Assembly (NCBI GenBank): GCA_025677825.1
Contig: JAIXMO010000072.1
Span: 54,490 to 118,489, forward strand
Reading direction: 5' to 3'
DNA: 64,000 bases
Source of the DNA: Helicostylum pulchrum
Lineage: Eukaryota > Mucoromycota > Mucoromycetes > Mucorales > Mucoraceae
Within the stretch, counting starts at the first letter, position 1, and each line of letters opens with the position of its first letter. Both the position numbers and the translations under genes were made by a program. Shown here in pieces: positions 1-64,000 of this stretch. The notes below the pieces were generated by a model, which saw only the letters and a list, made by a program, of their open reading frames with translations, did no database searches and was not told the origin of the DNA.

Positions 1-1604
1 TTCTATCATAAAAGAAGTAATCAGCTAAACCATTTTTTAAAACAGCCAAACCCCCCCCCCCCCTTACATCTAAAAGAGTTTGTTTACGAATACGTTGTTC
101 CTCAGTATTGGATTCCCAATCTTGATAATTTCCAAGATGATACTTTAACTGTTTATCTTTCATGATGATTGTTTCTTCCGTTACATTATTCAAGAACTCA
201 CGATCATGGGAAACTACGACAACAATCATATCACCGGTATCTTTTATAATATATTCTTGAAACCAAAGGATGGCAGGCAGGTCCAAATGGTTAGTAGGTT
301 CATCCAACAAGAGAATATCAGGTTTTATAAACAAACTCTTGGCTAAAGCAATTCGCATACGCCAGCCACCGGAAAATGTCGAAATAAAAGATGTGGATTG
401 TTCTTGACTAAAGCCTAAACCCTTCAATAATTTTTTGGCTCGATTCAATCGTTCTTCTTGATCTACCAACTCCATCTTTTCAAACACTTGAGCAATAATA
501 TCGTTTACCATATCAGGAGTGACATAGTGTTGAGGATCGTTAGCGCAAAAGTCAGCATATTCTTTTTCGAGTCGAACAAGTTCTTTACGAGCCTCACGAC
601 CACGTAAACCGGATCTTTTAATAGCGAGACGGTTTGCTTCGTCTAGCCTGTCTTTTACACGAGATTGAATAATTGAAAATACAACTTTGTTTAATTTTTC
701 ATTTGCTTTCCTTTGATGGCCCGAAGTAGGAGCATGATCACCAATAACGGCACGAAGAACTAATAAAATGTTAAAGCTTGATCCTTTTATACATGTATAA
801 CTATCAAATTACCTTCATATTCTCTAATTGCGATTGTAGCTTCTTTATCGGCACTTAATACTTCTTGAACGACAGTGGTAGACTCATCAAAGTCCTCCAA
901 TTGGGATATATGAAGAATATTCAAGTTTTGAGGTAAACCCACCAGAATATTATCCGCCATGCATTTCATCAGGATGGATTTTCCAACGCCATTTTGTCCG
1001 ACCAAACCATATCTAACCAAAGGTTTTAATTTCAAATGAGCATCGACCAACAAATCATTTTGTCCGATGGATATTTGAATGCCTTGAAGATCGATTTCTT
1101 TATTACTGGTTTCAAGCGTTTCGGTGTGAAATCGACTCTGTTGAGATATTGCTACTAATTCGGGCTCTACTGAAGGTGCAGTAACTTGTTTTCCTTTACC
1201 ACTCTTTCTTGCTGCTCTTCTTTCTGCAAGTGGCATACGTTTTTCTTTTACATGTAGTGTTTCAGAGTTGCTCGGCTGCTTTTTAAAAATAATTTAGAAA
1301 CACACTCAAATAAGGGCCCTTTTGTGCGATTTACCTTTTTATCTTGCTTTAATAAAACAGGAGCTGTATCAATTGCTGATTTATCAACTTTAAATTCGTT
1401 ATTGGCTAACAAGGATCTATAAAAACCGCTCCGAGTCTTATCATTGGTATTAGCATCGATTAAAAAAGGTTCGGTGGTTTCGCGTACTTGGTCGTGGTCG
1501 CTGAGGTTCATATCACCCAGTATACTTCCAATGTAATTTACTGTGTCTTCATCCAAATTGATTTTAAAACTAGATAATTGTGTTTTGAATAATTCTACAA
1601 CCAT
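1..1604 (-). CDS. ABC-F ATPase, Gcn20/ABCF3-like (partial, runs off left edge)
   Basis: Cytosolic, non-transporter ABC-F protein of the translation-linked Gcn20/ABCF3 group. Exons 1335-1604, 813-1278 and 68-759 join in frame (476 codons); a third intron opens at 67 and the rest lies outside the window. The N-terminal region of about 155 residues before the first ABC domain resembles the Gcn20/ABCF3 extension that recruits the Gcn2-activating machinery. The first nucleotide-binding domain shows Walker A (GQNGVGKS), signature (FSGGWRMR), Walker B (LLLDEPTNHLD) and the H-switch (VVSHDRE). The second ABC domain is not visible. The intron at the left edge carries a C13 run (51-63), G13 on the coding strand, just after its GTAAG donor. 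The start is an ATG at 1604. The family call is firm; the assignment to Gcn20 rather than another ABC-F rests on the N-terminus. Confidence 0.88.
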
Positions 1605-1710
1605 ATAGCGATTTGGTAATAGAGGTTCTTTTTTTTTTTTTTTTTTTTGAGTTGGACGGTTTTTTATATGTTGTATTGTTTTTTTTTGCTGCGGTCTACG
1701 CCGCAGTATT

Positions 1711-1803
1711 TTTTTCGGGCCACAGGTAGTGTACTTGGCTTTGTATGATCACATGTTACCCGATCCAAATACAGACCATATACACTACCTGTGGCCCGAA
1801 AAA
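1711..1803. repeat. 93-bp inverted repeat (MITE-like hairpin)
   Basis: Two perfect 23-bp arms, 1711-1733 (TTTTTCGGGCCACAGGTAGT plus GTA) and 1781-1803 (its reverse complement), flank a 47-bp spacer. No coding capacity and no clear target duplication were seen. It could be a very small MITE or a strong RNA hairpin. Confidence 0.8.
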
Positions 1804-1807
1804 TTTA

Positions 1808-1945
1808 GGCTGTGGTGTGGTGAAGCTTGGAGTTCTCTGTCGAGAATACAATTATTCCGCTATATATTGAAATCTTTAACATGTCTGAAATAAAACAACT
1901 TTCTTTTCCTTTCTGTAAATTTCATATTATCTATTTTGTGAAGCT
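1808..1945 (+). repeat. Diverged copy of the APA1/2-type 3' flank
   Basis: This stretch matches, with indels, the sequence just downstream of the APA1/2 stop codon (about 63750-63890). Both share GCTGTG...TGGTGAAG near the start and a 20-base identical core GAAATAAAACAACTTTCTTT (1887 and 63826) followed by a C/T-rich tract, TTCTGTAA and TATTATCTAT. No APA coding sequence is seen upstream here, so it looks like a relic of a duplication or a shared dispersed 3' repeat. Confidence 0.55.
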
Positions 1946-2295
1946 TTAGCTTTAAGTTATCCCATTTTTTAGATTCTTATAACATTTAGAATTGGAACCA
2001 GTCAAAATACAATTTATTGATATAACTATCGATTACAACATTTAGGCCTGAATTATTTATTATTTGAATCATTGTAGCAAGATATCTATAACCCCCCATA
2101 TTATCTATATCTGCTCTACCTTTTAAACCCGATCTCAGCCCAACATTACAGTGGCCCCTAAGAAAAACGTATTTTTTTCCTGCGTTCTCATTTAATCACA
2201 TCAAATCTCAAAAAAAATCTTCGAAATTTCAATTTTTTCTAGTAAAGTTCCATTTTTCCATTTTTCCACTTTACGAAGAGGTTTTTGACTTGTTA

Positions 2296-2490
2296 AGGCT
2301 GCTCCCAAGTAGCCTGTACAGGCTGTAACCCTTTTTATTTTTTTTTGATGAATCACAAACTAGTAGCTTTGTATAATGGATGTGTGACGATTGCGTTACT
2401 GTTTTGTAACGTTACAAATCTTCCATTTTTATTATTATTCCGTATTAGTGATTAATTTTACAGCCTGTACAGGCTACTTGCGAGCGGCCT
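2296..2490. mobile_element. 195-bp MITE with 33-bp TIRs and TTA duplication
   Basis: Terminal inverted repeats 2296-2328 and 2458-2490 match at 31 of 33 positions; each carries the inner palindrome AGCCTGTACAGGCT. The element is bounded by direct TTA copies at 2293-2295 and 2491-2493. A 3-bp TWA duplication with termini beginning AGG fits PIF/Harbinger-type MITEs, though a TA duplication (Tc1/mariner type) cannot be excluded. The interior is AT-rich and noncoding. It sits four bases before the first ATG of Fanzor relic A. Confidence 0.82.
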
Positions 2491-2494
2491 TTAG

Positions 2495-4107
2495 CATGAC
2501 CGTTGGGGACGCTCTTACAGAAGCTCAAAAAAGTATGCGGCGGTTAAAAGATGACATTTGCACATAGTATGAGATTACTTCCGGGTTTGAGAATAGTGCG
2601 AGTATCTGGCTACAAGCTCAACACTCAGGATGAAGAACGTGAACAGAAAAAGCCAAGTAAAACACGGGTTGCAAAAAAAGATAATAAAAAGGCAGACATA
2701 ACTGAATATAAACAGAAACTTAATGATCTGGTTGTTAAAGTGCGGGAATTGTCCAAAGAAAGAAGAGACCTTTATCAGAAGTCTCATAAGAAAAATCAAA
2801 TGAGGATGGATAAAGACAGCTGTGACAGAAGAAGACAAAGAAAATAACCAAGTAATCTACCACAAGGTGAACTACTGAAAGCTGAACAGTCTAAAACTGA
2901 ACTAAAGTTAATCCAAGCCAAAGAGGATCTTCAACAAGCAAAGAGGCAACTGCAGTTACTCAGGAGCACCAACATTGAAACGGAAGACCCTGTCAGCAAA
3001 AAGCGTATTATTGAATACCGAATATGTTGGTATTGATAAGGCTGAAAATTTCACACTTGATAAAGGGTTTTTTAATTCTGGGGACGTTATGTTTTCCGGA
3101 ACAGATAACGGTCTGGTCTCCATGACAGAAACTGTCAATTCTACACCCGAAAGGTTCAGATTCCATTTGAGACTGTATAATCTTTTTTCTGTTCTGGCTG
3201 AAGGTAAGATTGAGGTTTCTGTATTTGATATATTATGTGAATCTAATCCATTAAAACAGATGAACAACCTCAACATGTGTCCCTTTCGGAAGAAAAGAAG
3301 AAATTAGTAATGTTACCTACATCTTTCAAAATATCTGGAAAGGAAATCCAGTTTGGCTCTGGCACTATAAAACGGAGAAAACAGTTGGAAAAAAGCAAGA
3401 ACTTGCCAGGTGAACGTATAAATCATATTGAGAAGAATATGGGGGATAACAGTCTGCATGATGCCAGGTCATTAGATGATATAGAGGCACGCTATAGCAA
3501 CGCCATTCAAGACCAAGAGTACTTTCGTAAATTTTACTACACACCACGAAAGTGTAAACAAAAATATGCACAGGAGCTGGCGAAGCTTTGTTCATCGGGA
3601 CGAAAATTTATCAAAAGCCAGCAAGAAATCATGCCTATTTTTTTTTATTGGTGATCAAGGTCTGGGGATTGGGTCCCGAATTAAAGGAGATGTGAAGTAC
3701 GGTGGAATGTGGAAATCAGTTTCTCATAGTAGATACAATCCGGTGGCAATTACCAATGAGTATAATACCTCGCAAAATTGAATTTTCTGTTTTAAAAAGC
3801 TACTACATCCTCTTGCTCCAGAAAAACCAACCCCTCTGCAATTACTAGTATTAGAGGAGCGTTCAATTGTGTGAATCCCTTCTGTCCTTCTGTAACTGTT
3901 GGCAAGTCTCATCACGAACGCGACTGTGTAATTGCCGCATCAATTGCGTTCTCTGGCCTATCCACTGTTCTTTTTGGTGTAGCCCCACAAAAATTTAAAG
4001 AAAAAATCCATTCCTGTAATACTGATACCTCATTCGTTATCACTGCTACTGACTTTCTGAAAGTGAAACGCAGTTCAAGCAAGTTCGTTATGCGAGACAT
4101 TACTTGA
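2495..4107 (+). pseudogene. Fanzor/TnpB-like nuclease relic A
   Basis: A decayed RNA-guided nuclease-like gene (Fanzor, the eukaryotic relatives of IS605 TnpB). Pieces in order: a short ATG-led stretch with a stop near 2564, a Lys-rich coiled region (about 2615-2840), a further coiled region (about 2870-2990), then a frame with a DNG-type RuvC-I candidate (GTDNGLVSMTETV, about 3101). Next come a long linker, GDQGLGIGSRIKG (about 3650), the ITNEYNTS motif leading into the zinc finger, and finally CVNPFC...RD (RuvC-III, about 3870-3930). Breaks: one extra T in a T9 run (3638-3646) shifts the frame, the first zinc-finger Cys codon is TGA (about 3778), and another frameshift lies near 3870. It is clearly non-functional. 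The family call rests on motif order: Asp-x-Gly, Glu-Tyr-x-Thr-Ser, CxxC...C...C, Arg-Asp. Confidence 0.72.
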
Positions 4108-5489
4108 GGTTTACCCTCACAGTAAAATGCTACAACATACTTACTTTTTTTTTTTGTGGTTAGAGCGAGTATGTTTGTACATATGAGGCTGATAAATCGT
4201 GTATGGTTTGATTCAATATATCCCAATATTTACAATTTTATATAAAGCACCTTTTTCGTTAAAAAGAAAGATATCCATACTATCATTCCAAAATCATGCG
4301 AAGAAGAAATAAAAAAAACTAAATTATAGTAGCACAATCGCGTTAGTAACACTTTAAATCTGTATTAGTAGCTGAATAGGCAATAAGATAATACCCCTAT
4401 ATGGTTTATAGTAAACTTAATAACACGTGTACTTAATATGTATGTATGTTTGCTTTTGTAAGCTCGCCATTTATATTAACGTATAGAGTATATTAGATTA
4501 ACCAACTGTCCGACTGGTTACTTTTTCAAAAGTTACGATTTTATCACAGATTAGTGAAATATACTGATATTACGGAGTAGTCGGTATGTATCTATCGAGT
4601 CTTTTTTTTTTTTTTTGGGAGATTTTTAATAAACTTTAAAGTTTAGCGAGATAAACATTTAAGTATGTAAAACTGCCTTTTTTTTATTGTACACTTTATT
4701 TAGAGCAACATAATAAGAAAGGTCCTTATACAGCCGTTCCACTACTAATTTAAGGATTTAGTGAGTTCTCGACGTACCTTTTTCGTAAAGACTAATGAGA
4801 ATAGACTTTTTTTTTCTTACCTGTAAAAATCTAAATCTATACTTGAGAGGGGAAACCGTGTCCGCTACGGCGATTAAAGAATTGCGGTTCGCATACCGGA
4901 ATAACTTTCCCAGCTGTAATTCGGTAGCTTTAAAGGTAGTAAAACCCAAAGCAATAGAAGGAAGCCCATAGCAGGAACTTGTTGCAACATTTTTTTTTCC
5001 AGTTTATTTATATTGCCAGTTTCATTGTATCAGACCCAGAAGATGCTCGGCAGGAATACATCGTATGCGGTATCTCGTTTGTTCTAGGCTTTTAACATTT
5101 ATCCGTGATAAAAATAAAGCCCTTTGAGATTCTCGTACTTGTTCATAATATTTAAAAGCAATTTTAGTTTTTTATGCTCCTCACTAAATCCTTAAATGAC
5201 AAAAAATGACAAAAAGAGATTGGATGAATGAGAAAAGGATGTAATTTACAGTTATATGGACCGCATTTAGATATTACAACGTCTTTTGAGGCGTGAATCG
5301 GGGAGTATCTCTACCTTAATACAAGTTTTGTACTAGAGTAAAATGTGATATGTACGCTTTGATCCGAAAACTGGACTTTAAGCACTATTTGGATCTCCTT
5401 TGAGGCCCAAAAAAACACACATTAAACAGCCACAGGGATTTTTTGGTGAATTTTTATATTTTTTATATTCGTAATCTCACTTTGCACTA
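4108..5489. other. Intergenic, contains one TIR element
   Basis: AT-rich, with scattered T-tracts and no convincing gene. The only structured item is the TIR-bounded element at 4749-5196. The last 100 bases are the PKR1 promoter region. Confidence 0.6.
4749..5196. mobile_element. 448-bp element with 17-bp TIRs, TA-flanked core
   Basis: Perfect inverted repeats TTTAAGGATTTAGTGAG (4749-4765) and its complement (5180-5196). If the true termini start at AGGATTTAGTGAG, both ends are flanked by TA, as expected for Tc1/mariner-type insertion. The inside includes a 63-codon minus-strand open frame (4758-4949) with no recognised similarity, so it is probably a non-autonomous derivative. Confidence 0.6.
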
Positions 5490-5816
5490 ATGTCGGATGA
5501 ACAACCACTCGAGTTCGAACCAGGACTTGCAGGTGATATAGCCAAGTCCATCATGACACCTGGTTATACCGCAAGCGGAGTGATTCAAATAATGTATTAT
5601 ACGTTTTACGCACTATTTGCAACCCTTATATTTATGATTGTTATGACTCGTGGTAATCCTCATGTGATTGCTTTGTTTTTAATAGCATTGTGCCTATTTG
5701 TTACTATTCGATGGTTAGTGTTTATTGTATTATATTTTTACGTATTGGTTATATTGACTGAAAATAGGTTTATCGCCGAGTTGGAATATTCAAAACGACA
5801 AGATAAAAAAGAATAG
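5490..5816 (+). CDS. PKR1: V-ATPase assembly factor Pkr1-like, ER membrane
   Basis: Small two-pass membrane protein of the Pkr1 family, which helps assemble the V-ATPase Vo sector in the ER. Exons 5490-5713 and 5768-5816 give 90 residues. The diagnostic N-terminal block (AKSIMTPGYTASGVIQI) matches the family's S-I-F-T-P-G-x-T motif and is followed by two hydrophobic segments (about 30-52 and 58-75). Splicing out the 54-base intron (GTTAGT...AATAG) restores the typical ending IRWFIAELE. Reading straight through also stays open but gives a non-family hydrophobic tail, so the spliced form is preferred. It lies convergent to the TCP11-like gene, 87 bases away. Confidence 0.8.
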   Translation: MSDEQPLEFEPGLAGDIAKSIMTPGYTASGVIQIMYYTFYALFATLIFMIVMTRGNPHVIALFLIALCLFVTIRWLVFIVLYFYVLVILTENRFIAELEYSKRQDKKE

Positions 5817-5903
5817 ATTGTTATTATTAAAATATACTCGGGAAGAATAAAAAAAAAAGTTTTTATTATATACAGCAAAAAAAAAAAAAAACCTCGGTTT
5901 TTA

Positions 5904-7708
5904 TTACAGTGACATTCGAACACTAGGTAATAAATAAGTGTACAATGAACCAAAGGCTCGTAAATTGTAGTCAGCAATCGCAGTTAGTTTTTTACCAAGT
6001 TTGGCGATTTCTTTTTCAAGGCCAACAGTTGCGTGTGTGTAATTACAAGAGAGATTTTCAGTTTCACCTTGAGCCATAAAAGTTAAGATGATGGTTCGTA
6101 CGCGATCATACATGATTTTATAAACAGGAGAAGTATTCCGAAGGTTTTGGTTCATCCAATTCGACCAATATTTTGCTTGTTGAATCACATCTTCTTTTGA
6201 TAACGAAGTTTGGTTGGCCATATTACACGCATGCAGAGCCAAATGAAAGCAAGACACTCTACCACTGGCAATGGATGCATCCTTTAATAGTTTTGAATAC
6301 ATGGACTTTAACTGGTTTAAATCTTCTTGCTTTGCTTGCTTTCCAGCCATTAATCGATAAGGCATCAATAATAAGGCAATAACAATAATATTTTGAAATT
6401 CATGTCTTAATTGATGCTTTAAACGTTTTTCATCATAACAAAAGGTAATTGGAAAAGTGCAGGATGGTAAATTCAATGCTGTGATAGTATCATTATCATC
6501 TGTAACCAAGTTTATAATACCTGTGCGAAATATATTTATAAACTGGGTTTCATGGCCTAGTCTTTGGTAGGTACATTTCATCCATTGAGATACAGACGAT
6601 GTGTTTACTTCACCGTTATCGAGTTGGGCAAGGAAAATTTTCCATTCTAAACTGGTGCCATTTTCTATCAAGTAAGGACGATAATAATGCAAGGCCTTAT
6701 TAGCACAATCCTATTATAAAGTGTTAGAACAAGATACTATACATACAAAAAATATATAATGTGTGTACTTACTAATTTTATAGTTTCCAGTGTTAAAAAG
6801 CATATTTCTAGAGCTCTTGCGTATTCATTATCATCTACTAACTTTTGAACTTTAATTGCTTGCTCTGGACAAAGAGGGTGTAAAACGGAATAAAGAAAGC
6901 CGAATTTGAAATCGACATTTAAACAGCCTTGAATTAATTGTTGATGAATTAAATCAGGATCCAAAACTGATAGTATGTAATTTTCAGTGATTTGTTGTGG
7001 CCAATTCCAAATAAATGAAGTGGTAGGATGAGCAGGAAAAGGAGATATTAAAGAAATCAAGATTAAAGATAATTCAGTTAATAAGTTTCTAACCAAAAAG
7101 ATGAGTTGATAGCGATCATCGTTTTCTTCTGTATTTGTTGAGCAAAACTTGATTAAATAATCCAATCTAGTCCAATAGGTCTCTGATTCTTGTCTTTTTT
7201 CCATAGTCAAGTTGGGTCGAAAGGTCAAGTTGGGATCGATTAGTAGGTCATGCCTAATTTGAAGACTTTTAAACAGTTGAGAAACAGATAGTTCAGAAAG
7301 TGCCTCGGCAGTAATAGGTGGAAAATCAAGTTTATTTTTTACAATGCTGATATCACTGTTGGTAGAAATTTTTTTGTTTAAATGAAATTTTCTTTTTCCT
7401 CGTTTAATTTGAAGTGACCATGCCATCTTGACTGCATTAATAAAAGCAAGTCGGTTTTGTGGTGGTGATTGTACATTCCTGTTTCGCTTATTATTGTTGT
7501 TCTGACGTCGTTTGTTGATACTGGTGGCATGGTATGATTTCTTGTTACAGTTGACTGTCGATACAATTACTCCAGTTGGCTTTGGTGAACTTGGATAATT
7601 AAATGTTTCGCTACCTTCAAACTCTGCATTGTTATGCATCAAGACTGGTTCAGGTGATGATTCTTGACTGTTACTATTATGAGTTTGAACAAAATCTTCA
7701 TTCAACAT
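5904..7708 (-). CDS. TCP11/Sok1-family protein
   Basis: T-complex 11 (Tcp11) family protein; the yeast member Sok1 acts genetically downstream of or parallel to protein kinase A. Exons 6773-7708 and 5904-6710 are joined by a 62-base intron (GTAAGT...TAATAG). The first ATG is at 7708; an in-frame GTG four codons upstream is not used as a start here. About 100 N-terminal residues are polar and Asn/Ser-rich. The Tcp11 domain then begins near LQIRHDLLIDPNLTFRPN and continues to the C-terminus (580 residues in total). The 5' flank contains an A23 tract (7741-7763). No regulatory site is evident. Confidence 0.82.
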
Positions 7709-7979
7709 TTTTTGCTGCACAAAACAAAAGAAAAAGAGAAAAAAAAAAAAAAAAAAAAAAAAAGAAAGGAAATAATAAAAATATATACCTTACTCAATGT
7801 ACATTAATTGGGCGAAACATTGAAACAAGCGTAAATCCCCCCACCTCACCCCCTCCAAAAATTCCTTTGATATTGGTTATTATTTGTTGTATGAAAATCT
7901 GATTATGGCTTATTGTTATTATTTTAGCTTAATAACGTTTATTATAGCTTTATTGTTTTATTTATAAAATGTGTCTTTG

Positions 7980-8013
<34 letters not shown>

Positions 8014-8147
8014 GTACTGATAACTAATATATTTTAACTAACTCATATACATATAAATACAGTCTTTTTTTTTTTCCTCGTAACTTTTTATTTGTTTAAT
8101 TTTCGATCAAAATAAAAATTAGCCGATCAATTTGTTAAAAAAAAAAT
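7709..8147. promoter_or_regulatory. Divergent upstream region of the TCP11-like gene and PRM1
   Basis: 439 bases between divergent start codons. Mostly A/T homopolymer (A about 7741-7763, T about 7982-8010). No specific binding site can be named. A small upstream spliced leader for the TCP11-like mRNA is possible because a GTGCAG acceptor-like site precedes its ATG. Confidence 0.4.
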
Positions 8148-9816
8148 ATGCGTGCAACTTTAAATGAAAAATATTCACTTGCTTGGTTACAAATGAGTAC
8201 GATAGTGATATTTACACTGGTTGGTAGCTTACTTTATATTCTCTCACATCTTACGGAATATATGCAAGCATCAAGATCCAGACTAGAAACCGTGTGTGAT
8301 TCTATCAATACAACGTCCGAGCAGATATTCAATACACCGTCCATTTTATTGAACGCCACCATGAAATCAATGCTAACATCAAAGGAAAATATACACCGTA
8401 ATCTTTTAGCAGTCGTTAGTATACTAGAGTCATGTATTGCCTGGTTAGTTCAAACCTATAAATCAACCTATCGTTGTTTGCTTGGATTAGCCCTTCACAC
8501 AGTTCTATCGCTTGTTACACAAATTGCTGACCCGCTGCAAAAGGCAGCACAAGGTATCACTTCTTTTATTACAGGTGGTAATTTTGTCAGTGGTGACTGG
8601 ACTCAATCACTTACCAACACGCAAATTAAAATTGATGATTGGTTTAAAAACGATCATGATATTATACAAGAAATAATTAATAAACCCTTTCAGCTATTAC
8701 AAACACAGATAAATGATACACTTAGTGAATGGCAACCACCAACCTATCAGTTAACCAACTTACAACTGCAAGAACAAACTTGTAATACAGTTAGTTTACT
8801 CGAATCACTTAATAATGTTGAAAATGAATTATCAAACTATATAATAGTTTTGATTGGCATATTATTGGGATCATTATTGGTTTGTATCTTGCTCAATATA
8901 TGGATGATTCGTTTCCGCCAAAAACAAGTAGCACAAATGCGCGCACTCATATTACGATTATTCCGAACTTTACCTATTGATGAAGAAGAGGGTTCCGTAG
9001 TATTGGATAATTATACATTAACCACAAAAACAAAAACAACAACAACGACAACAGAGTTATTTCCATACCGTCTATTTTACTTTATAAGTCGACCAATTGC
9101 TGTCTATTGTTTTTTTGTTGGTACAATAGGCTTAATTACCACTTTTAGTTTAGTACACATATTAGAAACAAAGAGCCAAGAACTTTATCAGCAATTTACT
9201 GTCGAAACTCAACAATGGACTTTGGATGCATCTTCACAATGGACTAATTATGCTATGAATGAGTACCAAAATATCAATTATTGGATAGCTGAAACAGAAT
9301 TAAATTTAAATCAGCATGCTTTTGGTGTAATAAAAAACACGGCAATTACTATAAATGATACCTTGGGAAACGTGGTAGACCAAGTACAAAATTTAATTCA
9401 TACCGTTTTAGGTGGTACACTATTAGAGGAACCTGCAAAAGACTTGACACACTGTTTACTGTTGACTAAAATTGAAAATATAGAAAAGGGTTTAACATGG
9501 ATAGTAAGTAACTATTTACATACTTGGACTAAAAGAATATTATTTGTTTGACGTGTATAACTAACTAACTCTCTTATTATGTATGTAGGTAAATCATGCT
9601 TATATAAATATAACTAGAATTGAAATACCAAACATCAACGAAATGTTGCCGCAAGAAGCTATAAATCAACATATTCGAATTGAAGACTGGTCACTTTCTT
9701 TACCACTAAGAAACCTATACGCTTTTTACTTTATGATGATCAGTATATGGCTTACATGCTTATTAATTGGTATATCATTTCAAGCAGTTAATTATGCAGG
9801 GGGACGTAATAAATAA
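8148..9816 (+). CDS. PRM1: Plasma membrane fusion protein Prm1
   Basis: Multipass membrane protein that promotes plasma-membrane fusion of mating cells in fungi. Exons 8148-9503 and 9589-9816 give 527 residues (yeast Prm1 is about 660). Hydrophobic segments lie at about 16-37, 85-125, 232-254, 312-335 and near the C-terminus (493-515). The match is best in the last third: an Asn-Thr-rich loop (NTAITINDT), GGTLLEEPAKDLTHC and the TKIENIEKGLTWI block, all of which have clear counterparts in yeast Prm1. Several NxT/S sites fit extracellular loops. It converges on the SET/MYND gene with only 10 bases between stop codons. Confidence 0.87.
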
Positions 9817-9826
9817 ACTTTTATTA

Positions 9827-11500
9827 TTATTCTTTTAACTTTTGTTCTCTTAAAAAAATCCATTCTAACTCTAATGTTTCTCTCCATAAACTACTACTCG
9901 TTCCAAACGCAACAGCGATAGTTTCTTTTGAAGACATAATCCATCTCCTTACACCTCTTTGATATACTTTTTCTAATTGACGTTCATTTTGTAATAGCTC
10001 GGATTGAATAATTGAATTCCAACAGGCTTTAGCAAGCATTAAAAAGTGTTGTGCCAGCATAGGGTGGTAAGGTGGATATATTAAACAGTATTGTATCAGT
10101 ACGAACATACCAAGCTTGACTGAGTTCATCCAATTTCCATTTGCCATTTCATCATAAAATAATCGTGTACAGGTAGATAGTGTGGTTAATCGATAAGGAA
10201 TAATGTTGGATGGATCTGTAGGATAAGATAACATTTTATCAATAGCGGTTTGCATAATAGAATCATATGTACTCTGTACAGCTGGTTTAGCTAAAGAAGG
10301 TAAAGGATCATCAAAATCATTCAAACTGCTACTTGAAGTCATAGTTTGATTTCGATGTAATTCTGGTTGATTCCAAGTTAATAAATAAGGTGCAAAGAAT
10401 TGAATAAAGTAATGTGTATAGTTTGCAATATTTAAAGGCTTTGTTGGATCAGGACAACCGTCACTCTTTCTATCATACTGCTTGCACATCTCTAATAAAT
10501 CCCATTCTTTCACTTCTTGTAATACTCTTTCACTTTTTGCTTGATTTTGTAATAACTCTTGTGCTCTATCCCAGTCATTTTCTTCTTGACCTAATAATTT
10601 ATCAATCAAACTAAAATATTTTTTATCGTTACTTGCATCATTACAACGAACACACTGACAATCAAAGAAATATTTATCACGTAACGCTTTTTGACGATAG
10701 GTTCTGGAATGAGCTGAATCAACATAAGATATAGTTACTTCTTGACCGGGTTCAATATCTTCAATAGCATGGATAGAAGCATAAGCACCTTCAAACATAA
10801 CCACCGCGTTAGGTCTGCAAGAATGGTTGAATAAAGCAGCAATCGGATAAGTACCTTCACCAATAGCAAACATATCTTTATCATCAATAGCAAAATTATT
10901 TGATTTAAATATGTTTAAATAATGTATTAATTCGTCACTGGTTAAACCAGTTTGTTGAATAAAAGGTTTTGTCAAAGCTTCAACAGCTAATTGTTTAAAT
11001 TTTTCCTTGACGTGTTTAGGTTGAGAATCATCATGACCCATTAAAGTGAAAAATGCTTCCATGGTAACATTAACAGTTTCATCATTTTTATCTTTTGGTT
11101 GAGGTTGTTCCTTATTTGATCTCTTTCTGTATCTTGAAACATTAAGTGCAACCTTTTCCAACATTTCCAGGTCTAATTCATCAGCAGCTTCTCTATTTTT
11201 AGTTGGTTTGGCACAGATAAATTGATGATAACTTAACCAAGCGTTTTGAAAGCAAGACATGTCGCAAAAATAAGCTTTTTTACATTGCGAACAACGTTGC
11301 AGAGAAGGTGATGTTTGTTTTCGAAAGCAATAATTACAGTATTCGTTTATGGTTTGAGGTAAAGCAACTGTACCTAAAGGTTGAGAAGTGATAAGCACGG
11401 TACCTTTTTTCAATAAGGTAGTAGCTTTAATAGATCGACCTTTTATAACATCATTTGAATCTTGTAAACAAATATTATTAAGTTTAAGGTAGCTATCCAT
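9827..11500 (-). CDS. SET/MYND-domain protein lysine methyltransferase (SMYD-like)
   Basis: Single-exon protein of 557 residues with SMYD architecture: an N-terminal half of SET, then a MYND zinc finger (CNYC...CSQC...YFCDMSCFQ...H...C, about 55-97), and the SET core (about 215-265). SET motifs are visible: GEGTYPIAALFNHSCRPNAV, the NHSC pseudoknot core, and EVTISYVD. A post-SET Cys cluster (CQCVRC) follows. SMYD enzymes methylate histone or other protein lysines using S-adenosylmethionine; the substrate here is unknown. The C-terminal 250 residues are helical (TPR-like region of the family). The start is the ATG at 11500. Confidence 0.88.
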   Translation of the reverse strand: MDSYLKLNNICLQDSNDVIKGRSIKATTLLKKGTVLITSQPLGTVALPQTINEYCNYCFRKQTSPSLQRCSQCKKAYFCDMSCFQNAWLSYHQFICAKPTKNREAADELDLEMLEKVALNVSRYRKRSNKEQPQPKDKNDETVNVTMEAFFTLMGHDDSQPKHVKEKFKQLAVEALTKPFIQQTGLTSDELIHYLNIFKSNNFAIDDKDMFAIGEGTYPIAALFNHSCRPNAVVMFEGAYASIHAIEDIEPGQEVTISYVDSAHSRTYRQKALRDKYFFDCQCVRCNDASNDKKYFSLIDKLLGQEENDWDRAQELLQNQAKSERVLQEVKEWDLLEMCKQYDRKSDGCPDPTKPLNIANYTHYFIQFFAPYLLTWNQPELHRNQTMTSSSSLNDFDDPLPSLAKPAVQSTYDSIMQTAIDKMLSYPTDPSNIIPYRLTTLSTCTRLFYDEMANGNWMNSVKLGMFVLIQYCLIYPPYHPMLAQHFLMLAKACWNSIIQSELLQNERQLEKVYQRGVRRWIMSSKETIAVAFGTSSSLWRETLELEWIFLREQKLKE

Positions 11501-11677
11501 ATTTTTTTTTCAGCAGTAATAAAGAGACAGAAGAGAGGGGGGTGAAGGGGTAACACAAAAAAGTCTACTGTATTTTTTTTTTATCCCAGCCGTAATAAGA
11601 AAGAAGGGACTCAATCTTTTCTTTTTTTTTTTCCCTTTTCTTTCTTTCTTTTTCTTCTTTTCTCTTTATATTTTTAG

Positions 11678-13144
11678 ATGTTTATTTTATATTTTTGTAT
11701 ATGTTTATTAGTAGTAGAAGGAACTTTAGCATCTTTTTCATTAAATAAAAGACAAGGTACTACAGCAAAAAAAAAAAAAAAAAAAAAAAAAGTTATAATT
11801 TTAACCTTTTTTTTATATAAATAATAGCTATAGCTTCAAGGTCTTGTGGTGAACAAAACAATACAGTTTCGATTTGTTCACCTACTTCTTCTTCTGTATG
11901 GGATAACAGTACATTTCAAGAAATCACTTGGAAATACAAGTAAAAAGTTTATATTTTTTTATATTATTTGTATAATATATTTACTTTTTTTTCCTTTTTC
12001 TCTATCTTTTTCTCTATTTTATAACAGTAATCCTAAATTTGGTCAATACGTAAGTACGTTCAATAGTTTCTCTCTTTTTATTTTGTAGTGTATAAAATAA
12101 ATATAATTAATATTAACGCTTACATAATAGACTCGATTAGACTTGTATTTACTTTACAAAAACTCATCAAATGATGAATATGTGCCTATAAAAAATTGGA
12201 CTGGCCTGGATAAAGATAGCGGAATTATAGTACCAGAAATCGACGATTCTTGGTATCCAACCAAGTTGGCTGAAAACTCTGCCAATATTGCTTTAAACGT
12301 GTACATGTATATCGTTGGTGCAGGATATGATATCTATACTGATTTAGATTTAATACCGACTGATCATAACTTCTTTCCTGCCCCTCAACCATTTATTTTA
12401 ATACGTAACGTATTTTCTTATAATTACTTTTATATTAATAGCTAAAAAAAAAAAAATCTCCTCTTAGAAAATTCCCGTAACACAACAACCACAACCACTT
12501 CTTCGCCTTCTTCTCCACCAACAAATTCTATTTCACCTGTAGACTCTAAATCAGATAATGAACAAGATAAAAGCCTACCTGGTTGGGCTATTGCTGTCAT
12601 CGTTATTGCTGTCATCTTATTTATATTGGCTCTTGTTGCTCTTGTTTGGGCCTACAGGAGGTACAAAAATAAAAAGCAATTGAATAATGGTGCCTCCAAT
12701 AATATGGGCCTTCATGGAGATGATGAAAAGATACCAGTATTAACACCAAACAAGAATGAATCAAATACTGTTATACCAGTTGTTGGTGCTATTGTTGCGA
12801 CAAAAGGTACATATACAAATAATAATTTAGAAGAAAAAAAAAAAAAACTAATTATTTACATAGGTGATATCGCATCCATCAATTCTTCTACACAGCAATT
12901 ATGGTCACCTAGATCACTCTCACCTAGACATGATGAAATATCTTTTATCACCACTTCTGAAAAACCTGCTCAACATCAACAATTGGGCTTACATAGTGAA
13001 GCAAATCAATCAAGTAGTATATTATCTTCTACAGATGCACTTATGATTGCCGACACTTTTAGACAGTTTATGAGAAAACCTGATTGGAATGAAGAATTAG
13101 AATTAAATGAACAAAACAAGAAAGCATTACAGTCCACTCCATAG
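11678..13144 (+). CDS. Type I membrane protein with Kre9/Knh1-like ectodomain
   Basis: Six exons (11678-11756, 11834-11939, 12028-12049, 12131-12404, 12468-12806, 12864-13144) keep frame and encode 366 residues. Order: a signal peptide (MFILYFCICLLVVEGTLA), an ectodomain of about 135 residues whose first part (SPTSSSVWDNSTFQEITWKY) resembles the Ser/Thr-rich Kre9/Knh1 Ig-like cell-wall domain, and a Thr/Ser/Pro stalk. One membrane helix (about 190-212) follows, with a basic stop-transfer (RRYKNKK) and a cytoplasmic tail of about 150 residues rich in Ser/Gln. A cell-surface or wall-linked role is inferred from this topology. The first intron contains an A25 run. The function is unknown. Confidence 0.75.
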
Positions 13145-13284
13145 TGTCAGTTACCAAACTACTATATATTTTGAATAATAATAAAGAAAAAACATATTAA
13201 AACGCCCTCCCCCTCTTCATTCAAGTATTACTACATTTGCAAGCTACTGATTCGTATTTAATTATTTGACTTATTTTATAACTT

Positions 13285-13497
13285 ATGTCTAACCAAAATA
13301 CCTCTAATAATAACACTATCCCCGTAGCTGTTAATAACTGGAGAAAAGTACTCGGTAGTAACCAAAGAACTCTTAACTGCCCTTGCAGAGTTAACAAGAG
13401 AGATTACTCAAATGTAAGAAACTTGTTGAAACATTACAACAGATACCATCCTCGCCAATACGAAGGTTTAGAGCAGTATTACAGCCAAAAGAAATAG
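13285..13497 (+). CDS. Small CxC...H...H protein, unknown
   Basis: A 70-codon ATG-led frame. After a Gln/Asn-rich start come a CPC pair at residues 33-35 and two histidines (LLKHYNRYHP), the spacing of a small zinc-binding finger. The Lys/Arg/Tyr content suggests nucleic-acid binding. It sits at the left border of a stretch of transposon debris, so it may be an element-derived gene or a spliced fragment of one. No family was recognised. Confidence 0.4.
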   Translation: MSNQNTSNNNTIPVAVNNWRKVLGSNQRTLNCPCRVNKRDYSNVRNLLKHYNRYHPRQYEGLEQYYSQKK

Positions 13498-14237
13498 TCA
13501 GATAAATTTTAATGTAAATTATATAAATATTAATCCAGTGGTATTAGTAGTATAATATCAACGGCTCCTTTGGATGGTACTATCTCTGAAGTGGACGCTT
13601 CAAGTGGGAGATTTGGATGAAAGGTAATATAAAACCGAGTTAATTTTATTAAGACCAGGTAATGAGTAAAAAGTATCTGTCGAGTAATTGGATCCGCTCT
13701 ATGGATAAAAAAAGTAACTAATGAACGTTGCTCCGTCAAATTGACAAACGAATGGATGCAATAACGGATAATGAACTAGAGCAGACCAAAAACATTGCCT
13801 AAAAATGATATGTATATATGAGTGATTCTTTATCTGCGCAATACATGTAAATAGATACCTTTAAACAAATTACAACCAGGTAAAGAAGCGTATCAAATGA
13901 GCCACAATATAACTGTTTTCATTGGTATGTGTTTCCAAGTTTGTAAATATATCACTAAGATCCATAAATTAAGCGTTGTAGTCAGATACGTCGATTTGAA
14001 TCAACCAAGAGTAACTTCATAGTTAAGAACCCGTATCATCTCTCGAACCAGTTTTCCTACTCCCTTTGATACAACAGGAATTTGGTAGCTTATCGTCCCT
14101 TTTATTTTACTTATAATTATTTTGAAGTGTCGTCTAAGAAAGACTAACCTGTGCTTCCGATTACGATCTCTTCGTAAATTCACAGTACATAATATTTTCA
14201 TAATAACAAGCTACACAATCTAAAAATAATTATCTAG
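13498..14237. other. Transposon debris upstream of Fanzor relic B
   Basis: Many stops on both strands. Short open frames exist but none is recognisable. The position suggests the decayed body of the element whose C-terminal exon and right end follow. Confidence 0.35.
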
Positions 14238-14438
14238 GTCGGTAATGCTTGTAAAAACAAAAGCAACGTTCGTCTCCAGTACAATAAAAAGGTTCTTTGT
14301 TGTACCAATTGTAGAACGTTATTATGGAATAGAGATACCAATGCTTCAAAAAATATGTGGGATATTTGTTCGTCCGTCTGGTCTGGCTCTGGAAGGCCTG
14401 GCATATTTTGTAGAAGCCCAACGTCCGAACAACAATAA
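14238..14438 (+). pseudogene. Fanzor C-terminal exon relic B
   Basis: Preceded by an acceptor-like TCTAG, this 66-codon stretch reads CKNKSN...VLCCTNCRTLLWNRDTNASKN and ends in a stop at 14436-14438. The CxxC pair followed by W-N-R-D-x-N-A is the second half of the zinc finger plus the RuvC-III motif of Fanzor/TnpB nucleases. The tail (GSGRPGIFCR) differs from the intact gene at 45 kb, so it belongs to another subfamily. No intact upstream RuvC-I was found. Confidence 0.72.
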
Positions 14439-14576
14439 TTTCTTTAAATCTTAAACCATTACTTCGAACGTGATGTGCTCTGCACATAAAGGTTTTACAC
14501 AAACAAAAGGGTAATTTTTAATTACACAAACTTCCTTTTCGGGTTATGCTTGAAAACGCATCTTGACGCTTTTTAT

Positions 14577-14616
14577 TTTCAAAAACCGCTTAACTGTTAG
14601 GTAAATAAGGGCGTCC
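14577..14616. mobile_element. Orphan right terminal repeat, same family as the 43.9-50.6 kb element
   Basis: The stretch contains CTGTTAGGTAAATAAGGGCG and the preceding TTTTCAAAAACCG. It is nearly identical to the right terminus of the intact element (50592-50632): 36 of 41 aligned bases or better by eye. The element end would fall at 14616, with CAAGAAAA as candidate target sequence. No left end was found. It lies 140 bases beyond Fanzor relic B, in the same orientation as in the intact element. Confidence 0.72.
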
Positions 14617-14732
14617 CAAGAAAAAGGTGACGTGAACTCTGCAAACTGTTGAAGTAGAAAAAAAAAAACTTGATTTCCTTTTTCCCAAAAATTAAATTAT
14701 AGAATAAAAAGTCGTGTTAGAGTGTATATAAT

Positions 14733-16968
14733 ATGGCAGATACCAAACCACCTATCATTAAAAAAAGATCAGAAGTGCGTTCCAAGACCGCCCAAAAACC
14801 TATACCTTCTATCGCCCAAACTCGATACACGACCACACAAGCAGTTGTATCTGCCGCTAAAAATAAAGCAAGCAGTGTAGTTCATTCTGCTCGAGAATGG
14901 CTTACTCCTTCCTCAGAATGGGCTTCACTTCCTCATCTCGATTCCTTATCTACCGTTATGTTCAGTCCTCTTGCTGCACATCCCGTATACCGCTCCGAAT
15001 CCATGGTCAAAGCACTGCAGCTAATGCAACAACAGCAACAGAGGCAAAATACAGCAAACTCATCCACCATCATTTCGACCCCCAGAGCAGACCTTGTATT
15101 ACACGGTAAAACATATGCCTGGCCCTCTAGTACCGTTTTACTTCAAGCTGATATACCCGAATCGTCTTCCCCTGTTTCTTTATTTCAAGGCTTTGCTTCT
15201 GCATATCCTTCGCTAGCTAAATCACCAAAGCCTGTTTCTAAAAGATCTCGACAAAAGAAGAAGAAATCAACTAATACAAGAGGTATGGTTGGTATTATAG
15301 TATTAAATGTACATTTATTTATTGAAGTTGAATAGGATTAGGTGTGCCTAAATCCCTGACGCAAATTATATCTGAAAGAGAAAAGAGAGCTCGAGACTGT
15401 GATAAAATCAGTATGCAAAAGGTAACCATTATATTAAAAAATAAGGTTATGGTTACATGTTTTTATTAAAATTTATCACCTAGTCTTCTACTGCAAATGA
15501 AATAGATCAAATTAACCTACAAATTAATAAATTATTAAATGATCGCAAAGCTCTAGAAGAAAAATGGGAAAGATTAGAATCAAAAGATATTCAGTTACAA
15601 CTAATTAGTAAATATAATACATGTATATGTATATTATATATAAAAGTACTGACTAAAAAGTATTTAAAAATAGTTGATGATTTGAATGATGCAGTTTTGG
15701 ATATTGAGGAAGGAGGAAGTGTCCGTTTAAAATCAGGTCGAGAATCTATAGACGATGAAGAGGAAGAATACGAATCCGGCACTTGTTTCAAGACATTGGA
15801 AGGTCATAAAGACGACGTTATCTGTCTCGATTTTAATCACCCCAGAGGCATGATGGTATCTTCTTCTATGGATGGTACAGTAAGAGCTTGGGATTTGTAT
15901 CGTAATAAGTGTTTAGGAAATATTGAAGGGCATCAAGGCCTTGTGCGGTGTGTACAACTGGATGATGCACGTCTTCTGACAGGTTCAGACGATGGTACTA
16001 TTAAACACTGGGATTTATCCTTAATAGATGCAACTGCTTCTTCTTCTTCCATTAGTTCCTTCTCTGTATTCTCAAGTGCTCCTAGTTCTCCTAGTTTAAC
16101 TGCCGTTAGTAGTTCTAGTGGATTATTAAATGAGTCGTTTACATTGGAAGGACATCAAGGCGAAATCACTTGTTTGTATGCAGATAGAACTTCAGTTGTA
16201 TCTGGCTCTGGCGATAAAACAATCAAACAATGGGATCTAGAAACTCAACAGTGTCTTTTGACTCTGGATGTTTTATGGGCCAGTGGTAATAGTAATAATA
16301 TTGTGGATTCCTGGTTGGATAATTCTACTTCTAGCTACGGGTATGCCGCACATGATTTCATTGGCGCTTTACAGTTTTGGGATTCTGCTTTAGCAAGTGG
16401 TACCTCTGATGGTAAAATTAGAATGTGGGATTGTAAGTATTTAATTTTTAATTTAAAGTATAAAAACTAATTATAATAAAAAATAGTGAGAACTGGTCAA
16501 GCTCATCGTACTTTACCCGGTCATAATGCACCAATTACTTGCTTACAGTTTGATGATGTACATCTTGTTAGCGGTAGTTTAGATAAAACAATTAGAGTAA
16601 GGAAAAAAAATGGAGGAAAAAAAAAAGATTTTGTATATGCTAACCATGGTTATTAGATTTGGGATATTCGTACAGGAACTGTTTTCGATACACTGACTTA
16701 TACTACACCCGTGTCAAGTTTACAATTTAATTCTTCGAAGATTATTAGTTCGGGAACAAGCAATACAATCGATGTAAGTATGATACACGTATGAAGAGAA
16801 AAAAAATGGGTACTAATTATTATTATTTTCGTATAGGTCTATAATCGTACGTCGTTTCAACATACAACTCTTTCAGGTCATAGAAATCATGTCAACTCGA
16901 TTCGCTTCCATAGTGATGTATTAGCTAGTGCAGGCAGTGATAATGTTATTAAATTATGGTCAATTTAA
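14733..16968 (+). CDS. MDV1: Mitochondrial division protein 1-like WD40 adaptor
   Basis: Adaptor linking Fis1 on the mitochondrial outer membrane to the dynamin Dnm1 during fission. Seven exons (14733-15282, 15336-15421, 15484-15607, 15674-16432, 16487-16596, 16657-16773, 16837-16968) join in frame to 625 residues. The order matches Mdv1/Caf4: an N-terminal extension, a coiled coil (about 225-255), an acidic linker and a C-terminal WD40 propeller. WD repeats are clear: [15 protein letters not shown]...[21 protein letters not shown]...[21 protein letters not shown]...TIKQWDLE, then further blades to TLSGHRNHV...VIKLWSI. The third blade has a Ser-rich insert. Several introns fall inside blades. 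Confidence 0.85.
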
Positions 16969-17575
16969 TGCCTAAATAAACATCTTTTTTTTTCGCTCTG
17001 ATTTAAAAATAGTTTACAGGATGGAATCCTTTTACTACTCGACCTGAATTCAACACATCATTATATGCTTGAAAACAGTACGAGTAAAGACCCCCGTTCA
17101 TTATAAAGTGTCACCTCCCTAATACGTAAACAAAAAGTAGAGCCGCTACTGTAATTGGTTTTTTCCTCTTGTAACACTTGAATTATATCCATAATGAAGC
17201 TCTTCCAACTTATGCGCGATATCCTACCATATATGTATATATTTATAACCAAAACTTAATAACCGTGAATTTGCATGGTATCAATAATCATAGCAAAAAG
17301 CTCAAATAGGAGTACGTAAATCTTTCAAAGGGCTTACTTTTTTATCTGGTCATTGTGAAACCAAGCCAGTTAAATCTCCTTTTGAAAAAAATTGATAGTT
17401 TTACATGAAATAAATGTGCTCTCTTTTTACGAAGCATTTTTTTTACTTCTCTGCATTCACAATTTTAAACGAATAATGCACAGTGAATAAGAAAGATAGT
17501 CAATGTGGCTTGCACAACACATAATTTTTTTTCAGTTGTTTGCTTCTTCATTTAACAATCTTACATAGCAACAAA
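16969..17575. other. Intergenic
   Basis: About 600 AT-rich bases between MDV1 and the coiled-coil gene. No gene, RNA or repeat recognised. Confidence 0.5.
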
Positions 17576-17720
17576 ATGCCAAGAATATCGCGACCACCAC
17601 CACCACCACCGCCTAATAATCCCGCCATAAAAGGAAAAATAGCTAACACCAAGTTATTAAAACGCGTAAAACACGCTCAAAAAAAGGTTAGCAATAAAAT
17701 ATAAGTTAAAAAAAAACGTT

Positions 17721-18824
17721 ATGCTGAAAAACGTGTTTATTTTAGACAATCAATCCGAAACAGACGAGAATTTTGTTTTACGGCAAGAGATCTTTTCATT
17801 AGAAGATAGACTTTCTTCAAGGGATGAGGAAATATTAAAATTAGCTGATGAAAAGTGTAATTTTGAGAAAAAGTTCTTATCGGCTAAGAATGAATACAAA
17901 TTACAACAGATGTATATTCAACAGTTGGAGGACGATCATGAAGCTTTAAAGAAAGAAAAGTCCGAGGGATTATGTAATCGACTTGTACAAGACCTCGAGA
18001 AAAAGACGGAAGAAGCCAATGATTTAAGCAGCCATGTGAAGGAGTTAAACAAGAAGTTTAAAGAATCTGAAGCAGAGAATGAAAAGTTGTATGTGTATAA
18101 CATGGCCCTTAAGTCGGAATTGGAAGAGAAAGAGGAAGAACCTAACCTTTCTTTAAAAGTCGAAGAATTACAAAACAAGCTAAATAAAGCTAACAAGGCT
18201 TTATCATATAAACCATCTTCTACTGCTATTAATCCTATGTTCATGAACAAAATTAAAAAGCTCAAGGCTGATCGCAGCTTGTCAAAGATCGAGAAAAAGT
18301 TGTTGAAGAAGGAGAACAAGTTATTGAAAAAAGAAATCCGAAAAAGGGATTTATATTTATTAAAAACTCAAAACCTTCAAGATCTTTTCCAAAGTTCAGC
18401 TGAAGATGATGACGAAGACAATTCCAAAGATATGAATGTAGATACTGATGCACGTTCTTTTAGCTCAAAGATTTCTGATTCTCGAAGCTCTTTTGCCGAA
18501 CCTGAAAGTTCTGTGAATGTTGATGATTATCACTTTGATCTTGACTCGTTTAGCCCTGGTAAAGAACAATCTGCTGATATTGGCCGATCTGAACGTCTTC
18601 CTGCTCTCGATATATCTGTACCTGCCACTACCACAGGTGTGAAGCACAAGAAAGCATCTAGCAAATTGGCCAATAGTCATAACTCTGCTAAAATTATTTA
18701 TAGTAGACCTCTTGTTGGCCATACCATCCCCAAGGAGCGAGAATTATCCCATGACAAGCCGGTATACGAGGGATATCCAACTAGCAGACCAGACAAACAT
18801 ACTCGTAAAAAGACGAAATTGTAG
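17721..18824 (+). CDS. Coiled-coil protein, unknown
   Basis: The open frame gives 367 residues. Residues 20-235 are a long charged coiled coil (heptad-rich Glu/Lys/Leu), then an acidic segment (SSAEDDDEDN), a Ser-rich region and a basic tail (RKKTKL). An upstream ATG at 17576 starts a Pro-rich, basic 37-codon exon (MPRISRPPPPPPPNNP) that ends at a GTTAGC donor, but the obvious TTTTAG acceptor at about 17747 does not keep frame. Either the start is the ATG at 17721 or the first exon joins through another site. A cytoskeletal or scaffold role is a guess. No family recognised. Confidence 0.6.
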   Translation: MLKNVFILDNQSETDENFVLRQEIFSLEDRLSSRDEEILKLADEKCNFEKKFLSAKNEYKLQQMYIQQLEDDHEALKKEKSEGLCNRLVQDLEKKTEEANDLSSHVKELNKKFKESEAENEKLYVYNMALKSELEEKEEEPNLSLKVEELQNKLNKANKALSYKPSSTAINPMFMNKIKKLKADRSLSKIEKKLLKKENKLLKKEIRKRDLYLLKTQNLQDLFQSSAEDDDEDNSKDMNVDTDARSFSSKISDSRSSFAEPESSVNVDDYHFDLDSFSPGKEQSADIGRSERLPALDISVPATTTGVKHKKASSKLANSHNSAKIIYSRPLVGHTIPKERELSHDKPVYEGYPTSRPDKHTRKKTKL

Positions 18825-19052
18825 ACTGATCTCGTTCGGTTTAGTTTTTAGCAAGTGTATATCATGATCGTGTTAATGGTGGCAGTTATTATTTTCGGGA
18901 ATAGAGATCAAGATGGTTTAAACAGTCTTACTCGTTAGTTGCTCTATATGAAATTGGTGCAGACTGTTTGCTTTGCCTTTTGTTTCTTACACAAAGCAAG
19001 CGCAATGCATTGATTTCTGTATCTAAACGATCAAGTCAAAATACCTTATATT

Positions 19053-21290
19053 ATGGCGTTCTTCAAAAGAAGCCTTTCTTTTGAATTTCAAGGTGGATTT
19101 CATTTTTCTCCATTACCTTATGTCGTCTTCTTTGGTCAGCCTATGTTGTTTCACTCTCAAATTATCGAGCGCATTACTTTGCTTGTAACTTATGAAGATC
19201 GAGAAACGGTCTTTCGGTTACAAATAATGAAACAGATACCACGCGTGATCAATTGAAAGTCTTGGGCCATATTACTGCAACTAGTTTAGGATCTAGTCTT
19301 ACCAATATCTTGAGTACTTTAGTAAATACACTGAATCAATTATCTTTGGTGTTGGTGGAAGATTAAGAATCGATCTTTCGGAAGTGCCTAGGTGTGACGA
19401 TTACGACTACAATACTAACAATATCCCATTCCGGCTTGCCAAAGAAACAATAAGCAACACATAGTTTCCGATCTCGTATTAGTTCGGCTTTTCGCTTGAC
19501 TATCTTGGATTTATTATTACGAAACACGAAGTAATTCACCTCATCATCATTTGCAGAATTTTTTAACTATTATGATATGATTTACCAAAGGAGCATTCAT
19601 AAAGCAAAGGTCAAGGTACAAAAAAAAACAAGACAACACTCGTTTGTTTTCATGTTATTTTAGATATTATGCGTCAAGGTGTTGAAAACAGTCCTTATTT
19701 ATTTGATATCATGATTGAAGACAATGCTGAGCCATCATTACCTTTAATTGATGATACTCATCTGATCTTGGCCGAGAAATGTTATGAACTTAGATTACGT
19801 TCCGAACAATAATTTTACATCTCTACCTTGCGCTATTTATGTAACCGGGAAAAAAATAGAAAAAGTTTGCTACTATTGAATAAAACATGTTTCCCGAGTC
19901 ACCTGCTTTTGCTGGCGAAATGTGCACAGATGGAACCAAAATCAGGTCGAGATCTGAACTTCGTCAAAGAGATTAGATCTTACAATGCATTGCTTTAGAA
20001 TTACATACAACAATCGATATAAATCGAAAGAACGAAGCTAGTAGATTATCATAGTTATTATATGGTTGTAAAAAAATCTTGCTGACAATATCGATACATC
20101 TTAACAACAATTTGACACCTGTATACTCTCTGCGACATATGCATTACAAGAACCTTTAATCGAGATGCTGGAATTGGTGAGTTATTTAGAGTTTATTCGT
20201 GTGGGTGAATATTCTTACAAAGGATATCAATGTTTCATAATTGATTTATTTGCATGCAAATGAAGTTAGCAGCTGCGAAATATATGATGTACGTGCTATT
20301 TACGAGCTTCTGCAAAATAAGCCAGAATCACTTTACTCATATAAAATCGATGCTGTCGAAATTGAAGTAGGATTAATTCTTAGTTTGTGTATGGTAGATA
20401 ATCACAAAAAAGAGATTGAGCATGGTAAACGTCACTGTTTAGAAGCTTGGAATGAAGTGATTTACATTACATTGATTGCATGCTTTGCTTTGGTCGGCCA
20501 TAAATATCCTGAGCATATGGTATACGAGTTACTAAACATGTTATTAGCCAAGATTACCTACACCAAAGAATACAATGTCAAGATTCCCAAGAGTATGAGT
20601 GAAGTTAATTTGGCACTTATTACCAGACCAGCTTCATAACTTCGCATGGAAAGATTCAAATTGATTTTTTTAATGGCATTGTAGAGCGTATATGTCAAAA
20701 GATTACTATGTTTGAAGCTCGAGGATATTTGTATTCATCCATGATCAACTTTCTCTTATATGTATTAGCATACATGTTAAAGATGGTTCTTATAGACAGC
20801 CTGAAATGCATATTATAGAACAAGTAACAGCGCATGATGCCAATGGTTTAGCTGTTTGGAAGATAATTTTTTTTAGTTATTGGCTTGAACGCTTTAAATA
20901 CTGCGATTCCTCGCGCTGGTTGTGATGCTGTTCAGAGTCATTTTATTATTGCAGTATACAAATGAGACGATTAAAAGCGGCGATGCTGCTTTAAGCAATT
21001 TTTAGGGACAGAAGGTAAGATAAGTGGGAAGATTTATTATATATACTAATTGATTATTTTTTGTGTTAGCTGCTTTACTTTCCTTGTATGCTTTCGAAGC
21101 TAAAGCGTATATTATTCTTAATATTGCTATGAACCCAGAGAGTTGAGATTTATTTATTCAATTTACGAAGACACAACAACAAAAATTTATCACGACGCAA
21201 CCCAATATTGATAGTTCTAAAGAATTATATGAACGTTATCAACAGTTATTAATGCTTACACTTAAGTTAATTGTAACCGTATTTCAAAGG
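19053..21290 (+). pseudogene. Decayed large gene, possible Nup192/Nup205-type nucleoporin relic
   Basis: A long run of coding-like plus-strand segments broken by many stops and frame changes. Best preserved is 20260-20640, about 120 residues including YDVRAIYELLQNKPE and KRHCLEAWNEVIYITL. Further pieces read FEARGYLYSSMINFLLY (about 20713), LSLYAFEAKAYIILNIA (about 21075) and ERYQQLLMLTLKL (about 21230). The helical character and the order of these blocks resemble the C-terminal half of the Nup192/Nup205 scaffold nucleoporins, judged from memory of the family only. The 5' half is missing. A cellular gene would be expected elsewhere in the genome. Confidence 0.42.
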
Positions 21291-21794
21291 GTAAAGTATT
21301 TTTTCTAGCTAGTCTATAAAGGATGGGTTAGAAAAAAACAATCAGCACTTGTAAATACGTTAAATAAGAGATGAGACGTCAAACTAGTAAATATTTAGCA
21401 GAACAAATCTATTAAGTTTACTAAGTATATTTTTCAAATAATCTAATCACGCTATGAAGTAACTTCAAACCGTTAAAACTATTCTTCTTTTGCCTTGTTG
21501 TACTATGTTATAGAGATATGATATAAAAACCATTTTTGTTTATCAAAGATGTATTTAATAAAACATTCGTCGTGCTAACTACGACGACAAATAAGCATCG
21601 AAATTTCTTCTTCGGTAAAACATTTCCGTCATTTTTAAATGATTTATGATTGCATGACTAAAGGGGGAGGGGGGATTTTTACTTGGCAAAGTTTAGCCGG
21701 AGATATTTTGGCCTAATTTATAATGTATAAAAAAGGACACTAAAAAAAAGACTTTTTTTTCTTTTTTTCTTTTGTAACATAAAATAAAAATAAA
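21291..21794. other. Intergenic / promoter region of the acyltransferase gene
   Basis: No gene seen. It contains a G-rich stretch (about 21660-21675) and a pyrimidine tract just before the ATG at 21795, typical of fungal promoters. Confidence 0.45.
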
Positions 21795-23120
21795 ATGGCA
21801 TCGGATATAACGGCAAGTTACCCTATGAGTGTACCAGCTTATGTTTTCACAGTATTTGCACCTAGTATAATATTTATGGCATTATCACTACCAGTAAAGA
21901 AAAGAAATATTATTCAAGAATCTATTTTAGCTCTACTTTGGTTTGCGGAATTAACTATACCGATATACTACGCAGGGCAGTTCCCATACCTTTGTCTAAT
22001 GGTTACTTCAGTGTGGGCCTGGGCCAGTTCAATGAAGATGGGTGTTTGGGTATTCTCTATGAGTATGGATGAAAGACGTCAAAGAGCATTTATCTATAGT
22101 TTATCAGATTGGAGAAAATCTATCCCGACCAGTAGTACTACGTCAATTAAAATCCGACCCGATGAGTACGTTGATACTCGCTTAGGACATTTGATATGGA
22201 CAGTGATTAAAAACCAACTTGTGTTTGACGTAATAGACTTTACCTTTAATTACTGTGATTCACAACGTCCAATTAAGGTATATTCTGCATTTGTTTCCAA
22301 GGTACTAGATTATTTGGGTCAACATACTAGAGCAGCCGCATTAGCACCTGATCAACCTCTCACCTACAGCACCATTCTTATCAGTACCCTCATGTGTATG
22401 TTATTCTGTGTATATATCCAAATGCAATTACAGGTCACGTATGATGCAATCATGATCGTCTATGCCATCATCTACAAATGCTTACCAACAATAGAAAGGT
22501 GGCAGTTAGGTAAAGACCAAAATAAATTAAACACAAAGAATATTGTCAAGACCAAAGCAATTTTAAAAAGAGTAGAAGGAATCCGTAAAGTGAAGGCATA
22601 TATAGAAGAGACATTAAGTATGCCACCTTTATTTAATTCACCATGGTCAGCACATTCATTAAGAGATTTCTGGGGTAGAAGATGGCACACATTTTATAAC
22701 GATTGCTTTTATCGATTAGGATATCGACCTATTCGATTTACAGTCCAATTATTATTTAACTGTAAGCCACCTCGTTGGTTACCAGCATTAGCTGTATTTG
22801 TCATGTCTGGTATTATGCACGAGTACTTTTTATTTGCTGCCACAGGAACCTCACTTTATTTCGGATCTCCTTTACCCGCTTGCGGCATGCAATTTTTATT
22901 TTTTGTTATTCAAGTATGTTCAATTAGTATAGGTGATAAATTCTTTAAAGGCGGTTTATTAGGACAAGCATATGCTATCGCAAGTATGTCCTTTACTGCT
23001 CATTTATTTGTTGTACCATATATTTTAACCGGGTATTTATATATGGAAAGATTTTCATTTTACCGATTAGCTGTAAATCTTTATCGTGGCAATCCCAATA
23101 TCGTCGCTAGTATTTTTTAA
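21795..23120 (+). CDS. Wax-synthase-like membrane-bound O-acyltransferase
   Basis: Intronless, 441 residues, multipass. The C-terminal half shows the wax synthase/MBOAT_2 signature: SLRDFWGRRWH (about 289-299) and SGIMHEYF with the catalytic-type histidine (about 338-345). Hydrophobic segments lie at about 15-35, 40-85, 190-230 and 330-430. Such enzymes acylate alcohols, sterols or diacylglycerol at the ER; the substrate cannot be told from sequence. The motif spacing is intact, so it should be active. Confidence 0.82.
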   Translation: MASDITASYPMSVPAYVFTVFAPSIIFMALSLPVKKRNIIQESILALLWFAELTIPIYYAGQFPYLCLMVTSVWAWASSMKMGVWVFSMSMDERRQRAFIYSLSDWRKSIPTSSTTSIKIRPDEYVDTRLGHLIWTVIKNQLVFDVIDFTFNYCDSQRPIKVYSAFVSKVLDYLGQHTRAAALAPDQPLTYSTILISTLMCMLFCVYIQMQLQVTYDAIMIVYAIIYKCLPTIERWQLGKDQNKLNTKNIVKTKAILKRVEGIRKVKAYIEETLSMPPLFNSPWSAHSLRDFWGRRWHTFYNDCFYRLGYRPIRFTVQLLFNCKPPRWLPALAVFVMSGIMHEYFLFAATGTSLYFGSPLPACGMQFLFFVIQVCSISIGDKFFKGGLLGQAYAIASMSFTAHLFVVPYILTGYLYMERFSFYRLAVNLYRGNPNIVASIF

Positions 23121-23784
23121 ATAAACTTTTTTTCTTTTTATGTATATCCTTTAAATGTGTTTTATTGTGCATTATTTCCACTGTCAATTTGATATTTTCA
23201 CCGACAATAAGGTTAATTAATTATAAAAGGAAGAAACAAAACTACTTTAACCGAATTATTCAAACCGAACAGGCGGTGAAGTCGACCTGGCGTATCACCA
23301 CTCGAAAGTGTATATTTTTCAGATGAGGACAGAGTTTTGGGAGGATCGTTATTAGGAATATCATATGCAGCTTTAAGTTTTTTCTATTATATCGGAACGA
23401 CGTTGGAATAGGATTTTTTTTTTTCAATAATAGTAGTTATTTAGTACCCGCTCTACGGGAAAAAAATCATCTTAAAAATGCTGCAGGTTTGGAGATATAC
23501 AAGACCTGTTTCTTTCTTTAGATATATGTACTACTAAATCCCTTCTATCTGCACCGATTATATTCTCTCCACTGATATCATATAACACTTCTAGCAGTTT
23601 TTTTTTGGTTACCACAAAAAAAACTGCTGGAACTCCAAAAAAAAAAAAAAAAAAAAATGCGAATCTTAGATCGAATCAAAAAGTTATGACCAACATCTAA
23701 ACAGTCACTTTTTTTTTTTCATATAATCTTGACTTTGGGTGACAAAAAAACCATCTATTTTTTCTTTTCTTCAAGAAATATAAT
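23121..23784. other. Intergenic
   Basis: No gene seen. A small imperfect hairpin (CTAGCAGTTTTTTTT / AAAAAAAACTGCTGG) lies near 23593-23629, and an A-tract follows at about 23638-23657. The last 90 bases are the ADE16/17 leader. Confidence 0.45.
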
Positions 23785-25790
23785 ATGTCTCAAAAGATTG
23801 GTAAGTTTCTTTAGCTAACTAGCAAAAGAAAAGAGAAAGACTAACACGTTATAACTTTTGAAATAGCTATCCTCTCTGTCTATGACAAGACTGGTTTGCT
23901 TGACTTCGCCAAGGAACTTCACGCTTTAAACGTTCGTTTGCTTGGTTCCGGTGGAACTGCCAAACTTGTTCGTGAAGCTGGTATCCCTATTGGGTAAAGT
24001 AGAAGCTACCGACATACATATATCGCGTTTACTTATATTTTTTTTAGTGATGTCTCTGAAATTACCAAGGCTCCCGAGATGTTGGGTGGTCGTGTCAAGA
24101 CTTTACATCCTGCTGTTCACGGTGGTACGTTTTGCTAGTCACTTACAACGTCTATCATTTTACTAATTAAATTTTTGTAGGTATTTTGGCTCGTAATATT
24201 GAAAGTGACGAAAAGGATCTCGCTGAACAAAACATTGAAAAGATCGATATCGTTGTCTGTAACCTTTACCCTTTCAAGGAGACCATTGCTAAGCCCGATG
24301 TTACTATTCCTCAAGCTGTTGAAGAAGTTGATATTGGTAAATTTTTTTTCGATTTTTTCTAAATATGCAAAGCTAACCCTTTTTTTTATAAAAAAAAAGG
24401 CGGTGTTACTTTACTCCGTGCTGCCGCAAAGAACCACGCTCGTGTTTCTATTGTTTCTGATCCTACCGATTACTCCAAGATTATTGAAGAACTCAAATCT
24501 GGTGAAATCACTCAAGAGACCCGTAACTCTCTTGCTTTAAAGGCCTTCAACCAAACTGCCGATTACGACAGCGCTATTGCCGATTACTTCCGTCACCAAT
24601 ACTCCAAGGACTCCGCCATGATGACTCTTCGTTATGGTGCTAACCCTCACCAAGCCCCTGCTCAAATCTTCGTTAAGGATGGTAAGTTACCTGTTCAAGT
24701 ATTGAGCGGTTCTCCCGGTTATATCAATTTCTTGGATGCCTTAAACTCTTGGGCTTTGGTTAAGGAACTTAAGGAAGCTACTGGTGTCCCCGCTGCTGCT
24801 TCTTTCAAGCACGTTTCCCCTGCAGGTGCTGCCATTGGTCTTCCTTTAAACGAAACTGACAAAAAGGTTTATCAAGTTGATGACTTAAAGGTCCCCTTGA
24901 CTCCTCTTGCCAGTGCTTATGCTCGTGCTCGTGGTGCTGATCGTATGTCTTCTTTCGGTGATTTCATTGCTTTATCCGATAAGGTTGACATTGCCACTGC
25001 CAAGATTATTAACCGTGAAGTCTCTGATGGTGTTATCGCTCCTGGTTACGATGACGAGGCTCTTGAGATCTTAAAGAAGAAGAAGAACGGTAAGTACTGT
25101 GTTCTTCAAATGGATCCCAACTACACTCCTGAGCAACAAGAGATCAGACAAGTTTACGGTTTATATTTGGAACAAAAGAGAAACGATTGTAAGATTGATG
25201 CTTCTCTTTTCACCAACGTTGTTACCGAGAACAAGAACTTACCCAAGGAAGCTGTTAACGATTTAATTGTTGCTACCATTGCTCTTAAATATACTCAATC
25301 CAACTCTGTCTGTTATGCCAAGAACGGTATGGTCATTGGTCTTGGTGCTGGTCAACAATCTCGTATTCATTGTACTCGCCTTGCTGGTGATAAGGCCGAT
25401 AACTGGTGGATGCGTCATCATCCTAAGGTACTTGCCTTTGATTTCAAGAAGGGTACTAAGCGTGCTGATAAGTCTAACGCTATCGATCTCTTTGTTACTA
25501 ACCAAGTTGGTGAAGGTGTTGAACTCGAAGCTTGGAAGGCTAACTTTAACACTGTCCCCACTCTTTTAACTGAAGAAGAACGTAAGGAATGGATGAGTAA
25601 GCTTACCGATACTGTTGTTTCATCTGATGCTTTCTTCCCCTTCTCTGATAACATTTACCGTGCTCATCGTTCCGGTGCCAAGTACGTTGCTGCTGCTTCT
25701 GGTTCAGTTCAAGATGCGGTTGTCATTGAAGCTGCTAACAACAACGATATGGTTCTTGTTCATACCAACTTGAGACTTTTCCATCATTAA
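23785..25790 (+). CDS. ADE17: Bifunctional AICAR transformylase / IMP cyclohydrolase
   Basis: Catalyses the last two steps of de novo purine synthesis in the cytosol: formylation of AICAR with 10-formyl-THF, then cyclisation to IMP. Exons 23785-23800, 23867-23993, 24048-24124, 24181-24336 and 24400-25790 join to 588 residues, the normal length. The N-terminal cyclohydrolase domain shows LGSGGTAK and [14 protein letters not shown]. The transformylase domain shows [12 protein letters not shown] and [11 protein letters not shown] with the Lys-His pair. All introns are near the 5' end. Codon use is strongly biased (AAG, AAC, TTC, GCT, CTT), unlike its neighbours, suggesting high expression. The symbol covers the ADE16/ADE17 pair, which cannot be separated here. 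Confidence 0.95.
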
Positions 25791-26122
25791 AGATTTCATC
25801 ACTTAACACCTCCTCTCCCGTACCCCCCCCCCCCCAAAAAAAAAAATTTGTACAATAAAAAACTTTTTAAAATTTACCGTAAAATTCGCGCCTTTGTTAT
25901 ATGTTAAAATGTAAAGTCCAGTTGGTGCCTCTCATCTAAGGGGGTCTTATATGTTGTCGCATTGAAAGCTTTGCTTCGCATTAGACAAAGCATTTTCGAG
26001 AGAGTTCATTTGTGACTGTAAAGGAACACGGGTCTTTTTTTTTTTTTTTTTTTTTTTTTGTATATTTTCCTTCCTTTTTTGTTTCTCGTTCTTCTTTTAC
26101 AACAATAAAGAGAAAAAGAAAA
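25791..26122. other. Intergenic
   Basis: About 330 bases. Contains a C-run/A-run junction (about 25823-25847) and a T-tract (about 26035-26059) upstream of the calcineurin B start. Nothing else seen. Confidence 0.45.
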
Positions 26123-26764
26123 ATGGGTCAATCTGGTTCACAACTTGAGGATATGGTTAATTCCTCCAACTGTAAAACAATAATACCAAATAAAATAATA
26201 ACCCTTTACTAAAAGCGTAATTTACCTAGTTTCTGCAGAAGAAATTCAACGTCTTTATAAGCGTTTTATGAAGTTGGATAAAGATAATTCAGGTTCTATT
26301 GATAAAGAGGAATTCCTTTCTATTCCTCAAATTGCCAATAACCCTTTAGCTTCTCGTATGATTGCTATTTTTGATGAAGATGGAGGAGGAGATGTAGATT
26401 TTCATGAGTTTATTAAGGGTCTTAGCGCTTTCAGCGCTCGCGGAAACAAAAGAGAAAAACTTGAATGTGAGTTAATATTAACATATACACGAAACGACAA
26501 ACATTAACTTTTTCTTTTAAAAAAAAAGTCGCGTTCAAGGTATATGACATGGACAGGGATGGTTTTATTTCAAATGGTGAATTGTTTCTTGTACTTAAAA
26601 TGATGGTCGGTAGTAATTTGAAAGACAATCAGTTACAACAAATTGTAGATAAGACTATAATGGAAGCAGATAAAGATGGTGATGGAAAGATTAGTTTTGA
26701 GGAATTTTTGGTTATGGTCGAGAATACTGATGTAGCTAAACAAATGACACTTGAAAGCTTTTAA
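26123..26764 (+). CDS. CNB1: Calcineurin regulatory subunit B
   Basis: EF-hand regulatory subunit of the Ca2+/calmodulin-dependent phosphatase calcineurin. Exons 26123-26171, 26230-26466 and 26529-26764 give 173 residues. MGQSGS at the start is a myristoylation signal. Four EF-hands are visible: [39 protein letters not shown] and [13 protein letters not shown]. At the first 3' splice site the downstream AG (CTGCAG) would create a stop; the upstream CCTAG at 26227-26229 gives the family sequence [12 protein letters not shown]-type calcineurin subunit is consistent with stress and hyphal-growth signalling in fungi. Confidence 0.94.
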
Positions 26765-27292
26765 AAAAAAAGAACCGTAAACATAATATCCTCCTCATTC
26801 GCTACCAAAAAGAAAAAAAATATAATTCATTTTCACATAAATCCACCTACTTCTTGAAAACTACTGGGGAAAAGCACTTTGAAATATCTATTTCCTTCTA
26901 TTTGTACTTCTTTTTTGACAACATCATGTAATTTAAATCCCATTTATCGTCATAATACAAATATTTGATCTCTAAGAGGACTTTGTTGTAAAGAATAAAA
27001 AGAAGAAAAAAAAAAAGAGTTGAGTCTTGTTCTAACAGTTCGAGAGGGTAGATTTTATTGCATAATTAAAAACGTACGAGATAAATCAAAAATCGTTCAG
27101 GAACTGGATCACCCTTATGACTTTTTTTTTCCCCATCCCATTATGTATGCTTCCTCTAACAAGTTTATCAACAATTCCTAATTAAAACGTGGATACAATC
27201 TAATTTGTTGTGGTATATTCAAGCCTTTTTTTTTTCTTTTTCTTTAATTGTTATGTACAAGGATAAAAAAAAAAACCACATAATACTAGGAA
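26765..27292. other. Intergenic, convergent 3' region
   Basis: About 530 bases between the convergent CNB1 and acidic-protein genes. AT-rich with A/T homopolymers; nothing recognised. Confidence 0.45.
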
Positions 27293-27769
27293 TTAGACAA
27301 TTTCGACTTCAATATCTTCTTCTTCTTCATCTTCCAATTGTTTACTACAAACTTCAACTTCTTGACAATAATCTTCTTCATCTTGTAGAGCAAGAGCAAG
27401 CGCCAATTCTTCTTCTTCATCTTCATTGTCACTTTCTGCGTTAAATAATTGTTCTTCTAATAATTCTTCGCCGTCTGCTTCACACTGTGCAACTAAATCT
27501 TGAAACCAAACATCAAGACATTTATCACTTTCATCCTTCATAAATTTTGCTTCTGTATTTGACTCATCTGTAGATAAATTTTCGATCTGAAGCATCAATA
27601 ATCGAAGTGAATTTAATAATTCTGCAGAGATCTCTCCTGAAGAAGGGGTTGATTTAATCTCTGCAAGAATGTCTGTTAAATCAGTCAATAAAGTATTGTT
27701 ACGAGGACGCTTTGAGTCCAAGTCTGGTTCAGCTGATAGGCTACGTTTATGAGTTGTTGTCCCTGACAT
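27293..27769 (-). CDS. Small acidic protein, unknown
   Basis: A single exon of 158 residues. The N-terminal 25 residues are basic and Ser-rich with an NLS-like RSLSAEPDLDSKRPR. The middle is helical, and the C-terminal 55 residues are strongly acidic (ESDNEDEEEELALALALQ and further Glu/Asp runs). The composition suggests a nuclear or histone-binding type protein, but no family was recognised. The start is the ATG at 27769. It lies head-to-tail behind the SANT-like gene. Confidence 0.6.
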   Translation of the reverse strand: MSGTTTHKRSLSAEPDLDSKRPRNNTLLTDLTDILAEIKSTPSSGEISAELLNSLRLLMLQIENLSTDESNTEAKFMKDESDKCLDVWFQDLVAQCEADGEELLEEQLFNAESDNEDEEEELALALALQDEEDYCQEVEVCSKQLEDEEEEDIEVEIV

Positions 27770-27881
27770 TGAGTGTATATATATATGTATATGGTATGAA
27801 GAAAAGAGAAAGAGAAAAAGAAAGAAATAAAAAAAATATAGACATAGTGTGGCTTATTTACAGCAAATTTATATATTTTTT

Positions 27882-28537
27882 TTAAATCTTTTTGTGATAT
27901 TCTATTAATGCCTTTTCTACATTGCCATCGTCATCGTATATAAGTACACCTTGTTTCCATGAACCGTACTTTAATCCGATCTCTTTGTTTGCCTCGTATT
28001 CTCTAGCGATATCCTGTTCATTTCCTTTCCACCCACGATACATTTGAAGATTTTGACGTCCAATTAATCGAATACTTTTAACACGCAAATCATTTGTAGA
28101 CTTTTTTTTTATGTATGCGTTAGTTTCATAGGGATATAATATATCAACAATGCAACTTACCCATTTAGGCAAATACTCTTTTGACATTTCTCCAAAATGA
28201 CCAATTCCAAACTTTTCAATACCTTGTATCAACAAACCCCTTTCAACGTCAGTCCATTTACGAGCCTCTTCCTTTTTAAGACCCTTTGGTGGTCTGAAAT
28301 AACTATCGACAGAGTTAATAAACTATACAAGTTTTTACAATGCTTTAAAATAGCTTACTCTTGATTTAAACTACCATCGGGATAAATCATATTCTTTGTA
28401 ATTTCAAATTCTTCTCGAACACAAAACTTTAATCGAAACTGTTTAATCCATTCTTGTTTCTTTTTAATCACCAATTCTTCTGGTGTAATATTTTCCTCCT
28501 TTTGTGTATCTTCCATAATTGTATCTGCTTCACTCAT
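27882..28537 (-). CDS. SANT/Myb-like nuclear protein
   Basis: Exons 28359-28537, 28161-28302 and 27882-28100 give 179 residues. Residues about 60-107 (RPPKGLKKEEARKWTDVERG, then IQGIEKFGIGHFGEMSKEYL) form a Myb/SANT-type helix set. A conserved block follows: LRVKSIRLIGRQNLQMYRGW, the acidic-basic region NKEIGLKYGSWKQGVLIYDD, and a Lys-rich end. Splicing out the second intron (GTAAGT...AAAAG) joins LPKW to STNDLR, which reads as one domain. The start is set at the ATG at 28537; upstream in-frame codons come from the 5' leader. It is probably a chromatin or DNA-binding protein; partner unknown. Confidence 0.68.
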
Positions 28538-28649
28538 TCTATTGTATTTTTTTTTTATCAAGTTAAAAAAAGAAAAAAAAAGAAAGAAAAAAAACGCGTC
28601 CAAGTTTTTTTTATTTATTTAATTTTTACGTGACGTTACAAACAAGGAA

Positions 28650-28979
28650 TCATTTCTTAGCTACTGCTTGATTATCAAGGTGAATCTTGACTGAACTATT
28701 ATACGCCGCCCATACCTGGGATATCTTTTCTGTTTCTCTATTCGCTTTATTAATTATCTATTTACAGTATATTAGTTTACTTTACGGCTGTTAGTTTTCT
28801 TTTGATCAAGTACCTCAAGTTTGTCATTAACTTTGTTCATATTCTGATTGAGTTTTCGCTATTCAACAAAATAGTATAAACATTATATAGGCTCTATATA
28901 TATAAAAATAGTGACTTACAACATTAGCTATAATTCTATTTAATAAAGCACTTTGTTGTTCTTCATGAGGATTCTCCAT
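28650..28979 (-). CDS. DAD4: DASH complex subunit Dad4
   Basis: Three tiny exons (28920-28979, 28814-28858, 28650-28757) encode 70 residues, close to the 72 of yeast Dad4. The start MENPHE is identical to yeast, followed by LLNRIIANVRKLNQNM, a short coiled coil, and YNSSVKIHLD near the end, matching the yeast YHSSVQFNLE. Dad4 is part of the DASH/Dam1 ring that couples kinetochores to spindle microtubules in fungi. No exon is long enough to be noticed as an ordinary ORF. Introns are 61 and 55 bases with GTAAGT and GTACTT donors. Confidence 0.9.
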
Positions 28980-29068
28980 TATAATAAAAAAGAATAAAAA
29001 GAAAAAAAGATTAAATTTTATTTAAAACTAAGAATTAAAAACACAAATGTATAAAAATAAAGAGGTAT

Positions 29069-29895
29069 TTAAAGGGAAATAGAAAGAGCAGCAATTGCAG
29101 CAACAACAGGAAGCAAGCCAGCATAAATTTGGTTACCACTATTACCAGTAGCAGTAGGAGCAGGAGCAGAAGCAGAAGCAGTACCCTTAATAGCCAAAGC
29201 ATCTGCTGCGGCCTGTGTAGCATTCTTTACAACGATAAGTGCAGGTGCTGGTTCACCGTCAGCGCTACCATGAGCAGTAGAACTACTTGTCCAATTGATA
29301 GAACCAACCTCACTAGAAGAGTAAATTAGTATAAAAGTAAAAAATTATTATACGAGACTTCTCTATTTACCATGTTTGAACGACAGGGAAATAAAATGAA
29401 ACATTAGCCTGAGAACTTAAATCAACGTTAGGAACAGTTAAAACAATAGGGAAATCAAGAGCATCAGTTCCTTTAAGAAGGCCGCCAGACCAAGTAATAG
29501 TGCTAACAGAAGAATTTGAGCTATCGCGATAAGCAGTTGCAAGAGTCTGTTTTTTAAAAAATAACATTAGTATTTACTTTTTATGTACATATATCAAGAT
29601 ATATAAACACACATACCCACTTATCTACTGGTCTAGCCGTAATATTAGTAACAGTTTCAGGAACAGTAACAATAATAGAGACAGTAGAAGATCCATTACA
29701 TCCATGAGGAACATGAAACATAGTGTTCAATACTTGATTAGGCTATATAACATGACATCAGTAACAAGAAAAAAATTAGCGAGTTCTTGGACTTACCTCA
29801 GCATACTTGGGAGACAAATTAATATGAGCATGAACAGAAGAAATAGCAACCACAAAAGCGGATACAATTAAAGCAGCACGAGTAGTAAAGACCAT
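29069..29895 (-). CDS. Secreted, GPI-type YcnI (DUF1775) protein
   Basis: Exons 29797-29895, 29617-29742, 29371-29546 and 29069-29312 give 214 residues. A signal peptide (about 1-23) is followed directly by HAHINLSP, so the mature protein would start with an N-terminal His, the copper-binding arrangement of bacterial YcnI. YcnI landmarks follow: FHVPHGCNGSSTVSIIVTVP, TWSGGLL, and FPVVQTCEVGSINWTS, where the Cys codon is made by splicing TG|T. An Ala/Ser/Pro spacer and a hydrophobic C-terminus suggest a GPI anchor. A cell-surface copper role is inferred from the family. Such proteins are best known in bacteria. Confidence 0.85.
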
Positions 29896-31099
29896 TGTAT
29901 ATAAGAGAGAAGGATTAACGATCTGTTTCGATCTCTTCCTCCTTCCCTTTTTATAGAAATTTTAACAAGCAGAGTAGCGAAATTAGCTCAAACACCAATA
30001 GATCTTTACTCTTTTAATGTCTGCGCCGATTTAAAAAAGGGAATGTTTTGCATTTTCGGGATGATCTTAAGTACATGCGTAAATAAAAGATCGCGTTTTT
30101 TTTTTGCGAATTTAAAAAGTAAATGGTAATTTCTGACAACTCCATATTTTAGCGATATATTCTTTAAAAATTGTTATATATGTATACTTACAAAACATAT
30201 AGACGTTATTATTAAATCGGATTGCTAATAAAACTTTTCGTTACTTTTTTTTTATTGATTCACTTAATCCGGGACCTGCAAGTTAAACGAATCAAAAGAT
30301 AAGCCGTAGCATAAACGTCTCAGGTGCACAGTTCTCCAGGGAAAAAAAATCGAATCACCAAAAAAAACAATAAGTTTTAAAAGCTTCAACTATGTAAGAT
30401 CATCCATGTATATGCGTTTATACACTTTAGCATTTAACTAAATTAAGAATCAAACAAGTTTTTATATTGTAAGATTTTAAAAAGAAATATCAAAGGTTTC
30501 AGTATGAAATTTTATTATGTCGTGTAACGACCAAAAATTTGTAATTAAGTTTTTTTTTTACGAGGGTAAGTAACTGAAGAAGCAATTCGTAATAAACTAC
30601 CACTGTTTTTTTTAGACATAGCTAACTTTAAAAATGACCGGCACCCAAGAAAACACGTTTTTGGTACCCTTGACAAATTCTCGAAACCCTGGGAGCAGTT
30701 TGTAGTTCATCTAGAGATGGCGAATACGTTGTTCAAACTTGGATATGACTTCATTGTAAATTTCGTTATCTACAAAAAATAAAATGCATGTTATAATTTG
30801 AAAAATATTTAACTACTTACACTTATATCTGAAGGATTTAAGAGTTTTAAATCAAATAAAATATTTATACAAAAGAAAAAAATAAATTTGTTACGGTCTG
30901 TGTTTATGTTTGGGTGTTTCCCCACGCCAGTTGTGTCGAGTTGACGGTATTATCAAAAGCCATCTGCTTTAATTGCTGGGTAGTAAATACACACCTAGAG
31001 ATCTGTTTCAAAAAGGCAAGTCAGATTATGCGAAGTGTAATAAATTTTGGATACATTACGTGTATAAACTTTAAAGTCTTGAAAGACATACCTTGTCTG
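29896..31099. other. Intergenic / decayed sequence
   Basis: 1.2 kb with no gene. The first 150 bases are the promoter of the YcnI gene. The right part adjoins Fanzor relic D and may include its 3' flank; no terminal repeat was recognised. Confidence 0.45.
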
Positions 31100-32596
31100 T
31101 TACGGCGATTTGGGGTTTGAACTAGATACTATTGCAGATCTCTTGAAAGCAACAGGTACGTCTTTGATCTTAAAAATGGAACTTGCTACAGCCACCATAT
31201 TTCTTGTGGCGTTTACATCCCTTAACCAGATCTTGTTACATGTTTCACAGATGAGAGAACTTTTCCCTTTATCACGGGCATCCTTTAAGGTTCTGTTATT
31301 ACATACACTGCATATTTGAGAGGTTAAATACTCGTCAATGGTAACCGCAATTAACTAACCGTCAGTTTCACGCTTCTTCAATTCGCGCAGCAGTTTCCTT
31401 TTAATTTTACGTTATCTTTCCCAAACATGCCTGCTCCGAAGATCACCAACGGTTCCTTTTGTTGGTATTGGTTAAACTGTCCGGGCAAGAACTTGTTGGT
31501 TCTAAATCACAGATTATATATTAAGTAACATGATTAATGTATATTTAGACAAATATTTTCTATAGTATTACTTTATTGAGCTTTCCTTCTTGAGCTCTCG
31601 TCATTCATTATAGCTTTCTTTTTAGAGTTTTTGTTTTTCGGGTTCTTATTCTTCTTCTTCTTCTAACCTATTAAGAAGAAACTCTTTATGTTAGTATTTC
31701 TGCGACAAATATGAAAGTGGTTACGATTACTTTTTTTTATAGCAAAGTTTTTTGAAGTTAAAAATACGGCAAAACATTCCAATTTGACCGTTGAAACCTT
31801 TGAGCTTCTTTTCTTTCACAAATGGTGCAAAAGATTCGATATTGAGCGTGATAAGTCGCCAATGTAAACTTGCTCTTGGTAATATAGACGGAAGTTTTGG
31901 GAGAGGGAGCCTTCTTATGTCAAAAGTATTATAGACTGATGCTCTTCTTCCAGTTTTGATAAGGTGTGAAAGAGAAACGGAACAAATTTTTCTGGAGACC
32001 TCGATAAAGTCGATAACGTTATTTGGGAATTTAAAAGATTCTTTAATGGTAAAAAAAAGTAGTAATCTGTTCTTTTATGGTTTCCGTCAAAGTATTGTCA
32101 TTCAGCCACTCAGGAGATCCTTGGAAAACCAGCTGATAACAATAATTACAGACAACGTCTCTTACAAGCTTTGAGCTCATACTCTATATAAAATAATTTA
32201 AATTTAAATGTATTGATTTTATGTCAATCATTACCACAAATTTTGTTTGCAACTTATACCGTAAATATGACGAAACTTTTCTTTCGAAAGTTTCAACGAT
32301 GGCATTTCTATATGACGTAGAAATTTCAACGCATGCTTCAGATAACAGTCTCTTGCTCCCGCAAGTAGAGTATTTTCATATGCAGCGGAAGGATTTTCAT
32401 TTTTGAATTGATCCCAAATAGAGAGAATATTTTGGGGTAAAAGCACGTTACTGGTTGGTTTCTTGCCATTTCCCAACTGGCAAATTGTGTACCGAAACTG
32501 CTGCTTAAATATATCTTGTTTACTAGAATGTACAGCTTTGACAGTTAGGTCTTGGTAAGTTTTATTTGTAACTGAAATAATATTAAAGCCAAACAA
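31100..32596 (-). pseudogene. Fanzor/TnpB-like nuclease relic D
   Basis: Reading the minus strand from about 32596: an N-terminal block (FRYTICQLGNGKKPTSNVLL...IWDQFKNENP), a long partly open region to about 31740, a basic stretch rich in Asn/Lys, then LVIFGAGMFG (about 31450). After it come VTIDEYLTSQICSVC (about 31340), the Cys pair CETCNKIW and LRDVNATRNM (RuvC-III), ending in a stop at 31100-31102. This is the Fanzor C-terminal order with the relocated Glu (DEY-x-TS). Damage: a frameshift near 31390, an in-frame TAG just before VTIDEY, and no recognisable RuvC-I D-x-G. It is less decayed than A and belongs to a different subfamily from the 45-kb gene. Confidence 0.72.
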
Positions 32597-33502
32597 TCAT
32601 AAACGTATGCTTTTAGTTTAGACATCATCCGTAAGCAAGTACATATCTATTATACAACATCAAGTTAAGTAATCTAACATTTTATCAGTATAATTTATTC
32701 TTGTTCCTATTGCTAATTACCCCTTTCTTTATCATAGTGTAAATATTAAAAGTAACCTAACTGTCAGAAATATGCCAGCTTCTTACATGGCATAATATAT
32801 ACAATTCTAGCTATGATACTAGGCCGTATAACTAATTATCTCTGAATTATAGTCATATTTTGGTGTCCACTATGAAGTAACGCGTTTCACTGATAATTTC
32901 AGCGGTTAATCGCTGAAGAACCATAGACAAAACTGCCTGAGGCATCCTTTTACCGGATTTATTATTTTAAAGTTCTCTCCTTCCCCGCAAAATATTCGAC
33001 TCCCCACGACGCTAACCCACATTTGGGTGTTATTTAAGCCAGAAAAAAAAACAAGTAAAAAAAAAAAAACTTGGTTTCGATGGATGGCGTAATATTGTAC
33101 CACTGCATTCCTTTTTTTTTCAGAAGAAAAAAAGAAGCTAATACAATCTTTTTTGTTTATATTGGTATTACATGTGCAAACATAAAAAAAGTATAACTAA
33201 TACTATGCTATTTTAGATCGAGATGAATGAAAAAAAAAAAATTCTTCTATTATAGTTATTAAATGTTCTATAGATTTATTTTTTCTACGTTGAGACGAAA
33301 TAATAGATTCTCCAAATGATAACCTCATTAGTTATTACTTTTTTTCTCTGAAGTAAACAAAATATACGAAAAAAAATTGTTGCATTTCTATAATAGGGTG
33401 AAAGAGAGAGAGAGAGAGGAAATAAAAAAAAAAGGGGTAAAAACGTTTTTTTTTCATTACGACCTTTTTTGCTGTAGTTGTAGTTGTAGTTGTTGCTGCT
33501 GT
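32597..33502. other. Intergenic
   Basis: About 900 AT-rich bases between relic D and the kinase 3' end. Contains a GA repeat (about 33401-33418) and CAA/GTT-type trinucleotides near 33478-33500. No gene recognised. Confidence 0.45.
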
Positions 33503-34602
33503 TTAGTCTTCATCAGTAAACCCACCAACATAATACAACATCGTTTGCTCTATTGAATTAGAATATATCATAGGTTGAGCGATATTTTTTAAAATTATAT
33601 TGTATTTTAATATATCTTGATGTTGAGATGCATGGTGCTTTGTTTGTACAACAAACGATTGGCATTTTAGGATATAATGGCGTAAATCTGGAAGAGAGAT
33701 ACGTTTAGCAGGGTCAAGACAAAAGATACGTAACAAGATGCGTTCCAACTCTTCCGAGATACAAGGTAAAACGGTTCGAAAGAAATGTTTAGGGTTACGT
33801 ACAAAGCTAGCAAATGAAGCATTACGAGTAGTAGCTTGTTTCCACGGATTTCTACCTGCTGTCAAGTTAATTAGGATAACACCCAAGCTCCATATATCGT
33901 TTTTTTGTGTGCTGTAACCCTTAACTTTTTGGTGCTGCATTGATATACCACCACCTCCTTGACATTCTAAATTAAATATAAAAAGTTTTAACATAGAAGA
34001 AAAGGTTTTAACACGAAAGAAATTTTTTCTTAAAGTTTTTTTCCCTTACCTGGAGAGAAATAAAATGTAGATCCACATCCAAACTCATTAGAAACCTGGT
34101 CTACTGTAGCTAATCCAAAATCAGCTAATTTGACCTGTAAATCAGAAGCCAACATAATGTTTTCAGGCTTCAAGTCGCGATGAGAGATATTGTTTTGATG
34201 ACAATAATAAACGGCGTCAATGATTTGTAAAAATATGTGGCGTATTGTCTCGTTATTGCCTACGATCTGATTGACACGAGGCAAAGTAATGGCAGAAAAC
34301 AAGTCTCCTTCTGGAGTATATTCAATCACCATAAACGTTTTATTGTCTTGATAGACTACCTTTTCAAATTTTAAAATGTTGGGATGACCAGAGAGGTAAG
34401 CATGTATATCAACTTCCTTGTAACTGATACCCATTAATAGTTTTACAGCAAAGTACTTTCCATTGATTAAGTTGTGACCTAAATAAACTACACCGTATGC
34501 TCCAACACCAAGGATAGATACTAATTGAATGGTGTGATGATCGATACTTGAATAAAGTAAACTTTTAGGGTTAAATTTATTACAAGTAATTTTATGTGTC
34601 AT
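33503..34602 (-). CDS. Ran1/Pat1-Sks1-type Ser/Thr protein kinase
   Basis: Exons 34050-34602 and 33503-33966 give 338 residues, nearly all kinase domain. Landmarks: the Gly loop LGVGAYGVVYLG, the Lys in YFAVKLL, HRDLKPENIM in the catalytic loop, DFGLAT, SPEC as the APE equivalent (made by the splice), and DIWSLGVILINL. The TPEGDLF and GRNPW features are typical of the fungal Ran1/Pat1, Sks1 and Vhs1 kinases, which act in nutrient and meiotic control. The C-terminal 60 residues are unique. The kinase call is firm, the subgroup likely. Confidence 0.86.
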
Positions 34603-34981
34603 TTTGGATTATTATTTTTTTGAAGAAGAAAAAAGAAGAAATAATAAATAAAAAGATCAAGTTTTTAATTAAAGTGAAATCGATGTTACGTTAAAATTAA
34701 ACTTTGGAAAAAAAAACGTCTCTCTTTTTTTGGGACCTGAAATGTGTCTCCTGTGCCCTTGAACAACTTTTTTATTTGATGCATGGCAATTGCTCTCCTC
34801 CGCTCCCCCCCCCCCCCTTTCTCGGTAAAATAGAAAAAAAAATAAGACTTGTTTCTCCTTTTATATAAAAACTGGCGGACGCATAAAAACTGTTTTATGA
34901 AAAAGGGAGTAATGATGATATAGTATTTAGCTTGTATTCTCTTTTTAGCAATGATGGCATAAATTATAACATAGCTGTCGA
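34603..34981. other. Upstream region of the Ran1-like kinase
   Basis: About 380 bases, with a C-run (about 34806-34817) and a TATAT stretch. No gene recognised. Confidence 0.4.
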
Positions 34982-35614
34982 TTATAAAAGATGATATTTA
35001 ATATTAGTTAGGCGAAAAAAGATGAATAATCGAGCTCCATTCCATTGTTCAGAGGGTTTGTATGTCCATTTAAAATTATTAATTGTCGTATGATGGTCTT
35101 GTTGGAACATTTGTATAATAGCTAAATGAGACCAGGCTTTGTCGTTGATAATACAGAACCAACGGTATTTCCAAAGAGTCGAGAAAACAGCGCCAAACAC
35201 GACAAGTATGTCATCGGGTACGGTCTTTATCTTGTTGGTAGTGTGTGGTCTAAGTATTTGCACCGGAAGAATTCTTTAGAGCACTCCAGACCGCAAATTC
35301 ATTGGGAAACCAATTTGAGAGATTTAATATTAAGAGTACATCTGACCAGTATTTCCATTTCGGAATACACCCGATTGTAAGGTGAAATATATCTTCTGAG
35401 CAGTTCGATGTACATATGGCACAGACAGGAGATCGGAAAAAAACAGGATTTCACTTACAAGTTTTTTTTCTTTAGTCCCAATACAGTCCTGTAGTATCCG
35501 CCACCAAGGTGTAAAAGTCTTGGCCGCAATTTTCATCGGGGGGCTAGGTTGATTAAAAAAAAGCTTCTGCGTATTTATACCATTGTCTCCGTAGGACTTT
35601 GACAGTGATACCAA
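34982..35614 (-). pseudogene. LINE-like retrotransposon 3' fragment
   Basis: Two minus-strand open pieces (35330-35614 and 34982-35263). The second reads PDDILVVFGAVFSTLWKYRW followed by CIINDKAW, which resembles the Trp-rich region after the Cys-His motif at the C-terminus of L1-type non-LTR elements in zygomycetous fungi. The first has FTPWWRILQDCIG. No reverse transcriptase core or poly(A) tail was found. The assignment rests on pattern only. Confidence 0.38.
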
Positions 35615-36066
35615 TTATACGGATGGTCGAGTCATATCCCATTTTAAATTTCCAATGAGTGCAATCAGGTAGCCAGCTTACATTATATTTACGAAGTTAA
35701 CTCCTGCTAGTAACTACCTGTAGAATGTGCCAGATTCTACTTAACAGTATCGTATTAACTACGAGACCAGAACCACGAACGGATAGTTCTCTTTTTTTTT
35801 CAGAAAAAAATGAAGTCGAGCTCATCCGGCATATACTGTAACCACCGCAATTTTGTTTTTTTTAAAAAAAGAAAAGGCTCGAGGAGGATGTAAAGACAAA
35901 AAGTGATAATAATAATAATACAAATATCAAATAATAAATACACTTTTATAATCAAGATTTAGTTTATTTTTATGTGTATAAAAAAAAAATAAGACCAAAA
36001 AATGAGTGTGAATTGATTATAGTTTTTTTTTTTACTTTTTTTTACTATTTTTTTCTTTTTTTTTTT
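35615..36066. other. Intergenic
   Basis: Nothing recognised; T-tracts adjoin the RPD3 3' end and ATA/AAT repeats lie near 35908-35940. Confidence 0.45.
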
Positions 36067-38696
36067 TTACTCTGCAATCTCACCATCTTCTAATGCTTCT
36101 TCAACGGGAGATTGAGGCTTTTCAACGGTAGCGACAGTTGTCATAGTGACTGGTTCTTGCAGAGTTTCTTCAATGACTTTTTTCGGTGATTCTGGAGGAG
36201 GAGGGGAATGAGATTTTATGGATTTTACTTCTCCTTCCTCTTCACTATCAACACCTAATCTCGAAGATACATTATCTTGTTCTGATTCTACTGGATGTAA
36301 TTTAGCCATATATGATTCAGCTTGGCTTTCGGGTTCTTGAATAATAGGAGTTTCTTCAGTTTTAACCTCTACTGTTTCAATGCTAGGAGTTACCGAGTTG
36401 TCTGCTGTAGCAGCAGCAGTAGTAGTAGTATTAGTAGATTCTGGCGTGATATTAGCGATAGTAATTTGTTCAGCAATAGGAGAAGGTGAATTTTCTCTCT
36501 CTACAAAAGTTTTTAATAAAACTACTTTTTTTTTTACAATTAATTTTTTATATACCTGTCATTGTAACATCTTCTACATCTTGTATGTTATCTTCTACGT
36601 GTGGTACATTCTCCTCTACATGTCGTACGCTCTCCTCTTCATATCGTACATTATTTTCTACATGTCGTACGTCCTCCTCTACATCTGGCACAATATCCTC
36701 AACTTCTTGTACATTATCCTCTACATCTGTTTCCATTCTATCATCTTGTTCTTGCTTGATAAGTTCATCCTTTAATGCATTTGCAATTTCTTCTTCTTCT
36801 TCGTGTGACATTTTGATGTCCATCGATGTTACTTCTTCTTCTTTGGAATCAGTGTCATCATCCTCATCGTCGTCACGATAGTTTCTTTCGTGTCCACTTC
36901 GAATATTTCCAGCTGGTCCTGACGCTTCTCCTTCATCAGAGTCATAGTATTCATTGTCAGGTACAATACGGCGATCCCAACCATTTTCTTTATGTTATAA
37001 TTTTAGTACGCTTTGATAATAAAAAAACAGTACACGACTTTAAGTTACCATTAAATCTGTCATCAGGGTCTTGTTCATCTTCATCTTCAGACATATCGTG
37101 GTCACGAGGAACCTCTATTACGCCATTATATAAGATAACTATAAGATGGTTATATTATATAATTGCTTACCTTGCATTTGAACACTAGGAGCAAATAATG
37201 TTCTAGATAAATTCTCAAACACTTGAGTTCTACAAAAAAAATAAAAAAATAAACATACAACAATCAAGGGGGGGAGGGAGGGGAGAGAGAGAGAGCTTAC
37301 TTGATTTTTTCTAAATAATCAGGTGTATTCATATTTTCCATATTACTAGGACGAACATCCAATTTGTAATCAGGACCAAAATATTCATAATAATCGTTAT
37401 AAGGCATATCAGGACCAATATCTTCACCGACAACAACGCCTGTTTCATAAGCCCAAGTTCTAGCAACATTTCTCATTGTGTATCCACCACCACCTAATAC
37501 AAGAGTGGGTAAATTAAATTTCTTGACAAACTTTACACAATTGGCGTGACCTTTCATGGAAAGATTGAAACAACCTAATTTATCACCACTTAAAGAATCA
37601 CCTCCACATTGTAACACGACAGCAGCTGGTCTATACCATTCCATTACTTTTTCAATAACAGGTTCAAATGTAGATTGATAACTATCATCATCAATACCAT
37701 CTCGAAGAGGTACATTGACACTATAATATTTTCCTTTTTGAACACCAACATCCTATTTTTTTCAATTTAGTTAATACAAATATATAGAAGTGTATATATT
37801 AGCTTCTTTTTTTTTTTTACCTTTAATTCACCAGTACCAGGAAAGAATTCACCATACTTGTGAAAGCTTACAGTCATTACACGATCAGTTGTATAAAATG
37901 CTTCTTCAACACCGTCACCATGATGCACATCAATATCGATGTATAATACACGAGCATAATAACGTAACAGTTCAAGAATACCTAATACAATATCATTGAC
38001 ATAACAAAATCCTGATGCTTCCGATTTTTTGGCATGGTGAAGTCCACCTGCCCAATTAATAGCAATGTCACATAAACCACGATTTAATCTAGCTGCTCCC
38101 TCTAACGATTACGAATTATATCAGTATGCAGCTTTTTATTTATATATATATATATGTATATATTTTTTTTACCCATAGATCCACCAGCGCTAAGACCACA
38201 ATATTCAAATAAACCTTCAAACACGGGAGAGTCGTCACCGACGTTAACTAAAAAAAGAAAAATTAAGATTTTTTTTAAAGAAGAAAGAGAGTAATTCTTT
38301 ACATTTAGCTTGTTCTTTTTGAAATTGTTCCATGTTTTCAGGAGTAACGCGAGATAAGAAATCAATATAATCGTCAGTATGAAATTGAGTCATTTCCCAT
38401 TTGTTTGCAGGTTTTGCTCTCTATAATTATAATAAGTATCCATGTAATCAAGAAAAGAAGAAAGCAAGATATGCTTACATAGATTTCCATTTTCTTATAG
38501 AGACCATAATTCATAACTAAACCATGGCACATTCTAATACGATGAGGACGCATTGGATGTCCAGGTCCGTAATGGTAGTTTCCCACATTAGCTACATGTA
38601 AAAAAGTCAATACCCAGCTTTTGTTGCCCCTCTCTTTGTCGCTTCGTAATTACCATCATAAAAGTAACAAACACGCTTTTTGCTTTCTGAAGGCAT
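36067..38696 (-). CDS. RPD3: Class I histone deacetylase Rpd3-like, with acidic C-terminal tail
   Basis: Zn-dependent lysine deacetylase. Ten exons (38654-38696, 38479-38591, 38303-38420, 38173-38247, 37821-38101, 37301-37752, 37171-37229, 37049-37114, 36556-36987, 36067-36500) keep frame to 690 residues. The catalytic domain (about 1-375) carries [38 protein letters not shown], the [11 protein letters not shown] metal site and [10 protein letters not shown]. Yeast Rpd3 has 433 residues; here a tail of about 300 follows. It is acidic and contains reiterated [12 protein letters not shown] units (about 480-545), then Ser/Pro/Glu-rich sequence. The upstream leader holds an A38 tract (38776-38813, T38 on the coding strand). 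Rpd3 is favoured over Hos2 by close matches to the yeast sequence. Confidence 0.93.
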
Positions 38697-38775
38697 CGTT
38701 TCGTCTTTATTTCAAAATCCAAAAAAAAAAAAGAAAAAAAAAAGATATACAAAAAAAGAAGTACACAGAGGAAAG

Positions 38776-38815
<40 letters not shown>

Positions 38816-39269
38816 CAGAGAAAATAACTGAGATCAAATAAAAAAAAAGGATGGTCGAATGCAAAATGCACTCGCGTTAAAAATGGGTATTTAATAAAAA
38901 AAAAATATTCTTGGTTTATTAGATTCATTATACAAATGTGACATTCGCGTATATCACGGCTTTACAAAACATTCATAAAAGAACAGCATTCAAATTCTAA
39001 TACTATCTATAAAACAGGTTATTTTTAAAAAGGACAATAAGCTCTTTTCTTAATATTTTATTTTAAAACATTTTATAAGGTAATATATTTGCTTCAAAAA
39101 AATTATGTTCAAAGTTATCAAAGCCTCTTTTATTTCTACTTCATAAAATACAATAATGTGCAAAGAGTTGGGGGACGGCGGTAGCACATTTACTAGAAAA
39201 TGAAAGCTAGAAGACTGTACTCATGTAACTTGCTATCTGAAATTGAAAGGGAAAATCTTATCCGCTTGT
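38697..39269. other. Upstream region of RPD3
   Basis: Contains long A-tracts, notably A38 at 38776-38813. No gene. The right end adjoins Fanzor relic E. Confidence 0.45.
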
Positions 39270-39546
39270 CGTGATATCAGACAGATTGTTTTCAGATGCC
39301 AGCTATTTATTAATCACTATATTTTACTATATCTCAACTGATCGTTGGAAAAAGGCCTACAAGTTCAAAGATGATGACAACCAGTCTTTTGCCATTTTGG
39401 AATGAGTTCAAACGTGAACATCGCAATATAGTTTATAATAATTCTCTTACACTTGGCTACAATCAGCGTATCACAGAAGCTTGTATAAGTATAAACAGGA
39501 GTTTTTCACTTTTTTTTAAAAAAAAAAAGGATGCAAAGTATCTGTA
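39270..39546 (+). pseudogene. Fanzor N-terminal relic E
   Basis: Two overlapping frames read RDIRQIVFRCQLFINHYILL and then FTISQLIVGKRPTSSKMMTT...FWNEFKREHRNIVYNNSLTL. The second block lines up with relic D (YTICQLGNGKKPTS...IWDQFKNENP...YENTLL) at conserved I-x-QL-xx-GK-x-PTS, W-x-x-FK and N-x-L positions. It is therefore a piece of the N-terminal region of the same element family. No C-terminal RuvC part was found nearby. Confidence 0.5.
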
Positions 39547-40141
39547 AGAAAAAAGATAATAAACGTGTACATCTGTTGAGAAAACAGTAATTAAACAGAT
39601 ATTTGTAGTGGTTCTACTTTTTTTTTTTATAATACCGAGCAATAGATACTGTGGCAAAGTGTCAAAAGAGTACAATAAGGTAACAGTAAGAAAAGTGAGC
39701 ATCAGTCCCTATCTTATAAGTAGGTTGTCAGAACGGATTATTTAAGAAATAAGTAAAAAGTACAATGAAAAGAAAGTTCCAAGGAAATTCAGGTACAAAA
39801 TAAAATAAAGAGAAAAGATAAACTAAAAGAGCTTGATTTAAAGGACTTTTATAAGTTAATGTTAGACGTTCCAGATTAAATTGTTTACCGAAAGTAAATT
39901 ACATATGTATCTGAATTCGTGTGCGGCTAACATCAAGATATTATATGCATAAGAATATGGCTAAAGGGCTTCTGTACAAGTTAGCCGAAAGAGGTTTCAA
40001 AAGCTAACTTGCCTTTTTGGCCTAGTTGTGTGTAAAAAAGAAAAAAAGGAATGGTTGCATAAACCCCGCGTGTACTATAAAAAAGGGTCAGTTGATGCCG
40101 TAATTCTACTTTTTCTTTACTTTTATTTTTTACTTTTTGTA
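39547..40141. other. Upstream region of the GH5 gene
   Basis: No gene seen. T-tracts immediately precede the ATG at 40142. Confidence 0.45.
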
Positions 40142-40455
40142 ATGGAGCTTAATGGACGTTGGTTTATTGATGGTAAAAGCAAACGAACCATTTTATTCAA
40201 AGGAGTAAACTTGGGCGGAGGCACCAAACTTCCTAACGGTATTTCTTCTCATGAGCGAGACGGGTACTGGGTTGATTATGATAGAAAAGTGAGTTTTGTT
40301 GGAAGACCGTTTCCTTTAAATGAAGCTGATGAGCATCTGCAAAGACTAGTTAACCTTGGGTTTAATTTACTTCGGTTTATTATTACATGGGAAGCGGTCG
40401 AACATGAAGGACCGTAAAGTAGTCTTTTTTTTTTTGGGGGTTTTTTTTTCATGCT

Positions 40456-40498
<43 letters not shown>

Positions 40499-42477
40499 TG
40501 TAGCGGTATTTATGATGAAGCTTACCTTGAGTATGTGGTCAAATTATTAAAAAAGTGTCAAGAGTATGGATTATATGTATACATTGATCCTCACCAAGAT
40601 AGTGTAAGTTTCTTTATTTTTTTTTAATCCAATTGAAACATAAACATAAACTAAAAAAATCACAACACCAGTGGTCACGTCATTGTGGTGGATCAGGACA
40701 TCCTGGTTGGACGTTACCACTAGTCGGTTTAAGCCCACTTTATTTCCCTCAAACCAACGCAGCTATTGTTCACAACCTCTACCCAGACCCGGCGAATTTT
40801 CCCAAGATGATTTGGAATACTAATTACCAAAAGTTAGCAGCAGCAACTTTATTCACGTTGTTCTTTGCGGGCAAAACCTATGCTCCTAAATGTATTGTCA
40901 ACGGCATACATGTACAAGACTATTTGCAGCAGCATTACTACCGGTGCTTTCAAAAGGTAGCACAAACAATTCATGATAACGGGTTAGAGAATACGTGTGT
41001 GATTGGTTACGATACAATGAACGAACCTGGTCATGGGTATTTGTCTGTACCTGATATTACACAATTGAACCAAGACGATACTGATTTCAAAATGGGGTTG
41101 ATGCCAACTGCCTTTGAGGGCATGTTACTTGGATCTGGTGTACCTATCAAAGTCGAGAACTGGGAGTTTAAATGGAATGGGCCTAAAAAATCCGGTAAAG
41201 TTTTGGTAGATCCAGCAGGTGCAGTTGCCTGGCTAAGTGAATCTGAATTAAACGATGCCAACCTGCTATTTGGTTGGAAAAGAGACATTGGTTGGAGCTC
41301 TGGTTGTATTTGGGCACTGCATCAGGTCTGGGATAAATCCACACAACAAGTCTTGCAACCTTATTATTTTGCAACAGAACCAAATAATAATAATACAGAA
41401 ACGAATTATATTCATCATTGGATTGATTACGTTCAAAATTACGCTACTTGTCTTCGTAGTGTACATTGGGACGCTATTTTGTTTGTGCAGCCTCCTATTT
41501 TAGCAGTACCTCCTAAACTACCTGCATCGTTAAAGAGAATTGTATATTCTCCTCATTGGTACGACGGGTTAACTCTGGTAAAGAAAAAGTGGTGTAGCTA
41601 TAACGTTGATTTTATAAACTTGAATAGAGGAAAGTATGGTACAGGACCACTTCGGTTTTTGCGTGCACTTCGGTTAGGTGAAAAAGCCATTCGACAATGT
41701 TTTGTGGATCAGTTACATACAATGCAAACAGAAGGTCTAGAAAATATTGGTCAATATCCTTGTATACTTGGTGAAATTGGTATACCTTATGATATGGAAG
41801 GTAGTGCTTCTTCTTCCTCTTCTGATTTTTGGAATTGGGTTTCTTCTTTTTTTGTAACTGTGTCCAGTACAGCGTACATTTCAGAACCGGATTCTTCTCA
41901 AAACAGGGCAATGGATGCTAGTATCAATGCATTGGAAAAGAACCTTTTGAATTATTCCTTATGGAACTATATGCCAGATAATAATGAAGAGTGGGGAGAT
42001 TTATGGAACGGGGAAGACCTTAGTATTTGGCAAACACCTATTACGAAAACATCATTTACGAGTAGTACTACACATTCTTCTTCTTCTACTACAGTAGCTG
42101 CTATCGAAATGGATAAAACGGAATCAACAGAAGGAAAGCAAGTGTTAATTTCAAACCAGGTCAATGGACGTAACATTTTAAGTTTACACAGACCACATCC
42201 AATGCTTACGTCAGGAACTCCTTTAAAGATTGATTTTGTATCACCAACAAAAAATACTTGCGCGTCATTCGAGTATATTTTGAGACAAGATAGTGGGTGT
42301 GAAGGGCCGACAGAGATATACGTACCCAATTGTCATTTTCCTTGTCCACCTAGTGTTGAAATTACTACAGGTAGATGGGAGTTAAATACTGTTAATGACA
42401 GCTATAGTATTTTATTATGGTGGATTGATGAAGAAGGTGAAGCAAAGTTGAACTTGAAGGGCGTTTGCTACCAATGA
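40142..42477 (+). CDS. GH5 (subfamily 12-like) glycolipid beta-glucosidase
   Basis: Retaining glycosidase related to fungal EGCrP1/EGCrP2 (Sgl1) and yeast Egh1, which cleave glucosylceramide or steryl glucosides. Exons 40142-40413, 40504-40603 and 40672-42477 give 725 residues. Landmarks: KGVNLGGGTKLP, RFIITWEAVEHEGPG, the DPHQDSWSRHCGGSGHPGWT region, the acid/base Glu in TMNEPGHGY (about 259), and the nucleophile Glu in LGEIGIPYD. A C-terminal beta-sandwich domain of about 150 residues follows. The first intron contains a T40 run (40458-40497). No signal peptide is seen, so it is probably intracellular. The substrate is inferred from the family. Confidence 0.88.
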
Positions 42478-42743
42478 AAATAGGTCTTACCATTATAAAA
42501 ATAAAGGGGTTTAAATTTTAGGTCAAGAAACATTTTCTTTTTCAAACTATATATATTTTTTAATTTTTTTTCAAAAAAAGAAAAGAAACAAGCTTTTTTT
42601 TTTTGCTTTGGTGGATCACAAATTAGCAACAATTTCACCAACTCTTCTCTGTTATTTCCAAACCCCTTCAAAGCCAACGCCAGAGTTGACCCTTTTTAAT
42701 CAAGAAAGGGCCAATATAAAGAAAAAACATTACATCTAAACAA

Positions 42744-43286
42744 GTGTTAAAAGTCTCTAAAACTAAAAACATCCAACATGAATACTACTACTCCCACCGT
42801 TCATCGCTTCCGCGAATTTATACCCAATGCCAAGATGATCCAATTCACGGCACCTCAGATGAGTCATCTAGCTTGTTGTCAACCAACGAGATAATATTAT
42901 CAGAGCCTAATAAAAATCCTTCGCATCATTATCAGCGTAACGTTAAAAATTGTTCTGATAATAATACGTTGGATTTAAACCGTCGTCGTCAACGTCATCA
43001 TCATCCTTATCAAAAACTTTCTTCTACTGCCACCTCTCAAGAATCTACTCACTTGGATCCATTATTTGGACCTGTATCTACTACCTCCTCTACATTATCA
43101 TCTTCTACTTATCAAGCTCCCACTAATACAAATCTGTTATTACAAGATTATGAAATTTTTGATGAGTTTGATCATTTTATTCATTCTCCCACTAGATTCT
43201 TGTCCTCTCCTCCTCCTTCTCCTTCGCTATCTCCTTCTGATGAAGACGACGATTTAGATTTTGGTGATTTCCCTTTATTTCCCTAG
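42744..43286 (+). CDS. Ser/Pro/His-rich ORF without a clear start, unknown
   Basis: An open frame of about 180 codons, rich in Ser, Pro, His and Asn. It ends in an acidic, aromatic tail (SPSDEDDDLDFGDFPLFP) that looks like an activation or docking motif. There is no ATG in this frame. A well-placed ATG at 42778 opens another frame that stops after 38 codons. Either a frameshift, an unrecognised upstream exon or a non-AUG start is involved. Promoter-like AATATAAAG lies at 42712-42720. Confidence 0.4.
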   Translation: MLKVSKTKNIQHEYYYSHRSSLPRIYTQCQDDPIHGTSDESSSLLSTNEIILSEPNKNPSHHYQRNVKNCSDNNTLDLNRRRQRHHHPYQKLSSTATSQESTHLDPLFGPVSTTSSTLSSSTYQAPTNTNLLLQDYEIFDEFDHFIHSPTRFLSSPPPSPSLSPSDEDDDLDFGDFPLFP

Positions 43287-43296
43287 TTTTTACGCC

Positions 43297-43340
<44 letters not shown>

Positions 43341-43886
43341 CTTTCTCACTCTCACTCACACACACTCTCTCAATAAAAATCTCATTTTCCACGTGCTTTA
43401 TTTTTGATTAAATGTAGTGTAACAACTATGGGTTCTATAAAACATCGAGTATCATTGGTAATAGCGTTGTTTTTTTAGTGTAAAACAAAAAGCTTCTTTT
43501 ATACATACATCTGTGAATTTACAGAAAAAAGTAATTTTTAGTTGGGATAGTAAGTTATGCACGTACCAATTGAAATTACATATATTTGCAAGGAAGGAAT
43601 TTAGCTCAAATTACCACTCTCTACTGTTCACGTGCCTATAATAGGTCACTTGGACTGCAAACAAAATTTATCAGATAACACCTTTTTATTGCTGCTGCGC
43701 ATCATGCTAGTTAGATAACTAAGTTATTGATCATGTACATGATGCAAAATGTCATTTAGGACACTGTTTTCTTTTTTCTTTTTTTTTAGCCTGAAATCCA
43801 TCATTTGTTTGATTTTCAGTATTGAGTTGTACCTACTAGTAGTGGGCGAAAAAAAAAAAGGGCTTTTGTATTAAACGTGTAAACAT
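43287..43886. other. Intergenic left of the transposon
   Basis: Begins with an A41 run (43298-43338), then AT-rich sequence without genes. The target-site copy of the large element starts at 43887. Confidence 0.5.
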
Positions 43887-43894
43887 CCCATCTT
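43887..43894. repeat. Target-site duplication, left copy (CCCATCTT)
   Basis: Identical to 50633-50640. The next base on each side is also G, so a 9-bp duplication is possible if the element starts one base later. Confidence 0.82.
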
Positions 43895-43921
43895 GAACCT
43901 CCTTATTTACCAAACAGTTAA
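43895..43921. repeat. Left terminal inverted repeat
   Basis: Reads GAACCTCCTTATTTACC then AAACAGTTAA. It pairs with 50606-50632 (4 mismatches in 27) and, inside the last part, even better with the orphan end at 14 kb (CAGTTAAG). Confidence 0.8.
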
Positions 43922-45139
43922 GGAAAGTAAGGTGATTGGATGAAACGAAAGATGACGTCAGTTTTAATTTCTTGGGGATTTTATGAGCTCCATCCTTACC
44001 TAATTAAAGGGGCGCAAGGGTCGAACGGTGTTGAAACCGCGGATAATGAAACTTTTCTAAGTTTCCTCGTTGTTATACGTCTTGATACGACAAATGGCAA
44101 AGTCCTTGTTTTAAATAAGTATATGTAAGCAAAGATGTATATATAAGTGTTATATTACATACCAATTAATCAGAGTCATTAGCCACTATGTGCTGGTTAC
44201 AGCCATAATGAGTAAATCATCGTGATATATTGTTCTAAGAGAGTAGTTAAAAGTAAAAGTAAGATTAATTTAGATGGGCCTCGAGTTAAATACATAATAT
44301 TTAAATTTTGATATATCTTACCTGTACTAAAATCAAACATTATTTGTAGTCAACGGAAACCATGTAACTACCAGAATAAAGGGACCACATATCGGAATAA
44401 GATTAGGTAGACGGCATTCTTGGGTAAATAGATAAATGAGCTGCGTTCGTACTAAACCTTGGCATCAATAAAAACCTCTTGCCACCATTAAAAAACCTTT
44501 CGAGAGGAAAAAAATTAAGGGGTACAAGAGGAAAAGATAACCAAAGAGTAGCATCAGCTTGAAAATATAGAGGCAGCAGTTGTTACCAAAGACCATAAAA
44601 GATTACTAACTAGCAAGAATTTTAGCAGGCCTTCAATAAAGGTAAGTAACCTATTGTAGGATTGATTTATTATAAATAAGGATAGATACTTTACCAAGAG
44701 GGTATGTAGATCTATAACACCTAAGTAGATATTCGCTTTTCTTTTCAGCAACCATCTTGATTATCAGAACAGTGTATTTCTATAAAATAAGTAAAACTGA
44801 GTACCGTATATGAAAACTATGCTTTTCACTTATGAAACTTATACTTCCCTCTTTTTTCTCGGATAATGCGGATAAAAAAAAAATAAAGAAATGGAAGGTA
44901 TTTATAAGAACAATGAAAGTTTGATTTATAGTTTGAGATGTCCTGATATACGAGTTTTTTCTTTTCTTATTTCAATCCTTTTATGAAAAAGTAGATTCAA
45001 AACAATACGTTAAGCTACAAAAATGAGGATATGTTGACACCCTCCATTCTATTGAAATACTTAGTGTTTGAAAGTATACTTAAGTACCGTAAAAAAGATC
45101 GAGAGTAGTTAACAACATAATATGTATACTTTCATTATA
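43922..45139. other. Left arm of the transposon, no gene recognised
   Basis: 1.2 kb of AT-rich sequence. Short open frames on both strands (43940-44128 plus, 44554-44751 minus) show no known motif. It may contain decayed transposase sequence, the promoter of the Fanzor gene, or both. Confidence 0.4.
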
Positions 45140-45227
45140 CTTGAGTTTCGTTCATTTTGATTGGTGTAAGATGTCAATGAAACGTTTCATTGACATCTTA
45201 CACCAATCAAAATGAACGAAACTCAAG
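45140..45227. repeat. Perfect 88-bp palindrome over the Fanzor start codon
   Basis: Two 44-bp arms with no spacer and no mismatch, centred between 45183 and 45184 (ATGAAACGTTTCAT). The arms end at 45140 and 45227, where symmetry stops abruptly. The right arm includes the Fanzor leader and its first five codons; the left arm is their inverted copy. It could form a DNA cruciform or, in RNA, a hairpin that hides the AUG. A fold-back assembly error must be considered. Confidence 0.85.
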
Positions 45228-48200
45228 AAAAAACTAAACAAACGTTGGCTCTCGTCCAATCAAAACAAACTTTATTAAAAAAAGGGGTTCATTCATTGAC
45301 TATGCGAAGATTAATTGACAAGCTATATGTGAAGACCTCTAGTGTTATGATTAAACAATCTCTAAATAGTAATAAACGGATTCGTAGGCATGTAAATACT
45401 CCTCTCCTTTTCTTTTTCCTTTTAAAAAAACTTATTATTTCGATTATGACCTGTAAGTTTTGTAACACTCTATAATATAAGTACGCTGACACTGTTTTTA
45501 TATATATTTAGTGAAAAGAAAAAGAAGCCTACTAACTGCCAGTGATCGCAGAAGACGAAGAGTGGATCCTGACAATAATCCTCCCGCCCCAAACCCTGTA
45601 CCTGAAGAACCCGACGATAAGGTTTACAAAGCCTTTTTTAATCGAAAGAGTAAACTTGCTACTCTTTTGACGCCTAATTATAAAGTCTATGAGGTAAAAT
45701 CAATTAATTAAAAGCGTAAAATTTATCATTTTTAATTTATCAGTAAGTAATAGAACTTATTCCGTAAGGTGGCAGAAGAATTTACCATTGCTCGTCGTGA
45801 CGCCTTGAATTTTGTTTTATTTATGGTGATTCAGTGGTTTAATACTCAATGTGTTGAACTCTTTGCTTACCAAACCCAACAAGTCCCCCAAATTCAAATA
45901 TATTTGCGAAGAATTCTTCACGAAACGTTTTTGATGAATCAACTTCGAGATTTAGTACAACAAGAACTAATCATTCCCAACCAGTATGAAAATTTATTGG
46001 ATTTGCGCGCTCAAATACAAAACTATTTACTGAAATACTTCCCACCAGCCAACGATTAGACGAACTATTAGTAGAATTAAACAATAATATTAACAGTCAA
46101 GAAGTTCAACTTGAATATGAACAACAAAGAACGGCACAAGACAATCTAAGCTTACATATTCACTTGGTTTTACTTGACCTACATCCGCAATTTACAGACT
46201 TAAGAACTGTTACTGCTCGTGCTGCCGAAGCCGCAGAAAATGTCAAGACCACTACTGAAGAACAGCTCACTGCTCTTTTTAACTCGGTAACTGAAAACCA
46301 ACAAGCAGTCCTTCAAAATGCTAGAAATCTAAGGGATCTGGAACGTAAAATTTTAGCTTTGCGTGGGAAACTTGCAACTATTTTAAGAGAACAACCATTA
46401 GAACAGGCAGATAACGTTCGCTTGAGAACTATCCGGCAAATCCAGATCGCAGTTCTATCTTCACAAGCAGCTTTACAAAGAATGAGAGAACAAGAGTTGC
46501 GAGACCGAGATTTCTTGAACCAAAACGAAATAGCACAAGAATATATCCGTAACACGCAAATTCTATTACAAACGATTGATATTGCTGAAAATTTTACCAA
46601 AATTTTTCAAATTGTCGATTCTACCTTGCAGCAAATTGTTTTGGCGTTAAGAGATCCTGAGTACAACTTCATTTTTCCGAGCGTTACCGACGAGACTTTT
46701 TGGTCTCACGTATATAGAAAGGTTTTAGCAGACCCTGAAAACGATAATCGGCGAATTGTAAGTGACAGTGTAGAAAAATTCCCATATACGCAGTATCTTA
46801 ATATAGTTTTTTTTTTCAATTTTAGAATTTCAATAGGTCAATCGTATCATACTTTGATGACTTTGATGTTTCAAGAAAGGTTCCTGGCACAGATAATTAT
46901 TTTTATAACTTACCAGTTGTAGACAATATACACAGGGGAATTTCTCATAGTTATGTCAGTTCTATAATTCAAAGTGAGTTCGATATATACTTTATATATT
47001 TAGAGACATTAACTCTTATTTTATTTAGATGTCACAATGCATCTTCTTTCTATCAATTTAGGGATGATTCATCTATTCAAAGGCTTCTTATTGTTTCATC
47101 AAAGACGAAATAATGTTCAAGTTCCTGTCATGACTATAGGTAAATATATATATTCATATATATATATCGCACTCAATATCTTTGAATAATGACTTATATT
47201 TTTGATTTAGTATAGCCAAGAAAGCCGCCAATAGAATTATCAACCATCATCAATACGAAGATTTACAAATTGAACATGAAATACCTGGCCTTATAGATGT
47301 ATACAATCGTATTAAATTAATATTTGACGCTGACTTTCGTGCTACTGAACCTGAAGATTTATTGGATTACGAAAGCGCCAAGGCACACCCTTTAAAGTAT
47401 TTACGTGTGAGCTATCGTTTGCTCCAAGAAGCCTCACGTAACGTTGATTGGCCGGTCAAACGTTGCTGTCTCCTTCCTTCCCCGTCGAGTCATCGAATTG
47501 TTCATTTTCCTCTTAATTCATATGTTACAATGTATGGTCTATTTGAAAAAGCCAATAATCGAAATATTCGCATACCGGATGATTTATTGGGTCGTAACGG
47601 TAATTTTATAGGCGTAACAGCTTTTCTTGATATTTATTCGGGAATTGCTAATAGACAGAGAATTTGGGAAACTCTGTTTAATATTAATAAGTTACAAAAA
47701 CGGTGTTTAACGTACTTACAAGGAGAAAATAATGATCTTGATATTAACGATCCCCTCCGAAGAGCAAAACTTGGTTTTGGTCTCACTACTGATGGCCACA
47801 TAATTTCAGTTTTGTTTGAGCGAGTATCCAGGGAGCAAATACCATTTGATACGAAGGAAGTAAAGTTTCAGAAAAGAAATCTTAACTTGACAAACAAGAC
47901 CAGAGGTATATATCCATTGTATAAAAACCCAACTGGTATTACACTGCAGGACAGAATTATTGGAATTGACCCTGGTATGTTAAATATTAAAAGTATGAGT
48001 ATAATAGACACTAATTTTTTTTTGCTAGGTGTTCGCGACATTGTTTGTGCCGTTGACTGTACACCTCAAGAATTGACTAACAAGTACACTACTAAGGAAC
48101 ACTCATTATCGATTAGTAACGCGTCGTATAAGTAAGTTTATTGTCAATAACGTTAGTCACACAACAATTTTAATAGGCTACTAAAAAAAAATTTAACCTA

Positions 48201-49497
48201 CTAGGTTCCGTTTGGGTATGCAGTGGATTAATCAAGGAGAGCTACAAAGCCGTAATAAAGAGAGAGTGCAAGATTCTTACGACCGCCTAAAAAGCTCAAA
48301 GGTTTCCAATACCTACGAAATTAGACAGTTGTTAAATTCTGTTTATCAAGAACACAAAAAGTATAAGATAAAATAATTGTAATGGACGATAGAAAATTAA
48401 CTCAATTATTTGATAAATATATAGGATATTTGACTTTATGAAATCCTATAAGCACAGGGAGAATAAGGGGCATAATTATTCAAATCGCCAAAGAGCTCAA
48501 GATCATGTAGCCCGAGTTATTCTTGGTACGACAAACAAGGAAGAACCGTACAAACTCTCTCATGGTTCTTCTTCCTCACATCAACGAAATATAAGAAAGA
48601 GATATCGCCGAACGATTATACGACATTTCTCTCAAAATCCTCGTCCTTCGTATCCCCCTTCAATTAGGACTCCAGGTAATAATAATCAACGCACTGTTGT
48701 AGCATATGGTGATGCTTCCATTCGAAGCACCTATAAAGGCAACACTCCTATTCCAGTAAAGGTAAAAATTATGCGCAATGTAAATGTCTAGTATTTTTTA
48801 TTTATCTTTTTCTATGTATAGGCGATACAAAGAGCAATTGCAACTAAAGCCCTTGTAATTCCAGTCGATGAATTCCGTACGTCTGTAACATGTTCCCATT
48901 GTTTTGGAAGATTAGAAACGACACCTGATGAGCGTCTAGTTTGTACACACACGTAACATTATTCGTTCTTTATAAATAGTACAGCAAATTATAGTTCTTT
49001 ATACTCATTTTTTTTAAATTTATAGAAAAAAACTACATCGTTCAAACGGGCAAGATGGACACCCAGACGAAAAAAAAGCAGTACTAAAATGTTTTAATGA
49101 AGAAAACCACGTCTTTCATAAAACTAGTGAATGTCCTGAACGAGTTCGTCCAGGTAAAGTCTATTTTTCACTTATTGGCGCTTACAATAAACTAGTGCTG
49201 ATTTCGTTAACTTTTGTAGGACGACGCCGTGACATTTATCCGCTGAAGCTGTGCCGGCAATGTCAAGCTGGAAATAACGCCGGCCCATTGGTACGTAATA
49301 TAAACCTTTAGTTTAGGAATATATTTATACTTACACCAAATATATTTTCTTAGTATTGGAATAGAGACGTTAACGCTGCTTCCAAAATCAGGCAAATCCT
49401 TACTGCGTATGTTGAACAAGGATTCGACCTGGAATCTAGACCGGAACAGCTGTCCAGAAGTATAAGGCAACAAGATGAAGACAATGAAGAAACTTAG
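45212..49497 (+). CDS. Fanzor RNA-guided nuclease homologue (intact, 14 exons)
   Basis: Eukaryotic TnpB relative; family members are RNA-guided DNA endonucleases with a RuvC site. Proposed exons: 45212-45452, 45512-45693, 45769-45983, 46049-46757, 46826-46973, 47029-47139, 47216-47974, 48029-48131, 48205-48360, 48425-48761, 48822-48952, 49026-49153, 49220-49290, 49354-49497. All 13 GT-AG introns keep frame, giving 1,144 residues. RuvC-I is IGIDPGVRDIVCAVD (Asp787). A central YGDASIRSTYKG block precedes DEFRTSVTCSHC, which holds the relocated Glu (1004) and the first zinc Cys pair (1011, 1014). The second pair LCRQC (1085, 1088) and RuvC-III WNRDVNAASK (Asp1102) follow. The N-terminal 780 residues are long for the family and mostly helical. 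Splice choices for introns 1 and 3 are the least certain. Confidence 0.87.
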
Positions 49498-49599
49498 AGC
49501 CGTTTCAAAGAATCTTTTCTTTTCTTTTCTTTTTTTTTCTTTTCTTTCTTATAAATAAAGGCTTCTCAAACCAAAAAATGCAGACTATTATTTCTCACT
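49498..49599. other. 3' flank of the Fanzor gene
   Basis: A pyrimidine-rich tract (TTTTCTTTTCTTTTCTTT type, about 49514-49551) is followed by AATAAAG (49554-49560), a likely polyadenylation region. In Fanzor/TnpB elements the guide RNA usually derives from the gene's 3' end and the element end, so this area is a candidate, but no structure was established. Confidence 0.4.
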
Positions 49600-50522
49600 T
49601 CAGAACCTTCCACATGCTTTTATAAGCAGTCTCTCGCATCTTATATCGAGTATGTACATTAACAGGAATTCAATTCTTACTACTAGTAGTGATAATTTAA
49701 TTAGAGCTTTAAATAAAGCACAATTGGTAACATCCTCAACAGTAACAATCAACTTACTAACTGAAATTTTGAAACACAACGCAGATTGACTCCATAAAAT
49801 AACTTTTTTTAACTGGGTCAACCAAAGTTTAACGGAATCTCTCGGATTTTGTGCTTTTTTCTCTGTGGAGTGAACCATCTGATCACGGTGAACGATAACT
49901 TGAGCTTTGTTACCAAGAGATTGCTCTACATCGATATTAAAGTTGGCTTGACTATGACGAAGAAAATTGTTTTGAATTGAAATTCTGGTGTCTCTCTTTC
50001 TGAATCCTTTGCATAATATTTGCTCATTCAACTGTTTAGCTACTTGTGACAATGGAAGAAACTTCGAGTCTTCAAGCCCAGCGATCTGATGATTATGGTT
50101 ACCACTGTGATACAAGACAACGTTATTAGGATCGCTTTTATAACAGGTAGCTACCAAACTAGTTAGCAGTACATTCAATTTTTTGTTACTTTTTTTTGTA
50201 ACTTTCTAGACCCTTCGCTGCTATTGTTTTGCTCTGTTTTAGCGTGCCTCTTTTCACCGGAATGATGACAAGAGTAATACGTTTTGAAAACGTAATCAAT
50301 ATAGCGGGTTCTGGGCTTAGGACCTTTGGTGGCATTTAATCGCTGAGCTTGTGCCCTCTCTTGCTCCTCTGCGGTTCTAGTTGTGCCTTTCACAAATCTG
50401 ACACCGTGGAGGGGAATATAGTCTGCTACCGCTTTCTCCCAATTGGTCAAAGATACGGTAAGTCTCTCTGAAATGAGCGTATAACAAATGATATGAATAG
50501 ATGTAGCGTTATTACTTGACAC
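49600..50522 (-). pseudogene. Mutator-like transposase N-terminal remnant
   Basis: Two minus-strand frames (50175-50522 and 49600-50178) overlap and are joined by a one-base frame change in an A-rich stretch near 50180. Together they read CHHSGEKRHAK ... ATCYKSDPNNVVLYHSGNHN then HQ, a Cys-His...Cys...His-x-His cluster like the zinc domain before the DDE core of MULE transposases. EDSKFLPLSQVAKQLNEQI follows, a typical linker in zygomycete MULEs. The catalytic DDE region is missing: the frame stops at 49600 and the Fanzor gene begins on the other strand. Probably inactive. Confidence 0.55.
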
Positions 50523-50605
50523 TGTTTAAAATAAAAAGATTTGATATCATTAAAGTGAAGACTAAAATATGATTTTATTTTATTTTATTTATTTTCAAAA
50601 ACCGT

Positions 50606-50632
50606 TTATCTGTTAGGTAAATAAGGGCGTTC
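50606..50632. repeat. Right terminal inverted repeat
   Basis: Ends ...GTTAGGTAAATAAGGGCGTTC. It is the partner of 43895-43921, and its longer inner part (TTTTCAAAAACCG) is shared with the orphan terminus at 14577-14616. Confidence 0.82.
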
Positions 50633-50640
50633 CCCATCTT
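50633..50640. repeat. Target-site duplication, right copy (CCCATCTT)
   Basis: Direct repeat of 43887-43894, directly after the right terminus. Confidence 0.82.
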
Positions 50641-50763
50641 GGGTGATATAAACAGTCGTAGGGATGACGTAAAAGCAAAAAAAAAAAAAAAAAAAAGCCC
50701 GCGCGTCAATATAATACTTCGCATATTACAACTACTTTTATTTCCCTCTTAAACAAACAAAAA

Positions 50764-51162
50764 ATGTCGTTCCGTCCACCTCGTTCTTTACCTATTCTTA
50801 CACTTTTCCATAATGTAAAGTCGGATAAATCCAGAGCAGCACTTGCTATGCTTCAAAGCAAACAAAAGAACGCCAGTGGTGAAGAAAAGTACCGTATTGA
50901 TATTATGGATGAGCAACAACAGACTCCGACGGACACACAATTGAAGCAGATTGCTAGCTTTTTAAAGAGCCCTACACCTTGGAAGGACATGGTGCTGGTG
51001 GATGATAAGGATATTGGAAACGCTCAAGATGCTTTCCAAGCGTTGAAAAATAAACCAGAGTTACTTTGGTGTCCTATTGTTGTTGATTGGGAGAAAGGTG
51101 CAGCTGTGACAGGGTCTAAAACTTTAGAAGCTATTGAGAAATTGATAAATGAGAGAAAGTAA
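50764..51162 (+). CDS. FMP46: Fmp46-like (DUF1687) thioredoxin-fold protein
   Basis: A single exon of 132 residues. The start LPILTLFHNVKSDKSRAALA and the C-terminal LLWCPIVVDWEKGAAVTG match the fungal DUF1687/Fmp46 family, a small mitochondrial protein with an ArsC/thioredoxin-like fold and unknown substrate. The N-terminal MSFRPPRS could serve in mitochondrial import. It lies 130 bases right of the transposon and converges on the kinase gene at 51298. Function is inferred from the family only. Confidence 0.75.
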   Translation: MSFRPPRSLPILTLFHNVKSDKSRAALAMLQSKQKNASGEEKYRIDIMDEQQQTPTDTQLKQIASFLKSPTPWKDMVLVDDKDIGNAQDAFQALKNKPELLWCPIVVDWEKGAAVTGSKTLEAIEKLINERK

Positions 51163-51297
51163 CAATAAAGTTTTTATTATTTGCGTGTAGTTACAATAAT
51201 GAAATTTACAATGTGTATAAAAAAAAAAGAGAGAATGAGAAGGGGGGGTTGGGGTTGGGGTTATATGTGTTATGTACAAGTAATAATAAAAAAAAAT

Positions 51298-52976
51298 CTA
51301 ATTTTTAGATGGTTTTAAAATATTCCTCTTCTTTTTTGGTTCAGTAGCAGCGATAATAGTAGTATCATCAGAAGGAGGAGCTACATCCAATACAGTGATA
51401 TTACAAGACTCTTTTACCTCTGGACGAGGTTCTACTAACAAATGATGGGTATGAGCCAATTCAGGATGAGTACTGGTACACATGGGAATGCTCTTAACCC
51501 ATTCATCATTCAAAACATCCTCCAAAGTACAACGTTCAGCAGGATTAGGGTTCAAGATACGGCCTATAATAGACCTTGATTCACGCGGTAACATTTTAAA
51601 GAGTTTATCAGCACCAAGAGAAGATGGGGTAATAAAGTTCTTGTAAGACTGGTCTTTTTCAGGACGAGGTAAGCGCCATGGAAATCTACGGATGGACATA
51701 CAAATAAAGACGATAGCACAAGACCAAAGATCAGTGAGACGAGCATCATAATCAGGTTCAGTAAACTGTTCAGGAGCAATATAAGGGTCAGAACCACAAA
51801 TTCCTTTACTTTTATGTACTCTTGTTTCATGAGGGTACTTGTTAACCACAGCACAACCAAAATCAATAATCTTTACAATACCACGTTCATCAAGTACCAT
51901 ATTATCTAATTTTAGATCTCTGTGAGCTAAACCCATTTGCTGCATATAATGAACACCACTTAATAATTGACGCCAACAACAAGCAACTTCTTCACGAGAC
52001 ATTTTTCCGCTCATAACAATGTTAAATAAATCATTAGGTGCAAATTCCATAATCTCATAAAAGTTTTGTCCCTCTTGAATGATATCTAGTGTTTCGATAA
52101 TATTGGCGTGGTGTAAAGTAGAGCCAATACAGAACTCAGCCGTCACCTTTTTTACATACTCTTTTTCAGGTTCATTAGGTGAACGTTTTCTAAATTGTTT
52201 CACTGCAAATGTTTTATTGTCTGTACTACGACGAATTAGTCTAACCGAACCACCTGCACCTTTTCCAACAAATCTGCCTATTAATATAATTTGTTAGGAC
52301 CCTTCATTTTCTCACGATTATTTTAGGTTAAAACTTTACCCCATTTGCCATATTTGCCTTCTAAATCTCGGTTAAATTCATTTGCAAAAGATATTTCACT
52401 TGAACTCTTTAAAGAAGTTAGTGAAGCATTTTTCTTTGACTTCTTTTTTGATTTATCAGATTTAAAAAACTTTTTCAGTTCGTGAAAGATAGTTTCCTTT
52501 TTTTCAAGGTGATGAAAGTGGGTATGATGGTATTCTTTGTTATAAGTTGGTCTTTTAAATACAAATTGAGATGGTGTAGTGGGTCGACCGGGTGGTAGTG
52601 ATGTAAGGCTTGCAGAATGATGTATAGTGCTTTTGGATGCAGAATCATCAGAGCCTAGTGAATTTGCCTTGTTATCACTGGTTTGTGGTGATAGTGAAGG
52701 TGGTGTATGGACTGCAGTAGGTGGTAATGAAGGTGAGGGAAAACCAATAGAAGAAGTATCAGATCCGTATTCATATTTAGGATGATGTGGTAATAATGAC
52801 GGTGTACCAGGCATGGAAGCATCTGGAGTTACATTTTCAAATTGATGAATAGCATGCTTATTTTGAAAGATTTTTGCGGGTGAATGAAAATCAACATTGT
52901 ATAATTTATCAGAGAAATGGTTATCGTTATTATCGTTTAAACGAGAAGAGTCAATTATAATAGAATGTGCACTCAT
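51298..52976 (-). CDS. Hal4/Hal5 (NPR)-type Ser/Thr protein kinase
   Basis: Exons 52340-52976 and 51298-52277 give 538 residues. The N-terminal 200 residues are Ser/Pro-rich and end in [13 protein letters not shown] and [10 protein letters not shown], the lead-in typical of Sat4/Hal4 and Hal5 kinases. Splicing (GTAAAG...TTAATAG) completes the Gly loop [14 protein letters not shown]. Then come [61 protein letters not shown] and DLWSCAIV. In yeast this group stabilises plasma-membrane nutrient transporters and controls potassium uptake; a similar role is inferred. The C-terminal tail is basic. Confidence 0.88.
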
Positions 52977-54359
52977 TTATGTATATATAAAAATGTTAAA
53001 GAAAGAGAAAAGAGTGTATTTATAAAATTTTCGCTGCTTTTATATACAGTCCACGCACGTATCCTTATTAGGTAACTGCACCAAAAAAAAGAAGGTCGGC
53101 TTTTTTTGGATTGAGTTGATAGACCGCCCCCTGTATCTCTTTCTACCTTCTTGCACCCCTCTGTAATAAAATACAAGTACTTACTTTTTTGACGTAGTAG
53201 CACACTAAAAGAAAATGGCATCAGTTTTATTTTTATTGTTTGGCGCAGTTCTTTATAAAATCGACTTTCCAAAGTCTGCTGCGGACTCTTCGGATAATTA
53301 AGGGAACGCCATCGTGGTAAAGATAGATCCGAAAAAGAAAAAAGAACAACATGGAAAAATAAGAAGCCGAAGGGACCGAGAGTAAACCCGCTTTTTACGC
53401 AACTGACAGAAACTCCCTTAATATTTATTTATTTATTTATACAATCTTCATGTTATTTGTTTATTTTTTTTAAGCCAATCACACACACGCAGTGCAGAAA
53501 TAACAACACGTTTGACAATAAAAAAGGGTCTGGACACATACAATAATTATTTGTAAAACAAATACAAATATTCTCTCTATTTTTCTGTTTAAAATATTTT
53601 ATATGTGTGTAAAATTTAGAGTCAAATCTAAATCCGGACCTTCGCAAAAAGAAACAAGTCCCACGTCATTATTAATACTATCACATTATTCATCATTTTA
53701 AAAATCTTGTCCTTCTATCGTTTGATTATTTGCTAAATCAGATGCTCAACATATTTTACACATGCATATGTAATCACACACAATAGAGCCTCCAAAAGGG
53801 GCAGGGAAAAAAGATAAAGAAAAAAGACTTTTTTTTTGCACAGATCAGGGCCAACAAGGACTACTGACACGGACTCTTTTTTTTCTCCTAGTATGTTAAA
53901 ACCGTGGGGTATGCTTATATGACAAGCCTTAATTTCGTTTGATGATGAATCCCTCCTATTTTTTGTTGGGACACCAATATGTTTCTTCCATTTGGTTTCT
54001 TTTTAAAGTGTGTAACATATAAAAAAAGGATTTTTTTATATCTTAAAACTGATCGACTTTCTAAAAACAAAAACTCAGTTCCGATTTGCGCTTTGAAACG
54101 TAAAAAGTGTCATTTTTCTTGTCTTGTCAATTTGTCAAATATGAAACTTATTTGTGTTGTGTTGCATAATGCATTTACCTTGTTGCATACTAAAAAAAGA
54201 TTCCAATAAAAAGCAAGCTTTATGCAAAACTACATAATACACCCATGTCCAACAAAAACGTATATATATAAAAGATAGTATATAGTTGCACACTTCTTTT
54301 TTCAGTATTATTTTTTTTTTTAGAAAAAAAAAAAAAAAAGTACCAAGACTTATCAGGAA
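52977..54359. other. Long intergenic region
   Basis: 1.4 kb upstream of both the Hal4/Hal5-type kinase and the small Lys-rich gene (divergent). It contains several GGACxC/GGGAC-like motifs and A/T tracts, but no gene, repeat or site could be established. Confidence 0.45.
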
Positions 54360-54618
54360 ATGCCCAAGAAACATACAAGTAACAAAGATATGACTCAAAA
54401 GGTCGACAAGAATCGTCCAAAGTCTAAAGCCGATAAGAAGGAAGAACAAAAGAAGCACAAGTTATTAGTAAGTTTTCTGTATTTCTTTTTTTACAAAAGT
54501 AAATATTTTATTATCTAACACTGGGGTAAATTGCTAGAAAAACGAAAAGGTCACTATGGCAAAAAAAGGCTTTGAAATTAGCGGTGGTGGTAATAGTAAA
54601 GGCAATAGTGGCTCATAA
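54360..54618 (+). CDS. Small Lys-rich protein, unknown
   Basis: Two exons (54360-54467, 54538-54618) with a good GTAAGT...GCTAG intron encode 62 residues. The composition is extremely basic and polar (MPKKHTSNKDMTQKV, DKKEEQKKHKLL), ending in a Gly/Ser/Asn tail (GFEISGGGNSKGNSGS). It could be an RNA- or ribosome-associated small protein, but no family was recognised. The clean intron in frame is the main support. Confidence 0.5.
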
Positions 54619-55457
54619 AAAAATATTTAAGGGTTTTCTCTTGTAAATAATAAAAAATAAATAAACGGATAATCTTTTTGTGAATTAAAAAATCATGCGC
54701 TCTCGCGCGCAAAAAGGTGCCGAAATCATCCTGGAAGTAATTTGGTGCAACTGAATGAGGCAACTGTGCATTATTTCTCCGCTAAAAAGAGAGTTTCGCA
54801 CTGTTTACGGTTAATTGCTTTGACAAGCAACAATAAAAAAAATACGGGATTTTCGTTATTTATTTGCATCATGTTGTGATCTTGATTGGGCAGGAGTCAA
54901 AACAAACTTTTTATAGTTCGTGGTCTGTGTGGAAAGAGCACAGCCGATAAATAACTAGTCCATTTAGTTTCATGCCGTTTGTTTAAAGACGAAGCCAAGT
55001 GAGAATAATATCCATTTGAATATCCCCGTACTAGATCAAAAGAAAGACAAGGATAACACGATAAATTAATTTATTTGGCCATGTATCATGTATAAATGAT
55101 GAACTCACATATACGTTTTTAGTTTCTAAATCTTGGTGATAATATCTAAGTAAAGTAGTTAATACAATTGATTAGGTGAACATGTCAAAGAGCGTGCTTA
55201 TCTGTGTATAAATAACCAACATATTGAACTTTTGCAGTAATCTTTTTTTAAAAAAAGTCTAATATTCCTAGATATACTTACACGCGAACAGCAAAAAAAA
55301 ACAACAACATGGGATTCCATTTATATAAATCGTGGTTTCACACGGTACTACCCTTTTTTTTTTTTTACCCCAAGTCGCACCAATAATAAATTAATAATCT
55401 CTTTCTTATCCAAAACAATTTTTTTTTTTTTTTTCCTTTTCGTTTATTATAATTATT
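54619..55457. other. Intergenic upstream of the RGS gene
   Basis: About 840 bases with no gene seen. T-tracts at about 55352-55367 and 55420-55434 precede the RGS gene start. Confidence 0.45.
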
Positions 55458-55872
55458 ATGATGTCTGTACCATTTGGTGATTCACCGTCCATGGTATATC
55501 ATACCATAGTAAAATCAGTTAAATCCAATAAAAAACAACAATCTTTACCGCAGATATCTGTTTGTGATAACACAAGAGTATCTCCATCTCCAAGTACTGC
55601 AACCAGTAAATTAGAAGAGAATAATCAACCTAGAACAGAAAATAATAACTATGATATCTCTTATTACTTTAATCCGTCTTCTTCAGCTACTACTCATCGA
55701 AAATCAGAACAACAAGAGGAAGCGGTAAACAGTAATAGATCAAATACAAATTTACCGTATCGCACTAGATCCTTGTCTATTGGCAGTACAATATCCGCAC
55801 ATTATATGAATAATACTCCCAGTGCTGTAAATACAGCTAGTGCGTTTAATGAATATTATCCACCAGGGACAC

Positions 55873-55903
<31 letters not shown>

Positions 55904-56860
55904 CAGCAGCAGCAAAGATGTTTTTCCACCACATCATACTTCAACAGAGAAGAGCAATAAAAAGGCAGACCAGTTCTTTGGCGAACAAGTAAAGTTACAA
56001 GTAACTGCAAAAGAAGTTCGAAAAGAAGGTTTAAAAGCGTTATTGTATTCTACTGCTCCATTAGGTTATTTTTTATATCACTTATTAAATGAATACAGCA
56101 GTGAAAATTTGGTAAACATACATGTATATTTTCGTACGTAGCACAACATTTTATTCATGTCCCTTTTTATTAGTTCTTTTATTTGGCTGTAGATAATTAT
56201 CAAAGTTATAATTTCCCAAATCATATAGAACGACAACAGGTAGCTAATAAAATAGCAAAAGCTTATCTAACAAGGAATTCGGACTTGGAAGTGAATTTGG
56301 AAGATAGAATATCGAGAGCAGTGAAAAAGGCATTATTAGAGCAACAAAGACAGCCTTCTTTGTCTACTGGCAATGAATTCGATGCTGCAAAAAGGCATGT
56401 CTTCTCTTTATTAAATGTTAGTTATCATCGATTTAGAGTAAGCTCTATTTGGGATATCATGGAAGCAAAATGCGGTAAGTTTTTTTTTTTTTTTTTTTTT
56501 TTTTGCAGTAAAAAAATACAAAAAAACTAAGCGTGGTTTTTATTATTATTAGATGGTTATAATAGAGATAGAGCACAAGCGCTGGTTGTAAATGTTTTAT
56601 TATCTTTTGTAAAGCGACATAATAACCCATCTCTATTTAAACTTGTACATTCATTTTGTCGTATTTATTTACCATACGGATACGATTTTCGATCAAGCGG
56701 TATTGGTATTGGTATTGGTAGAGAAGAATTAATAACAAAAGAAGTAACAAATCGTAGAAGTAGAAGCAAAAGTTTAGGTGGTAGTGACAAGAAAGGAAAC
56801 TTTATTAGCAGTAAAATTGACAACATATTTTCCAAAAGTAATAAAACACGGACAAAATAG
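55458..56860 (+). CDS. RGS-domain protein (regulator of G-protein signalling)
   Basis: Exons 55458-56111, 56174-56474 and 56553-56860 give 420 residues. The first 185 are low-complexity (Ser/Asn-rich, with a poly-Thr run from ACT repeats at about 55870-55901). The RGS domain follows (about 190-315): GLKALLYSTAPLGYFLYHLL, NEYSSENLFFYLAV (across the first splice) and a DAAKRHVFSLL helix. Such proteins speed GTP hydrolysis by Galpha subunits. The tail is basic and ends KSNKTRTK. A TTA repeat follows the stop (about 56880-56910). Confidence 0.84.
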
Positions 56861-56944
56861 AAGAAGAGACAGAAAATTTATTATTACTATTATTATTATT
56901 ATTATTATTAGGGTAAAAAAGGGGTTTTTTTTTTTTTTTTTTTC

Positions 56945-58252
56945 TTAGAAAGCAGAAACAAATACTAGTTCTTGATAACATTTACCAGGACAAGTAAACT
57001 TTTCATCACCAACCGTGATTTCAGCAGTGGCTTCATCAAGCCATTGATAAACATAAGGTTTAACAACAAAAGTTTGAACAATCTTTTTCAAGAACCAAGG
57101 AATTTCAGCCAAGATATCAATTTTATCAATCAAGTTCTTTAAAGGAACAACCATAACAACAGAGACATCCTTTACTTGATCAGAATCATTCTCTTTAATG
57201 GTTTTACCTTTCCAAGATAACTTTACACTTTGAGGAATATCATAATCAGTTTCAGCGTCCTTTCTAAGGTCAAGCATTTCAACGTTATTTTCAACACAAA
57301 CACTTATTAACTTATCATGGAGCACAATGGAACCTTGATTGACTTCAACACCACCGTATTGTTTCGTAGTTGTGAATTGCATCATGGAAAGAGCAGCATC
57401 CTTTGCTTGGAAATCGATAAAGTTCCACTTGGAAGCAATCAATTGAGGTTGCATACCTTGAATAGCATGAATGAACATACCATATGCATCGACTTCATAA
57501 TATTGCTTCTCAATAATAATAGTACCCTTGGCAGAACAACGAGGCCAGAATTTATGTGAAACAATACCAGCAGCTGAATTTTGATCTTTACCACCTAAAA
57601 AGGTTTTACCTTCACCTACTTTAAAACCCTTATCGATACGAACATAGTCTAAATCTGCAATCAATTCTGGGTGTGTAATAGAGATCTTGAATTTACTGGA
57701 TGCTTCATCAAGTGTAACATTAAAAAACTCGGTTTTCACTGAACGACGATCTTTGGAAAGCGTAAATTCAGATGCTTGGTTAAAGTTCTTGAACTTGTTC
57801 TTTTTTGATAATGGGTCGTAAAAACGACAAGTAAATGAGACCGTAGGCTTCCAGAGTCTATTAATACATGTATGTTATGTTAGTAACTAAATATCTACAA
57901 GCTTTTCTTGTCTTTCAATATATATATATATATATATATATACGTATATATTTTTTTTACCCAATACCCGAATAGATCAATTGAACAAAAATAAAACCAC
58001 CAGTTTTGGTGGTCATATAGAAAATTTGATTTTCAGTAGCAGAACCAGAAGCCAAAGTCCACTCATAATCCTTTGAAGTTAACTCATTGTAATATTGACC
58101 ATCTTTAGCGGAATCACCAGGCGTCTTTACTGACCCTTCTTCAGCAAGACCTGCAATATTAGTTACTGTACTTGTAATTTGTGAAACTAAATTTACGTAT
58201 TAGTTTATAACTCATCTCTTTCTCATTTCCCAAACTTACGCCAAGATGACAT
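56945..58252 (-). CDS. SVF1: Svf1-family survival/ceramide-related protein
   Basis: Exons 58240-58252, 57961-58186 and 56945-57857 give 383 residues, close to family length (yeast 481). Two lipocalin-like halves are typical; conserved stretches are EWTLASGSATENQIFYM, FVQLIYSGIG, KFWPRCSAKGTI and GMFIHAIQGMQPQLIASKWN. Svf1 is involved in survival under stress and, in yeast, in ceramide transfer between ER and Golgi. The first exon is only 13 bases (MSSW plus one base). The second intron contains a TA repeat (about 57919-57942). Confidence 0.88.
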
Positions 58253-58639
58253 TTTTTTTTAAAAAAAAGTTTTAAAATACAAAAAGAGGAAAAGAAAAAA
58301 GTTTTTTTTATATGTGGACGTTTTTTTTTTATTCTCCCCTCCAAAATGCATTGATTGGATGTTTCCCGTATTCCCGAACAGGTGATAAACTCACGTGTAG
58401 AGTCATCTTGTCTGAATCCAAACAAAAAAATGTTGTTTGTACAAGGTTTCCCATTATTTTTGGGAATAAATATGTAAATTAATGAAAGTTAATGGAACGA
58501 AGTTTAAAAATTAATGGAAAGTTAATGGAGCAAAGTTTAAATATTAATAAAATGAAGTTAATTAATAATGCGACTCTTAAAGACATTTTAAGGTTTTACC
58601 TGTATCTTGATTATCCAAAGCGATAACTTTGGAGGAAAA
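58253..58639. other. SVF1 upstream region
   Basis: About 390 bases between SVF1 and relic F. A short direct repeat (TTAATGGA...AAAGTTTAAA) occurs near 58488-58560. Nothing else recognised. Confidence 0.4.
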
Positions 58640-59174
58640 TTATTGAAGACGGGGTTTTTTTCCAATCTTTAACGAGATTTGGCTTCTGGAAAAACTTGTT
58701 TGTTTTTGCGATGTGGCTCGTAAGCTAAAAACAATGTTTCTAAAATTAAGAACGGCAGCAAGGTCCCTGTTCCATAATCTATAGTTGTTAAATTCTTGAA
58801 CATCTTCAGTAATTGTTTGTGGCTTTAAACATTTGAGATTTGTACATCCAAAAGTGATAAGAATACTTCTTTATAAAAACTTTGAACTGCATATTCTTCC
58901 AAATTAAGATTAGGCTCTTGAATAAATATATATCTTATAAATGAATATGTATGAGTGACAATAACATGAACGCCATGAACGAGCTTCTTCAAATTTGAAA
59001 GATATTGAGGTTTCCATTTTATTCTAATAATTGAAGACTTTACGACCATAACTTTTTTATTATCATTATTGCTAGTTGATAATGTATTCATCTGTGAAAA
59101 TAAATGAGTGGAATACTATATTTAAACTTGTTAAAAACACTTACAGAGGTAGATTTTTCAATAGAATCCTCCAT
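58640..59174 (-). pseudogene. Internally deleted Fanzor-like gene, relic F
   Basis: On the minus strand an ATG at 59174 (MEDSIEKSTS) is followed by an in-frame intron and VMVVKSSIIRIKWKPQYL...VHGVHVIVTHTYSFI, an N-terminal block. Then, after a one-base frame change, C-terminal sequence appears at once: LKCLKPQTI ... YRLWNRDLAAVLNFRNIVF, the RuvC-III W-N-R-D-x-A-A motif, ending at 58640. The entire middle, including RuvC-I and the zinc finger, is absent. It resembles the internal-deletion derivatives common among transposon genes. Confidence 0.6.
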
Positions 59175-59506
59175 ATTAACTCAAGAGAGAAATTGTAAAA
59201 AGAGATTTTGACGACATCAAAAAAAGTATTTTTTTGATATGTTTATAAGAAGTCAGATGATTTATTATTAGCGAAAAATTAGATAGTCATAACAGTTCCT
59301 TTTTTTTATTATTGTAAAAAGAGAAATCAATATTGTAATTAAGTCTCAAAAAAATTCAGAGGAAGTCCCAAAATTACTGGGAAAATCCAGTATGTGTGAT
59401 CTGCAGTGGCTTATACAAGTGACTTGGTTTTCTTTTCCCCCACCCCCCTTTTTTTTAGGCATTTTTTTTTTTGTTTCCCGGCTTTGCTTCTTTTTCTAAC
59501 AGTAAT

Positions 59507-61162
59507 ATGCCTACTTTTCTTGTTCAATTCGCTCAGGTAACAATGCTATTTGTACACGGCAGAAAAATAAAAAAAATAAAAATTAATACGTTTGTAGTCG
59601 CATGACGAGTTTAGACTTCCAGAATTTCTTTCACTTGCAAAGTTAGAAAAAGTTAAAGTGTCATATAATGAACAAGATTATAAGTTGGATGTAATGTATT
59701 CTTTTGTTTAATTCAACATGTTTACAAAAATTTAACATCTCTCCTTCATCTATTAGAACCCTTTCTTTAAAGTTCAACTAGAGTCTAAAGAAGATGCACA
59801 AAAACTTGTCAAGAGAGCAATTTTAATCAAGTAAGAAGCAAACAACATTTTTCTTTTTCTTTTTGACGTGTATTGATAGCATGTCGTTTTTATATAGGCA
59901 TATCTTTGAATTATGGGGTGACGGAAGTAGTTATGAACAAGTACATGACCAAGTGAAACAAACCTCTGACCGCTGGAACGATTACATGACATGTTCTTTT
60001 AGATTCACAGTATCTGCTTTTGGTTCTACCATCACTTACAAGGAACAATTAGATATCATTAATTCGTTTTCGTACCTTGGTTTCCAAGGTCCTATTGATA
60101 TGAAGAATCCCGATGTCAAGTTTCATGTATTAGCTGATTACGGTGCTGAAAACGGAACTGAATTATCTGCACCTATTCATATCTATATGGGTATTTTGGT
60201 AAAGTAAAATACTTTTATGCATGAAAAAAAAAATTAACGAAAACATAAAAGGTTGCTACTGGTAGTCGTGATCTCGTCAACTTGTATAATTTAAAAAAGC
60301 GAAAGTATCTTGGAACAACATCTATGGACGCAGAATTATCACTTGTGATGGCAAATCAAGCATTAGCAGCGCCAGGGAAGATAGTGTATGATCCATTTGT
60401 CGGTACAGGTAGTTTCTTATTTACATGTGCTCATTTTGGATCATTTACAATGGGATCCGATATTGATGGAAGACAAATTCGCGGTAAAGGAAAATCAGGC
60501 GTAAAGACCAACATTGAACAATATAACCTTCAAGGAAGAGTTTTAGATGCTCTTGTCTTTGATATCTGTCATAACCCTTGGAGATCACAACAATGGTTAG
60601 ATGCTATTGTTACAGATCCTCCTTACGGTGTACGTGCCGGTGCAAAGAAACTAGGTAGAAGCGACGGTAAAGAATTATCCATGAGATCTTATGACGGTAT
60701 ACCTATGCATACACGTGAAGACTATTATCCTCCTACAAAGCCGTATGAAATGTCAGAAGTCTTGACAGATCTTTTAAATTTCGCTGCAGAACATTTATTA
60801 TTAGGTGGCCGTTTAGTTTATTGGCTTCCTACTATTGTGGACGAGTATTCTAATACAGATGTGCCTCAGCATCCTTGTATGACTCTTATTTCAAACAGTG
60901 AACAAAACTTCGGTCTTTGGTCACGAAGATTGATTACAATGGAAAAGGTAAAGGATTGGTTAAAGAAGGACGAAGCTGTGGTTGAACAATCGGTTGTCTC
61001 CGATGCTCAAAAGGTCGAAATCATGGAAAACGGTCAAGAAGATCCCAAGAGACCTGGTCACTTTTTATTCCGTGAAAAGGTAAACTATATTATATTTACG
61101 TGTCTTTCTATTATTTGTCATCTAATATTTTCTTATTATAGTACTTTAACTTTGGTCATTAA
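59507..61162 (+). CDS. TRM11: tRNA (guanine-N2)-methyltransferase Trm11 catalytic subunit
   Basis: Makes m2G10 in tRNA together with Trm112. Exons 59507-59536, 59598-59690, 59757-59830, 59898-60198, 60252-61079 and 61142-61162 give 448 residues (yeast 433). The N-terminal THUMP-like half starts MPTFLVQFAQ. The methyltransferase half has DPFVGTGSFLFTCAHFG (SAM motif) and the N-methylation motif TDPPYGVR, then HLLLGGRLVYWLP. The last exon is only 21 bases and encodes YFNFGH, the conserved C-terminal end. All junctions keep frame. Confidence 0.94.
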
Positions 61163-61288
61163 TGATATATATGTATATATTGTACTATTTAGAATAAAAA
61201 AATAATTATAAATGCAATTTATCAACGTTGAATCACCTCTAAATGCATGAAAAAAGAAACGTAAATATATAACTTTTTAATATATGCA

Positions 61289-62352
61289 CTAAACCAAACC
61301 TCTTCCCCCCCCCCCTGTCCGCTTACCTCCAAGATCTTCGAAATCCATCATATCATCATCGTTATCGTCATTACTTTTAATATTAAACTCGTCCTTTATC
61401 TCTTGTACTTTAGCTATAACAGCGGGATTAGCCATGTAAGATTCCAAATGAATTTTATGCTGATATGAAGATTTCGATCGGATAGTATTTTGAGCAAATT
61501 GAATACGAGCTAATTTTAAGGTATCTGCTTCACACACAAGATTATTAGATGCAGCAAACGCTTTTTCATCCTTTTGTTTAAACCCGCTAGGAAAACATTG
61601 GGACCACTTGAACAGCATATGATAACATTCTTCAATTTGGTTCACCCAGATGTGTGACAAATGGTATAATCGACTGCAAATACCCATATACACAATTGCC
61701 ATGGATACAAAATGCTCTAATCTTAATAACGTAGAATTTGCTCGGTACGTTTCAATCAAGGCTACTTTGAGCTACACAGGGGGGATGTTAGCGTACTAGC
61801 TTTTTTGTTTTTGTTTTTTTTTGTTTTTTTGATTATTGTCATCTTACTTTATCAAGTATTAACGCTGCTCCAATGAGTCTATGCATTGTATATTGAATAC
61901 ATTCTTTACTTGGTATATAATTACTATTCCCTGTACACTTTTCCAGTCTATTCAAAAAAAAAAAAAAATGAATACCTTAAAAACAACCGAAAAACTTTTT
62001 TTTTTTCTTCTTACGTTTTTGCATTCCAAAAGGTCAAGTAAAGCCTTTCCATTTCTTTATCCATGGCTAATACTTTTAATCTTTTTACAAGACGACGTAC
62101 TTCCATACCTCTTTTAAATCGATGAAAAGGTCTTTGCTGGTTCAAGTTTTTATAATGAAGTCGATCAAGTACAGCTACTTCGATCCAAAACGGTTGCCGT
62201 TCACGAAACATGGTAAGGTAGGATCTTAACCTCTCAAGCTGCTCTTTATGATCAATATCTATCTTTTTGTTGATACGTACATTCGAGAGTACTAGGTTTG
62301 TTGGCAAAGGTGGATTTAACTGCGTGTAATAAGGTGTGTTTGCTAAAGACAT
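61289..62352 (-). CDS. Nepro/Rmp1-like nucleolar RNA-processing protein
   Basis: Exons 62015-62352, 61848-61947 and 61289-61771 give 306 residues. The core VAVLDRLHYKNLNQQRPFHR and FKRGMEVRRLVKRLKVL corresponds to the E-x-x-x-L-x-x-K-N-x-N-Q-x-R region of the Nepro/Rmp1 family; yeast Rmp1 is a subunit of RNase MRP. The C-terminus is acidic (SNDDNDDDMMDFED) and ends in a Gly run coded by a C-rich stretch (61306-61316). It diverges from APA1/2 with 163 bases between start codons. Family call moderately sure. Confidence 0.7.
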
Positions 62353-62515
62353 GATTTTTTTTTGACAGCGAACAAAAAAAAAAAGCTCAATTTTTTTTAA
62401 CAACTTTTAGTTTTTTAAACACTAAAAAAAAGCATGTCACATAAATTTGTGTTATAGAAAAAGTAAACGCGTTTCTTTTCCCCCTCCTTTTTCATACATT
62501 CTTTATTCGTTAACC

Positions 62516-63733
62516 ATGTCCTTCTTACAATTAGTTGAAAACAAGTTCAACCAAGCTAAAGAAAGTAAAGACTTGCTATATTTTGAAAGTACTGAAACCA
62601 AGAAGGAAAGCAACGATGTGGAGGTAAAAATAATAATTAAAAAATGCATAGCTAAAAAGTTTTTGATAGCTAAAAATTCTATTTCTGTAGTTCGCAGTTA
62701 CTCTAGTTCCTGCTCTTGCTCAAAAGCCTTCCGACGACAAAGACAAAGATACCGAAAAACCAAACCCATTCTTAAACCCTAATCCTGCTCTTGTTGTCAA
62801 GGAACTTGATGAGCATTTAATTCTTTTAAACAAGTTTGCAGCTATTCCTAACCACTTACTTATTGTAACAAAAGGTAATATATACATGTATATATGTATA
62901 TGTATAAGTATATCTAATTAATATTGAAATTATTATTACGTAGAATTTAAAAAGCAAAGTGAGCCTCCTATGCCTAATGATTTATATGAGGCATTTAAGG
63001 TTATTCAAGAGTTTGGTCCTTCTCTTGCTTTCTTTAATTGTGGAGATAATTCTGGTGCCAGGTAATATTCATCAGGCCATTTTTTTTTCATTTTTTTCAT
63101 TTTTTTTTTTTTTTTTATTTGATATAGTCAAGCTCATAAGCATATTCAAGTCATTCCTTTAAAGCGTAATAGTAAACCTCAACCACCTATCAAGAAGTTA
63201 TACGATGAAATTCATGACCGTCATGTTGGTAAAGTATTAAAAAGCGAGACAGTAAAAGAAACTTATACGGTACTCTAGGTCAAATTTATGCTATCAACAA
63301 ACTTCCTTTCGTTCACGTCATTATGGCACTTGATGGTAATATTATCAGAGCAGCAAATGACAAGGAATCCTTAACTGATTACTTGGGCCAAATGTTTTTT
63401 GGTATTTTGGACGCCATGTTTCAACAATTACGTGAGAATGCTTCACCTCCTACTACATCTTATAACTTTTTAATGACAGAAGAATTTATGATGTTAATTC
63501 CTCGTATCAAAGAAAACGCTACCATTAAACATAAAGGCAAGTCGTTCGACTTGTCTATTAATTCTCTTGGGTATGCTGGGTATGTTTTGGCAAAGACACA
63601 GGAGGAAGTGGAGGCAATTGATGCCCAGGATAATTTGATGGACGTGCTTGCTCAGACTTCAGTTGCTTGGAACCCCGAAGCTGCTAAATTAGAAGCCGAG
63701 AGAAAAGCTGCTCAGGATTCCGAGTTGGCTTAA
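62516..63733 (+). CDS. APA2: Diadenosine tetraphosphate phosphorylase (ATP adenylyltransferase)
   Basis: Cleaves Ap4A with phosphate to ATP and ADP. Exons 62516-62623, 62691-62874, 62944-63061, 63128-63228 and 63279-63733 give 321 residues, exactly the yeast Apa1 length. Landmarks: NPFLNPNPALVV, AIPNHLLIVTK, FNCGDNSGASQAHKHIQVIP with the HIT-like H-x-H-x-Q (catalytic His-Ile-Gln), INKLPFVHV and TTSYNFLMTEEFMMLIPR. The 51-base fourth intron and the other three all keep frame. APA1 and APA2 cannot be separated. Its 3' flank is related to 1808-1945. Confidence 0.94.
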
Positions 63734-64000
63734 GCGGTGGATAATTTTAGCTGTGTGGTGAAGTTAAGAGCTGACAGACAGAGCTATAATAATATTTACA
63801 GTTTATGATAATAAGTCCTACGATAGAAATAAAACAACTTTCTTTCCCTTTTCTGTAATTTTTGTATTATCTATCTAATTTTTGGAGTTTTAGTATTAAT
63901 CTAAGTTCGAAGAACAAAGGATATTATCCGAGGTGGGAGGAGACTCTTGCTGTGCTACATCTTTTCTTTATTAAGTAATCGAAATTCAGAAAATAAATAA
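63734..64000 (+). terminator. 3' flank of APA1/2
   Basis: Contains AATAAAAC (63829-63836) as a likely polyadenylation element and the stretch (about 63750-63890) that recurs in diverged form at 1808-1945. No further gene begins before the window ends. Confidence 0.45.

Follow-up and report, generated by a model that had tools for sequence, protein, structure and literature searches.

A predicted Fanzor1-type nuclease gene in a recently inserted, non-autonomous Mutator-superfamily transposon of Helicostylum pulchrum

In 2013, Bao and Jurka described Fanzor1 genes from three Mucorales, in MuDR elements devoid of a transposase (PMC3627910); on the available text of that report, the association of Fanzors with Mutator elements in this order has been known since then. 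The element analyzed here shares with those its mucoralean host, a Fanzor1, MuDR-type terminal inverted repeats (TIRs), a long target-site duplication (TSD), and a Fanzor element without a transposase, but its TSD measures 8 bp instead of 9 bp, and its sister copies, which have identical types of ends, contain the transposase region in full length, though damaged. Moreover, a target motif and an exchange of Fanzor genes are seen here that the available parts of PMC3627910 do not describe. In SpuFz1/Spu-1 (PMC10432273), a Fanzor likewise lies between inverted repeats in many copies; in the accessible text, its omega-RNA lies between the stop codon and the right repeat and no transposase is placed between such repeats, whereas here 1.1 kb separates the stop codon from the right end and no RNA was identified in it. 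PpFz1 of Parasitella parasitica (PMC11423790, in its available part) is also a Fanzor1 of the Mucorales, but PDB sequence searches with our protein and with profiles gave no detectable match to any Fanzor chain. Finally, Tf1 of fission yeast is directed by Atf1 into promoters with activator sites, according to the accessible text of PMC7175516; Tf1, however, is an LTR retrotransposon, whereas the present element is a DNA transposon, for which a host protein would be hypothetical.

The window, i.e., the whole stretch of 64,000 nucleotides that was analyzed, contains a 6.7-kb element (Table 1), and our analysis supports its identification as a recently inserted, non-autonomous transposon of the Mutator superfamily, with a gene for a Fanzor1-type predicted RNA-guided nuclease as its main intact cargo. 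An earlier note on this DNA had proposed imperfect 27-bp inverted ends and an exact 8-bp repeat outside them, and both were recovered: the TIRs are 85% complementary, and CCCATCTT directly abuts both ends with an 8/8 match. The recent insertion claimed in the note is likewise supported. TSDs of the Mutator superfamily range from 8 to 11 bp. Since CCCATCTT occurs often across the genome (519 times on the forward strand and 527 on the reverse), we rejected any meaning of this 8-mer by itself (∼1000 occurrences), and its significance comes from its position at both ends. When the seven two-ended copies were tested for an 8-bp TSD, the window element and C87 (ATTTAGTT) each gave 8/8, C108 was ambiguous (6/8, or 7/7 as a 7-mer, poly-A), and none was present in C83, C138, C94b, and C32. 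The Mutator-like character that the note had assigned is borne out by the TIRs, the TSD, the copies with the same ends, and the MULE domains of some of these. The window element itself lacks the catalytic domain, hence an intact transposase of its own, which an autonomous MULE would have.

Table 1. Features of the element and its flanks, in window coordinates
Feature	Position	Strand	Remarks
TSD, left copy	43887..43894	.	8 bp, CCCATCTT; exact repeat outside ends
MULE element	43895-50632		6.7 kb; TIRs, TSD, Fanzor gene, transposase stump
Left TIR	43895..43921	+	inverted-repeat pair
Left body module common to A and B	43895..45186	+	83-96% identity to six B copies across the whole module or the greater part of it
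TGACGTCA inside left end	43953..43960	.
Fold-back palindrome	45135..45232	.	49-nt arms; A/B similarity ends here
Alternative first exon, doubtful	45212..45383	+	earlier model with upstream ATG
Fanzor gene, 14 exons, 1071 aa	45446..49497	+	45446-45452, 45512-45693, 45754-45983, 46049-46757, 46826-46973, 47029-47139, 47216-47974, 48029-48131, 48205-48360, 48425-48761, 48822-48952, 49026-49153, 49220-49290, 49354-49497
MULE transposase N-terminal stump	49600..50525	-	FAR1-type zinc cluster; orientation opposite to that in B elements
Right TIR	50606..50632	-	inverted-repeat pair
TSD, right copy	50633..50640	.	CCCATCTT; exact repeat outside ends
TGATAT	50644..50649	.	at the place of TGACGT or ACGTCA in many other right flanks; two transitions off, no match
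Flanking host gene, DUF1687, thioredoxin-like	50764..51162	+	start codon 132 bp from right end

The 14-exon gene of the earlier note is indeed open, with 13 GT-AG introns, but its first exon had to be changed. A start at an upstream ATG inside the palindrome (1126 aa) was dropped in favor of the ATG at 45446, which follows the H. pulchrum models P0001 and P0002; both begin with MTLKRKRS at this position, with a first exon of 7 nt. The large size of the protein, the introns, and the non-IS607 transposon make it a probable Fanzor1. The note's contrast of an intact nuclease with a defective transposase stands as regards the open Fanzor and the broken transposase, provided that "intact" is taken to mean open and motif-complete for a predicted nuclease.

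The genome search for the same termini that the note had advised yielded at least five copies of the window's type (A) and seven of a second type (B) with common ends, and the TIR pattern had 34 genome matches against one for its reversed control. Four of the seven B copies carry a different Fanzor, 43% identical to that of A at the protein level, and also the MULE transposase region in its full length, damaged wherever it was read. A single mould offers Fanzor genes with and without a neighboring transposase gene and two Fanzors on one body. Both types have the left body module, of which C94b retains only the first 289 bp (98% identity), and their homology ends 3 bp beyond the center of the fold-back palindrome; we infer that two Fanzor versions were exchanged on one transposon body at this palindrome. 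Our literature search, conducted mostly outside subscription papers, found neither a copy type with both genes nor a Fanzor exchange at a fold-back palindrome. Of the combination that the note called unusual, the Fanzor1/MuDR association in Mucorales had already been reported in the available text of PMC3627910.

The zinc-cluster remnant turned out to be the N-terminal portion of a MULE transposase, with a DNA identity of 91 to 92% between the A and B types (∼92% over 49860-50559). The B elements have the MULE transposase domain, of which the window holds only the N-terminal stump: C32 matched MULE PF10551 (E=1.7e-6, 28.8 versus 27.6 bits) and SWIM PF04434 (E=5.5e-4), and C94a matched FAR1 (E=1.5e-4) and, just under the cutoff, MULE PF10551 (27.1 bits). 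Fifty related proteins were found for the transposase. No undamaged gene was among the six B regions read, all of which have a frameshift or early stop. P0044, an annotated 653-aa model of another H. pulchrum assembly, was rejected as an intact transposase and does not establish that an undamaged gene exists: it skips the damaged stretch, leaving out 44 residues exactly at the C94a frameshift.

We consider it likely that the family consists of non-autonomous MULEs with Fanzor cargo that were mobilized in trans, integrated under the guidance of CRE-like sites, and copied back by the Fanzor, the A type deriving from a B-like body. According to this account, A elements would have been cut and pasted in trans by the transposase of a B-like element, then intact, and integration would have been steered to sites at a fixed distance, 13 bp, from CRE-like motifs of bZIP type, the right end facing the motif and often a gene start. 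The Fanzor and an RNA guide would cut the emptied or homologous uninserted site, and repair would copy the element back. The A type would go back to the breakage of a B-like body, which was then joined to another Fanzor gene, and the fold-back palindrome would be a trace of this event.

Our least expected result was the CRE-like site at the right flanks, with a fixed 13-bp spacing in part of them. AYGTCA/TGACRT occurs at most 40 bp out in 14 of 18 distinct right-end flanks (random control, mean 0.6 and maximum 5 in 3000 sets) and in 0/14 left flanks. The ACGT core lies exactly 13 bp out in 7/18 right flanks, or 10/18 if ATGTCA is counted, and the +13 rule does not hold in the window's own right flank, C94a, C94b, and C90b. 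C166 sits in a left end of the family (TGACGTCA), and an ACGT lies 13 bp away from the right end of this copy. We read the right-flank pattern as site-directed integration, as in Tf1/Atf1, with the window flank as an exception; Atf1 is a CRE-binding bZIP protein. TGACGT was absent among the matches listed in the literature on Mutator target sites. The family also provides an insertion with its TSD, and the sharp target rule predicts the sites of new insertions and of any guides read from the flank. A possibility that deserves weight, even if we would not bet on it, is that the putative WRKY/GCM-like zinc cluster of the transposase itself recognizes TGAC at the target site, without a bZIP protein of the host. 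The N-terminal domain is of FAR1 type and plant WRKY domains bind TTGAC, which would suit such a reading, but TGAC and ACGT are absent from both 27-bp TIRs.

The family bears on the function of Fanzors in transposons, and the role of the Fanzor within it is something that we infer. That the Fanzor is a passive passenger, a captured and drifting cargo of no benefit to the transposon, seems to us rather unlikely. In its favor, the window Fanzor is the only fully open one among the four A copies compared, nonsynonymous changes predominate over synonymous ones between A copies (32:8, 30:4, and 38:14), and exons and introns of C166 diverge equally (1.4% each, with the earlier exon-1 model); these differences look like neutral decay or drift. 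Among the four B Fanzors examined, those of C138, C32, and C108 are interrupted by in-frame stops within exon blocks, and the frames of C115 are broken. Against it, the A protein and the Mucor protein keep the motif set at 44% identity, which argues that the Fanzor lineage was long constrained, and two Fanzor versions occur on one body.

The site-directed integration that we favor also has to be weighed against survival of insertions in promoters rich in CRE-like sites. Outward open reading frames start 117, 129, 132, 228, and 266 bp from the right end in 5/9 flanks examined (a count made without a random control), as this explanation would have it, but since both the spacing, base-exact in the flanks counted above, and the side, with no left flank bearing the motif, are fixed, promoter composition in general would be insufficient and we regard survival as improbable.

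We are similarly doubtful that the stump is a putative repressor that binds the ends without catalysis. The KP derivatives of the P element are deletion forms that keep the DNA-binding part of the transposase; here, by comparison, the stump lies in inverted orientation and has a changed start codon, and the main cargo of the element is a nuclease. A 201-codon stretch is open in 5/5 A copies, a cluster of six proteins is annotated (P0059), and its pN/pS against B is 0.061/0.147, a value that includes constraint on the B branch. However, GTG replaces the B start ATG in five A copies, and the whole stump is open in only 3/5, given a 44-nt intron, with an early stop in C83 and C87 left unscored since its anchor differs.

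The motifs named in the earlier note are present in the protein and fit the pattern D-X(125,275)-[TS]-[TS]-X-X-C4 zinc finger-X(5,50)-RD given in the available text of PMC3627910, with D714, TS933-934, CSHC 938, LCRQC 1011, RD1028, and the C4 zinc finger. The strict form is matched by Mucor P0003 and not by Cunninghamella P0008. PF07282 (TNB domain) scored 19 bits on the window protein (E=0.0016; gathering score, 26.3 bits), 20 bits on P0003, and 24.7 bits on P0008 (E=2.6e-5), and the protein database annotates it for P0001, P0002, and P0008. It is very improbable that the gene is a TnpB-like relative and no functional Fanzor, as the weak Pfam score and the lack of a PDB match might suggest, given the exact published motif including its spacings (0/20000 shuffles of the window protein) and the parallel occurrence of Fanzors in such transposons of Mucorales (PMC3627910, available text). 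NCBIfam and PHROGs searches were uninformative (the sole weak PHROGs match, "transposase," was to P0008, E=0.0012), Rfam and viral-contig searches gave nothing useful, and a structure model of the Mucor homologue was too poor to use (pLDDT, 43.6).

No omega-RNA was identified in the right-end regions of one A and one B copy, which fold like shuffles (z 0.13 and 0.19); the left-end fold is weak (z -1.46). Fanzor guides are normally read from the right flank, so the guide here would be promoter DNA containing a CRE-type site. We can imagine, as a long shot, that the family joins two addressing systems, a CRE-steered integrase and a Fanzor guided by the promoter flank, with Fanzors swapped like cartridges. 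If so, one RNP could cleave all alleles of the landing promoter that lack an insertion, and the guide of C166 would target the transposon family itself: bases 9-23 of its flank, where a guide would be situated, differ by only 1 to 2 bases from the left ends of 8/12 other copies compared, and in the remaining four this part of the left end is missing.

Inverted repeats sought around the Fanzor of C130 gave nothing useful. Short left-end copies occur at C57, C93, C123, C125, and C102. A reading of these stubs as MITEs was rejected, as there is no TSD at the stub end; no credible TSD was found in the 1.1 to 1.2 kb downstream, and no partner TIR on the stub contigs, except for one match with three mismatches on C102, taken as chance. 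The stub breakpoints, at 77, 77, 78, 78, and 83, lie where the CRE rule would put an insertion.

The window element is a further member of MuDR-Fanzor1, a kind known since 2013, and its family adds to that kind a copy type with both genes, Fanzor exchange on one body, and a CRE-like target rule (AYGTCA/TGACRT) specific in position and side. The Mutator-like element with inverted ends and a direct repeat, described in an earlier note on this DNA, stands, with CCCATCTT flanking both ends. A search for other copies, also proposed there, was run with the window element as query on the genome (32.2 Mb in 168 contigs; window, C139:54490-118489) and returned 79 matches; of 86 candidates, 40 were scored, which makes the copy numbers lower bounds. 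It recovered two kinds of copies with common ends and different Fanzors, A and B (contigs in the table), and together these results demonstrate the structure of the element and its copy family. Fanzor and transposase regions are both present in C138, C32, C108, and C115, the transposase region is kept in C94a and C94b with Fanzor mostly or wholly gone, and only the left part of C109 was recognized. Related right ends also lie on contigs C84 and C90. The right flanks of C138 and C115 are identical for 211 bases, the elements themselves differing by 2.7% (L033, L039). The genome probably holds more Fanzor elements, since Fanzor-like exon matches (34 to 59% identical) occur outside the listed MULE copies, on C130, C24, C154, C123, and C158 (G000).

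Features of the window element and of related ends (window coordinates, or positions in excerpts L)
Feature	Position	Copies or remarks
Terminal inverted repeats of window element	43895-43921 and 50606-50632	
Fanzor A start	45446	
A-type copies		at least 5: window, C166, C87, C116, C83
B-type copies		at least 7: C138, C32, C108, C115, C94a, C94b, C109
Solo right end, same family	14571-14616	46 bp
TGACGT beyond solo right end	14628	places ACGT 13 bp from the end
Outward ORF start beyond solo right end	14733	
Five solo left ends	L042:1028, L043:1044, L044:1070, L045:1003, L046:1117	77-83 bp
Left-end stub abutted by C166	L029:2066-2143	77 bp
Two right ends at C90	L041:5755-5845	same orientation, 90 bp apart

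The open 14-exon Fanzor gene reported in that note was confirmed: all 13 introns are GT-AG, and the 1071-aa product satisfies the published Fanzor pattern (PMC3627910), every spacing included. Global identity reaches 96.7% and 95.5% with the H. pulchrum models P0001 and P0002, 44.1% with P0003 of Mucor circinelloides, and 43.4% with the B-type model P0004. Among 4848 candidates of a protein search, 8 were homologues, all with names from Mucorales. The Pfam PF07282 score is below threshold, and sequence searches matched Fanzor A to no Fanzor in the PDB; judged by sequence, its branch is distant from the structurally solved Fanzors.

The nuclease had been called intact, which, in the sense of an open reading frame, holds for the window copy, the only fully open gene among the four A copies compared with a corrected start (window, C166, C87, and C116; C83, with large internal deletions, was left out), and not for the three others. 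C166 carries about 11 private 1- or 2-nt insertions, some of which may be assembly errors because the copy sits at a contig end, and an altered intron-2 donor, which C116 shares in addition to one in-frame stop. In C87, exons 1 and 2 are missing, exon 3 is incomplete, and the intron-12 donor is altered, the rest being open. No sign of recent purifying selection is visible on the A copies, since exons and introns diverge similarly from the window (1.4/1.4% in C166, 1.2/1.4% in C87, 1.7/1.4% in C116; first exon-1 model) and there are more nonsynonymous than synonymous differences (32:8, 30:4, 38:14). The four B Fanzors have in-frame stops within exon blocks (C138, C32, C108) or broken frames (C115); several stops of the former three (L033, L036, L038) are glutamine or arginine in relatives, as C-to-T changes would yield.

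Both genes of B elements are on the + strand, arranged in tandem, and the transposase has FAR1-type, MULE, and SWIM matches, with 50 relatives in the protein search, those named being fungal and almost all from Mucorales. None of the six B regions read encodes an intact transposase, every one being interrupted by one or more frameshifts or premature stops. P0044, a transposase model from another H. pulchrum assembly, the apparent source of the HPULCUR proteins, is no proof of an intact gene because it skips 44 residues where C94a has a frameshift. As the note had held, the transposase of the window element is not intact: A elements retain its first part only, inverted, with DNA 91 to 92% identical to B and an amino acid sequence that matches C94a at 185 of 215 residues. 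One such truncated protein is annotated (P0059, EDC94DRAFT_649420 [Helicostylum pulchrum]).

A and B have in common this stump and the left 1.3 kb (window versus C138, 95.9%; versus C32, C108, and C109, 83 to 85%), yet their Fanzors are 43% identical. Similarity stops at element position 1292, 3 bases beyond the center of a palindrome with 49-nt arms (96% complementarity), past which B carries other sequence. Three different deletions have removed this center, in C166/C116 (1108-1313), C87 (1155-1998), and C83 (1194-1704), as expected of an unstable palindrome. We propose that a break at this point, followed by fold-back synthesis, could have joined the body to another Fanzor gene. Alternatively, the events may have run in another order, the ends being homogenized later by gene conversion. 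Within the left module, relationships vary from pair to pair: over one shared stretch C166 agrees to 97.5% with C109 but to 92.8% with the window, a pattern suggesting that family copies have recombined there.

Right flanks were taken at right-type ends from a TIR-pattern search (34 matches); of 20 listed, 18 were used. Among these are the C166 flank, which is a left end belonging to the family, and the flanks of several solo right ends. C115, sharing its flank with C138, and C132b, a left-type end, were left out; a 3-mismatch match on C102 was dropped as chance. ACGT lies at offset 13 (13 bases between element end and core) in 7 of the 18, ATGTCA takes the same offset in C87, C83, and C114, and ACGTCA (C90c and C84b at 14, C84a at 17) or GCGTCA (C32 at 15) occurs nearby; the flanks of the window element, C94a, C94b, and C90b are exceptions. 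Of the 18 flanks, 14 carry AYGTCA/TGACRT no more than 40 bp out, that of the window element qualifying solely by a site at offset 32; 3000 random sets taken from the window and five loci averaged 0.6 such flanks and never had more than 5. GTCA at offset 15 was observed 8 times, whereas in 3000 random sets the count of any tetramer at a single offset was never above 5. Among 14 left flanks, of which 6 adjoin short left-end stubs, none carried AYGTCA/TGACRT and one carried ACGT. The target rule holds as a statistical fact. An outward ORF of at least 50 codons starts 117 to 266 bp away in 5 of 9 right flanks, a raw count, one remaining flank being 347 bp long.

C166 directly adjoins a left-end stub, which shows that left ends of the family serve as its own insertion sites; the left end of the window element includes TGACGTCA. 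Five solo left ends, 99% identical to that of the window and with no second end found, have breakpoints that bunch where the CRE rule would place an insertion. A solo right end lies in the window itself, and C90 carries two right ends, with an ORF, which we take from its start to be SAR1-like, beginning 228 bp beyond the outer one.

A elements would be mobilized in trans and integration directed to target sites, and Fanzor may then promote retention of the element, after the TnpB-like model discussed in PMC10432273. In the cases described in PMC10432273 and PMC10711439, the guide RNA spans the right repeat, extends about 14 to 15 nt into the flank, and in some takes in the TSD. In the window element, the right end lies 1.1 kb beyond the Fanzor stop, so that a putative guide RNA would need a separate promoter.
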